A stretch of 64,000 nt of DNA, taken from Desmodesmus armatus (taxonomy: Eukaryota > Chlorophyta > Chlorophyceae > Sphaeropleales > Scenedesmaceae). The position numbers and the translations under genes are program-made. How positions within the stretch are numbered: the stretch's first letter is position 1; the number at the start of each line of letters is the position of its first letter. The notes beneath the pieces are model-generated. The model was not told the origin of the DNA, did no database searches, and worked only from the letters and a program-made list of their open reading frames with translations. This document shows, in pieces, positions 1 to 64,000 of this stretch. The stretch is from assembly GCA_007449985.2 (NCBI GenBank), contig VIIQ02000077.1, positions 124,001 to 188,000 of the forward strand. Reading direction: 5' to 3'.

Positions 1-2070
1 TATGAACATTACCGTTTCTGTGCGGTGCAGATATGTCATCAAGACAGCAGCTGACGATCAGCAGAAGGTCTTCATCAACGTCTGCCACAGCCCCCACGTG
101 AGTCATGCCCACCCACATCACAGCCCTGCACATGGTGGGCATTCAGCAGTGGTACTTGCGTGGCATGCAGGCAGCACCTTCCTGCCTTCTGTCTGAGCAG
201 TAGAACCACACGTACACACCCTACGCACTGGGGCCTCACCCCACCACCCTGGGCTCCTGCTCTCTTCCGCCAGCAACGAGCACAATTGGCGCAGCAACTG
301 TACCTTCGCTCATCGCACCCAGGCCCAGGCCCTCCGGGTTGTTGGGCCGCCTGTTGCAGCAGCAACAGTCAGCGACGACCCCGCCTACACCCAGTGACAT
401 TACTGCACGCACCCCACCCACCATCCTCGCCGTCCTGCAGGTCCCTGCTCCCAGCAGCTGGGCTGACGGCATGGCCCCAGAGAAGGTGATGCAGGCCCTG
501 GAGGACCTGCAGAGCAACAACCCCAACACAGACGCAGAGGCCATGCGCTTTGCCATCAGCGTCAGTGAACTGCAGCAGGACACAGGTGGGGCCAGCTGTG
601 GTATTACCTAGTACGCGGCGTCGGGGATGCAGTCTGGAGACCTTTTAGAAGCACTGTCTTCCACGAACCTTCTGTCTGTATCATGTTTTGAAACAGCTGT
701 ACAGCTGTCATACATGCCATGAATGATACGGTATGATACAGACAGTATAATTGTAGGGGGACAGTGCTCCTGAAAGGCCCCCAGAAACGTGCACTGAAGC
801 TCAATGGCAGCTTGCCAAACATTCAGGGCAGTATTTGCTGTGCAGCAGCTGGACAACCACAACAGCCCCTTCACTGCGCTGGGTTGACATGTGGGCTAGC
901 CGCATCCGGCTCATACCGCATGCAAGCGGCAGCCCCTGACCCTTCTTGTCATTGAGCAAGCCTGTGGCACTGGACTGGCACCTTGCAACTTGACTGAATC
1001 ATGGTCCTGTAGCACATCCTGCAGCCCCACACCTCTGCCTTTCTTATCCACTGTGCGTGCCGCTGCCGCAGACAAGCAAGGGCAGCCGTGTGTCACTGTG
1101 GATTGCATCATCAACAGCGACGTCATGAAGGCGGTGCAGCAGAACAGGCCCCTGAAGGCCTTTGTCAACGAGCTGTGTGTGGACTATGTCGGCCAGAAGC
1201 ACAAGATGCAGCTTGACCAGAAGTACAAACTGCCAAAGATGAGCTACAAGGGCACAGAAGTCAGGTGCGGGGATATCCATCAGGCCCTAGCCATGAGCCC
1301 CTGAGGCATCGAAAGACCTCTTTGTTGCCTTGCTGGCAGAGGACGTGTACAGCCGACACTCTACACATGGCAGCATGTAGTGGAAAGCCTGGATGGCAGT
1401 ATGTAGTCAAAAGCCTAGAGACAAGCGAGCCCGCATGCTTTGCAGGTGCCAAAGAGTCAAGCTTGACCCTCGGCCGCTGGTGTCAGATGTCACATCCTCA
1501 CGGGACAATGAGGAGCCCAGCTTCCCTCTGGTGCCTTCCAAAGCCGCAGCAGCCGCAAAGAAGGCCAAAGCAGGAGCAGCAGGCAAGGCGGGACCGTCAG
1601 CAGCAACACCAACGGCTGCACAGCAGGCGGCGGCTGCAGCAGCGGGAGCACGCAGCAGTGCCAGCAGCAGCAGCAGCTGGCAGCACGAGGTGACGTGTGA
1701 GGGCAAGCCGGTCACTCATATGGTTGTGTCTGTGCAGCTGCCAGCCTGCGCTGGCATCAGCAGCCTCAGCAGCAGCTGGTCACAGGATGCTGTGCAGGTC
1801 CAGCTGTGTGGTACACAACTGAAAGTCTCAGTAGACCATCACAAACAGCAGCAGCAGCCGCAGGAGCCGGGTGCGACGTGCATACAGCTGCCGTTTGCTG
1901 GTAGTCAGCAAGGGGCGACAGCAGAGTTGCGAGGCAGTACAGGGCAGCTGGTGGTGCGGGTGCCATACCTGCCGCTGCAGCAGTGGGTGCAGCAGATGGA
2001 GCAGGAGGCCCCGCATGCTTTCAGCAAGCTGCCGCTGGCTCATGAAGCATACATGGAGCTGGACGACTGA
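1..2070 (+). CDS. PIH1-domain protein (dynein-arm assembly / R2TP family), 5' partial
   Basis: Exons 1-97, 441-585, 1072-1264 and 1446-2070 join in phase to give 352 residues and a stop. The gene enters from the left edge, so the true start may lie upstream of the ATG at position 2. Exon 1 carries KVFINVCHSPHV, a PIH1 signature; exon 3 has PLKAFVNELCVDYVGQKH and YKLPKMSYKG, also PIH1. After an Ala/Lys-rich linker (about residues 160-200) comes a beta-rich CS-like domain near the C terminus. PIH1 proteins (PIH1D1, DNAAF2/PF13, MOT48, twister) are HSP90 co-chaperones acting with R2TP or in cytoplasmic pre-assembly of axonemal dyneins. Which paralogue this is cannot be settled by eye; the short length and CS-like tail argue against the longer DNAAF2. 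It converges tail-to-tail with the LENG1-like gene. Confidence 0.88.
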
Positions 2071-2104
2071 GTTGCGTGCTGTTGGTGCACAAGGTGTTGT
2101 GTTG

Positions 2105-2109
2105 TGTAA
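2105..2109 (+). terminator. Polyadenylation signal TGTAA of the PIH1 gene
   Basis: TGTAA, the usual chlorophycean poly(A) signal, 35 nt after the PIH1-protein stop codon. Confidence 0.45.
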
Positions 2110-2676
2110 AAGCTGCGTGTGTGTATGAGCTGGTACTTGGTAGCTGGTGGTATGTGTGACGTGCAGGCTGTCTTCATGGTGCCACTTTCACACCAACGCA
2201 ATGGTGGTAGGTGCCTGTTCACCCCAATGGATACTGTCCGTGCTGATTGCCGGTGTATACAACATGTTTTTCTGGCAAAAGTGACATTGGGGGGGGGGGG
2301 GTACTATGGCTGTGTGTCCGCCTTACAACACACGACAAGCACCTTGCAATGTCCTTGACTGGGTTCCCTGCTACTTGTAAGCACACGGTATTTCCCCAAA
2401 AAAACCCTTTGTCATCTTCCTGCCAATCCAATTTCCTGACAGGTGCCTACTGGTCGTTCAGCCTGCATGTCACACACCAAAAGCCCCTCAACCATTACAA
2501 TGCAGAACGCTGTACTACTTTGTGTACAAAAACGTGCTTCGCTCGAAAGTCCAGATGTTCACTCAGACCTTCCTCAGGGCCCGCTATGCGGAGCAACAAT
2601 ACAAAAAGGAGGATATTCCAGAGGCACGTTTTTGACGCCTGAATGTATGTAGCATCAGCAGTGACCTTCCTGGGCG

Positions 2677-2681
2677 TTACA
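2677..2681 (-). terminator. Polyadenylation signal TGTAA of the LENG1-like gene
   Basis: TTACA on the plus strand reads TGTAA on the minus strand, about 31 nt beyond the stop at 2712. Confidence 0.45.
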
Positions 2682-2711
2682 AGACGGACACCGCAGGAAA
2701 GGAATCACAAC

Positions 2712-4910
2712 TCAACCCCTAAACCGATGCGTCAACCCTGCAACAGCCGCCGCAGACGCACCACGTGCTGCTGTCGCCATGACTGCAGCACTAGCGTGGC
2801 TCTGCCGCAGCGCGTCCGCATACCCAAACGAATTGTTGAAGCGCTTGCCGCTGGGCGGTAGCAACCCCGTTGCCTGCAGTGCCCGCTGCCGCTCGGCCGC
2901 CTCTCGCTCCAGCCGCTCCGCCCGCAGCTTGGCCAGGGCTAGCGCCTTGGCTGCGTCTTCATCAACAGCTGCTTTGCCTGCTCGCGCTTTGCGCCGCTTG
3001 TGTTTATCCTGCAGCACAAACTTGACCGAGTCAGTTGGTTGGATGTCGCAAGTCAGCTTCATAGGTACAGGTGTAACTTTGATTTGATTTGAAGTCAGCC
3101 CCAGGCGAGCTATCGAGAGCCCAGCACACGGCCGGGCGGCACGGCTGGGCGGCAAAAACAAATCTGCCTGGTGGCGAGGTGGCAACTGTGGGCTGGTGGC
3201 ATCATAGCTGCTGCAGGGTGCCTGTGCAGGTTATGCTGGGTTGATCGGCTGGTGGAGCAAACAGTAGCAGGCCTGCAGGGAGCTGCATCGCCAACACTCT
3301 GGCTTGCATCGCAATGCGTGTACATGTCCGCAAGTAATCACAACGGACTGCGGCCCATTGATTGGCGCTTCTTCGCACCACTGTTATCATGTACCACGGC
3401 CTCACCTTGTCTCTGCTGCTGCCCTTGCGGGCCCTGCGCTCCTTCCTGTCCCTGCTGCTACTGTGCCGCCTGCTTCGTCGTCGCCGCCTGCTGCGGTCCC
3501 TGCTGCTGTCACTATCACTACCGGAGCTTCCACTGCTGCTGCTGCTGTCACTGCTGCTACTGCTGCTGCTTTCATCCTTGCTGCTGCCGTTCCTGCGCCG
3601 CTTCTTCTGCTTTCTGCTGCTGCTGCTGAGCCGCTGCGACTGGTCAGCCGCCAGGCTGCCAGGAAGTGTCACCTGCTCCTTCTGGGGGCGGGCTTGCTGC
3701 AGGGATGCTGGCTGGCGCTGGTGCTGCTGCATGTCGGTCCCATATCTGTCTGCTGCTACAGGGTCAACTGCACGTGCGTACCAAGGCTTGGGCCCTGTCA
3801 GCCCGTAGCCCAGCTTGAAAGACTCGTCGAAGCGCTCGTCTGTGGTATGCGTGTCAGGATTGCCACGCCGCTTCTTTTTCGCACGCTCCTCAGCCTACAG
3901 CCAAGTGAGGGAGAAACAGGTTGTCAGGCGAGTCGGCTGCAGTGCGCTGTGGGTGATACTGCTTCGCTGTTGGCGCATGCTGTGTGTGCTACTGCAGACA
4001 TGCTCTTGTAGCGGAGCGTGTGGGGCTAAGCAATGCACTCTGGCTCCACACCCCCCCCCCCCGCTCGGGCCTGGGCCTGTGGGCCTCCCCTGCTGCAATG
4101 TCTGTTTTGTCTACGATTTTGGTCCTGATGCCAGCTGCAAGGAGCAACACACGCGCACCATGACACTGCACACACTGCAGCAGCATAATATGGGAAACTG
4201 CTCACCTGTCGTTCAGGGTGCTGCGTCTTTGTTTCAAACTCCTTCCAAAAGTTGATATGCTCCAGCACAGGCTCCTCCTGCACGTCTTCCTGCACTACAC
4301 CAACTTGCTGCTGCTGCTCCTGCAGCTGCAACTCACGCTGCTGCTCGCCCTCCTGCTCCCTTCTGCGTTTGTGAGCCCGGCTGTCAGGGGCGTCAAGCTG
4401 CTGCTGCACCTGCTGAATGCATGTGTCATCAAGAGAATGGGAGTGCGCATGACGCTGCTGCTTCCCTCCCAGCTGCTCAGGCATGTCCACATCATCATTG
4501 GACACATCCTCAACAGCAGCAGCAGCTGGGTGGCCGCTTGCGGCTGCTCCTCTCCGCTGCCTGGCTCGTTCCAGCAGCAGCTGCCTGCGCGCTTGTGCCT
4601 CTGCTGCTCTGTGTTTCTCCTGTTGCTCTGCCTGCTCTGCTGCGTTAGCTGCCTCATCACGAGCAACCTTCAGGCGGTTGTCACGGCCGTACACTAATAC
4701 ACACCAGGGGCAGCAGAGGCAACATGGAGGGCACACGGTCAGCCAGTCAGTGCGGTCCGTGGGATTGGCGCCCCAACAACATGTGTGTGTAAACAGGCAG
4801 CCAGGAGCTGCATGCAGGAACAATCAACGCAGAAGGATAGCTTCAGAGGCAGAAAACTCACCGTTCCAGCGCTTCTGTGGCAGGATATTGAGACCTCCAT
4901 GACCTCCCAT
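2712..4910 (-). CDS. LENG1: LENG1-like spliceosome-associated protein (CIR N-terminal domain)
   Basis: Four exons on the minus strand (4910-4862, 4693-4206, 3894-3406, 3008-2712) join in phase into 440 residues. The N terminus GGLNILPQKRWNVYGRDN followed by a basic coiled coil matches the CIR_N/LENG1 start (NILPKKSWHV). Further LENG1-like blocks are HINFWKEFE (about residue 170), a conserved-looking KLGYGLTGPKPWY block, and AKLRAERLEREAAERQRAL plus KRFNNSFGYA near the end. Between them lies a Ser/Asp/Arg-rich RS-like tract (about 265-340), typical of nuclear splicing proteins. LENG1 has been detected in spliceosome preparations; its exact role is unclear. It is divergent to AQR, itself a spliceosomal factor. 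Introns use standard GT-AG borders. Confidence 0.85.
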
Positions 4911-5302
4911 GCTGTTTCTGTGCTGTTGTGCTGCTTGGAGGTGCAACCTGTCCGTGTTGGCTACATGTGGTAGCTGCTTTGCCCGGTAAGATGAGAGCCA
5001 TACGGTGAGAGCCAAAAATGAGGAACAGGCTGGCAGAACCCGTGCCACACAAGTGTGACAACCAAGCTCAACTGTTTGCGGAAGCATGCCCATGTACTAC
5101 CTAGTGATGTGCCGGTGCACAGAGTAACGACGTTTTGAGTCCAGCTTCATTGTATTGATGCTCTGCACTGCCTGATTGAAGTGAGAGAGCTCTGGCAGCG
5201 TGATCTGAGTTGCAGGCAACTCATTGGCGTGCACACATCTCGTTTGCAGCGATGGGGTGGTGATCCGGTATCTTTGACACCTTACAAACGAGCTCGACAC
5301 CC
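4911..5302. promoter_or_regulatory. Shared divergent promoter region LENG1-like / AQR
   Basis: The two start codons face away from each other across 392 bp, so both promoters and 5' UTRs must lie here. No TATA box is evident. The assignment rests on gene orientation only. Confidence 0.5.
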
Positions 5303-8300
5303 ATGGAGGGCCCTCCGGCCAAGAAGGCCCGGCCCAGCAGCAGTTTGCAGGATGTCTCCTCAGCATCAGCAGCACCTGCCCAGACCGCAGGGCCTGGGGC
5401 TAAGTCTGGTCGTGGGATGCTCACTTTGGAGGAGGTAAGGGTAGCTGCAGTCTTGACGCCAGCCTGTCTGCAGGCATGATGCTCATGTCTGCTGCTGCTG
5501 CTGTAGCTGCGGCAGCCCAGCACGTCACTGCTGATACGGCGATGCATCCATCCACTGCTGACTCCAATGGTTGGCATGTGTTTGTAACTGTTACAGATCG
5601 CTGGCGACAAGCTTACGCAGATGGCAGCGCAGCACTGGTCAGAGGCAGCACGTGCCAAGCCAGATCGGCCAGCCTTCTCCCCACAGATAGTTGAGCAGAT
5701 ATACAGGCAGGAGCTGAGCGGTGGCGACCAGAAGCCACCGCTGCTCAAGCGAGTGATGCTGCTGGAGGTGCGCAGGACATATTAGAGGGGCGGGGCTGTG
5801 AGAAGGGAGGGGGGGTAGCTCTAGCGCCAGTGGGTAGCTGTTAGTCGTGACGTACAAAAATAGGTACAGCCTGCACTATGCAGTACATGTCGCACCTACT
5901 TGTGCATGTCACAACTGGCAGCTACACCACAATACAAAGCACTGTGAGTGGTTGGTGACTGCAGCATGTGTAGCAATGGGCCGCAGGGCGCAGGGCGACG
6001 AAGTAACTCAGCAGGCGCTGCCACTGTTGTTGCTGCCAGCCATATGCATTTTTTGACCTGATCGTCCCGCAGCTGAGAACGAGCAGCAGTAGTGCAGCAG
6101 TATATGAGCGTCGGCAACACACTGGGCGCACGCCACACCGATTTACTACACGGAAAACCCCAAAAAAATGTGCATAGCTCCTCATGCTTGCAATGTGTAT
6201 GTTTGTATGGTGTGGTGCTGCAGGTGTCGCAGTACCTGGAGGGCTATCTGTGGCCCTTCTTTGACCCCGCCACGTCCTCGGACGGCCATGTGATGAGCAT
6301 ACTGGCCATGGTGAACGAGAAGTTCAGGGAGGGGGTGCCAGCATGGACTGGCTTCCACAGCCGCAAGGTGAGACTGGCAGACGCCCAGCCAGCTAGTCAG
6401 CCAACCAGGCACGGCAGCTACCACCACCAAGCAGCTGACCAGCTAGTGCGCAGTCCCCGTGGCAGCCAGCTGGTCACCTACTCAGGCAGCCAGCCAGGTG
6501 GTCAGCCATTCAACAGCCAGCCAGCCAGCTAGTCAGCCAACCGGGCATGCAGGCTACTCCCACCAAGCAGGAGCAGCCAGCTAGTCACGTAGTCAGCCAA
6601 CCAACAACCAGCCAGCCAGCCACCTAGTCCGTCACCAGGCCAGCCAGCCAGCCAGCCAGTCAGCCAGCCAGCCAGCGCGTCATCCTATCCGTTGCCGGTC
6701 TGACCAGCTAGCTGTAATAGGAGTCATGCAGCGCCCATGGTACAACCCCCTGTCACCACCATGGCTGTCACCTACGTCCTGCAGGAGGTGTTTCCCGCCT
6801 TTTTTGCGCGTGTGCTGGCCCTGCGCCTGCCGGAGCGCCACTGCAAGCTGGCCCAGCACGAGCAGACGGCGTACCTGCTGTTCATTATCAACGCATTCCA
6901 GAGCCTGGAGGATGAGATGGTGCGCGGACAGGTAAGACGGGGTTGCTGTTGCTGCTGTTGCTGCTTCTACGACTGTTAGGTTGGTAGGAACAGGTAGGGC
7001 AAGGGCGCATGGGCCAGGAGGAGTGGGGGAGGGGGGTGCCTTACCGCTGCCTCTGGATGTGTTGGGGTGGCGGACTGGTAAGGAGGGGGGGTGTAGCTGC
7101 TGCTTCTGCTTCTGCTTCTGCTTCTGTGACTGATAGTTTTGTGGCACAGGCAGGAGGGTGCATGGGCCAAGACGAGTGTGGGGGTGCCTTGCCGCTGCCT
7201 GTGGATGTGTGAGTAAGAACAAAATTGTGCGCCAACAGGTCAGGCAGAGTTGTGTAGGTGCTGCTGCCGCAGCTGCATCCACATCCCCAGTCATGGGGGG
7301 ACAGGTGAAGCTAGTGTGCACGGGTTTACCCTGCTGCTGCCTCTTTTTCTTGAATCGAGATCAAGGTGCTGCACGGCATGCGTGCTGCCATACCTGCCAT
7401 AAGCGTCAAGAGTCCCAGTGCTGAGCACTGCTGCTGCTACCTGTGCTTTCACCAGTGGAGGGTAGCTCTGCTGCCACCTAGGTATGCCTGTGTGTTGACA
7501 ACTAGCACGTCGCGTCTGACGGCTGTCATGCACTGTCACCCGCTCGGTCTCATTTGCAGGTCCTGAAGTTGGTCAGCCTGCCTGTCTGGCACAGCCTCTC
7601 GCCAGGTCGCCTGCAGCTCGAGCTAGCAGCACAGCCGGCGCTCGCCAAACGCTGGAAGACGCTGCTCAAGAAAGAGGCCAAGGCAGCAAAGGCAGCCGCA
7701 GCAGCCGCTAAGGATGCAGCCGCTCCAGCAGCAGCAGCAGCAGCAGCAGAGCTGCCAAAGGCGGAAGCCAGCTTCCTGCCTGGCATGCTGCAGGAGTTCC
7801 TCAAATGCTTGCGAGCTGCTGACGTGCTGCTGACTGGGCAGGACCCGAACCAGCAGGAGGCCGCTGCAGCAGCAGCGGCGGCAGCAGCAGCAGCGGCGGC
7901 AGCAGCAGCAGAGGAAGAAAGCTCTAGCTCGAGTGAAGATGAGGATGACGAGCGGCAGGACGGGCAGCAGGGAGAGGACGCAGCAGCAGCAGCGGATGCC
8001 GACGCAGATGCAGCGGCAGAAGCAGATGCGGCAGAGCAGCCGCCAGCAGCAGCAGATGGCGCAGCGACGGCCAACGGCCATGCAAACGGCCCTGCAACAG
8101 GCGGTCAGCAGCAGCAGCAGCAGGGTCGAGGCGGCGGTCGTCGCGGCGGCCGCGGTCGCGGGCGTGGCCGAGGGCGCAAGCGTGGCCGGGGTGGTGGCGG
8201 CCGAGGAGGCGGGGGGCGCGGCCGCAGCAAGGGCCCGAAGCGGCTGAGCAAGCGGCTGCTGCTGCACCTGGAGCGCTTTGTAGAGTTTCTGATCGACCTG

Positions 8301-9003
8301 CTGAGCCAGCTGCCTACAAGGCGGTTCGTGCATGCCCTGGTTGAGGACCAGCAGCTGCTGGTAAAGGTGCGTTATACATAGTTATTGATACATCGTCGGT
8401 TCACTTCTGGTATTCATTTCAAGATGGGACCGTCTTGACAGTCGTCACATGTTGAGCAGCGAGCAGCGAAAGCACCCTCCCATAATCTGCAGCAGCAGCC
8501 ACAGTTGCTAGAACGGCTTGTTGTTCTGTGTCCCATGTGTACGTGACGTAAACCCGTATTGTCCGCTGGCGTGCATCCTGCTGTCATATCACTGTTACTC
8601 TTCCACTTGCGCAGGCTCGCCGCAGCGCGCTGTACGCGTCTCCTCAGGGCCACCTGTTTCAGCAGCTGCTGGACCTGCTGGCCTTCTACTGCGACTTCCC
8701 CATGGACGACCACACGGGGGAGCAGCTCAAGGAGGATGACGTCACAGCCAGGCACTACGACAAGGTGCGCGAGGGACACGGCAGGGGTTGTGTCAAAGGG
8801 CCATGCACGTGTGTTTTGTTGTCGGTGGGTGGGCGGTTTTGATGGCGGTGGGTGGGAGAGGGGGCGTGGGGGCCTAATAAGGGGCGCTATTGTGCAGTGT
8901 GCCCATCGTGTGCGGCAGTGGTGGTGGCGATAACAGTGGCCATAACTGAGCCGGTGGGTGGAAGTGGCAGCTTTGTTTGTGGAGGGAGTGGCATCGGGAG
9001 GCG

Positions 9004-9041
<38 letters not shown>

Positions 9042-12000
9042 TTGGCAGGATGGCAGGAGGGTTTTGTGGTGCTGCCAAGTGATGAATGGCTCTGCTATTG
9101 GTAAACAGCGACACAGAAGGGGCAGTATTCTGCCTCTCTGCTGACACCATGTCTGGACCCCTGATGGCTCACTTTGTTGTTCAGCCTGTTGTGTCGTGTT
9201 GAGGACTCTTGCGGTTGTGTTTACTTTTCAGTGTGACAATGGGTGCGCGCAAAATGTGTGTAAGCCGGTTGATGAATGACACTGCTTTTGGTAAACAGCA
9301 ACACTGAGGCGCATTGCCCCTGCTGACAACATGTCTGGACCACTGACGGCTGGAGTGTGAGTTGTGCGCACGAGTTTTAGCATGCAGCGTTTGGTGCTTG
9401 CTGGCAATGCAAAGTGCTACGAGGGGGGGGGGGTGCACCTTATGTTTTGCTGCTTGGTATGTGTTAGAGCTGGCACGTTGATGTTGTGGAGGGGTGCAGG
9501 AGGGGGCTGGGATGCAAGCGACTGCCGGTTGATGAATGGCACTGCTTTTGGTAAACAGCAATACACAGGGCTACCTGCCTATGCTGACACCATGTCTGGA
9601 CCACTGATGGCTGATTTGGCATTTGTTGTTCAAGCCTGCGTCAACTATGGGTGTGGCGCTTTTCTATATGCTTTTGTTGTCAGTAACCAAGGGTTTTGTT
9701 GTCAGTAACCAGGGGGGTGTGGTGGTGGTAGTGAAGCCGGTTGATGAATGGAACTGCTTTTGGTAAACAGCAACACTGAGGGCTACCTGCCTCTGCTGAC
9801 AACATGTCTGGACCACTGACGGCTGAAATGTGGGTTGTGCGCATGCGTCTTGGCATGCACCTTTTGTTTGCTTGCTGGCAATTGATTGTTCGTGTTGCGA
9901 GGCGGGGGGAGGGGGTGCACCTTATGTTTTGCTGCTTGGTATGTGCTAGAGCTGGCGCGTTGATGTTGTGGGGTGCAGGAGGGGGCTGGGATGCAAGAGA
10001 CTGCCGGTTGATGAATGGCACTGCTTTTGATAAACAGCAATACAGAGGGCTACCTGCCTATGCTGACACCATGTCTGGACCACTGATGGCTGATTTGGCA
10101 TTTGTTGTTCAAGCCTGCGTCAACTATGGGTGTGGCGCTTTTCTATATGCTTTTGTTGTCAGTAACCAAGGGTTTGTTGTCAGTAACCAGGGGGGTGTGG
10201 TGGTGGTAGTGAAGCCGGTTGATGAATGGAACTGCTTTTGGTAAACAGCAACACTGAGGGCTACCTGCCTCTGCTGACAACATGTCTGGACCACTGACGG
10301 CTGACTGCGCCCTGTTGATTTTTCAAGCAGATGTTGTCTCAATCAAGCATTTTTCCTTTGGTTTTTTTTGTTTTGTTTTAGTAACCAAAGGGTTGTTGTA
10401 CTGGTGGAAAGCCGGTTGATGAATGGCACTGCTTTTGGTAAACAGCAACACTGAGGCTCCTTGCCCCTGCTGACAACATGTCTGGACCACTGACGGCTGA
10501 CTTTGCATTTTTTTTCCATGCTGGGGGAGCTTATTTGGGGGAAGTTTGGGCCGTCAATGTATGCCTCATGTCCCTTCGCCCGTGTCCTGCTTGCTGTACC
10601 CTCTCTTGTGTGTTGCTCCCTTGTGTGTTGCTGAGCGCTGATACTTGTGAACTGTTGTTGACGCATCGCATGCTCGTGTGCGTCTGCTTGCTGCATGCTC
10701 GCCCTTGCAGGTGTGTCAGTTCCAGCGGCTGCTGTTCAAGTACTGGCCGCAGCTGCGCGACCTGTCGCTGGCCAACTGCGCGGCTGCCTGTGCGCCAGAC
10801 GGCCTCAGGCGGGCACTCAGCGGGCTGCAGGACTCTGAGCTGCAGCAGCTGGTGTGCAAGCAGCTGAGGCTTGTGGGCGAGGACGACCCATGGGCGCAGG
10901 TGAGGCGAGGATATGCTGGGGGGACTGGGAGCGGGGGACAACATGTCTCTTCTCTCCCCAGGTTCTGTCAATATATACAATGAAGGAGGTGCATGCGGGA
11001 AAGGATACTCGTTTTGGGGGGTGCACATCCAAGGCTGCACAGCAATGCAGTCACAGAGGCCCACGCAGGTATGTGTGCCCGCATCTGAAGGCGTCACCAC
11101 AAAACATGCCCCTACAAAGCCGCCTGCGCCTCATGCCTTGCATCCCACCGCCAACTCCACGCGCGTACATGCTTAGGGCAGGATGCATGTCCACACGACT
11201 TCAGTATAGCAAAGTAACACAAACATGCCTGGTGGCTGCTGCTCCTCTGCTGTTGATTGTATCTGGCTTCCGCATAGTCCCTCCCTCAATACAGTAGATG
11301 CACCTACTGACCCCGCCCCCTTACTGCTGCTGCTGCTCCGTGCAGGAGCGTGACTTCCTGTTGGATGTGGTGGTGGAGGCGTACCAGCGCCGTGCCTCTC
11401 AGCGTGCCGCCATCAACGCCATGCCCCTCTACCCCACAGAGGGAATGCTGTGGGACACCACACAGATACCCACAGGTGAGCTGCGGCTGCGGCCGCTACA
11501 GGCCACATGACTCTGCCGCTGCCGCTGTTTCCTATGCATGCATGCGTACTGCGGTGTGGGTGTACGGGTGGGTTTCAGCAGAGGAACCGATGCATCGGAT
11601 GCCACACTGGAACAGTCCTATCATACTCATTGATTTGATCGAATGATGACGTAATACATGTGTGTCATTGTGCTGCAGCAAACTACTCTGGCGAGGCTCC
11701 GCTGGCGCTGCCGAAGCTCAACCTGCAGTTCCTCAGTCCTGCGGACTACCTGCTGCGCAACTTCCACCTGTTCAGGCTGGAGGCAGCTTACGAGGTGCGG
11801 GAGGACATTCAGGTGGCCCTGCAGCGGCTGGCGCCTGGGCGGGACTTTGACAACAACCTGGTCTGGAGGTGAGGCGGTCTTTGGGGTTTGAGTTTCCGTT
11901 TGGGTTGAGCGTATGATGTTTGTTGGCCCTGCAGCGTGTGGCACCCGGGCAGGACTTTCCCCTGTCACTCACTTCGCCATGCAAGGACAGCCTGGGGGTT

Positions 12001-15000
12001 TATGGTGGTGCGTTGTGCTGTGAGACGGACTTTGTCAGCATTCTGGACATCAGCCACGAGATGTGCTGCCCATTTTTCAGCTTTGTAGCTCCGTTTCTGC
12101 CCTGCCTGCCCAACGTGCAAAAGCTGTGCCGGTACGCACAATCGTGTACTACGTCCTCTGGCCGCCTTCCTCACCGCGCTGTGCTGTGCCGTGCTGGGCA
12201 GGGGCTGGTCCAAGATGGCAACGCCGTCGACGTCCTTCCGCATTACGCAAGTGTCTCCGCCGCGTGTTGGGGAGCAGCACCCGGCCTCTGTGCTGGCGGA
12301 GGTGGTGATTGACACACGCAGCATGCGCGGCGACGTGGCTAGCGGATGGGACGAGCTCAAGCAGCATGACGTGCTGTTCCTTCTGGGAGGTGAGCCGGCA
12401 GCAGTTTCACACCAACCTCTGGGTTGTTTTGAGCACTTATTTTGTGCTGCAGAGTTGGGCGGAGTCAAGTGTTATCAGGGCACATGGCTGGGGAAGCAGC
12501 GTGCAGGGTGTGACAGTCAGCAGCTGACAGGGTGCATGAGCTAGGCACGGATTCAACAGGAAGGGCTTTGAAACTTCTGCGTGGGGGTTTGTTCTGGACC
12601 GAGCGCGGAGCAAGTGCTGGTGGTGTTGACTTCACGTGTAGCTGTCCTCCCAGCAGTGGGAGCCTTTGTGTGCACTTTCACAGCTGCAGTGGTTGCATCG
12701 GCCCTTGCAATGCTCTCACAAGCCGCCCTTACAAGCTGAGGCCTCAACTGCGGACCAGGCATGCCCACATGGGCTTGATCTAGGCTGCACAGGGACTGTG
12801 AAGATGGAGAGTTGCTTTGCTGACCCACCCACACCTGCAAACCCTATCTCCTGCAGTGAACCCGCCCAACGAGGATGAGCTCTTCGAGGCGATGACCTCA
12901 GCCAAGGTGTCCAAGGCAGAGGAGCTGCCGCTGCTCGTGCGCACAGGTGAGGCCGGGGTTGCTCTGGCTGCATGCTGCATGCAGGCGGCACAGGGCTCCT
13001 GCCATTCGACCATCACCGCTGCGGCCCTTACACTGCCAGCTGACTCGCGCGCATGTCTCGGCAGGCACCTTTTTTTTCAGGTTTGGTGGCAGTGCGTGGT
13101 GCTGAGCCCTGGACTGCGCTTCAAGTTGCATGCTGCACCATGCGTTGTCAGCCGACGTTTGAGCGTGTTTGTTGATTGTATCTGCTGCCCTTTTGGAGGA
13201 TCCCTAGATTGCGCTCTAGATCGTGTAGCTGCGGCCTGAACTGCCAGCTGACCCGTGCCCGTGTTCTGGCTGCCTCCCATGTGCAGGTCTGCTGGCGGTG
13301 CGTGGTGCAGAGGTGGTTGAGGTCCGTGATGAGGAGGGCGGCCTCATGAACGACTTCACGGGGCGGGTGCGGATAGAGGACAGGAGGCCACCCAAGGGTG
13401 AGTGTGGAGCACTGTAATGTTAGTACTATAGTACCACAGTACGGCATTGGCCCGCGTCAAGTTTCAAGTGAACATAGCCATCAGGTTTGTAGGGTTGGGG
13501 TTGTGTGTGCGGCTGGAGGACAGGAGGCCACCGAAGGGTGAGAGCGCTGTAGTTCACGACTTTATAGGTCAGGGTGGGGTTCTGATCTTGGGGTTTGGCT
13601 TAGTCATCAGGTTTTGAGGTTAGGGTTTTGGTTGCGGCTGGAGGGCCAGGAGCCATCGAAGGCATGTGAGCGGTTTGGTGTACTGCGTGACACTTTGACA
13701 CCGTGGCACAGCCGTGTGATGCATCTGCTGACAATCCTTCGTCCATTGTCTGCGCATCTCACTCTGTCCCACAGGTTTTCTGCGCACGTACGTGTTGGAG
13801 CTTGACCCTGCCCAGTACCAGCTGGACGTCAACGCCACAGCAGCGGGCGAAGCGCCAGATGTGTACGCCACCTTCAACGTGCTCATGCGCAGGGACGCCA
13901 AGGAGAACAACTTCAAGGTGTGTGGCTTCGCCCTACCCACTTAGTCATTGCCTTTGAAGGGTTGGGTTTGAGCAGCTCCGAAATGGCATCAGCAACCTTG
14001 CAAGCAGCTGGTCGGTGCCCGGCGCGCACACTGTGTTACAGTGGTCCCTGGGGAGCAAGCACGGGACGTAGTGCACCAGTGCGCTGTCCATTCCACAAGC
14101 AAGCCCGATTTTATGCCCGCTGCCCTGCTGGCGCTGCTACAGTCCAACCAACGCTGTGTCTGTGTGCTGGCCCCACATACTGTACCCTTGTCAATCGGTT
14201 GCATAGCTCCACACATGTTGTGCCTATGAGGGGCGGTACTCCTCACCATTCCACTAATCTTTTCGCACCATCCGGTTTGTTGTTTGCCATTCCCATCATC
14301 CTTTCTTGTGCACAGGCTGTGTTGGAGTCCATCCGCGACAGCTTGAACGAGCAGCTGGTGATCCCTGAGTGGCTGGTGGACATCTTCCTGGGCTACGGTG
14401 ATGCAGGGCAAGCACACTACACGCAGATGAACAGCCTCATCAGGACAGTGGACTTCAAGGTATGGTTGAGTGTTGGGTGTAGCAGGTCTGAGTCTAGTCC
14501 AGCCTGAAAGCCCTGAACCTCTGAACTTTGTACTACGCAGGCAGCAAGTCTTGTGCAAGCAGCGCCATATTATTTTGTTGTCACGTCTGTCTTTTATTTG
14601 ACAGGTGTTGGGTCAAGCACAAAATCATAAGGCGCTGCTTCCACGAGACTTGCTGCTGCGCAAAATGCTACATGCATGCTTGGTGGCTGAACGCAGTGGC
14701 ACTCAAGCTTCTGCGTCCACGGCTGGTGCTTGTGGGGACATGGCTGCAGTTCTCGCTGGTGTGCTATGCTGCGTGCGAGCAAGGTTTATGCTGCAATACG
14801 GTACGGTACGGTCACCAGGTAGTGTTGGATGCAGGAGGCTAAAACAGCTGCCGTGTGGCTGTCCTGTACTGCTTTTCATGTGCAGGACACCTTCCTAGAT
14901 GCCCAGCACATCATCGACTCCTTCCCCCAGTATGACGTCACATTCGTCATCCCCAGTGCTGACGGCAAGTCCGGCAGCAAACATGTCAGCAGCAGGAGCG

Positions 15001-18000
15001 ACGGCTTTGACGCATCCGGGCTGCCGGCGCCACCCTACAAGGTCACCTACCCATCTGACCAGCAGCAGCTGCAGCCAGCACCAGGCAGCACAAAGCGGGG
15101 GCCCGATGGGGAGCTCTCTGTGGGTGCAGGTGCCGAGGGCAGCAGTGGGGAGCAGCAGGACAGCAAGCCTGTGCTGCTGGTGGAGGGCTACAGGGCGATC
15201 AACATGGGGCCCTACCCAGAGGACCGGCCGAAGGACAACGCAGTGAGGTTTACCCCAGTTCAAGTGGAGGCTATTGGGGCAGGAGTGCAGCCAGGTGGGT
15301 GGTTGCTAGGGGACACCGCTCAGGGGACAGGAAACTGGGGTATGCCCTGGATTCTCGCAGATCGCGGCACAGGGACAATGGGCAGGGACAGGGGGGGGGG
15401 GGGCGCAGAGGGTGGGGGCAAGAGTGTAGCCGTGTGGATGATGCTGAGAAAGGCCGGTGGCTGGATTGAGGATGCAGTTTGAGACAGAGATGCTGATACA
15501 GGCTGCCTCACGGCTGACAGGCCTTTGCTATCGCCGAATTGTGGATGTAGTTGTTACGATACCACAGCAGCTATGGCGGGGTTCGTACTGACAAAGGTAC
15601 ACCTAGTATGAGCCCAGCGGTGTTGTTGTTTCAAAGGTCGTCACCTGGTACTGCCGTCAGTTTGGTCCTGTTGCTTCTCACGCTGACAGCTCTCTGTCTG
15701 TTGCTGTGCCGTTGCTGTGCTGTGCTGTGCTGCGTAGGCCTGACCATGGTGGTGGGTCCTCCAGGCACGGGCAAGACCGACACAGCGGTGCAGATCTTGC
15801 AGGTAATGTCTGCTGTCACTGCATGCAATGCACTGGGTTCGCTGCTGCTGCTGTTGCACAGAGAGCGGGGAAGGCGGGGCGGGGTACGTGTTAACATTTT
15901 GTTATAAGGGTCGGTCTGGTGCTGTAAGTAGAGCCCATTTCGAAGGAGTGTTGAGCCCGTGTTCAAGCAACACCTGCCAAGTTTCCTTGACCAGGCATGA
16001 GCTGACCGAAGCATAGCCACACTTTGCAGGCGATGCATGGCATCGTGTGCGCTGTGATGTGTGTCTCACACTGTTGCTGCTTGCTATGCTTGGTGTCTTT
16101 CTCACAGGTGCTGTACAACAACTGCCCTGGCCAGCGCACCCTGCTGATCACTCACTCCAACCAGGCGCTCAATGACTTGTTTTCCAAGATGGTGGCTAGG
16201 TGCGTGCCGGCTTGCAGACCACATTCTGGTAGTGTTTTGAGGCTGCATGTGGTGGTTGACAGACCACACCTAAGTATAAACTTGTCTGGCCCATGCTGGG
16301 CCCTCCGCCGTCCATGAATATAGGGTTACCTGTTGCCGACAGTTCGTTTGGCACATCCTCATCTCCTTTTCAAAGTCTTCTTGCCTTTGAGAGAGATGAG
16401 GATGTGCCGGAAAGATGTGTGAGCAACAGGTGACCCTTGATTTAGGGTCGACGGGGATGCGCAAATGTGTCTGTTGGCCAAAAAGATGTGTCGGCACAAC
16501 AGGCAACCCTCTCACAGTGTGTCCAAGGGGTTCCAAGTGGCTGCTGGCTGTGTCATGCCCCCTCCAAGCTTGGTGACCTATGCCAGGCATGTTCCCTGTC
16601 ACCTCCGCAACAGCACCCACACGTGACGTTTGATGTTTGATGCTGCGCAATTGTCGAGGGGTTGCTGTTCAGCAGCTTGTGTACCGTATTATACTGTACT
16701 GCTGCGTGCCTGCAGGGACATCCCAGCGCGCTACCTGCTGCGCCTTGGTATGGGTGAGCGTGACTTGGATGTGGATGATGACTTCAGCAGAGCCGGGCGC
16801 GTCAACAACATGCTGGCGCGGCGCCTGACGCTGCTGGCGGAGGTGGGGCACACGTGCATGCTGTTGTCGTCATGCGTGTGTAATGTTGTTACTGTCAGGG
16901 TCCCCGCTGCTTCACCCCCAGCAGACTGTGTCTCATGTCAATATCAGCTTGGCGGGCTCAGCACAGCGGCACAACACATCAACGCAAACAAAGGAGCCTT
17001 GCTCCAGGAGATGCCGATGTATGTAGAAGGCAGCGTGAGCCCTGCATGCTTGTCTGTGCAGCGGAGGTGTGCTGCTAAAGCTCTACTGCCGGCAGGAACT
17101 TCGAGCACTACCCTACCCCTCACAGACGTTTGCCACGCGGGAGAGGAGTTTGTGTTTCTTGTCCACTCAACTGAGACTGATGTTTGCCTGGCTGACTCCC
17201 ATCCGATGCTACGTTGTGTGCCTGGTGCTGTGTGTCAGGTGGAGAAGCTGTCTGCGCTGCTGGGTGTGGTGGGCACGGAGTACACCTGCGAGACGGCAGG
17301 CTACTTCTGGCTGCTGCATGTGCTCAGCAGGTGCGCCCTGGCGTCGTTTAGGCGCTGTGCCTCGTCGGTGCTTGACTGCTGGTGCTTGGCCGCCGGTGCT
17401 TCCGTCTCTAAAATTTGGGGGACCTGTCCCCCCGGTGGCAAGGTCATCTTAGACACCAGCCGGTCTTGAACACCGCTCGCCACCGCACTTAGACACCGGC
17501 GGTGGCAAGCTTGCCTTAAGGTCCACTTCGCCACCGGTGTTGGACACCGCGATGTTCGACACCGGGCTTCAACACCGCGGAGTTCAACACCGGGTTTGAG
17601 ACCGGTGTTCGACACCAGCGGTGCTGAAGCGGTGCAGAAGCATGTGTGTTGAACACCGCCTTTGACGAGTCGCCGTTTCAGGGCCCCAAACCTCTTTATC
17701 AGCTTCCACGAACAACCTGCATGCTATTTTTGCCCGCAAAAAGCAGCTTGGAGCCGGCATCATGATGTTTCACGGCGTGTTGCTGCTTGGTCAACTCATT
17801 CGACCAGGTCAACAGCGCACGGCTTGGTTTGATGTAAGTAGTAGGCCACGTATCGAACTTCAGCCCAATTAAGTTCAGTTAACGAAGCAACAGAGATGCT
17901 TTTTGGTTGCACTGGGGTGGTTTCGCTTTTTTCGCGCGCGGTTTTTCCTTGACAGCAGTCAACAATCCGTGCAGCACAATCGAGGCAGCACTTTCACTCC

Positions 18001-21000
18001 CAGTCACGCATACAATGTGTTAGTAGTCTACTGAGGTAGTCTACTGTGGCAGCATCAGACAGCACCAGTCCCAGTCAACAACAGCAGCTGTTGTGGTTCA
18101 CAAGAGCAAGGCTGAGTAGCGCAAGCTTCAAACACCAGAAGGAGCTCGGCACAGTATAGTGTTTTGTTTGTGAACCACTTGACTATGTTGTCCAGAGCAA
18201 CAGCATGCAGCAGGGCTGACTTGGTGTCACACTGCTGTTGGTGCTGTTGTGCAGAAAGGAATATGACCTAGTGGGCTGGCTGACAGAGAGGCTCTTGGGC
18301 TGGCATGGCATGCATGTGTGCCTGTATGTACACCCAAGACAGATACAGGCTTGTGAAGGCACACCATGCATGCTGCCTGTCAACCCAAAGGGGTGCTTTC
18401 AGGGCTCAGCCCTGCAAGTTGCTGTCGTACTGTAGTGCACGCACGTGGGTAGCTGCGCACAGTAGGGCGCATGGGGCCAAGTTGGTGGGGTATGGGATGT
18501 AAGTATCCAGCCTAGGTTGCTAGGGCAGGCTAGAATGCCTAGGGTGTTCATGCAGCAGCAGCGCTGGGGCCCAAGTGCTCTCAGCAAGGCGCAAGCAGCC
18601 GATTTGCTTTCACGGTCGGCCAACATGATGTAGAGGTGCAACACACCACGCTTGGATGCTGCATGCGGCCGTTTGAGCCATGCATTAGCAAGTTGCCCAC
18701 ACAGTGTTCAACACCGTTGTTCAACACCGGCTCCACACCGCGATGTCCGGCACCGGTCTTCAAGACCGGCTCGACACCGCGGACTTAGACACCGGTCTTC
18801 AAGACCGGCTCGCCACCGCGGTCTTAGAGACCGGCCCCAGATTCAACACCATACACCGGGTTGGGGACCGCGGTGGCAAGCCGGTGGTGAGGATCGTTCT
18901 CAACACCGGGCCCAGGTTTAGAGACGTCATTCTGGCAGAGGCCTCTGCTCTGCGTCATATGACTGTTGGAAGACCTCGCTTGGCCCAACTGACATGTGAT
19001 GCAGCTGAATGCAGAGTGTGGTCTGTGCTGGAAGTCCTGATTAGGGATTAGTCCTGGCCCATGACATTTTGTTCGCTTGAGTGAAGGGGCTGCTGGGTGG
19101 CCAAGACGTATCATGGTCGACACGTGTGCACGGTTCGGCAAGCACACCAGCGCGCAAGCAAAGAGCCACGGCTGGATGGGCGTGTCTCTGTTACTGTATG
19201 ACAACTGCTGCTGTGATGCCTGCAGGTGGGAGAAGTTCAGCGCTGCCGTGTCGTCGTCGGACAGACGTGGCAAGCCTGGCGTTGTCGCGGAGCTGTTCCC
19301 CTTCAGCGAGTACTTTGCTGATGCACCGCAGCCGCTGTTCAAGCCTGGGGCCAGCTACGCGGATGATATGGAGGTGAGCGGGCCTGCGGACCAACCTTTA
19401 AATGCTGAGATACCAGAGTATATACAAGTGGATGCCCCACTTTGTAAGTGATTTTGACGTTGGTGGCTGGTGCTGAAGATGGGACACCATCTTTCAACAG
19501 CATGATTCATCTGCTGCATGCGGCGTTGAGATGATGCAAGCAGCGCAAGCCACGCATGAGCTTGCTGAACTGGCTGCACTGTGCATTTTCTGGCGCTAGG
19601 GTTGTCCCCACTGCATCCCTCAGGCCATGCTGTGTCTTGCTATACGAGGGGGCAGGCTGGGCCATCTGCCCGGGAAGTTTGCACACTTGCACAGCAATAC
19701 ACTATTGCAAGCATGTGCAGCACAGTCTGCCATGCCTGGAGCTCATCAGCCTGACGCTTGATGCTTCACACACGCTTTTGCAGCTCACCAGCGGGCAACA
19801 GGCAGCACTGGTGTACCTGCACGCTCCCTTACTGGTACTGTTTACTTTTACATGGTGTAGGCTGAGCCTGAACACCCCTTACACAGCAGCAGGTTGTATA
19901 GATGTTGCACAACGACCATGTGGTACTGACCATGTGGGTGTGGGTGTGATGCTGGTCCACTTGCAGGTTGCCACTGGCTGCTTCCGCCACCTGCGTCATA
20001 TGTTCCAGGAGCTGGAGGAGACCCGGCCCTTCGAGCTACTCAAGGGACAGGTGCGGACACAGGCCTGCCAGCATCCATTTTGGTTGTCTGAAATTTGCGG
20101 TGCAGTCTGTAAGAAAAGGGGGATCTTGAAAACGAGCGGCTGGTGCGGGCAGCAAGCTTTGTCCCTTTTGTTATCCGTTCTGCACTGTCTTGAATGGGGG
20201 TGTGCCTCATATTGTTGAGGGCGTGCAGCCAGAGTGGAAGGATGTTGTGCAAGCATGCATGGGTAAGGTGCGCCCAAGCACCTGGAAAATGCGTGTGTCA
20301 TGCGCGCGATGTGTATCCCTGCCCCGGTGCCCCTCACACCTGACCTGAGAGACTGGGCTACATTAGTAGGCCCTCTGGGCACCCTCATGAGCCCCTGGCT
20401 CGCTGGCTAGTGCCGGTGTTGCTCTGTCTTCAATAACTGTACTGTACTGTGTTTGCAGGCTGACCGTGTCGCGTACCTGTGCAACAAGCAGGCCAAGGTT
20501 GTGGCCATGACCTGCACACACGCAGCACTGAAGCGCGGGGACTTCCTCAACTTGGGGCTCAAGTATGACAACATAGTCATGGAGGAGGCTGGCCAGGTGG
20601 GTGCTGGCCGGCAGTGGGGATACCGTTCATGTCATTGTGGGGATACCGTTCATGTCATTGTGAGGATACCGTTCATGTCATTGTGTGGATACCGTTCATG
20701 GCATTGCTGTGGAGGGGCCATGTGCTGTGGATGTACATGCGCATGCGGTTGCTGTCACTGCTTCAAAAGGGCCATGTGCTGCATAGTCGTCATGGAGGCA
20801 GGCCAGGTGGGTGCTGGTGGGCAGTGTGGATGCCCATGCGCATGCGGTTGATGTCACTGCTGTGGGAAGGGCCATGTGCTGCAGGGTCTTGGGATTGTGT
20901 GGCTCTCTGTCGCTGTGTAGAGTACATACTGTCTGCTGTGGTAGGCCCTTTATGTTCTGTGTTGTATTGATGCCGGCTGCGCTCTGCTTGTCGCACCAGC

Positions 21001-24000
21001 TGTTCTGATTCCCGCTGTGCTGTGCTGACCACTGGAAACCCGGCTGGCGCTGCAGGTGCTGGACCTTCGTCCCAATGTTGCTGCGGTGTGCTGAACTCCC
21101 CCGCCCCCCCCCCCCAACCACCACCCCATGCTGTGCTGTGTTGCGCTGACCTCTGCACACCCTGAAGGTCCTGGAGGTTGAGACCTTCATCCCCATGGTC
21201 CTGCAGCGGCTGGAGGACGGCATTGGCCGCCTCAAGCGCGTCATCCTCATCGGCTGCTGTCCTGTGCTGTGCTGACCCCCCCCCCCATGCTGTGCTGTGA
21301 TGTGATGACTGCAGGTGCTGGAGGTTGAGACCTTCATCCCCATGGTGCTGCAGCGGCAGGAGGACGGCATCGGCCGCCTCAAGCGTGTCATCCTCATCGG
21401 TGACCACCACCAGCTGCCGCCAGTCGTGCAGAACATGGCCTTCCAGAAGTACAGTCACCTGGATCAGTCGCTGTTTGCGCGCTTTGTGAGGCTGGGGACG
21501 CCGTATGTGGAGCTGAATGCGCAGGGCCGTGCCAGGCCCAGCATTGCGAAGCTCTACAACTGGCGCTATGGAGGCCTGCAGGACCTACCGGCTGTTACAC
21601 AGGTGGGGCTGGGTGTGCCGTATGTGTTGTGCAATGAATTTTTGCATTGAGTTGTGCAGTGAGAGAAGTTGACTTTGCAGGGGGCAAGGGGGGCTCCGTG
21701 CAACGTGTTGGGGCGAGGCGACTTGCTGCGCAATCCACCAGGGAGCTGAGGGGTCATGAGCGGCATGTTCATGCTGTGGTTTGAGAGAGTAGACATGTGT
21801 GGAGTTCATTTTAGTGTGCGCTGCAAGTTTTGATGAATCCTGGTGTGGTGGGTGCAATGCAAAGGCAGCATGCTGTTGTAGCATGATGCTGCAAACAGCT
21901 GAAGGCCGAGAGCAGCCAACTGTTTGGTACATCGTCACCGGCTTGTCTGCTGTTCCTGTTGCTCCCTGTATCTGTCACCAATCCTGCAGAGCCCTGTGTT
22001 CAAGGCAGCCAACCCTGGCCTGGCGCTCGACTACCAGTTCATTGATGTGCCGGACTTCAAGGGCCGCGGGGAGATCGAGCCAGCACCCTACTACTACCAA
22101 AACCTTGGAGAGGCGGAGTAAGCACCCCTTGGAGTGCCTTGCCTGCTCCTGCTGCTGTGCAGCGTGCATCATGATAGTATCTAGCACTTTTCAGGCAGGG
22201 TTGCGACCTACAGAGCAGCCATGCGGGCGTGTGCCGCTTGTGCGGCAACTGCAACCTGTCCCTGCTGCGTTCAACAGGCACATAAAAAATGGAAGGAAGC
22301 CCGCAGGCCTGTAGCGCCGTCATGACGCATTCCTCTGTTGTACTGCACTTGACCTACATCGCACGTATTGCACTGCACTGTACTGACGCGTACCGTACAT
22401 TGCTGAACTATCACATGCTGAACGATGCCGCGCTGTGCTGTACTGTTCCTGCAGGTACATTGTGGCGCTGTTCAGCTTCATGCGCCTCATGGGCTACCCT
22501 GCGGAGCGCATCACCATCCTCACCACCTACAACGGGCAGAAGGACCTGCTGCGGGACGTGATCGAGGCACGCTGCGCGAGACACCCACTCATTGGACGGC
22601 CACATAAGGTAGGTCATGATGACTGGGAAGAGGCTGCGATGTGGTGTCCGTGCAATGTAGTGCGCGCCGGAACGGCTGCAGAAGACAGCAGAGCTTGTGT
22701 CGATGTTTGGCGGTCAGTGTATTGACATGGAGCAAGAGCGTTATGACGTGTCTGGGTCTCAAGGATGCTTGGTGGTCGACTGCTGGCACAAGGGCACCCA
22801 AACGACCATGTAGGAAACTTACTGACTGGACAGCGCAGTAAATGGTGACCAACAAGCAACTTCAAGCTGGGGGCCTCTGCTGGAGGCCACATGTAGCAGT
22901 TGAAGTCAAAGTGATTGATCATACACACCCCAGGATTGAAGCGCACTCAACGACTGGGTTGCTCTGTGCTTGGCACAAACAGTTTCAAGCTCTGCAGTGG
23001 CATTTGACCAAGCGCTGACCTGCATGTGTTCCATCCAACTCTTGCCGCGCAGATCGCCACTGTGGACAAGTACCAGGGGCAGCAGAACGACTATGTGCTG
23101 CTGTCGCTGGTGCGCACACGAATTGTGGGGCACCTGAGGGATGTCAGGCGTCTGGTGGTGGCCCTGAGTCGAGCTCGACTGGGGCTCTACGTGTTTGGGC
23201 GGCGGAGCCTGTTTGCCAACTGCTTTGAGCTGCAGCCGGCGTTCAGCAGGCTGCTAGCCAGGCCGACACAGGTGAGGGTTGGGAATGTGGCTCTTGTTGG
23301 TGGTTGTTTCGCCTTATGAGCCTCGTTTGGCTCCTAACAGCAGTTATGACCCAGTTTAGTGGTAGTGGTAGTGGTTGGGTTGGTGTGCTGGATGGGCGTG
23401 GTGCAGTGGGCTTGCCACACGTGTGCAGCAGGCTGTGTTGCAATACCGTGACATGCTCTAATTTGTTTGCGAGGTGGGTTCTGTCTGGCAGGTGCGCACA
23501 GTTTTTGCGTGAATCGAAAGCGCTGTTTGCATTGTAGCAACACTTCCAGTTGTACTTTGCGGCTGCTGGTCCTGCCTGCTCAATTTCCCACCCGTCTCCC
23601 TGCATCATATTTGTAAAATGTCTGTTGTGTTCCTCGCCCCCCTTGCTGCTGCAGCTTGCGCTGGTCAAGGGTGAGAGCTACAGCACATGCAGCAGGCCTG
23701 TCGACCAGCAGGTGCCCTTCCAGCTGGTGGCCGGCGTCCCAGAGATGCTCAGCCTAGTCGAGGCCATCAGCAAAGAGCAGCTGGCAGCAGCAGCGGCAGC
23801 GACGGCGGCTGCCGACAAGGCAGCTGCAGGGGTGCCACCGCCACGGCCACCTCCTGGGGCCCCTCCCGCCTCAGCAGCAGCAGCAGGACCAGCAGCAGCT
23901 AGTGGGGCCGTGCCGCCTCCACGCCCACCGCCTGGGACGCCACCCAAGGCTGCAGCAGCGGCTACGAATGCAGAGGGGGCAGAGGCAGCAGCTGACGCTG

Positions 24001-24167
24001 CAGCAGCGGCTACGGATGCCAGCGGGGCAGATGTTGCAGCCTCAGCTGCAGCAGTGACAACAAATGCAGAGACAAGCAACGCAGAGGCATCGGGGGGTGA
24101 TGTGGAGATGCAGTCGGCAGCAGCAGAGGCAGCAGAGGGTGGGCAGCAGCAGGGTCAGGAGCAGTAG
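5303..24167 (+). CDS. AQR: Intron-binding protein aquarius (AQR/IBP160), SF1 RNA helicase of the spliceosome
   Basis: 27 exons: 5303-5434, 5597-5767, 6224-6367, 6785-6931, 7560-8366, 8615-8764, 10711-10899, 11346-11475, 11679-11868, 12202-12389, 12857-12946, 13287-13397, 13775-13917, 14316-14459, 14886-15294, 15738-15802, 16108-16199, 16716-16842, 17239-17330, 19226-19373, 19967-20050, 20459-20596, 21315-21602, 21990-22117, 22455-22608, 23053-23271, 23655-24167. All phases close, giving 1730 residues (human AQR 1485). The N-terminal half is the aquarius ARM-like region. The helicase core shows Walker [10 protein letters not shown] (about 1055), motif II MEEAGQ (about 1292; MEEAAQ in human), GDHHQLPP (about 1326), [35 protein letters not shown] and [16 protein letters not shown] binds introns upstream of the branch point and links splicing to intronic box C/D snoRNP assembly. 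Oddities: exon 5 inserts an Ala-rich, acidic and RG-rich tract of about 200 residues, the C terminus is Ala/Pro-rich, and intron 6 carries a snoRNA-like array. Confidence 0.96.
6378..6715. repeat. CAGCCAGC-type minisatellite in AQR intron 3
   Basis: Degenerate tandem units of CAGCCAG(CTAGTCAGC)CAACC fill most of the end of intron 3. No coding role is apparent. Confidence 0.7.
7005..7215. repeat. Tandem duplication in AQR intron 4
   Basis: A block with GCATGGGCCA, then GGTGCCTT(A/G)CCGCTGCCT and GGATGTGT, occurs twice about 145 bp apart, separated by a CTTCTG microsatellite. Confidence 0.6.
9005..9040 (+). repeat. 36-nt G homopolymer in AQR intron 6
   Basis: An uninterrupted run of G lies just upstream of the first snoRNA-like unit. 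Such a run could form G-quadruplexes, and its true length in the genome is uncertain because homopolymers assemble poorly. Confidence 0.8.
9074..9168 (+). ncRNA. Box C/D snoRNA-like unit 1, AQR intron 6
   Basis: C box GTGATGA (9079-9085, a perfect consensus), D box CTGA (9161-9164), terminal stem GCCA/TGGC. The stem differs from the other copies (AGCCG/CGGCT) yet still pairs, a compensatory change that supports the RNA fold. The ATGTCTGGACC antisense element precedes the D box. Confidence 0.65.
9263..9351 (+). ncRNA. Box C/D snoRNA-like unit 2, AQR intron 6
   Basis: C box TTGATGA (9269-9275), internal CTGA as possible D' box, D box CTGA (9343-9346), terminal stem AGCCG/CGGCT. The antisense element ATGTCTGGACC sits directly upstream of the D box. 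Confidence 0.7.
9524..9611 (+). ncRNA. Box C/D snoRNA-like unit 3, AQR intron 6
   Basis: C box TTGATGA (9529-9535), D box CTGA (9604-9607), stem GCC/GGC extended by a G-U pair. The internal CTGA is mutated to CACA. The antisense element before the D box is intact. Confidence 0.6.
9736..9824 (+). ncRNA. Box C/D snoRNA-like unit 4, AQR intron 6
   Basis: C box TTGATGA (9741-9747), D' CTGA, D box CTGA (9816-9819), terminal stem AGCCG/CGGCT and the same antisense element as unit 2. Confidence 0.7.
10003..10090 (+). ncRNA. Box C/D snoRNA-like unit 5, AQR intron 6
   Basis: Nearly identical to unit 3: C box TTGATGA (10008-10014), D box CTGA (10083-10086), weakened internal D' box. Units 3+4 and 5+6 look like a duplicated pair. 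Confidence 0.6.
10213..10302 (+). ncRNA. Box C/D snoRNA-like unit 6, AQR intron 6
   Basis: Nearly identical to unit 4: C box TTGATGA (10219-10225), D box CTGA (10294-10297), terminal stem AGCCG/CGGCT. Confidence 0.7.
10410..10498 (+). ncRNA. Box C/D snoRNA-like unit 7, AQR intron 6
   Basis: C box TTGATGA (10416-10422), D' CTGA, D box CTGA (10490-10493), stem AGCCG/CGGCT. This is the last copy, about 210 nt before the acceptor of exon 7. Confidence 0.7.
13510..13668 (+). repeat. Two decayed copies of the exon-12 end in AQR intron 12
   Basis: The exon-12 end plus donor (13374-13403, GAGGACAGGAGGCCACC...) recurs at about 13514-13544 with a donor-like GGTGAG. It recurs again, more decayed, at about 13637-13666. 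Flanking CATCAGGTTT.GAGG(T) sequence is duplicated too, giving a unit of roughly 120 bp. Confidence 0.65.
17403..18926. mobile_element. Putative non-autonomous DNA transposon with ACACCG subterminal repeats, AQR intron 19
   Basis: The ends are a perfect 10-bp inverted repeat: CGTCTCTAAA at 17403-17412 and TTTAGAGACG at 18917-18926. Just inside each end lies an array of short ACACCG(G/C)-containing units (about 17440-17670 and 18703-18905). The middle is less GC-rich and has no recognisable protein. Two termini with matching subterminal arrays are typical of non-autonomous DNA transposons. No clear target duplication was found, so the superfamily is open. Confidence 0.55.
20626..20706 (+). repeat. 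24-bp minisatellite, about 4 copies, AQR intron 22
   Basis: GGATACCGTTCATG(T/G)CATTGT repeats four times in a row just after the exon-22 donor. Downstream at about 20789-20830 a partial copy of the exon-22 end plus donor (ATGGAGGCAGGCCAGGTGGG) is also duplicated. Confidence 0.8.
21168..21253 (+). pseudogene. Duplicated pseudo-exon of AQR exon 23
   Basis: These 86 bp match 21315-21400 of the true exon 23 with five differences, of which four are synonymous and one is Gln to Leu. It is preceded by CCTGAAG, a weak acceptor, and followed by GGCTGCTG, which is not a donor. At 86 nt its inclusion would break the frame, so it is unlikely to be spliced into a functional mRNA. Confidence 0.8.
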
Positions 24168-25322
24168 CGGCCTGGTATGTTGCCCTGCTTTCTTTGCTGC
24201 CTGTCAGTGCGTTACTGGCTTGCTGGTTGGCTTGCTGGCTTCAAGCAGCGTAGGAGCGTTGTTGCGCGCTGCAGTGTGAGCTTGCTGAGCAAGCGTGGCT
24301 GTGTACTGCAGCCAGTTGAATGTCTGTTGTGGTGGCAAATGGTGTACCTTGGCGGGACTCACTCCTGTGCTTTGCTTTGCACACTGTAGGGCCCCAGATT
24401 GTACATGTTGCTGGCCATATATGTTGCAACAACTTTCCACAGGAAGTCACCATCTGAATGAGGCAACAGCTGAATGCACCCTACTCAGCAGGGAACTGCT
24501 GAGTCTCGCCAGGGTTGCAGGGCATTTGGGAGTGTCTACCACAGTGCCTTACAGGGATGGACCCTCCCTACCCCCCCCCCCCCCACACACACACACACAC
24601 AGATACCATCAAGGGCGTCATTGAGTCAATGGCATCGACTTGCTTGGCGTGCGCTTACGGTTATTCAAAACCTGGGCTGTCGTTGAATCAAGAGCTTTGT
24701 GTCATCTTGTGACCTTTCGTGCGGAAGCTCAAGGATAACCCACCTTAGTCCATGTGCAAGCGCAGATAATCACACATAGTGACATCTCCCAGGCAGGTTA
24801 TCAGATAGGCCGCCCTGTTACATGGCATGTTGAGATCGCAACCTTGTGCTCCACTTTCGTTCAAATAGCTTTGCAGCCAAGTTTCTTGCACTACCACTTG
24901 TGATTGTATTGTGCATGTCCTGTCAAGGTGCTGCCAGGGTGGCACATGGCAGAAGCAAGGGACCGTCAACAGCAGCTGAAAGCATTGAGATCAATGATAT
25001 CCATAGCAAACATGGAAATATGTGCGATACACCGTGATTGTTGCCCTATCCACTGTCCCAGCCTGGTAGGCACTCCCATCAGTGGACCCAACACAGCAGT
25101 ACTGGTTACCGATACGAATGCGCGGCCAGAAAATGATTCAAATTTGTTTGCGGGCGCCCAATGAGCAGGTATGTCATAAGATTCACATCTTTGTTCCATC
25201 ACTTTTTGACCAGTTCGGTTGGTCCCGCTCCCGCCCACAAGCCATTGGCTCTTGCAAGTCCTCGCGACCATCCACCACCCCTTATCGTGTGTCCTTGAAC
25301 ATCTTTCATCGTAAAACTCACA
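24168..25322. other. Intergenic AQR 3' / amylase 5'
   Basis: No gene is recognisable. It holds a C11 tract with a following (CA)n run at about 24570-24601, the AQR 3' region and the amylase promoter. No TGTAA signal is obvious close to the AQR stop. Confidence 0.6.
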
Positions 25323-28300
25323 ATGGGCCCGCTGCAGCTCACGTCGGTTTTGCTGCTGTCGTTCCTACTGTTTCAGCAAGCTGCTGCTGCTGGTGTGGAT
25401 GCCTGGAGGTCGCAAGTCATGTACGTATGAAATCACACACACTCACTGCACACCAATTTGATGCCGTTGAAATGGAGGCAGCTGGAACTGAGTGCTTGCT
25501 TGGTGTTGCAGATACTTTCTGTTGACAGACAGGTTTGCCCCCTCGCCTGGAGTGACACCGACCACGTGTGGCCTACACGACTGGAACAATGGTAAGACAA
25601 TCAAGACGTGCTGCTGCATCCCCTCACCTTCTGCTTCACACATCTGTTGCCACACACCCCGTTGCATTGGAAACCTCGGACAAACATTATGCTGGTACTG
25701 CTGCTGCTTCTGCTGCCTATTCACCGCAGGCACGTGGGCTGGAATCACTCACAATCTTGACTTGTTGCAAGACATGGGCATGACAGCGGTGCGTGGGGCG
25801 AATGCACCCAAGGGGGTCACCCCAGCAGCAGCAGAAGAGCGAGGCATGCATGCAATGCTTGAAGGGGCAGCAAAGCAAACCAACAGCACAAGGGACACAG
25901 CGGGCCTTTCCAACACAAATGGGTGTGCCTTCAAGCCGATACCTTTCTTCACAGCATGGAGCAGCTTTCTGCAACTTGCAGACGTGTCGGTGCACAACTG
26001 TCGTACAGCATCCAGCCGGTTGAGTCACCAACCCTACTTGCATCCCTTCACCAATTTGCCTGAGGACCTTGCTGGCTGCTGTGCTGCTGTCGCAGGTGTG
26101 GATCACACCCATTCCTTATCAGTACCAGGGCAAGACTTTTGATGAATCTGCGTACCATGGTGCGCACCGCACCGCAGCTGGCACTCACACAGCCCTGCAC
26201 TTGCAAGTCTTCCCTGATCCCTCGTGATCTCTATCCCCCATTCCTTCCTTTTTAAACAGCAGTGACACTGAGGCAGTTGGATGCACAATGCCGCAGTGTG
26301 CACACAATGTCATTGCTGGGCCCAAAGCGCTGTGGCAGCGCCGGTGCATCAGGTGGCGGGTTGACGCCAACATGCCAGCCGTGCCACCACCAGAGGGGCC
26401 TGCAGCACCGGCCTGGGCTGCATCTGATATCATATATCATAATTTATATATTTTTCTAATAACATATTATCTGATATTATCTGCATGAATAACAATGCTG
26501 CAGACCTCTGCAGATGCATGGCGACCTTACTGACAGCGCCTGCCTGTAGCCCTGGCTGATAGTGTGCGCTTGTTCTGCATGTGTACGACGTGCAGGTTAT
26601 TGGACTCAGGACTGGACGCGGCTTGAGCCCCACTATGGCACAGAGCAGGACCTGAAACACATGATTGCAGCAGCACATCGGCGAGGTGCGTACACAGCAC
26701 AGGAACAGCAGCTGCCGCAGCAGCAGCAGCAGCAGCATGCTGTAGCAAGCACAGCAGCCGTTATGGAAAACACAGCAGCTGCATCAGTACTCTTGAAATC
26801 ACTCAACCGAAAACGGGAAACGGAAAGGAGGGAGGTTGTCAGGGCCTGGCATCCCACCGCCTGCCGTCAATTAGTTGCTGAAACGCATGCGCATAGCACA
26901 ACATGAACACACCGCAAGCGGAAGGTGCCGGATGGACTCCCACACGTCAGACAGTGCATCCTGCATCCCAGCCTGTGCATGCTGCATCGGCTGTCCAAGC
27001 ATCCCTCCTGCCTCATGCCCCGCTGTCCGCTGCGCAGGCATGCTGACGATGCTCGACATCGTCGGTAACCATGCCAGCCCTACCAACGGCGACGTCTCTT
27101 TCATAAAGCCCTTCAACAAGCCCGAACACTACCACAGCTGCAGCGGCTGCTCAGAGCACTGCTCCATTCCGGATGCAGCGTATGCCAGCGCAGAGTCCTG
27201 GCCGCCGCAGCTGCCGGAAGCAGACCTTGTCAAGCAGTGCAGGCTGATTAACTTGGCAGACCTCAATCAGACGAATCCGTTTGTGAGGCAGGGACTGATC
27301 AGCTGGCTCAAGACCACGCTGCAGAAGTTCCCTTTTGATGCCATCAGGATGGACACTGTCAAGCATGTGCAGACGGTGAGCATGATGACTCATCGACGAT
27401 CACTAAGTTGGCGTGCAGAATACAAGCATGGGGTGTAGGGCTCCTGCCATCATGGCTGGCAGCGGGGTGTCCTAGCGACTACGGCACACCGGTGTCAGGG
27501 GGCCTGCGGTCGCAGGTTCGAAACCTGGAACTGCCAGAGGGGGTTGTGCTACATACAGCGTCACGGGGCAAGGCTGGATGGGGGTTATGCTGCCGGCGCC
27601 TGTTACAGTTACAGTATTTGGCTCAGCAAAAGCTGAGCAACCCACAAGGGAGCCAGAGGCTCATGTGTACAGCAAGACATCACACCAGCTGGAAGATGCA
27701 GCGTGGGGAAGTCACCTTGCGCATGCGTTTTCCTCGTTTTGCGACTCTGCACCACCCACCTTGTTACTTGACGTACGATGGCGCTGTTGTGTTGCTCTGT
27801 GTGTGCAGGACTTTTGGACAGACTTCACTAATTCTGTGGATGTGTTCAGCATGGGGGAGGTCCTGCACGGCAACACCAGGTACAGCAGCATGCTTTGAGA
27901 GGGTCAGCACATGCCATGTGACCCATGTACAGGGTTTGCCAGTGAAAATGTCCTGCAGCAGGGCTGAACCATGCATGCCAGGCAGCCTGAGGGCCCTCGC
28001 TACACATCACGTTGTCAACACAGTCAACAGAGCCAGCACAATCAGCAGGGACCTGGGGTGGATTGCACGCCTATCAGCAGAACACATATATCATGTGAGA
28101 TGCAGAGAGCCACCTATCCCTCACTACAGCACACCTGTTCTGATCTGTATGGCGCATGCGTCATACTCGCTTATCATAATTCGAGTGTCTTGTGTGCGTG
28201 CAGGGTGATGCCGCAGTACCTACAGAAGGGGCAGGACGGCAGGCGGCCAATGGACAGCCTGCTGAACTTCCCCATGTACTACAAGCTCACTGACGTGTTC

Positions 28301-30360
28301 GCATCACAACAGGACATGCGCATGTGAGTGCAGCGCCTCTGTTGGATCAGTGCATCGGTGCTTTTAAGCATTTGAGCATGATCATGTTGCCTTGTGGCTT
28401 GGGGGTCTGTCCTTGGCAACTGTAGTGCACTGTGGCTTGTTCGTGTACACACCCTCGCCCTCTGAGGAGATGTGCTGTCCTGCCAGCCTACCAATGTGTT
28501 TGTCAGCTGAGTTGTCAGCACAGAGATGGTGCCGTGCGCTGAATTTCAGACAGTGTCTGACGTCATCCTGCATCATTTGAGTCATGTGACTGCCATGACC
28601 CTGATGCCCCTACAGGCTGTCGTCAGAGCGCAAGCTGCAGTTTGAATTGTTGGGGGCTGACATGGTGCCACTGCTGGGGAACTTCCTTGACAAGTAAGTA
28701 CTCTCTGACAAACAGGAAATGCGGGCATGGGTCAGTGAATGTGAACTAGTAATCAAGTCGGCGTTCACTTGCAGCGCCGGCAAAGCCATCAAGACACCGC
28801 TCTCCTCCACGTCCACCCCACCCCATCACCAGGGCAGATGTTCAATTGCCACTTCCAACCCAGCAATACCTTTTCACTGCCAACTAGCAATACCTGTGTT
28901 GACCAACACAACAGGTGGTCCAAGTACCCAGTTAGCAGGTGTCATCGAAACCCACGTGTCCAGCAACTCTGGACCCTCAACATCTGCCTGTACATGTCCC
29001 CGCCAACGCACCCTCCCTCTCTGCTCCCGCAGTCACGACTTCCCTCGCTTCTTGGAGCTTCAGCCAGATCAGGCGCTGTTCAAAAACGGCCTAGCATGGG
29101 TCCTGCTGGCAGAGGGCATCCCTGTCATCTACTACGGCTCTGCTGCAGGCATGCGGGGCGGCACGGAAGGCAACCGCCACCGTGACTGCCTGTGGACACG
29201 GCCGTATGATGTGCACTCGGACCTGTACCGCACCATCGGCACGCTCAGCAAGTGAGTTACGCACAGCACACTGTGGCAATAATCTAGAAAAGGAAGGGAA
29301 AGTAGGGAGATTGGGTGCGGGGTTTGGACATCGCATGGGATCCACAAGTGCTGGTTTGGCACACCTCTGTCAGCCCATATGCGGAGTTTTTTTTACGGCA
29401 AGCAGCTGGCCGCAGTTGCAGGCTGGTTGCATCAAGAGGGTCAGCAGAAGGAGCAAAGACTGGTTCAAGTACTGTTTTGCACCCCTTGACGTCAAGTGAC
29501 CTTGCCCCAACCCTAACAAGCACTGGTGACACTGCTGTGTCTGTCCTGCATCTGCAGGCTGCGAACAAGCCGTAAGCTGTGGAACGTCACAGAGAGGCAT
29601 GAGTCAGTGACCGAGGACTGCTACTCCTACACACTTGGCACCGACATGCTGGTCGTGCTGACAAACCGCGGCAGCAACTTGGGCAACGCCACCAAGACAT
29701 GCAGCATTGCCCTACCAGCCAGCAGTGTACTGCTGCAGAGAGGAGTTGCTGGCCTGCATGATGTGCTGGACTTTGCACAGGTACGCTATCGTCACAACAA
29801 AACCATGGAACTTAGGCTGCTGTTACCCTGATCCATGTAGCAACATTGGCCCATTTTGTTGCTTGGGGTGAGGTCTGAAGCTATGAAACAACGCTCAGCA
29901 CATGCCCTGCTGAAGCGAACCCGATGTCACCATCAGCACACTTGTAAGAACACCCTTTGACAACACCATGTGCTCTGTCTGACCTGATGTGTCGCCCACC
30001 TGCCCTGCTGTGCCCCGCTTTCTCCACTCCACGTCCAACCTCCAGACTGCTGATGCAGCCCCTCAAGGAGTGACATGGGACGCAGCCAGCAGCACCCTGA
30101 CAGTCACAACCCCTGGCGGCAACCCCAGGGTGTTCACCAGCACCCGCTTTGTGCCTAGCTTCAGTAACCACAGCACCCCCACGCAGATCAAGGAGACAGC
30201 AAAGCCGGTTTACGAGCAGGACAACGTGCGTATCAACTGGGGCAGGGCGCCTGAGCTGTTTGAAGCTGGGAAGAGCTCTGGGGCAGGGGCTGCTGCTAGG
30301 CCGTGGCTAATGGGTGCAGCTGCAGCAGCGGTGGCGGCGCTGCTCGCCTCATTGTGGTGA
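25323..30360 (+). CDS. Secreted GH13 alpha-amylase (fungal-type), probable GPI-anchor tail
   Basis: Twelve exons (25323-25420, 25512-25591, 25730-25788, 26096-26159, 26596-26685, 27038-27375, 27809-27879, 28204-28323, 28616-28693, 29033-29251, 29558-29780, 30046-30360) give 584 residues in phase. It starts with a hydrophobic signal peptide (TSVLLLSFLLFQQAAAAG). All GH13 core motifs are present: region I DIVGNH (137-142), region II FDAIRMDTVKH with nucleophile Asp about 236, region III MGEVLHG with acid/base Glu about 260, and region IV LDNHD with Asp about 335. YFLLTDRFA and YWTQDW resemble the TAKA-amylase subfamily. It should hydrolyse alpha-1,4-glucan outside the cytosol or in the secretory system. 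The last residues (small residues, then a 15-20 residue hydrophobic tail ending ALLASLW) look like a GPI-attachment signal. Intron 6 contains a tRNA-like sequence. Confidence 0.94.
26425..26490. other. AT-rich patch in amylase intron 4
   Basis: A short strongly A/T-biased stretch built on ATATCATA/TTATATAT words, in sharp contrast to the surrounding GC-rich DNA. No known function. Confidence 0.5.
27457..27536 (+). other. tRNA-like sequence (SINE head or tRNA pseudogene) in amylase intron 6
   Basis: TGGCAG (27457-27462) can pair with CTGCCA (27531-27536) like an acceptor stem, GGTGT/ACACC forms a D-like stem, and TAGCGACTACGG resembles an A box. GGTTCGAAACC is a perfect B box inside a short T-like stem, with CCTGCG/CGCAGG upstream. 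There is no room for a normal 17-nt anticodon arm, so a functional tRNA is unlikely. Confidence 0.4.
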
Positions 30361-30653
30361 TGGGGGGATACAGGGACAGGGTTTGATGCAGGGTTGTGCA
30401 GGGTTCAAAGCTGATGTTGTCCAATCGACAACATGTCTACCTGTGGCTGCAGTGTCCGGAAGGGCTGGGCGAGCAGGGACGTCCAGTCTTGCACCAAGAG
30501 AGCTCTGTCTTGGCTGTTGTGCTGAGAGGTCGGGTTTATTGTTGCAGTTGCTGCTTCGAGCAGCCACACCCGGCAAGCAGCTGCTGCCCTGTGGCAGTTG
30601 GCTCACCTGAATATTGTTTGCGTTGTGGAATAGTTGCAACGGCAGGCTCTGTT

Positions 30654-30658
30654 TGTAA
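30654..30658 (+). terminator. Polyadenylation signal TGTAA of the amylase gene
   Basis: First clear TGTAA downstream of the amylase stop (about 295 nt). Confidence 0.35.
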
Positions 30659-31929
30659 GCCTGGGCTAGCTCAGGCAGGTGTGTCAACGGTTGACAAGCC
30701 TGTGCCAGCGCAGACGCTGCAGATGGTGTCAGCCACCACACACACTTGTCACCACATCACCCTTTGTGATGTTCATTTCTGCATAGAGGGCGCGTTGGTG
30801 TGCGACATCCTCGTGTCCATGGCATGCCCTGCCTTGGTCTTCCATGCAAATGGAATGCACTGCATGGTCTCAAGATTGGGTATGGCTTGGCGCACACACC
30901 GAGATGTCACCGTTGTCAGTGAGTTGTGTTGTTGTGAGCAAGTTGCTGCAGCGATGGCACCCGGTGCTGAGCGCCCACTGTGCTGAGCCCAGGCGCTGTG
31001 ACATTGTGCCTGCAAACCTATCCAAGGTCAGGCTCTCACGCAGGGTGCAGGGTGTTAGGCCAATTACATTTTGTTGATGCTGTGCTTTGCTGTGCTGTGC
31101 TGTGGGGACAAGGTGCTGTGCTGCGCTGTGCTGTGCTGTGCTGTTGCCTGACTCAGCTAGAGTCTAGCGTAGGCATGTGATGGATAGGCACGCTGTTGGC
31201 TGCAGCTTGCAGCTGCAAGCAGATCCTCCCAGGCAGGACTTCAAGTTGGTTGGTTAGGCCGTCGAGCAGCGCTTATCTTTGCACGATCGTGGTACTGTCT
31301 GATACCGCAACTGCGTAGAGACGGTGAAGCGGCTTGTATGGGGAGGGTGGGGCGGCACAAACAAATGGAGCCAAGCATGTGCTGTAACTTCGCATGTGTG
31401 TGTGTGTCTCCTGTTTTTGCTTTTTTGATTATTAGTGTTTGTGATTGTTAGTGCTTGTTATTATTCCTTGGCGTGTGCACGCAGCCAATCAGTGACTGTG
31501 TGACCTGAGAGCAGATAAGTGTGAGAACCTCACACTCTCCCACTGGGTGTATCACTGTAGACAGGCTTCATAGCTACAGGTGTGACGTTGATTTGATGTG
31601 CAGGGATGGCATCTGTGCGGGTAGGGTAGCTATGTCACTGACATGTTCATGTTCGGAATTTGAGCTTGCCCAAATAGCGTTCCAGAACATAGGTCACAAG
31701 CACCCCACAGCAGCACAAGAAGGTGCAAGCGCACTTCACATGTTGCACACCATCAGCCTGCCCATATTCTCAAGATCCAGATCTTGAATCAGATCTGCAT
31801 GCAGATAGCGGTGCGCAGCTGCAGGTAGCGGTGCTGCCAGCAGGTAGCGCTGCCTGGCATGTATCCAGCTACACACAGTTGTAGCCAGCTCCATGCAGCT
31901 GGCCACACATGCCCCCACGCAGCAGCCCC

Positions 31930-32060
31930 GCATCCTGTAGCTTGTAGCCAGTTCCTTGGGCAGCCACGCCTCGTGGCCGTAGCTTGTAGCCATACGAAAC
32001 CTACTGGTGCAGGCGCATCGGCAAGCTACAGCCAGCTACATGCCCGCCCCAATGGGTGGG
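31930..32060. repeat. GTAGC-rich dispersed repeat, copy A
   Basis: Shares CTGTAGCTTGTAGCCAGTTC and AACCTACTGGTGCAGGCG, then GCAAGCTAC, in the same order with 47180-47312. It is rich in GTAGC/GCTAC words that can fold back, like a MITE. Confidence 0.6.
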
Positions 32061-32557
32061 ACATGTAGCTGGCCCAGTGGTCAGCCACTTCTTCCTGACA
32101 CCGCAAAACATTGGGGAAACGGGAAACCAAGAAATATTCTCAGTTGACAAACAAAGACAGCATCTGAGCGCTGGTACAGTAATGTCATCCACTTTTGACA
32201 TGCCAGCGACAGACTAGCTGTACAGTAGCCTGTCCTTCCTTCAGGCACCAGCCACAGACTGTCCGCACAGGATTCCTGTTGAACATGCTGTGCAGCCTCT
32301 GTGAAACACAAGGGCTCAAGCATAACTACTCAATACCATGGCACTATCAGCTCCTGCCTGCGCACCACAAAGCAAGACCACCTCGTTTGAATTCTGATCC
32401 AAGTCAAAGACCAGAAACCTTTCGACGACCACGTCTTATGCTGTAGTCCATCCTCTGTGCTACGTTGTTTTCAGATGCACATTTTGAAGCATGAAGGAAG
32501 CCGCAGGAGCGCAGCTTCAGTAGCAGCAGCAGTCCAGCAGCAGCAGCCGCGGCCACA

Positions 32558-35500
32558 ATGCGTGCTGCCCACCAAGCGGCTGTGCTTGATGGGCCTTCCA
32601 CAAGTGGTCGATGCATCTGTACACCTACTGTAGTCTATACCCGCCGGGGCAGGCGCCTGTGCATCGTTCCCCAGGCCACATCGTCGCACATGCCCATCGG
32701 TCTGTACAACACCCAGCCCATTCCAGGCTTCCAGCCACCGCCGGTACAAGGAGTGGTGAAAGGCGCCCGCACCACGGCAACGCCGAGACTTACGCCTGAG
32801 CGGGTGGGTGCTTGCTTTGCTGTTGTGTGAAGGCCAGATCAGTGTGCTCGGCTGCTGCTGATTTATGCCCTGCAGTCAGCAGTGCTGCCAGTGAGCTTCG
32901 GTCCTCCTCGTATGTTCATCATGCTCCTAGGACCCACCACTGAAGGGCGGTGCCTGACCCTCTGGCTGCTGCCGGACAGTGCCTGACCCCCTGGCTGCTG
33001 CCGCTGCTGCTGCCCGCAGGTGCTGCAGCTGCTGTCAGAAAACGCACCGAAGGTTGCCAAAGACAACTTTGGCGCCTTCTACAGCAGCGACCTAGGCGGC
33101 ATCGTGACAGATCCTGGCTTCATGGTGGTCAGCATAGATGACCACATGGTTCACAAGGGTGATGCTGTCTGCGAATCTGTGGTGCTGTCAGAGGGCTACC
33201 TGTACCAATTGGATGAGCGGCTGAATCGGTTTCTTGACAGTGCTGACCTTGCTGGCATCCCTCTGCCGTTCTCAGAAGAGCGGTTGCGGCGAGTGTTGCT
33301 GGACACTGCAGCAGCCAGCTTGAAAATGACTGGTAAGTGAGCCTTGCAGCACAGTCCTGGTGTCATGTGGGTTGAATTAAAAATGCTGTTTCCACCAAAC
33401 ATGCTGCTTACACGAGCGTCAAGTTGTGTGCTTTGATTGGCTTTGGTCACCCTGCATGGCAGCTGTACTTGCATGGCAGCTGTACCAAGGGCTGCCTGCA
33501 GCCGATTGACCAGGCTGGTGCTGGTTGGCAAGGTGCGTGTTCATCTTGAGTGGTGAAAGAGATGTGTTGATCGTGCTTTGCTGCTTCTGTCTGCAGGTGT
33601 ATTGACATTCTGGCTGTCCCGTGGCCGAGGCACCTTGGGTGTGGGTGCAACACTGGGCAGCACTTTGTACGCCCTCCTCAGCACTGGTGAGCCACCGTAC
33701 CTAATCATGTGCTGCCCAGCTACTGCTGTTCCTTGTTGTCCTGCACCCTGCACACGCAGCAGCACAGAACACAACGTATCTTCCCGCTGTTTTTGTGGAG
33801 CCCTGGGTCTACCAGCGCAGCCATGCTGGCTGTTGCAAAATCCAACCAAGCTTTACAGCAGCTTTCATACAGTGACAAAACAACGAGCCTCTCAAACCCT
33901 GCTGTGCTGTAAACCCTGGCAGGCTGTCAATATGCCACAAATAGTTTCAGCTGCTGTCAAGGTGCCCCAAGGTCAGCTCCATCCTGAACCATCACGCACT
34001 GACTGTCTGCTCGACTTCTGCCTGCTTGTCCCCTGTTCCTCACAGAGACGTGCTATGAGGAGGTTGACCGCAGCACTGGCATACGTGCTGTCAAGACACC
34101 CCTGGACCCCCGCTCCGCTTACTTCACCACCATGCGCAACGTCAGCCAGATAGAGAACGCTGTGGCACATTATGAGGCCATGGCGCGCGGGGCTGACCTG
34201 GTGAGCAAACACACCTAGTGTAGTGGTGAAACATACAGGCACGGTGAACAGAAAGGCATGTAGTGATGTCGCACGGTTGTTTGTGTTCCTGGTGCCAGTC
34301 TGCCTTTTGTGCACTGTATGCCCTGTCTGGCTGTGTATGGGGACACTGTCGCTGCAGCAGCTGCCTGCACTGTGCTGTGTCCTGCGTTGCACCTCTGCCA
34401 AAACGACACAGCAGTCTTGTGGCCAGCGATGCATTCACATTGCTCACTGAGCTTGAATAGAGCCGTTGCAACTCTGCTGACTGTTTGCCTCATGTGTGGT
34501 GGTGCGTTATGCCCTGCAGGCTGTGTTTGTAGACCCTGATGGGACTGTACTGTATGGCAGCTGCTGCAGCATCGGCATCTTGACGGCGGACAACACGTTG
34601 GTGCTGCCGCCTGATGGAGACGGCCTGGCCAACTTTGCTGTGCAGGAGTTGGCTGACCATGCGCTGGAGGTGAGAGAAAGCAAGGGGTATTATCATGGGT
34701 CGACACATGAGTTGCGCAACCAGCCACTTGCAACTCAGCAGGACAGTCGGGATGTGTGTGTTTGTGTCAATGAATGCCGACTATCTACATGCATGAGAAA
34801 TGAACAAGAGTGCATCTGAAGCACTTGTGCCAGTCACAGTGTGCAGGCCTTTTGGCAACCTGAGTACTTTGTAATGTGTCTGGGTTGTGTTGCTAGCAGT
34901 TTCCAGGCGTGTAGCTGCGTTGGAGGCATTGCATGTGTGTTTTGAGTGAGTGGTGCTGTGCTTGGCAAGGCGGGTGGGATGAGTAACAACGCTTATCACC
35001 ATCTTTCACATGATCTTCTGTGATTATATCGCTACAATCCAACTCTGACTCGCCTATCAAGCAAGTGCACTGTCAGTGGTGTGCAGTGATGTTTTTTGGT
35101 GCTGTGAGATGCCTGCTTGGGTTGCTGTGTGTGTCTGTGTGTAAAGTTGCAAGTGTTGTGTGTGTCACCAGGCTTTCCTGGGCCTTCTGTCAAGCGGCAG
35201 TGGTGTGATGAGTCACAACGCTTATCACCATCTTTCACATGATCTCTGTGATTATACTGCTACAATCCAACTCTGATCCATGCCGCTTGGGATAGCCAGC
35301 TGTGTTGTGTGCACTCTTCATGGTGCAAGGTGCATGTGTGTGTGCTGCGGTGCCGAGTGTGCGTTGCGCAAGGGTGTTGCGTCCTTCTTGTGTTGGCATA
35401 CGCAGTAGTGGCAGGGTAGCCGCGCTGCCTGCTCTGTACGCATGCAACTGTGATCATGTGCTGACAGCTGTCCTTGCCCTCCTTTCCCATGTGTCTGCCT

Positions 35501-35801
35501 GCAGCATGCCCAAAATGAGCCATACCTGACGGTGGAGCGCATTGAGCGGCGAACCTTCACAACGCAGGAGCTGCTCGCCGCGCAGGAGGCCTTTGCGATC
35601 AGCACGCACATGGGGGTGGTGGGCATCAGCCACTTTGATGAGCAGCAGATAGGCACGCATGATTATGAGGGAGAGGCTGGTTCAGTGTCGATGGCGCTGC
35701 ATGCCCTGCTTGAGTTTGAGCGGCAACCGAAGCAGGGCTCGCCGCTGTTTACGGAGGTGCCGTATGGCTACCTGACGGGCATGAAGGCACAGCTGGTGTA
35801 A
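32558..35801 (+). CDS. Class IV aminotransferase-like protein (DAAT/ADCL family), probable pseudoenzyme
   Basis: Six exons (32558-32803, 33020-33332, 33597-33686, 34046-34200, 34520-34669, 35505-35801) give 416 residues. Residues 1 to about 60 are rich in Ser/Thr/Arg and probably target an organelle. From residue about 100 it follows plant D-amino-acid aminotransferase: FYSSDLGGIVTDP, IDDHMVHKGDAV, GYLYQLDERLNRFLDSA, TFWLSRGRG. At the position of the PLP-binding lysine (family ILKSVNYLPNA) this protein has TMRNVSQIENA, so Lys is Arg247. The family EGPSMN motif reads YGSCCS, and the phosphate-binding SGCT reads DGLA. The fold seems kept but PLP chemistry should be lost; a regulatory or scaffolding role is only a guess. 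Intron 5 carries two box C/D snoRNA candidates. Confidence 0.88.
34961..35061 (+). ncRNA. Box C/D snoRNA candidate A, intron 5 of the aminotransferase-like gene
   Basis: C box GGGATGA (34977-34983, one mismatch to RUGAUGA), D box CTGA (35045-35048). The terminal stem is AGGCG/CGCCT with an outer CTTG/CAAG. TCACCATCTTTC, antisense to a conserved LSU rRNA segment, is shared with candidate B. Confidence 0.65.
35192..35288 (+). ncRNA. Box C/D snoRNA candidate B, intron 5 of the aminotransferase-like gene
   Basis: C box GTGATGA (35205-35211, perfect), D box CTGA (35273-35276), and a perfect 8-bp terminal stem AAGCGGCA/TGCCGCTT. The element TCACCATCTTTC (35225-35236) is a 12-nt antisense match to GAAAGATGGTGA of LSU rRNA. 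From memory this is near the site guided by yeast snR60/human U80. The body is nearly identical to candidate A, but the terminal stems differ in sequence and both still pair. Confidence 0.78.
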
Positions 35802-36550
35802 GCAGGTTGTTGGAGGCGGCGCGCGGCGTATGTTCTGTGTAACAATATGGGCCTGTGGTGCGTGCAATTGGGCGGGCAAATGGAGTGTGATTGAGCTGCA
35901 TTGCAATGTTGTGTCTCTCACTGGATAAAATTGGATGTCGCTCATATTGAGGAGCAGTGGTGTGACACGCTGGCAGGCAGCAATGCCAGTCGGGCATGGA
36001 ACTATGACGGGCCAGGATCGCATAGAAATGCAGCCCAATCTAGTGCCAAGTTGTCACTCACAAGGCAGTAGCAGCTGTTGCAACACAAAGTCGCGGCCAT
36101 TTCTCTACAAACATGGGACGCTGTTGGAGGGTTGAGCCAGCCTGGCGCCGGCTGGCCAGCCTGGCAACAGGTCTTATGGGGCTGAACCTCCCTTATTCTC
36201 TGAAAAGGCTTTCATTCTCATCTCAAAATTGTTGGTCACCAACCACTGACGTGTTCGTCGCTTTGGCACGACTTCATCTGTCATGTCAAACATCCAAGGG
36301 GAAGCTGGGCGGTCACGAACGCAAAGTGGCCACGATCTTGCCTTGTTACCGTTGGTAAACAATATTGAGGTCGTTGCACGCCAATCGAGCAACTCCTTTA
36401 CGCGCAGCACATTGTAAGTGATTTGTCAGCAATCAGCAGCAGCACAACTTGCTCTAATCCTGCCAGGTGGCCTGCAGACTATAATTCTTTCACAAGTCGC
36501 TGGTATTAGTCAACTCATTTCCACTCACATAGCTTCAGACCTTTGCAAGC
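35802..36550. other. Intergenic, no gene seen
   Basis: 3' UTR of the aminotransferase-like gene and promoter/5' UTR of COQ10. No repeat or RNA gene stands out. Confidence 0.6.
35838..35842 (+). terminator. Polyadenylation signal TGTAA of the aminotransferase-like gene
   Basis: TGTAA 37 nt after the stop codon. Confidence 0.45.
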
Positions 36551-38322
36551 ATGCGATCTTCCACAGCAGTGCAAGTCATGCTGCAGTCAGCACGCTGCCT
36601 CGTCAGCATGGGGCAGTTTTCACCAGCAGTTGGGTGCAGATGGCCCCAGCACCATCAATCAGAATGTCAGCAGCCGTTTGGGAGCAGTATACAGCGCCAC
36701 CCTCCACATGTGACGTTGCCGTCAGCATGCACCAGCAGAGGCTTTCTCAGCAGCATCATCAAGCCGGAAAGCAAGGTGTACAAGGAGCGGCGCTTGATAG
36801 GGTGAGGTTCTTCACTTGAGCATGAGGCAATTCAGCGCAGCTGTAATCAGCACTCAGGCAGTGCAGGAGGTGCTGCAATGTTTGAAAATGTGTTTGCCTG
36901 CCGGCAACGCACAGCCAGCCGGAAGCTGCTGGGTACCTGTCGGGTACCCAGCACACCTGTTGATGCTGTCATGGTGTGTGGTCAGTCGCTGAGTCCCTGA
37001 GTCACTGCAGCAGTCACTGCAGCAGTCACTGCAGCAGTCAACTTTGAACCATTGGTTGCTTGCCTGCCTGTAGGTACTCCCCAGAGCAGCTGTACGAGGT
37101 TGTTTCCAAGGTGCAGCACTACCATCAGTTTGTGCCGTGGTGTGTGGGCTCCACGATCCTGACAACGCAGCAGGACGGTCGCTACCTGGAGGCTGAGCTA
37201 CAGATAGGCTTCCAGATGATCAGTGAAAGGCAAGTGGTCTGCCCAGTAGCCGCTAGCCATCTTGCCCACAGTGCGTGGCATGTCAGTGACTGGCGACGGG
37301 GTGGTGGTGGTGGTGGTGGTGTGGTGTGTGTGTGTGGGGGGGGGGGGGGGGGTTAACAAACATCTTTGCAGCCTGCGCCATGTGCAGCGCAATGCACTGC
37401 GATGAATGCTTGATAACGTCAGGCTGGTCTGAAGCAATAAGTCGCACATCGGCTACTGCAGGTTTGTTGAGCACAGAGGATACATTTGCAGCTAGCATAT
37501 AGCATATCAGGCGCATCAACATAGTGCTTGTGACCACGAGGCTGGCCAGTGCAGGACCCTCAAGGGGCTGTTTACACTGCACTTAGTCAGCGTCAAGGCA
37601 ATGCCGCTACAAAGTGAATACTTTGTGCACCACATGCCAGCACACCCTGAACAGCTGAGATGCTGAGTGAATGGAGCTGAGATGGCTAGCTGCTGGCGCT
37701 TGTGTAGCTGTCACAGCACACCACCTCAGCTTGATTCACTCGGCATGGCTGCACTGCTGCGCTGCTGCAGCACAGCAGGTGGTCCCAAGATGACAGTGTC
37801 AGGTCTCCGACTGTCAGTCCCGGTTTGTTCAGTCAAAATTCGGCATTTGTGTTGTGATGCTGGCGCTCTGCGGTCTGCATGGACAAACACTTGATTGAAC
37901 CCGTGCTTTGTTTCCTGCCATGCGTCTGCAGGTACACCAGCAAAGTGACCCTGCACCCACCCCACAGGGTCAGCAGCACGGTGGCCGACAGCGCCCTGTT
38001 CCACCATTTGGAATCCACCTGGCAGATGACGCCAGGCCCAAGCCCAAACAGCACGTGGCTCAGCTTCTCTGTCGATTTTGCCTTCCTCAACCCCTTATAT
38101 GCCAACGTTGCGCAGCTGTTCTTTTCAGAAGTGGTCACGCGCATGATGGGAGCATTTGAGGGCGCTGCCAGCAGCTGTACGGCCAGCCCAGCTTCCTCAG
38201 CACAGGCAGGAGCCAACCTCACCACGTGCACCATGTCCCTGCTAGCAAGCACCACCAGCAGCACCATGTGCAGCACAAGCGCCCGCAGCAGTTGCAGCAG
38301 CAGCAGCAGCAGCAGTCGGTAG
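36551..38322 (+). CDS. COQ10: Coenzyme Q-binding protein COQ10 (START/polyketide-cyclase domain)
   Basis: Three exons (36551-36801, 37074-37229, 37932-38322) give 265 residues. The first 70 or so residues, Arg/Ser/Gln-rich without acidic residues at the start, look like a mitochondrial presequence. The START domain follows with KERRLIGYSPEQLYEVVSKV, HYHQFVPWC, YLEAELQIGFQMISERYTSK, FHHLESTWQMTPGP and FFSEVVTRMMGAFEG. COQ10 binds ubiquinone in the inner membrane and supports its synthesis and use in respiration. Intron 2 uses a GC donor (GCAAGT at 37230) rather than GT. After AFEG the +1 frame encodes a better family match (RCQQLYGQPS), so the C-terminal tail as read is probably out of frame. 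Confidence 0.92.
37230..37931 (+). other. COQ10: GC-AG intron of COQ10
   Basis: The only way to join ISER to YTSK in phase, as in other COQ10 proteins, is donor AG|GCAAGT with acceptor CTGCAG at 37926-37931. The intron contains a GGTGGT/GT-rich run ending in a G tract at about 37337-37352. Confidence 0.8.
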
Positions 38323-38477
38323 CGGCAGCAGCAGCAATGGGCGTGGATCCAGGGGGTAGTTTAGCTGGTCAAGAGGAGCAGCAGCTGACGCGGCGAGAGT
38401 AACATTTTTGCTCAAATTCTCAGGCCACCCAGGGTTGTGCACGTTGAGTCAACCAGGGTTCCACACCTGACAGTTCC

Positions 38478-38482
38478 TGTAA
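38478..38482 (+). terminator. Polyadenylation signal TGTAA of COQ10
   Basis: TGTAA 156 nt after the stop, before the F-box/LRR start. Confidence 0.35.
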
Positions 38483-38571
38483 CGCCCTCTATGGCCCCAT
38501 CAAAGATGATGTGTTGCCACATTGAATGATTTGACTCGGTCTCTACTGTCCACAGCGTTCTTGGAATCTCC

Positions 38572-41025
38572 TTGTCCTGTCAACGCCTCATCATCATATG
38601 CAATAGTCAGCTCTCGGCTCTTTCAGGCTCGAAGCTGAGCCAACGGCTGCATCTTACCATGAAGCTACTTTCGAGCACCCATGACGGCAGCTTTAATGAC
38701 CTCAAGCAGCTGAAGTCCGCATTCAGGACCTTGTCCAAGTGCGTGTGTGCGTCGAGCAAGGCAACACGCACCAAGTCTCCTTATCTAGGCTGTGATGACG
38801 AGGACGAAGACGGCTGGCTGCTGGCTGCAGCTCAGCCCTCTGGACTGAACACGCTACCAGAGGTGATGTCGTGTGCTCCAGCCTGTCTGACCTCCAGCGA
38901 CACGTGCAGGCATCGCCAGGGGTCGGTTGTAGTGGCAGCTGGTAGTCTCAGTCCACCACTCACCACACCCAGCTCCCTGGAGTGCAACAGCAGCAGTGTG
39001 GGCCAGGCAGTACACTGTGTCGGTGACTGTGCTGCTAGGGGCCTTCGGGCAGCTGAGGTGCTTCACTGTTCCTTTTTCAGCTAGCCTCCACACTTCCTTT
39101 CTTCAACTTGCCTTAACATATGCCATGTGGGTGGATACATGCAGGATGTCTTGCTGGCCATCCTGGCCTGCTTCCCAGACAAGCAGAAGGCCGTGCAGCT
39201 GCGTGTCGTGTGCAAGGCCTGGAGAGACTTGTTCAACCGCAGCGTGCACTGCATCACCATCCACAGCAACCTGCAGCTGCTGCCTCAGAACCCCTCCCGC
39301 TTCCCAACCTGCGCCACCTGTGCATCAGCCAGACCAACAGCACAGCAGCCAAGGCGGCAGTGCGCATGCTGGGGGTGCCTAACTGCAAGGAGTTGACCAT
39401 GCTGGAGATCAGCAACACTTGGATGCAGGAGCCGCCCTCAGACCTGTACCGCATGACCAGCCTCAAGACGCTGTCCCTCACCAGCTGCCGCATGAAGACC
39501 CTGGACTCTGCCCAGCTGCACATGCTGCCGCAGCTAGAGGTGCTGGACCTGTCCGCCAACAGCCTGTCAGGTATGGCGCGTTAGCAGCGCATCTGTCTGG
39601 GCGATCACCCACAGCAGCCTGATCGGCTGGCGTGTAGTTGCATCTTTTTTCACTGGATCTGGCGCCGATAGGCATGCATGCATGTCGCGACCGCAGCTGT
39701 CGCGTCTGGATCACATACAAACTGCACTTGCTGGTGTGAGCGGGCAACTTACATCATCAGGACATGGCTGTCAGGACTGGTTGTGCGGGCTGCAGTGTTC
39801 TTCTGCTCTCAGCGCACCCTACTGATGCTGACACCACACCCATGTCTGCCTCCTTGTCCTGCACTCGCTGCATCGCTTGCAGAGCTGCCTTCTGCCATCG
39901 GCAGCCTGGGCAGGAGCCTCAGGAAGCTGAACGTGTCAGGTGGGCAGCTGCAGTTGCATGCACCTGGAAGTTGCTTAAAAAACGGCTGCTCAGTGGCAGC
40001 AGCACAGCCAGTTCCTGTGGTGATTCTCACTGGTGAACTCAGTCGTTTCATGACCTTGGCTGACGCACAGCTTCTTTGCAGCAATGTGTTGGCATCAGCT
40101 CACTCAGCAGGTGGTAAGAGCATGTGGAGCACACGAGGCGAACAGAGTCTGCCGCCGCTCAAGTCAAGGCAACTCACTTTTCCCCATGCCGCTCACATCT
40201 GCTCTTATTCTGTTTGCCCTGCCTTCCTTCCTTTGCAGACAATGCGCTGAGCTACCTCCCTGAGGGCCTTGGTGGGCTCACCAACCTCAAGTCCCTGCGT
40301 GCCGCCAACAACACCCTGCTGGAGCTGCCAGACAGCATCGTGGACCTGCAGTGCCTCACAACCCTGGACCTCAGCCTCAACAGGCTCAAGGCAGTGCCTG
40401 ACAGGCTGTGTGAGCTGACAGGGCTGCAGCAGCTGGGGCTGTTTGCCGCCTTCAGCCACAGCTTGAGGACAGAGGGATCCAGCACCGTGCGCGTGCTGGC
40501 TGACATGACGTGAGTGTTTGTGAGGACAGCAGCAGGGTGGGTTTCGTTTGCCGTTATGTACAAGCATGTTGTCCAAGCAGGGAGTTGAGCAGGGGTGGGT
40601 TTTGGCGTGAGTCTGCCAGGCGTCGATGCCTTTGGGGTTGTCCATGACAGATGCATGCGCAGATGAGCAGCTAGTGTGATGTGCAGGTTCTTTGCAGAGC
40701 GGCACTGGATGTGCATGAGCCTGCTGCACAAACATGGTGATGAAGGAGCATGCACTTGTCACAGTTCAGGTGTAAACAGGAGACCTGCACGCCAACCTGC
40801 CACACCACCATGCTGTGTGCTGACGCTGCTGCCCCCCATGCTTGCTGTGTGTTGTCCTGCAGCATGAGGTCTCCTGAGCTGCGGCTGCATGCAGAGGAGG
40901 TTGTGCTGAGCCTGGTGCGCATGCGCAAGAAGCAGCTGGCGATGGCAGCAGCAGTGGAGGCAGCACGCAATGCCAGCCCTACAGGAGACGATGATGACGA
41001 GCCTACACCAGACCAGCTGCCCTGA
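38572..41025 (+). CDS. F-box / leucine-rich-repeat protein, with a frame break in exon 2
   Basis: Exons 38572-38862, 39145-39570, 39883-39939, 40239-40509, about 40698-40736 and 40863-41025. The start may instead be the ATG at 38659. Across the first junction TLPE|DVLLAILACFP then VCKAWRDLF form an F-box (about residues 95-130). LRRs follow: LPNLRHLCIS, LKTLSLTSCRM, LEVLDLSANSLSELPSAIG, LTNLKSLRAANNTLLELPDSI, LTTLDLSLNRLKAVPDRL. The F-box and the LRRs lie in different frames with no splice site between (about 39285-39305). This means a one-base loss or equivalent in the genome or assembly. The small fifth exon is the least certain; it was chosen because it alone keeps the phase. F-box/LRR proteins serve as substrate receptors of SCF ubiquitin ligases; the substrate is unknown. 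The acidic tail GDDDDEPTPD ends the protein. Confidence 0.72.
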
Positions 41026-44000
41026 AGTGCTGCTGCTGTGGTCATCAGTGTGCCAGCAACACAAGCAGCTACTGCCCTGTAAGCCACTGGCAGCTTGATG
41101 GACGGAGCTGCCGCTGTGCGGACAGCAAGCATGCTTCTTTGCCCAGCATCTCCCTAACAAGGTTGTCCAGTCTGAGACGACAGTGCGCATAGGGCAACTG
41201 GAGCGGCGTCAACAGCATGCAGGACGGCCGTCCTGTGCTGCTGCAAGCATACTATAGTGCAGCAGTTGCTCAAGCCATTGGTGCAATTGCAGTGTGACCA
41301 CAGCCTTGCCTTCCCAATATATGCCCAATGTGCTGGTGGGTTGTGTTGACAGCATCGGTGCTGCTGCCACTGCAGCAGTGGGTTGTTCTGTGCGCATCCG
41401 CCGCAGTCAAAGCAACAGCAAGATGCACATTGGTGCTGTTGTGTGTGTTGCCGCCCAGGCAGACGTGCAGCTTGTGAAGGGGGGGGGGGCTTGTTTGCTT
41501 AGCACAGCAAGCGTGCTGATGCTGCAAGCGTGCAGGATTGATCCTTGTATTACTTTGACCTTCCCGTCGTTGACTAGTCTTCAACACCTTGTATGATGTG
41601 GGTCTCAGCAGTGGTGTCAACGAGTCTTTGCCTTTCCTTGCGCAGTAAGCATTGCGTGGTGGGGTCTGTTTGTTGGTAAGCATTGCGTGGTGGGGTCTGT
41701 TTGCTGGCGCTGTCAAGATGCTGACGCATGTCAGCTGACAGCTAGGGTGGCGTGTTCTGGCTGTACATGCCAGGCTGTCCTGCAGCCTGGCATGTGCTGC
41801 CTTGTTTCGTGCATGCAGCGCTGAAATGGCTCTGTGTTGCTCGCTGTGTGTTTGGCCTCCTGAGGTTTGCTGCAGATCCATTGCACAGCCTCAGCAGCCC
41901 TGGCTGTTTGATTGTCTGCATTGCTTCAAGCCCTGCCAAGGGCTGAAGCTTCTTTATAGCTTGGTGCTTTTGTCAGCAGTCTGGTGCAGGACTGCGTTTG
42001 TTTTTGTGCACTAGTCGTTATGGCCCGCTTCAGTGTGAGGATGTACCACAGGTTTTCAGGGTGTACCACAGGTCGTGGTGTCAGGCCAGGATTTTGTGTG
42101 TTTGGTTGGTTCTGCTGCAGTCATGCCCTGTGTGGGTGCGGTGTGCTCGCACCAAACGTCGAGTGCACAGTGCATGGCAGCAGTGGGACCTCTTTTGTCT
42201 GTGTGCCAACTGAACGCCTGCCGAAGCCCGCTGCAGTAACCTGTGGCCGCCACAATGCGAGCTGCTGTTGCTGTTTGGCTGTCAGGCGGCAATGGCACAG
42301 GGGATCGCAGATTGCTGCGTGATGACTAGCCCTGCGTGCTGAAGCAGAACAGCTATATGCTGAGCTGCAGGGCTGTTGTGCTTCGATGACTGCAGTGTTC
42401 TGTTTGTGTGGAGGACTCACAGGTCGGGTGTGGCTTCTGCATGCGTAATGCTGGTTACTGGTGCTTGTGCGCGGCCTGTGTGCACCTTTGTGCGTGGTTG
42501 AAGCTTTGGCGCGGCTGCCAAAGTTTGCTGACTCAATACAGTACATGTGGAGGGGCAGGGTGTGCGGTTCGCGCAGTGGTATGTCAGTTGCCAAGCGCGC
42601 GAAGCAAATGGCAGGTAATGCGGTTGCAAGGCCAGCACATGCGACTGGCTGCATACTCAGCAGGCTGCTGCCTTGCGAGTTGTGTGGTGGGTGTTTTGGG
42701 GGTCTGATTGTGGTGTGGTGTGGGTGCGTCACATGCTGAAACAGGCATGCAGCTGGGCAGGGGTGGCAGGCTGGTGGGTCCCTCCAACAACACCATGCAG
42801 CATGTAATGCGCCATGCAGACGCTCCAGTGTCTCCCTTTGGCTGCTGCGGCACACCTGACGGCTGTCTACTGGTTGCCATGCCTTGCGTGGTACCTTTCA
42901 GTGGTCCTATCAGGGTGCACGTGCTTGCATGTCGTGCTGGTTATCTGTTCTGCCAGGTCTGTGTCCTGCTGACGCTGCTGTATGTGGCAGCTGTGCAGCC
43001 TGACAGATGCCCATGGGGGTAAAAGCTGTGCAGGCTGACAGATGCCCCATGGGCATCTTGTGTGGGTGGTCAGAGCTGGCCAGACATACATATGCCGCTT
43101 TGGGGCAGTGATTGTTACCTTGATGTTGCCGGGTGTGCCGGAGCTGCTGTGGTACAGATCTGCTGCTGTTGCTGTGCACTGCGCAATCTTTCCTGCCATG
43201 GTTTGTGGATATGTTTGTTTGTGTTCTTCATTGGTCCTCAATGTATGTAATTCTTTCCCATCGCAGCTGTGTGTGGTTTCCCGTCGCAGCTGTGTGTGGG
43301 CCTGCCTGCGTGGCGCCTTGTATGACTGGCTGTCCCATTGGGTGTACCAAGATCTTTGGCTGGGTCTGCTGCTTTGGAAGAGGCGTGCACTACACGTGAG
43401 TGCAGAGACACCACCCCTCATGTTGATGGCACGGAGTTGTGGTTGCCATGGCGTAATACTGTATCCATGTGTCCGCAGGATTGACTTTGCGGTTGGCTGC
43501 ACACGCCAGATGGCTTGAGCCAAGCACAGCTGCGTGCTGCAAGCCCCAAACGCAACACTTTGGCTTTGTTTGTGACCTGTGACGGGGTGTACAAGGGAAT
43601 GAAAATGGGTTTTGCGCTGCACGGTGTGATGTTTGTCATGTAATGCTGCAGCCAAACATAGCCCGCCAATTGCTGTGGCACCTGTGCCATGCGAGCTATG
43701 GGCTTGGCGCAGCACATTTGTGATTGTTGTTGCAGGGCCAATGCAGGTCAGTCAGCATACCCTCTTGTGTGCATCAACTGCATGCCCGTGCACGCAATGA
43801 CTGGCGGTTGACAGTATGGCAGTTGGGGATCGTTGTGTAGTACACGTGCGTGTGTTTGCGCTGCTAATGTGTTGTTTGTACTTAGTGCGATGCTGCTGAA
43901 AGCCTGCTGAGTTGGCTTCCACTGCCAAAGGCTTATAATGTGGTCGAGCTGTGTGTGCTGCATGATGTGCTGTACTTCGTGAGCTAATAGCAATGTACCA

Positions 44001-44888
44001 GTGCCTGACATTGCAATGTACCAGTGCAATGTGTATGAAGGCAGCCTGAGATGGCCCAAGGAAGTGGGTGGGTGTCACCAGGTGATGTGCGCAGCACTGC
44101 ATGATGTCTGTGCAGGACTACATGACCGCCTTGCCGCTCAGCACAGTTGTAACATACGAGGAAAGGCTTATGTTGGGTGCCGCAGTGCGTGAAGTGCAAG
44201 AGCATTGCTACATTGAACATGTGCCCTGCCAAAATGCGTCTTACCCATGTCAGTCTCACACGCTCTGAACTGCAACAAGGCCTGGCCACGGTACCTACGG
44301 CGTGCAAAGTGCCGTACCTCACAGGCAAGGTCATTAGTAACATGAATTGCAGTCATCTTTGCCAACAGCACTGTGTCGGGTGCAGCCGGCTGCAACATCG
44401 ACCCAGACGATGGTGACAATGGCAGACGCTGAACACATCCACACCACTTGCCCTGCAGATAGACCGCGGGGTGTTGTGGATTCAACACAATATGTGCCAC
44501 CAGTCAGTAGGGCTATATCAGGGGCCAGAGTGCTGAAGCTGTGCATGCCAGTGCAAAATTCACCAGGGCTGCACCATCTATGCTGTGCAATACCCTACAA
44601 TCATAGGGTGCAAACACTCTTCAAGAAGGGCACCAAAGCACTAGGAAACACCACAAGCCTTGATGGCATTGTTAGCAACACTCAATTGTGGTTGCAATGG
44701 AGCAACCATAAGTCTGCAGTACCACCCACACTGCAGCACACCAACGGGGCACTGCCAGCATGTGTCAACACACCTCCTGACCACATATCAGTGCAAGAAT
44801 CGCGCGGTACAGTACCGGGTGTGCTGAGCCAGCAGGCTGACCTGCCCCCAGGCTGCCCAATCCCAATCTCATGACGTGGGTGCAATCT
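41026..44888. other. 3.9-kb gene-poor stretch
   Basis: No ORF here resembles a known protein or shows splice-compatible conserved blocks. Several small tandem duplications occur: GTAAGCATTGCGTGGTGGGG twice at 41644-41701, GTACCACAGGT twice at 42043-42073, and CTGACAGATGCCC twice at 42998-43048. Confidence 0.55.
41078..41082 (+). terminator. Polyadenylation signal TGTAA of the F-box/LRR gene
   Basis: TGTAA 53 nt after the stop codon. Confidence 0.45.
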
Positions 44889-46792
44889 TCACAGTTTGAG
44901 TTCCTCCTTGGACACCAGCACACCATCTGCACATGCAGCAGCAGTGCAAAGAGCAGCAGCAGCAGCAGCACCAACGTGAGGCTATGTAATCTGTACTCGC
45001 ACTACTATTGCGGCCTAGCAAAGGATGCTGACTGCTCCTCCAGCCTCTTCATGAGTGTTGTTGCTCCTGCCTTGCTGCATGCAGCACAATTAGCCAGCTC
45101 TACTGCCCATTTGGAAAGAACAGTAGAAGAAACTGGAAAGAACCTTGGAAAGAATATTATATGTATGCTCGCCTACCTTTGTCTGCATACACCCAGTCCC
45201 CTGGGTGTACGGTGACTCCTGCAATGGTGACAGGCACATCTGACAGCCCTGGGTCCCTCTTGCTGCTCTTGAGGGGGTAGGTGCCCAGTGCCTTCACCCC
45301 CAGGGGCATTTTGCCAATGTCTTCACTGTCCCTAATGCAGCCATAGATGATGGCACCCTGCAGCGGTTACAGTACAGTACAGTACAGTATTTTGGGGACA
45401 GGGTCCCAACCTCAGCACTAGCCAGCGAGTTACAACCATAGGCTTGTTCAGCATTGTGGCAGCACCAAAGTTGTGCGTGAAACAGTGCTACGTTGAGTGC
45501 ACCTGGGCAAATGCTGGAGTAGGGCCCCTCTACCACTGCTGGATCTGCCACTCCTGCCAGGCATGCAGCAGGCTGCTGCCGCCGCCGCCACCGCTGCTGC
45601 TGCTGCTGCTGCTGCTGCCGCTGCTGCCAGGCATGCAGCAGGCTGCTGCTGCTGCTGCCTCTGCTGCTGCTGTCCAGCATCAAGCCTCATAAAACACTCA
45701 CGCTCCAGCCGTTTTTGTAGGCCATCTCGGCAATGTTGTCACCCAGCAGGGCGCAGCGCTTGCTGCCACCTCCATCGACCACCAGCACACGCCCGTTGCC
45801 TGGCTGCTCAAAGGCCTGGAGAAGGGGAGGGGGGGGGGATGTTTCAGTAAGAGGGATTTTTGAGGATTGCTGTGGCAGTGAGGTGAGTGTGTGTTACCAA
45901 ACACTCGAGTAAGACGTCTGAACTGTCCAGCCGTGTTGGTTGGACCCGGGGGCAGAGGGGGACTGAGGGTAGGACCAGCAAGGGATTACGCAGGTGCAGT
46001 GTGCAGCCATATTGCTCTGGATGCTTCAACAGCATTGTAGCAGCTTCGCGTTTCTGCCTGAATCCTCACACGCATGGCCTATTACCTCCCGGCCCCAACT
46101 CTGTATACTGGCCTGGAGATGCCCGGCATGCCTGACGGGCAGCAGGCTTATACAAGAGTTTATCCCTACTGCTATGAGTCCTACCTTGCGCACAAGTGGA
46201 TTGTTTTCAAAACACTTGACTGTTGAGACCTGGCCACTGAAGCGCATGTTTCCGCCAAGGTCCCTGCAGTGTCATTCAGGACAGCAAAGGCAGGGCAAGG
46301 CCTTCTATAACCGACCATTGATGCGTATTCCGTCAATGCATGACGTAACAATGCTGCTGCTGCTGCTGCTGCCCAGATCAGGGTGCTGGACACACTCAAG
46401 TGTGCCCGTCACCCGCCAAAGCACTACAACAAACCCTACTTTCAGCAGGCAGAGGGCATATTCACAAGGTCTACGCACTGGAAAATGGGCTCCATGATGT
46501 TGACTTTGCGCTGCGCCATTTCATCTACTGGTTCAGGGATGAACACATCTGCCAAGTCTGCTGTTGCACCCCTTGCTGTGTTGGCTGGGGGTGTGGCTGT
46601 AGTTGGGCCAGAGGCGCCTGCTGCTGCTGCTGCTGACATACTGAACAACCGAAGTTGAAGCTGGTGTTGCAGTGCTCCTGTTACTGGGGCTGCCCGCGCC
46701 AAGTTTGCCACACCGGAAAGCATTTGATCTGCAGAAGTTGACTTTTTCAACGCGCAACGATCCAAACACGCCAGAAGCCGCGCACAAGACAT
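44889..46792 (-). CDS. RraA-like / 4-hydroxy-4-methyl-2-oxoglutarate aldolase family protein
   Basis: Five minus-strand exons (46792-46479, 46263-46185, 45815-45702, 45357-45177, 44926-44889) give 241 residues. The RraA core starts with ATADLADVF and MEPIFQDLGG, then [37 protein letters not shown] (about 139-158), [14 protein letters not shown] with Arg178-Asp179, [34 protein letters not shown] and a [10 protein letters not shown] end. The G-D-N and R-D residues used for metal and pyruvate-enolate binding in HMG/CHA aldolases are kept, so it may be an active aldolase/oxaloacetate decarboxylase. The first 50 or so residues (Arg/Ala/Leu-rich, no early acidic residues) look like an organelle-targeting peptide. 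An in-frame upstream ATG exists at 46909. Confidence 0.92.
45585..45668. repeat. GCTGCTGCTG / CAGGCATGCAGCAGGCTGCTGC tandem repeat in RraA-like intron 3
   Basis: A CTG microsatellite is flanked by two copies of CCAGGCATGCAGCAGGCTGC (from 45557 and 45626), a local duplication inside the intron. Confidence 0.7.
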
Positions 46793-48150
46793 TCTACAAA
46801 GCAATAAGCTGGATTGTGGCCACACATCACGGTCAAAAATGTGTGACTCACCCATGTCGTTTGACTGGGGTTGACTTGATGATGAGACCAAGAGTGGACC
46901 CGTGGCCACAGGCCCAATCTTACAGCAGGCGCACTATGTTTCAAGCTCCATTACTGATCACTGTTGCTGAGTCCTTGGCGCACAGCAGAACAGCAACGCA
47001 GTGGGTGTAGCTCGTGGACTTGAGTGTAGCTGCAGTCAACATGAACCACCAGCTTGCATTAATGGCTGCCTTTGACACTCACACATGATGAGCGTACAAC
47101 AATTATCAGTGTTAGTACTGCACAACCACACGCATTTGTAGCTACAGCCACCTACACCCAGCTACTCAGTGAGGTCCGGCAACTGTAGCTTGTAGCCAGT
47201 TCCCATGGCAGCTGTGCCAATCTGCCATACCATGTAACTGTATGTAGCTGACTTGCTATCATGGAGCCTATTTACGATGACCAACCTACTGGTGCAGGCG
47301 GCTCAGCAAGCTACCGTAGCTGACGGTCAGCACACAAGTCAGCACACCTGTCAATGTTACAAAGCTAGGGCTGAGTCACTCCAGGCTCAGGTCGGTACAA
47401 GTTACTAGGAATCAACCAATCAATGAGCCTGTTTCTGCCGTGGTGCGCACCATGACAGAAACAGGCTCAATGCTTGTACAGGGAATCAACCAATCAATGC
47501 TACATCTGCACCGCTGTGCTGGCTGTGAAGCTCAACAAGCTCATGCAGCTAATCACTGAGTGGCCACTGGCTGGGTGGCAGTTACACAAGACACTTCAAT
47601 GTTACAACTGCCACTTCAGCCACGACGGCACAGGGAGCAGTCCAGCACCTGCATGCACAAGCAAGCAGAGTAGAATGATTGAGTGCCTGTCAATGAGCCA
47701 ACGCCTGAGTTGCCACGCCTCTGCTGTGCACGTGCTCAGCAGGCTGGTATCATTCACCGTCATCAGCGCCTGACAATGCCTGCATGCCTCTGCCGTGCAT
47801 ATGGGGAGGTGGTTCCGACCGGATGCTTTCACCGCTGGGCAATAACCAGCACGACATATCCGGCAGGTACAGCATGCATCAGCCGGGACTATACGCTGAC
47901 GCTGCACATCATGGAGTCACCAGCAGGCGGACCGCATACATTTATTTCATCAACTGGTTGTGTGGTTGTGCATGATCGACATCTGCTGATTGTTTGGGGT
48001 TGGCGGTTTACTACAACCAATAGAGGCTCTGACATCACCCATATGGGTGATGCATGGCCATGCATCGCCTAACAAAGCTTGCTGTCACGGACCTTGTGCC
48101 GGTAGGGACGAAACAGCCGTACGGCGCTCCTGGTATCACCAACAGCAACG
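46793..48150. other. Intergenic upstream of the RraA-like gene
   Basis: Contains the RraA-like promoter region and copy B of the GTAGC-rich dispersed repeat (about 47180-47312). AATCAACCAATCAATG occurs twice nearby (47410 and 47484). No gene recognised. Confidence 0.55.
47180..47312. repeat. GTAGC-rich dispersed repeat, copy B
   Basis: Second copy of the family seen at 31930-32060, sharing CTGTAGCTTGTAGCCAGTTC (47183), AACCTACTGGTGCAGGCG (47283) and GCAAGCTAC. The middle is diverged. Confidence 0.6.
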
Positions 48151-48152
48151 CG

Positions 48153-49634
48153 CATGCTGCTTCCCCAAACCCCTCAAGCGTCCTGGTGAGCGGGAGAGGT
48201 GTTGAGGCCAACACCCCCCCACTACCACACGCAGCTACTAGCTGCGTGTGGTAGTTGGTTAGTAAGCCTGTGGCGCATGCACCCTGACCTCCCAGTCGCC
48301 CACCAGCCCGCCATAGAGAGCCCCGGGGCTCAGAGTGCATGACACTCAGGCAGACTGGTGAACTTAGCCTAGTGTTTGCAATCGGGGTTTGGGCTGGCAG
48401 CATGCAGCAAGCCGCTGGTGAGATGAAGCGAGCTGGGCTGCACTTGCTGTCAAGGAGCACCTGCATGCATCCACAAGAAGCCGCTGGCAGTTAGTGGCAT
48501 GGCAGGAACCAAACAGACACTGAACTCTTCTGCTGCTTCCTACCAGGTCCAAGCAGCTTCAACGTTGGCACAAGCACGAAGCAAAGCTGCATTTACGAGA
48601 ACGATCACCAATCACAGCAAGTGGCACGTCTGGTGTCTGCTGTGCACAGATCCGACATGCTTGTTGTTCAGCCGAGTTGCTGCCGCAGCAGTGCTTACCA
48701 GAGTCCAGCCGTCACGCGCAAGTTTCCCTGTGTCAACAAAGGCGGTGCACATGCTGCTTCCCCAAACCCCTCAAGCGTCCAGGTGAGCGGGAGGGGTGTT
48801 GAGGCCAACACCCCTCCACTACCACAGGCAGCTAAGCCTGTGGCGCATGCACCCTGACCACCCAGTCGCCCACCAGCCCGCCATAGAGAGCCCCAGGGCT
48901 CAGAGTGCATGACACTCAGGCAGACTGGCGAACTTAGCCTGGTGTTCGCAATCGGGGCTGGGCTGGCAGCATGCAGCAAGCCGTTCGGTGACACTTGGGA
49001 GGCTGGGCCACAGTTGTCAAGGAGCACCTGCAGGCATCAACAGGGAGAGCAACCAATGCAATGAATGAAACATAGATGGCCAAGTTGCCAACCATTGTCG
49101 CCGCAGTGGCTGCTTTCTACGCGTACCTAGCAGCATGCTCGTACTATGGCCCTAGTAGGGCCACAAGCAGTAGAGGTGACTGCCATCACCAGCAAGCTGT
49201 TTGACATGCAACACTTCCGTGGCAAGTCTGTCGTGCACAGCCACGACATTGCTTGGCGTAGCAGCCTGATGCTGCTTACCTGGCACATGCCGAGTCCAAC
49301 TGCGGCACCACATGTGTGAGTGTCCCGGGCCACCAAAGGCGATGCGCATCCTGCTTCCCCAAACCCTCAAGCGTCCAGGTGAGCGGGAGGGGTGTCGAGG
49401 CCAACACCCCCCCACTACCACAGGCAGCCAAGCCTGTGGCGCATGCACCCTGACCACCCAGTTGCCCACCAGCCCGCCATAGAGAGCCCCGGGGCTGAGA
49501 GTGCATGACACTCAGGCAGACTGGCGAACTTAGCCTAGTGTTTGCAATCGGGGTTTGCTGGCAGTATGCAGCAAGCCGCTGGTGAGATGAAGGGAGCTGG
49601 GATGCATTCGCTGTCAAGGAGCACCTGCGTGCAT
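48153..49634. repeat. Three direct copies of a ~290-320 bp repeat, period about 600 bp
   Basis: Copies at about 48153-48470, 48750-49040 and 49348-49634 share GCTTCCCCAAAC, AAGCGTCC, GTGAGCGGGAG, GCCCGCCATAGAGAGCCCC, CATGACACTCAGGCAGACTGG and TGTCAAGGAGCACCTGC in the same order. The spacer DNA between copies is not repeated. Copy 1 carries an extra GCAGCTACTAGCTGC palindrome. No ORF is conserved across the three. Confidence 0.8.
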
Positions 49635-50220
49635 AGGCATAGGGCACCGGAAGGCTTGTTACATGGCACTGCCAGTTGCTGGCAACCTGTTGGGCCCACA
49701 GGCGCTGCGAAGAATGTAAGGCTCACCTAGGGCTGAACAGTGAACAGTTAGTGAAGTGAAGTGATGTACCCTCAACCGAGCAGTGCGGCCAACTGGCTCT
49801 GAACAGCCAACGTGATAGTACACGCTCACCTGACCCTGCACAACAATCAACCCATACCAGCATCCAGGCTGGCTGCTGGCAGCAACAGCTGGCTGCTTTG
49901 CTGCTGTCAACCTTCAGCTACAATGCTACACTTGCCACCTGGAACGCCTGAACAGCACATGCAGGCAAACACTGCAAGGGCACAACACAGCTCCTACTGC
50001 CCCCCCCCCCCCCGCCCTTGCCTTGCATCCCCTGTTGACTGCTGCTGTGCCTGCCACCAACACTGACTTACTCACACACACCCAAGAACACCCCGCCACC
50101 ACCTGTCCCTCCTGCTGCTGATGAGTCATGTACCCACCCACCCCCTGCCTTGCCCCGCCGCACAGACCCTCCCACTGGCAAACGCAGCATGCCCCTCAAG
50201 ACCGCCTTCAATTGCGATAC
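49635..50220. other. Intergenic, no gene seen
   Basis: Contains a C tract at about 50000-50013 and leads into the first minisatellite unit. No RNA gene or protein is recognisable. Confidence 0.5.
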
Positions 50221-51082
50221 CTGCTGCTGCCGCTGAAGGTTGCGCCGTAACCGGGCGGCCAAGAAACCGCATTTGGTGGACCAGGCGCAGCGCTGTGACA
50301 GCATCGATGTCCCACTCAACCCAGCCCAAGAACCCCAGCCACTTGCTGTCCCTGCTGATAGTGATTGATAGGGATGCGAAGGCCGTAGGCCGTAGGTGCC
50401 TACTCGTAGGTTCCTACAGCGTAGGCTACGGCGTGGGTGACGATCTGGCCTGTAGGTAGCGTAGGGCCACCTACGGCAGCTTCCTACGGTCAACGTGCCG
50501 GTACCTACGGTCAACGGGCCGTAGGCACGCAACAACAGTGCTCTAAAACGTTAAAACGGACATATATCAGTTGGAATGATATGTTCGCACCATGACGAGT
50601 GTATGCTAGCGATGTGAGCCATCAGGATGAAGTGATCGAGTACCGTAACCCCCAGAACCTATTCGCGAAATTAAATTACAGCATGTCAAAGTTTCGCGAA
50701 TATTAAGGTGTTTTAGGTAATTCAGCAGGGGCCCATCGCGAAATGTTAGGAGGATGGAGAAAATACAAAGAAGTAACAAGAAGCGTCAAATCGCCTTCTT
50801 ACAGCCTCCTTAGCACCTATATAGGTTCAATGCGTCTTCCTGATACCCATTACAGCCTGTCTGCCACGCTGGGTGGCTCTTGAGTCTCTCCCTCACACCG
50901 ATCATCAAGATCAGCAGTGATCACTGCCCTGCCTGTCATGACCTGCCACTTACCAGTGCACAGCCGCCTTCACTACCAAAACCTGCTTTGCTATTGCCTC
51001 AGATAATTTAAGGTGTTTGCAAAGCGATAGAGCAAGCCATCCTGTTGCCCCCTGCAGAGAGGCACTCAATGCAGCTCCCAAC

Positions 51083-53177
51083 ACTATGACTCACCGGTGG
51101 CGTTGGTTTGCGTTGGTATGCGTTGGTTCAGCGTTGGCTTTGGCCAACGCGGCGTTGGCGCCCAACCGCCCATCTGGCGGCACACCTTGAAACAACTAGA
51201 TACGTCCAGGTACATGTAAAAAACACTTTGGGCATCCTTTGGCGCTGCTGCATGAGCATGATTGGTGCAAATTACCAGACCCTGAGTTGATCACCCCACC
51301 CCCCTCCAAGGCCCGGTACCGGACGGACCTGAAGCTGTCCAAAACATGTTTTGAGGGTTTGTTTGGTTGTTCTAAGTGCCTAAATGTCAGCCATTGTGGC
51401 TGCTGGCTGTTTGTGACTTGCCATCACATTGATCCCTGCAGCATGGTCACACTGCAGGCTGCATCTGGGCCATCAGAACATCCTGTTGACATCAGAAACA
51501 TGTTTTGTATGAACTGTGGTATTTTCTGCCTCCGAATGGCTCGTCTAGGCTAGGCTAGCGTTATGTCAACATAACAACATTGACTGCTTCAGCCCATGGG
51601 CACAACCGGCTGCCAAACGCAACTGAAGGACTGCATGCCCACGTACGTCACATCTGACCTCAATATTTGCAGCTTGGGGGCCCTATCGTTCATCATCAGG
51701 TTAACAACCTTTCGATGGAAGTCAATGTGTGCGGTCTGCGGGCGTGCAGCCCGTGCAAGCCTCCCGAAACACAACTAGCATATCAATCTTACGTTTCAGA
51801 CCGCACCTGTGGCGTGATGCAACCGGACAAGCGCCTTTGACCAGAAGGTTGTTGAAACAGCAATGCCTGTCAACACTGCCTGAACGAGTTATGCGGATGG
51901 CTGCCCTGTCCGTGGATGGTGTAAGAAGCTTTACGTTGAACAGGTGAGCACTCTCAGCAGGCTGTGCGGACTTACAGCACAGGGTGCTTCATGTCAACAG
52001 TACTGCTGTACTGCAGCAGTGCTGCTGTCCTGTATGCTGCCTGTAGCCCCAGAGTGCGATCAGGTGCATAAGCAGTACACGGAATATTTCAGCGTGATAT
52101 AGTCATGCCCTGATGATGTCCAGCAGCAGTATCCTTCCAGCAGCAGATGATGCTGGAATGGAACGGGGTTGACCCCCTTTGGTTTGCTGCTCGGCATGGT
52201 TGCAGGGCCCCAGCATGAGATCCTGTGGCAGTGACGGCTGGTCAACGCAGCCTCCCAAGCACGCCAATCACACAGGTAAGCCTCTGGTCTGCAGCCGCTG
52301 TCTTCGCATCACAGCAGCAGCTGGAATCGACGTGTAAGGGTTGCACCCTATGTACGCACGATACACCTACAGTACTGATTGCCGTCCTGTTCTGTCAGCA
52401 ATCCCAGCTAAGCTACCTCAAAACTGTGCAGCGTGCCACAGGATTCAACATTTTGCACTGTACTGCTGCTGCAGGTCACTGTGAGGTCCTGAGAGTTGAC
52501 CGGCTGGTCAACAGCGCATTGAAGCACCCCATAATGCAGGTGCGCACATCAGTCAGCAAGCGGCTGTCAGCACAGTAATGTTGTGCGGACGTATAACGGT
52601 TGCCCCTCATGTACACAGGATACACCTGCAGTACTTCTTGCAATTGTTCTTTTGCATTTGGCAGGCAAGGAGGTGGCAAGGCAGCAGCTACACAGAACAG
52701 GTAGCAAGCCCAGCCATGCTATGTGAACACTGTAAGCAGTGTGCCACAGCATCTGACACCTTGCACTGTGCTGCTGTTGCAGGTCACTGTGACACCCTGT
52801 GGGCTACAGCAAGCAGCGGCTTGTGCTGAAGGTTTTGCTGGGCCTGGGTTGAGCTCTTTCAGTGTACAAGCTAGTACAGTACTGTACACGTACTTACTAC
52901 AGCTGTGGTGCTGCCCTCACCGAGCATCTGTAACAAACTGCGACAGAAGCATGTATGTTGGTCGTTATGGGGCGTATGAATGCAGTTAAACCCCTTGTTT
53001 CCGCGTTGTTGACATGCCAACGCGGCGTTGGGTTGGCGTTGGTTTCGCGTTGGTTTAGCGTTGGTTTGGCGTTGGTTCGTCTTCAACGCTGCGTTGGTGC
53101 CCAGCAAAACCCAACGCCACACCAACGCCGAACCAACGCTAACCAACGCCGAACCAACGCCACCCGTGAGTCATAGT
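51083..53177. mobile_element. Inner inverted-repeat element, 26-bp TIRs with GCGTTGGTT arrays
   Basis: TIRs at 51083-51108 and 53152-53177: ACTATGACTCAC, then (C/G)GGTGGCGTTGGTT, 25 of 26 matching. Each TIR continues into several GCGTTGGTT units, reading inward from the left and in reverse complement from the right. The interior (2 kb) codes for no recognised transposase. No clear target duplication was found. Confidence 0.72.
52322..52803 (+). repeat. Two diverged exon-like direct repeats inside the inner element
   Basis: Copy 1 (52322-52503) and copy 2 (52580-52803) share GGTTGC, ATACACCTGCAGTACT, GTGCCACAG and TTGCACTGT(A/G)CTGCTG(C/T)TGCAG, then GTCACTGTGA. The TGCAG|GTCACTGTGA part looks like a splice acceptor. 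They may be captured host gene fragments; the source is unknown. Confidence 0.5.
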
Positions 53178-54700
53178 GCAACTCTGCAGCTCACAAACAC
53201 CACTGCTCCCAGAAAGTGCACAGAGGAAACACATGCTGCTCCAAAAAAGGCCAGGCATGCAGAAACGGACACCGGAGCCCCACAGCCAGTCAGCGGACAG
53301 ATAAGGCACCAAAAACGACAGCAGCAGCACCATCGCGAAAGGTTGGGAAGAGGGAGAAAATTAGGCCAGGGCCCAGCGCGAAATGTTAGGAGGAAGTGTG
53401 AAATTTCAAAAATTTCCTGACCCATTCGCGAATAGTTCGGACGCGAATAGGTTCTGGTGGTTACGGTAATCGATTCGCATGACCAGTCACTTAAGTAGGC
53501 TGTTGTTTGACGCAAGAATTGTGATGGTGTGGTATGCAGAGGATGTATGTGCAATAGACCACTTCCTGCTACAGCACAACTCCATCTGGCTGTTTTTGGC
53601 TTAGGCAACAGCCGTCGGCACACTCCTGACCTGACCGCGTCTTGCACTTGAGAATGCTTGCTTTTGCAGTTGCACACGAGGTCAAATAAACACAAAATGA
53701 TTGACTTAAACATGAAGAACCACCTCCAACTTTCAGTACTGAAAAAGCTGCCCAGCCTGAGAAGATGTTGTAAATCCTACACCTACGACCTACGGAACAT
53801 ACCCCCCTACGGGGTAGGACCTACGGCCTACGGCTGTAGGTGCCGCCAGAACCTACGGGTGCTAACATCCTTACTGATTGATGACCCCCCCCCCCTTCCC
53901 CAACCCGCCGCTGTTGCACTTACACAACTCCAGGACCCCCCCCCCACCACCACACCAGCTGTCCCTGCTGATAGTGCTGTACCTCCCCCCCCCTGCATTC
54001 CCCACAACACTGCACCCGTGTTGCTGACGCTGACTGCTGCTGCTGTCACTGCGGTTGCGCCGTAACAGGGCATGGTCAAGCAATCGCATTCGGTGGACCA
54101 GGCGCAACGCTGCCCTACTCACACAACCCCAAGGCACCCCCCACCGCCACAGCTGCCACCCCTGCTTGTTGCTGTACCCCCCCCTCGCCGCAAAACTGCA
54201 CCTCTGTTGCTGACGCTGACTGCTGCTGTCACTGACGGTTGCACCGTAACCGGGCGTGGCCAAGCAATCGCATTCGGTGAACCAGGCGCAACGCTGCCCT
54301 ACTCACACCGCCCCAAGGACCCCACCACACCAGCTGTCCCTGCTGATACTGATTGCTGTACCCCCCCCCCCCCCTCGACTCGCATCCCCCCTCAAAGATG
54401 CACCTCTGTTGCTGACGCTGACTGCTGCTGCTGTCACTGCGGTTGCACCGTAACCGGGCGTGGCCAAGCAATCGCATTCGGTGGACCAGGCGCAACGCTG
54501 CCCTACACACACACAACCCCAATAACCCCCCACACCACCAGCTACCCCTCTCGCTACTGCTTGCTGTACCCCACCCCCCCTGCAAACTGCACCCCTGTTG
54601 CTGACGGTGGCTGCTTTGCTGACTGTTGCTGTCGCTGACGGTTGCGCCGTAACCGGCGTGGTTGCATCGCATTCGGTGGACCAGGCGCAACGCTGCTTTG

Positions 54701-55915
54701 ATTGCAACACCCTCCTGCTGCCCTTGCCGCTGCTGCTGAGCGCTGCATTCCCTGCCGCTGACTGCTGCGCCCACCTGCCCACCCGAACCCACATGCAATA
54801 ATGTGCAACCTTGCTTACAACTTTGAGGCTCCAGACCACTTGGTTGGGTTGCTGGTGGTCCCAGTAGGCATGGGGCCTTGATTGAGTGCTTGCCAAAGTG
54901 GTGCTGCCAAGGTTGAAAGCACCTGCACAAGCGTCTGAACGGATGTCAAGCGGGTTTGACTCGAGTGCATCCAATCATGAGGTGGTCCACGTGTAATACT
55001 GCTGCAGCTTGGGGACATCTGACTGAGCCTGCAGCCAATTGCTGTGTGACATGCCAGGAGAGGCGGTTGCCTGGTACGATAAGGCCGATGCCTTGCTTCA
55101 CTTGAGTGCATCGCATGCCGAACCAAACCCCACCCACTGTCCCCTGCTGCTGCTGTGCACTGCTGTGGGGGTGTGGGGATAAGCGCGGCTGGTTCGCAAA
55201 GCAAGCGCTCACCATATTGGAACATTTTTTATGCGCAGCCTGCGCTTGTCTGCTTTCGGTTGTGCGCCCCAGCCCCAGCTCCCCGGAGAGGATCCTCAAA
55301 ACAACCTTGGAAGCAAGCCAGCAGGGCGCCTGCCATCGTGATGTTCATCTTCACAACTTCATACAAGACGAATCGATAGTATGATGCTTCAGGAGCTGAG
55401 CCAGGTGGCCTGGGTTGGGCAAGGAGGTGCCGCAGAGGCCACAGGTGAGTAGGGTTGGCAGAAGGCATGAGGAGAAATGGTGTGCAGAACCTATCCTCGA
55501 GGAAGTACAACTCAGAGGCTGCTGACGAGTGGTGGCTTGGGTGCGCGTCGCGCACAATATGTATGGACAGAGTCCGGGGGCAGAGTAACGGCCAGGGTGC
55601 AAGGCTTGGGCTTAGGAAAGGAACACAGCGGTGCTGTACAATTGCTGGGTTGTCATGGCGGTTTGATTCATGACTACCAGGCCGGTGAGCAGGGCTCCAA
55701 GAGCAGCCTGGCATTGCCTGCATTTGGGCAAGATCCTCGATGGACTGCTTGCCATTCGGCTGGAAAAGCATTTTGCTGTTTGTAAAGCATGGTGCCTGCA
55801 AGGTCAACCCTCAACAGCAGCGTCAAAGCTGCCTGCAAGCAGCAGTGCTGCATGCTGTGCCGTGCTGCCAGCGCGTGCACGACACGCGTGCACGACATGT
55901 GTCGCATCAGATATA
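54701..55915. other. Intergenic downstream of the USP gene
   Basis: No gene recognised on either strand. GACTCGAGTGCATCCAATCATG (54959) and CACTTGAGTGCATCGCATGCCG (55100) are weakly similar. Confidence 0.5.
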
Positions 55916-56973
55916 TCAGGAGGCCAGTTCTTCAGCTGTCATGCTGCCCCTCTGCTGCACAACCACAGTCACCGGCACCTTGCAGTGCCGCTTGACATAC
56001 TGCACGACAGAGCCCGACACCATGGTGGCCAGCGCAGACAGCTTAGAATGGTGCCCAGCGCTGCCGCCAACAAACACCTGCTCTGCCTGCAGCTGCTCTG
56101 CCTTCTCACAGATGATGCGCCCCACGGTGTGGCAGTCTTGGGCAGCCTGAACAAGCAGCAAATAGAAAAGGCAGAGGGAAACACACCATGTGAACAACCT
56201 TGTCCTGACTTCTCAAGGGCCACTGTAATGCTGCTGCTTCTGCACCATGAGGGTGCTATTGAGTGACTGCCAGCCCAGTCAAGGACAGAACGAAGCTGCC
56301 AGCCAAACCAACGGGGACCTGAAGCTGCGTGGAAGTCTCAGATGCATCAGCTGCAGGCCAAGCAGCTATTGCCGAGATGGCAGCAGCTTCTGCAGACAGC
56401 TGCTGTGCAGGACCTCTGCTCGCCCTCACCTGCACATTGTGCACCACGTGCTGCAAGTGTGGGAAGGCTGCTGTCAGGGGTGCAACAAACTGGGTGTGAA
56501 GCATTTCCTGCACAACCTGCTTTGCTGCTGCTGGGTGAGCCTGGACAGGAGCAAGGAGAGCCCCCGGGCCGGGGGGGGGGGGGGTCAGGGCGTAGTAGCA
56601 AGACCGTTAAGAGGCAGTGTGTGCACTACGCCGTGGGTATGGATGGGGTGCGGGTGGGGGTGGGGGTGGGGGTGGCTGGGTAGACTGTATCACTGAGCAA
56701 GCTGAACACTACAATTGGGAGCTGGGACTGATGGCCTCTGGTCAACAATTGCGCTGCTGCCGTGCAGTCCCCCCCCCCCCCCCCCCGGGTGGGGACTGCA
56801 TAACACACCTGGTCAAAGTAGTCACCGCCTGGCAGTGCTGCATCTGCAGCTGCCTTCATAGACACGTGCAAGATGTGCAGGCTGTCGTCTGCTTGGATCG
56901 CATTTTCTATCATCCACGTGAACAGTAGCTTTGACTGAGGGTCGTTTGCCACTGCCACAAGCAGAGTGCGCAT
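55916..56973 (-). CDS. Universal stress protein (UspA domain)
   Basis: Three minus-strand exons (56973-56809, 56516-56430, 56146-55916) give 160 residues, a full-length single Usp domain. It starts MRTLLVAVANDPQSK (first beta strand and nucleotide-binding Asp), followed by DDSLHILHVS, HLQHVVHNVQ and VGRIICEKAEQLQAEQVFVGG. Then come SAGHHSKL and MVSGSVVQYVKRHCKVPVTVV, the usual G-S-V plus CPV-like ending. The loop between the two ATP-motif glycines is longer than the usual G-2X-G-9X-G(S/T), so ATP binding is uncertain. Usp proteins respond to stress and energy state; the client is unknown. A G/C homopolymer and a GGGGGTG microsatellite lie in intron 1. It is divergent to SMG1. Confidence 0.9.
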
Positions 56974-57827
56974 GCTGCAGGGATTTGGGCTGTGCTGTTG
57001 TGGCACTGATGGGAGGTGGGATGAATGAGCAAGAGGTGTTCTAGCTGCTGTACATGTGGAACAGATGCGACTGATTGTGGTGCCGTTCACACATCAGAGA
57101 AGGTCGCCACAAACAGCAAGGAAGTCAAAGGCAGCCATGGCTGGCACTCAAAGAGGGGTAAACAGTGCGCCAGCCCGTTGGCAGCCATGTGGCAAAGTTC
57201 ATGTGCCGATATCACTCATCTGCCAAGCAATAAACATCCATCTGCAGAAGGTAACTGACGGTTGAGCAACGGTTTCAAGCCATCTGACAAAGTTCACAAT
57301 CGGGGCCCATCATCACGAGATCATACGTCTGCGGTTCGAAACAAACCATCAGCCGCTCTTCTGCACTGCAAGCGTGCATGTTGATTTTCCCACCAGATCG
57401 TTGCTGCTGGATTCGTGGGTCAGGCCTCAGATGACAAGCCTTGGAGGCCTCTACTCAGCTTGGACGAGGGAGCAGGCTGTTGGTGCCAGGGATACTGGTA
57501 GGGACCCCACAAACTAGCAGACACACACGCTTGTCTGCTGTCCCATGCACACCCCTCGGTCCACCCCTCAATGCAGTCTGAAGCACAGCAATAGCAGCCA
57601 GAAGTTCACATGTTTGCCTGCCCATCGTACTTCCTGTGTTACTGTTCGGTTGAGATCTTGCAGCCAGCATCGCCCGCACATCACCCATCAACCTCTACCG
57701 TGCCTGTCCTGGCTTGTCATCCGCAGGCCCTGTGTGTTGCTGTTGGGCCATACCTTTGCATGAAGGCCTGAGAGCCCATCCCAGCTGATCAGTTCAGCTC
57801 CCACCAGCACCCTTTTCGGCTGTCACA
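56974..57827. promoter_or_regulatory. Divergent promoter region USP / SMG1
   Basis: The 854 bp between two outward-facing start codons must hold both promoters. CATCTG(A/C)CAA(A/G) and GGCAGCCATG words recur within it. No core promoter motif was identified. Confidence 0.4.
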
Positions 57828-60800
57828 ATGCCACCAAGTGCATCACGCCATCATCATCATCAGGCCATGGGGCAAAGGCAGCAGCAGCAGCCTCCACAGC
57901 CAGCGCCTCAGGCCACAGCAGGGCATGGCAGCCCTGCTGTCGTGAGCTTGCAGAAGGAGATAGGAGTAGCGCTGGACGCTTCACAGCCTCTGGTGAGCTT
58001 GTTACATTGCATTAGTGCTTCAAACCTTGGACTTGGTCCAAGGGCAGCGATGCCTGAAGGCCAGCACATGCACAATTTTACCACTCCTGTTGCCCCTCAT
58101 TCCTTGGTACCAATCCTGTTGCCCCTCATGTCCTTGCCATCGAAGCCAGTTATTTGAGAGAATGGTGCTGCTGGTAAATTGTTGTGCAGGCCGCTCGCTG
58201 CTCCTCCCTTGGCAAGCTGCATGCCGTGATGGCCTCACACCAGGCCAACAGGTGCGCTCCCTATGCAGCACATGGCCCCAATTGCAACACATTCCGCAAC
58301 TGGCTGCCGAGCTGTTGAGATGGTCTTTGCTTGGTATGTTTTTGTGTTTGACAGCTTGACGAGTCCCTGTGACTAGGCTGTTGTGCATGTGTCATGAGTC
58401 ATGACCAACCTGTGGATGTGTGTCCGACATGTCAAGCTGCTGACAGCTTTGTGCGACTGTCAGTCACCGGCAGCGGCGCAGCACTCACGATAGGCTCTTC
58501 TCCGCTGCTCCTGCATGTCCTTCTGTGTCTCATATGCCTACTGTGTGCTGTGCTGTGTGTGCGTCTTTTGTGTGTCTTGCAGGCCTGCAGTGGCTGTGGC
58601 CATGCTGCCACTGTTCCTCGCAAAGTGGCCCCATCTCATGGCCTGCATTTGGGACACCACCACCCCACAGCTTACCGCAGCAGCTGCCCCCCTGCTCGGC
58701 ATCGTGGGCGCTCTGGTGGCGTCCAGCAGAGCAGCTGCTGCAGCAGCAGAAGCCGCCACCGCTGCTGCCGCTGCTGCCAGTGCTGCCGCAGGCCAGGCAG
58801 TAGCTGGCAGCACCCCTGCTCCAGCATCAGCCTCAGCACATCTGGCACCCCCTCCTCCAGCTACCCTCTTGTTTGACTGGGTCCTGCCGCTGCTGACTGG
58901 GGCAGTGCCGCTACCTACTGGTGCCCCAGCACCTCCCCAGCTGCAGGTGCTGCTGTGCAAGACGCTGGCGTATGCGCTGCAGCAGCTGCCCAGCTGTGAC
59001 GCAGTCGGCGATGGTACCTCCCAGTCCTGCAAAGGCAACCAGCAGCCTGTGGGGCAGGACAGGACCGCATCAAATGCTTCTGCAGCAGGAGATGCACCTA
59101 ATCAGGCAGCAGGGGTGGTCAGGTCTAGTCAGCCAGTGGCAGCACCTGCTGCTCCTGCACCCGCTCCAGGAGCAGGTACTGCAACAACAGGGGTGGCAGC
59201 AGCAGCTGCTGCAGGGAGCAGAGGCAAGCTGCTGACTGCCCCGGTGCCTCCTGTGGCGGCTGAGCAGCTGCAGCTGCATGCGGCTGCTGTCCTGCGTGCT
59301 GTGCAGCAGCTGCTAGAGGCTGTCAGCACACCGCCAGAGCTGCTGGGGCCGCTGCTGCAGCTGCTGCTGGAAGTGATCCGCCTGGCGCCTTCTGTGGTCA
59401 CAGGTAGGTTTTCTGTGGTCAGCAGCTGCTGGTCTGCTGTCTGTGCATGTAGTGTGCAGGGGTAGCGCACGGGCCGTGGACATTCATTACGGTTGTGCCT
59501 GCTGACTGGCGGACCTGCAACAATGGATGCTGTCCAGCTGCAGCAGCCTGCGCTGTGATGTCAGCCACACCTGACGCCACTCTGTGTTGTAACAAAAGTC
59601 ACGTGTGTGGCGCAAGAGCGGGATGCAGGATGGTAAATTTCCTGCGCTTGCGCTGAGTTATGCGTTATTATCACTGTGTGATACCAGGTGGTGTGCTACA
59701 AGACCTTTTGGATCTGCTGCTGGGATGGTCATTGGAGCCTGGACTGCAGAGCAAAGACAGGTGGGGACTGCACGAGCTGTACTGTCATACTTGCCAGTGA
59801 GGCTGGTGAAAAAAGACAACTCCAGAGTGTTTCCAGGCTTACGCAGTCCTGCCATCCATGCCCCTACCCCAGTTCCTGCTCCTGAGCTGCCGCTGATGTC
59901 GCTTGCATTGTTGCTATCGTAAGGGGGTGGGGGGTGAGGCTGGAATGTCACAAGCAGACAGACTTGGCACACACCGATGAGCTTGGCTATCGTTGTGCAT
60001 CGCAGGCAGCTCATCCCATTTTCTGCTCATGTGCTGCTGCTGATGTGTGTTGCGTTGTTGTTGTTGTTGTTGCGGGTTGCAGGCAGCTCATCGGCAGGGT
60101 CCTGGTTGCTTTGAGGCCCAGTTGGCTGGCTCAGCCCCAGGTAGCAGCAGATGTGGCGGGAAAGCTGCTGGCAGACCTACACCATCTGCTGCAGCCACTG
60201 CCACAACCCCGGCCGCAGTCAACTGTTGGTCCACGGCCGGCATCCGAGCCAGCACCAGCACCAGGTTCAGGGACAACCGGGCCTCTTGTGACAGGCGCGC
60301 AGTCAGCAGGGAGTGATGGTGTTGCTGACCCAGCAACAGCAGCAGCACATCAAGAAGAACGGCAGCAGCATGAGGAGCAGGTTCGCAAGCTCCTCGTGCT
60401 GCTATCATGCCTTGTCGCCATCCTCAGAGCAACGTGTGACATGCCCGGCGCCAAGCAGCTTGTCCTAGGGGCACTCGAGTTCCATGAGAAAGCTCACAAA
60501 CGCATGTCTGCGCTGGCAGCGGCAGCAGCGGCCGCAGCCCCGGTTGTCCTGCCTGACACCTGTTGGTCGGCAGCAGCAACAAGCCTTGCAGGCAGCATGC
60601 TTGCCCTGTGGGAGGCAGTGGTTGAGGCGAGCAGCAAGCAGCAGGCGGGGCCAGCTGCTGTTGACGATGCAAAGACAGCAGCTGACAGGGGCGACAGTGC
60701 TGCTGCAGCGGGTGAAGGGGGCTCAGCGGAAGATCAGCAGGGTAAGGATGCAGCAGGAGCAGCTGCAGGGGTTGAGGGCTCAGCACCAGCAGCGGCTGTG

Positions 60801-63800
60801 GCAGGACTTGATGTCGCTCTTGTGTCTGAGCGCACGTGGGCACTGGTGCTGGCCACACTGCAGCTCCCTCTGTTGCCTGCAGAAGACGCAGTGGGGCTAC
60901 TGGGCAGCATCAGCAGGGCCTTGACACTGGTGGGTGCTGTAGCAGCCGCCGGCAGCAGTGGCAGTGCTGCCGTGGGTGTGGTGCTGGCGGCTGACAGCAG
61001 TGCAGCAAGCAACACAAAGCACGCGGGTTCAGGGGGTGGCAGCACGCAGCATGAGCTGTCAAGCTCTGGGGGAGAGCAGGTGCATGTGAAGGTGTCCGCT
61101 GCTGTGCCCGTCTCGGTCCCTATTGACCTGTGGACTGCCACACAGGATTTCAGGTGGGTGCATGTGCTGGGTGTGTGCTTGGGGCACCAAACCGAAGGGC
61201 TTCGTCAACCGGTGACACTGTCAGGTGTCCCTCAGCACACTTGCAGTTGTAGCGCAGTACAGTGCTGCTGTGACCTCGCTTGTGGCGCCCGCCTTTATGT
61301 CTGCTGCTGGCTCCCTAAGGGTGCTCAGACTTGGGAGACGAGCCATGCAACAAGGATAGTATCAGGCAGACCTTTTGGCTGGTGGCGATCTGGAGTTTTG
61401 CTGCTTGAAGGGGGGCTGACCATGCACTTTGCATGTTGCGCTTGTTCTGCTGCTTCTAGGTGCTCCCCCCTTGCAGACGTGCAGGCAGCTGCGGCAGCTG
61501 CATACACAGCAGCAGTCTTGGTAGAAGGCCTTCTAGGCCAAATTGTCACATCATCCAGTCCGTCCTCAGCACTGAGCAGCAGTACCGGCGGCAGCAGCCA
61601 GCAGGCCGGCAATGCAGTCTTGCAGGCAGTCCTCGCCGAAGTCTCCAGCATGTGCAGAAGCTTGGCACAGTCTGCCATCAGCAACAGCAGTGCCGATGCT
61701 TGTCCCGCATCAGCACCTACAGAAGCTGCTGCAGGACAGGTACAGTCGGAGTCTGGTCAGGAGCACCTGCAGCAGGCAGCTGGCACAGGGGAGCAGCAGC
61801 AGCTATCAATGCTGCTGTTTGACCTATTTTTGTTGGAGTCTTGGTTGACTTGTGCAGACCTGCCTGGGCAGCCCACTGGCAACACCACAGTGTCACCACA
61901 AGCAGCAGGTGGCTTGCCAGCAGCAGGTGCAGTCGTAAGCAGCTGTGCAGCCACAGCAGCGGGGCAGATAGCAGCAGTCATGCTCACGGGGCTGCAGGAG
62001 CTACTGCAACAGTGCCCTCACTCCCGCTCTCGCGCTGACCAGCAGCAGGTCGAGCCAGTGGGAGCAGCAGCAGCTCCAGTGGACACCGATTTGATAGACC
62101 AGGTGCTGGCAGTGCTGTCCGCTCTGTTGGCACACGTCAGCACTCCTTCCACAGCAGGTACAGACGGGGCCTCAGCTGGGGCGGGGCAACAGCAAGCCGC
62201 ACTGGGACAGGCTATGCTGTCCTGCGTGGAGCTACTGTTGACCTCGCCTGCTATTGCCGCTCGGCATCAAGTGTCTGCAGTGCAGCTGCTGCCACAGTTC
62301 TTGCAGCAGCCCAGGGAAGCAGCAGCGCAAGCAGAGGCAGCACCAGCAGCAGCACCAGCAGCAGCGCCAGCTGCGCCTCCCAGCATCAAGCCTGGCCTTT
62401 CCTCTGCTCACCGGCAGGCAGTGTCAGTCCTGCAGGCAGCAGCAGCATCTACTGCTGCCGAGGTGCGTGCCGCTGCCACAGACGTAGCAAGCCAAGCCGC
62501 GCATGCTGCACTGCAGGGCGGCCTGCATCAGCACGATGGCGCGGCTGGAGAGCTGCTGCTGCAGTGTGCGCAGGTGCTGGCAAGCCGCACCCAAGATGTG
62601 GACTCTGCTACTGCAGCCTCAGCACAAGCCGCACTGGCACAGCTTGCGCTACCCCTATACCTGCTGTCGCTATGCGGCAGTGACAGCCGTAGTCAGCTGA
62701 CAGCGGCGATCAACGGCGCGGATGCTCACAGCACAGATGTCAGCTTGGACAGTGCTGGTGTCGGTCTACGGTGGAGGCGTATCGCAGCCCTGCAGCCCCA
62801 GCAGCGCGCTTTCAAGGCAGCACAGCTGGCACAACTGTTCGACACGTCATTTCACGCATCACCTGGGATGCTGCAGCGCTACTCCCAACGTGCGCCCCAG
62901 CAGCAGCAGCTGCCTCAGCACCAGCAGCACTCACCACAGCTCAAGGTTGCTGCACATGATGCAGCAGTGTACCGGTTGGCGCAATCCTTACCGCTGCTGC
63001 ATGCACCCGGCAGCCGCAGCAATGGCAGCAACAGCACGGGTGTTGTGCTGCGGTTTGAAGACCTGTCCTCAGCAGCAGTCACTAGCTGGCTCCTCACGCA
63101 GGAAGGTGCGCGGCAGTGCGTCAGCGCGCGCATGCGCACACACCTTGGTAACCCCACACAGAGCTTTGGTGCGCTTGAGAGGGTTGTGCAGGCCCTACTG
63201 CAGCAGCTGCAAGGGGATGAGTCCCCCCAGGCGCTACAGAGAGCCTGGCAGCGGCAGCTCCTGCAGCAGCTGCAGGCCGCCATCCCTCAGCAGCAGGTGT
63301 CAGCACAGCAGGTCAGCACAGGCCCGCAGGCAGAGCCGCAGCAGCTCCTGCAAGCCCCTGGCGCTGCCACTGGCGCTGCAGCGGCTACGCATGCAGCACA
63401 GCGGCGGCCGCCACACCAGCAGCACCCGGGTGCGCGTGCGCCAGCAGCAGATGCAGGCCAGGCTGCAGTAGCTGCTGCAGCGGCAGAGGAAGCCAGGCTC
63501 GAGTCTGAGGCAGCGGTAGTCAGCCTGCTGGATTTCATGCATGCGCTGGAGGTGAATGTGCAGGCTGCTATTGAGGGCAGCATGATGCGCCCTGCAGTCA
63601 GCAAGTCTGTCATGGCTTTCTTTGCTGGGAACAAGAAGGTGGGTCGAACTGGTGTGGATTGATGAGGTATTCGCTGAAGGTGTACAGCAGTGGGGATGCG
63701 TTTGCACCCTGCAATGCTGTGCAAGTTGACACCAAGTGACAAGACAATGTGTGTGGGTGTTTCAGCTATGGTGCTGCTGCAAAACTGTGCGCCTGCTGCT

Positions 63801-64000
63801 TGGATGTGTCATTGCCTGCACAGGTGTGTGAAGACTGGTTCAGCCGCACCAGGGAGTCCTTGCTTTGGCTGTCAGCAGCAGCAGGGGCGCACCAGCACAT
63901 GCTATTCCATGGCATGGCTCGGCTGCAGGAGCTGCAGGCCCAGCTCAAGGCCGTGACAGCACACTCGCAGGCGCAGCAGCAGCTGCTGCAGCAGGAGCGG
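57828..64000 (+). CDS. SMG1: SMG1 kinase, N-terminal alpha-solenoid part (3' partial)
   Basis: Exons 57828-57992, 58190-58251, 58583-59403, 59688-59760, 60083-61153, 61460-63638 and 63824 to the window end give 1516 residues in phase; the gene runs on. Recognition rests on DLLLGWSLEPGLQ followed by QLIGRVLVALRPSWLAQP (SMG1 DILVGWHIDHTQ region). A second match is SLLDFMHALEVNVQ and FFAGNKK|VCEDWFSRTRESL, matching human FFYTNRQTCQDWLTRIRLS and plant FFRANKKVCEEWFSR. SMG1 is the PI3K-like kinase that phosphorylates UPF1 in nonsense-mediated decay; its kinase domain lies beyond the window. Long Ala/Gln/Ser-rich loops split the HEAT region. The exon 5-6 intron (61154-61459, 306 nt) is open in frame, so its retention would not stop translation. 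Confidence 0.88.

Follow-up and report, generated by a model that had tools for sequence, protein, structure and literature searches.

The 64,000-nt window of Desmodesmus armatus DNA analysed here carries, within a single intron of the gene encoding Aquarius (AQR), a seven-copy array of box C/D snoRNA-like units. We read these units as isoforms of one intron-processed box C/D snoRNA, amplified by local duplication and acting as a guide for 18S rRNA, a reading to which we give a probability of roughly 0.87.

Identification of the host gene as AQR is based on Pfam matches in nine of the 30 open reading frames scanned, all on the plus strand between 6.0 and 23.4 kb: Aquarius_N_1st (four), Aquarius_N_2nd (one), Aquarius_N_3rd (one), AAA_11 (two, one of them below its cut-off) and AAA_12 (one). 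Among solved structures, a 199-residue piece of the host protein comes closest to Chlamydomonas reinhardtii Aquarius (8xi2_Q, E 3e-68), 8XI2 being the Chlamydomonas C* spliceosome (PMC11833078), and the same piece matches 4pj3 with an E-value of 1.9e-38. The intron enclosing all seven units (8765-10710, plus strand, GT...AG) measures 1946 nt, compared with 248 and 446 nt for the neighbouring AQR introns. Its splice sites were picked by us and are supported by the junction alignment, in which the joined protein aligns without a break to 8xi2_Q across the junction between K and VCQFQRL. The length of this intron and the three Aquarius-specific Pfam domains agree with the initial annotation of the stretch, which had placed seven units inside one AQR intron of about 1.95 kb. 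The same intron contains a run of 36 G at 9005-9040, a little upstream of unit 1. The coordinates of the exons, the intron and the units are as follows.

8615..8764, plus strand: AQR exon 5' of the array intron; PF16399 Aquarius_N_1st, E 7.9e-14 (ORF 8552-8839)
8765..10710, plus strand: array intron of AQR; ends GTGCGC...TTGCAG; junction alignment to 8xi2_Q
9074..9170, plus strand: unit 1; box C 9080-9085, guide 9149-9159, box D 9161-9164; stem GCCA/TGGC; long D'-C' hairpin
9264..9352, plus strand: unit 2; box C 9270-9275, guide 9331-9341, box D 9343-9346
9524..9613, plus strand: unit 3; box C 9530-9535, guide 9592-9602, box D 9604-9607
9736..9825, plus strand: unit 4; box C 9742-9747, guide 9804-9814, box D 9816-9819
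10003..10092, plus strand: unit 5; box C 10009-10014, guide 10071-10081, box D 10083-10086
10214..10303, plus strand: unit 6; box C 10220-10225, guide 10282-10292, box D 10294-10297
10411..10499, plus strand: unit 7; box C 10417-10422, guide 10478-10488, box D 10490-10493
10711..10899, plus strand: AQR exon 3' of the array intron; PF16399 Aquarius_N_1st, E 9.3e-9 (ORF 10651-10980)

The units are 89-97 nt long and together span 9074-10499. The box C/D motifs, guide position and short terminal stem described initially were recovered in every one of them: a [GT]TGATGA box C and a CTGA box D are present in 7/7 units, and the 11-nt guide ATGTCTGGACC, located one base ahead of CTGA, is identical in all seven. 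A purine precedes UGAUGA (RUGAUGA) in unit 1 only (GTGATGA), with the other six units reading TTGATGA. The C' box is TGCTGA throughout (7/7), and the D' box reads CTGA in units 2, 4, 6 and 7, CAGA in units 1 and 5 and CACA in unit 3. Folded alone, the piece between D' and C' forms a hairpin in each of the seven units, at energies of -3.6 to -17.0 kcal/mol that were computed without a control set.

The terminal stem comprises four base pairs in units 1, 3 and 5 and five in units 2, 4, 6 and 7, and an alternative register yields an equal number of pairs in units 2, 3 and 5. The compensatory change that had been claimed for this stem stands in part: unit 1 does keep its pairing, but the stem of units 3 and 5 (GCCG/TGGC) contains a G.U pair, and the covariation, with G-C, G-U and A-U in the variable column, does not rise above that of shuffles, 257 of 500 of which reach it. 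Single-unit folding energies were not better than those of shuffles either (z -0.69 to +2.18); box C/D RNAs usually fold no better than shuffles.

The target of the D guide was assessed on two stand-in eukaryotic SSU contigs identified via RF01960, L028 (partial) and L029 (1292 nt). The rDNA of D. armatus was not found in the assembly with three patterns, and we therefore infer, through these stand-ins, the pairing with the alga's own 18S rRNA. In all seven units the D guide pairs with the stand-in SSU rRNA over 11 Watson-Crick base pairs at positions D+2 to D+12, in line with the SSU rRNA target first proposed for the array. The SSU stretch GGTCCAGACAT is present in both L028 and L029, which were retrieved by a pattern containing GGTCCAGACA, so their possession of the target says nothing about its invariance. 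Since the Rfam consensus of SNORD66 reads GUGUCUGGGCC at the guide, the word "invariant" used earlier for the target stretch is probably too strong.

An 11-bp Watson-Crick match to the L029 SSU stands beside the CTGA of 7/7 array units. None of the remaining 723 CTGA on the two strands of the window has one, nor does any of the 1933 CTGA in 19 10-kb pieces taken from elsewhere in the genome. Under a relaxed test (at least 10 bp, at most one G.U pair), the window yields four further plus-strand and six minus-strand matches (the latter at five places), some of them 11-12 bp long, and a single match of such quality is for this reason unimpressive. Separately, CCAGCTGTCCCT occurs twice in the window, at 53955-53966 and 54330-54341, 375 nt apart and each time one base ahead of CTGA; both copies pair with the SSU over 12 bp (one G.U) and are set in C-rich repeats, and an upstream TGATGA lies near the first only.

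By the D+5 rule, the array points to C1212 of L029, the first C of GGUCC. Counting from C1212, the L029 bases at +16, +45, +47, +54 and +56 are U, U, U, U and G; in base and in spacing these six residues correspond to Arabidopsis C1219, U1235, U1264, U1266, U1273 and G1275. By the human sequence, we take mammalian C1272 to be this same nucleotide, and from the comparison on the stand-in SSU we infer that the predicted site is the equivalent of Arabidopsis C1219 and mammalian C1272. The snR40/U32 site, near which the initial annotation had located the match, is the G at +56 (Arabidopsis G1275, human G1328, yeast G1271); the predicted nucleotide of the array lies 56 nt upstream of that G, and the snR40/U32 target was accordingly set aside in favor of the SNORD66/SnoR166 site. 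Arabidopsis 18S C1219 appears in a RiboMeth-seq table with SnoR166 as its guide (PMC8053127), and SnoR166 thus shares its predicted 18S nucleotide with the array, as judged by the spacing to five neighboring Nm sites. In two further sources, Cm1219 in helix 33 is predicted from SNORD72, named for the very nucleotide predicted for the array (PMC8351944), and SNORD66 is listed with 18S C1272 in a mouse-cell study (PMC8881200).

As a positive control, the U14 gene of this genome located in the cluster on contig C165 (see below) was submitted to the same procedure. It gave a 14-bp match for which the rule points at position 414 of the stand-in SSU, a position that we equated with Arabidopsis C418, the U14 site. 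Comparator guide patterns for the G1275 site returned two genome matches, with no box C near either, and the comparator pattern for the U1235 site returned one (L040), with a TGATGA 99 nt upstream. Neither comparator led to a clear snoRNA, an indication that guide searches by strict pattern are liable to misses and failures.

An Rfam scan of the window identified no family at its cut-off. SNORD66 (RF00572) matches units 3-6 at 15.2-16.0 bits (E 4.4-7.8), which by score is chance level, the best of these values lying below the gathering cut-off of 32 bits, and snoU6-53 matches unit 1 just as well (16.1 bits, E 4). SNORD66 nonetheless shares its guide position with the array, the Rfam consensus UGUCUGGGCCACUGA aligning with UGUCUGGACCACUGA of the array, and this alignment at the guide is suggestive. 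The two differ in that SNORD66 scores at most 16.0 bits on the units, gives 0 matches at E <= 1 genome-wide and resides in another host gene, EIF4G1.

On these observations we propose that the units would be transcribed within the AQR pre-mRNA and then excised from its intron. Because all are distant from the 3' splice site and a single intron houses the seven, their release may proceed as in plant and algal polycistronic clusters, with cuts between units and trimming to snoRNP-protected ends, instead of one unit per debranched lariat. Core C/D proteins would bind each unit at boxes C/D and C'/D', and the D guide would direct 2'-O-methylation, by the D+5 rule, at the first C of GGUCC (= Cm1219/Cm1272). 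Copy number grew through local duplication; in one recent event units 5-6 were copied from the unit 3-4 block or the reverse, as their 99% identity shows, and the raised copy number probably raises dosage. The array may in this way supply a candidate guide, in a green alga, for the Cm1219/Cm1272-type 18S mark that is listed for Arabidopsis and mammals, and it illustrates the growth of a snoRNA family within a single intron.

Comparison of the units with one another and with the genome bears on how the array arose. Unit 6 is identical to unit 4 across 90 nt, and the block formed by units 3-4 agrees with units 5-6, spacer included, at 299 of 301 aligned bases (99%), which indicates that one block was copied recently; between units 2-3 and units 4-5, 318 of 347 bases agree. 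Unit 1 is 78-79% identical to the other units, and the spacer that follows it shows 44-57% identity to the other five, inside the 40-62% range of unrelated-looking spacer pairs, a comparison made without a random control. A model (R1) recovers the seven units, on which it was itself trained, at 93-122 bits, and the next match in the window reaches 14.6 bits (E 0.12). Across the 115.8-Mb assembly (831 contigs), a DNA search with one unit returned six of the seven units and no further copy; it missed unit 1 and could likewise overlook other copies with an identity of about 78%. The TGTCTGGACCNCTGA pattern, which joins guide and box D, occurs eight times genome-wide, seven times in the array and once on contig C633, where no TGATGA lies within 200 nt upstream.

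The 99% identity of units 3-4 and 5-6, extending through the spacers, and the existence of other local duplications in the AQR gene are what a tandem repeat or mobile element merely resembling a snoRNA array would also produce. We find this account barely credible: the units are conserved where the old spacers are not, the 11-bp rRNA match sits exactly at box D, and no copy was found outside the intron by a search that could miss sequences of about 78% identity. The initial annotation had itself named a genome-wide occurrence of the repeat, as an ordinary transposon, as grounds for giving up its reading; neither the search nor the TGTCTGGACCNCTGA pattern uncovered a copy of the units outside the AQR intron, which speaks against a transposon and lends no support to a genome-wide repeat. 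A different question is which end of the unit does the guiding. The element TTGGTAAACAGC lies upstream of D' in six of the seven units, with one base different in unit 5, and occupies 9098-9109 in unit 1 and the corresponding place in every unit; being nearly as conserved as the D guide, it may guide a second site. The units could even be C/D snoRNAs that act mainly through this D'-side element on LSU rRNA or another RNA, with the 18S match secondary. We hold this to be unlikely, since the D' box departs from CTGA in units 1, 3 and 5 and the D guide fits a site with known methylation in Arabidopsis. Compared with the SSU side only (L029 1-1292 and the partial L028), TTGGTAAACAGC gave no 10-bp match without mismatch, the best being 9/10, and a search of viral contigs with it returned none. 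The complement of TTGGTAAACAGC may resemble a stretch of organelle LSU rRNA. The reading of the units as amplified isoforms of one 18S-guiding snoRNA is retained.

In C. reinhardtii, snoRNA genes form mainly polycistronic clusters giving several isoforms (PMC7671301) and many snoRNA genes have been identified within introns (PMC8226300), both citing Chen et al. 2008, a paper with intronic gene clusters in its title. These clusters resemble the AQR array in producing several isoforms, and many C. reinhardtii snoRNA genes, like the units, lie within introns of protein-coding genes. The D. armatus genome contains a larger snoRNA-like cluster, found through its U14 only, on the minus strand of contig C165 (L043, 117500-127400), where U14 (RF00016, 61 bits, slightly below the cut-off of 64) is accompanied by 16 C/D-like units on one strand. 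Ten of these are tandem units at a spacing of about 112 nt and the six others share a hairpin motif. The place of box C is taken by TGAAGA in nine tandem units and by TGAATA in one, and by TGATGA in four of the six others; with a canonical box C in only 4/16 units, many of them could have degenerated or could be something other than C/D RNAs. Matches below cut-off were seen to snoZ157, snoZ152, snoZ103 and snoR114, and a Pfam scan of ten open reading frames around the cluster gave none. This cluster is like the AQR array in carrying many C/D-like units on one strand, and differs from it in sequence and in including U14. Applied to 19 ten-kb stretches from other contigs, an array detector requiring TGATGA gave no further array.

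The AQR array fits a local habit of snoRNA clustering, and the best reading is that it represents an ordinary kind of snoRNA cluster with a nice host, clustered isoforms being already documented for Chlamydomonas. A second U14 of this genome lies at 40679-40802 on the minus strand of contig C604 (L042), between exons of HSP90 and on the same strand, the HSP90 assignment being based on PF00183 in 3/3 open reading frames. HSP90 is a snoRNP assembly chaperone.

The identity of the host had led the initial annotation to suggest a feedback of snoRNP load or AQR level on AQR splicing. In such a circuit, AQR-aided snoRNP assembly on the seven units would compete with or promote splicing of the array intron, and AQR mRNA would come under the control of snoRNP load or of the level of AQR. 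Mammalian AQR/IBP160 does help intronic C/D snoRNPs to assemble (PMC8162545, PMC10234308), and a circuit of this type, which the annotation did not know to be described, has a precedent in SNORD86, a snoRNA in a NOP56 intron that controls NOP56 splicing (PMC10324135). Like the array, SNORD86 lies inside a gene for a protein serving C/D snoRNPs, but its control of host splicing is known by experiment, whereas such control by the AQR array is hypothetical. Further snoRNP-factor hosts are Arabidopsis FIB1/FIB2, which host U60 (PMC8053127), and, in the present genome, HSP90 with its U14. Against the circuit, all box D elements lie at least 217 nt from the intron end, at distances ranging from 217 nt for unit 7, the nearest, to 1546 nt for the farthest. 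For the few mammalian C/D snoRNAs concerned, PMC10234308 describes a need for 40-50 nt to the branch point, explained by the binding of AQR 33-40 nt upstream of it, and assuming the usual short branch-point distance the array does not have this AQR-dependent spacing. No sense-strand target of the D guide was found in the window at up to one mismatch, the D'-side element has one AQR plus-strand match, at 23208, with two mismatches, and mismatch scans (at most one or two, G.U ignored) turned up nothing on the sense strand of AQR that would serve well as a guide target. The larger cluster on C165 indicates, in addition, that arrays need no such purpose. With the box D elements this far from the intron end, no good target in AQR by these scans and a cluster elsewhere in the genome, the proposed circuit is unsupported, and we consider it very unlikely.

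More broadly, genes for snoRNP factors (AQR, and HSP90 with U14) might have been selected as snoRNA hosts in this algal lineage, with the AQR array acting as a sensor: rising snoRNP assembly on the intron would make AQR splicing slower or faster and would tie AQR supply to snoRNP demand. We judge this to be highly improbable. Hosts of this kind do turn up repeatedly, but a handful of picked examples, with no background rate to set them against, establishes no rule, and what can be read in the DNA does not lift the choice of AQR as host above coincidence. In literature on IBP160/Aquarius with snoRNAs and on Chlamydomonas and Volvox snoRNAs, AQR is not named as a host among the matches listed; the accessible portion of PMC8393311 contains nothing on the 18S site of the array, and that of PMC7277114 nothing on AQR.

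Two further duplicated segments were observed in the AQR gene. A helicase exon is preceded, just ahead of the real exon, by a cut-down copy of itself (21162-21253 and 21309-21400, 92 nt, 93% identical), and the segment at 20572-20624, which takes in the final part of the exon before the helicase exon, recurs at 20782-20834 with 83% identity.
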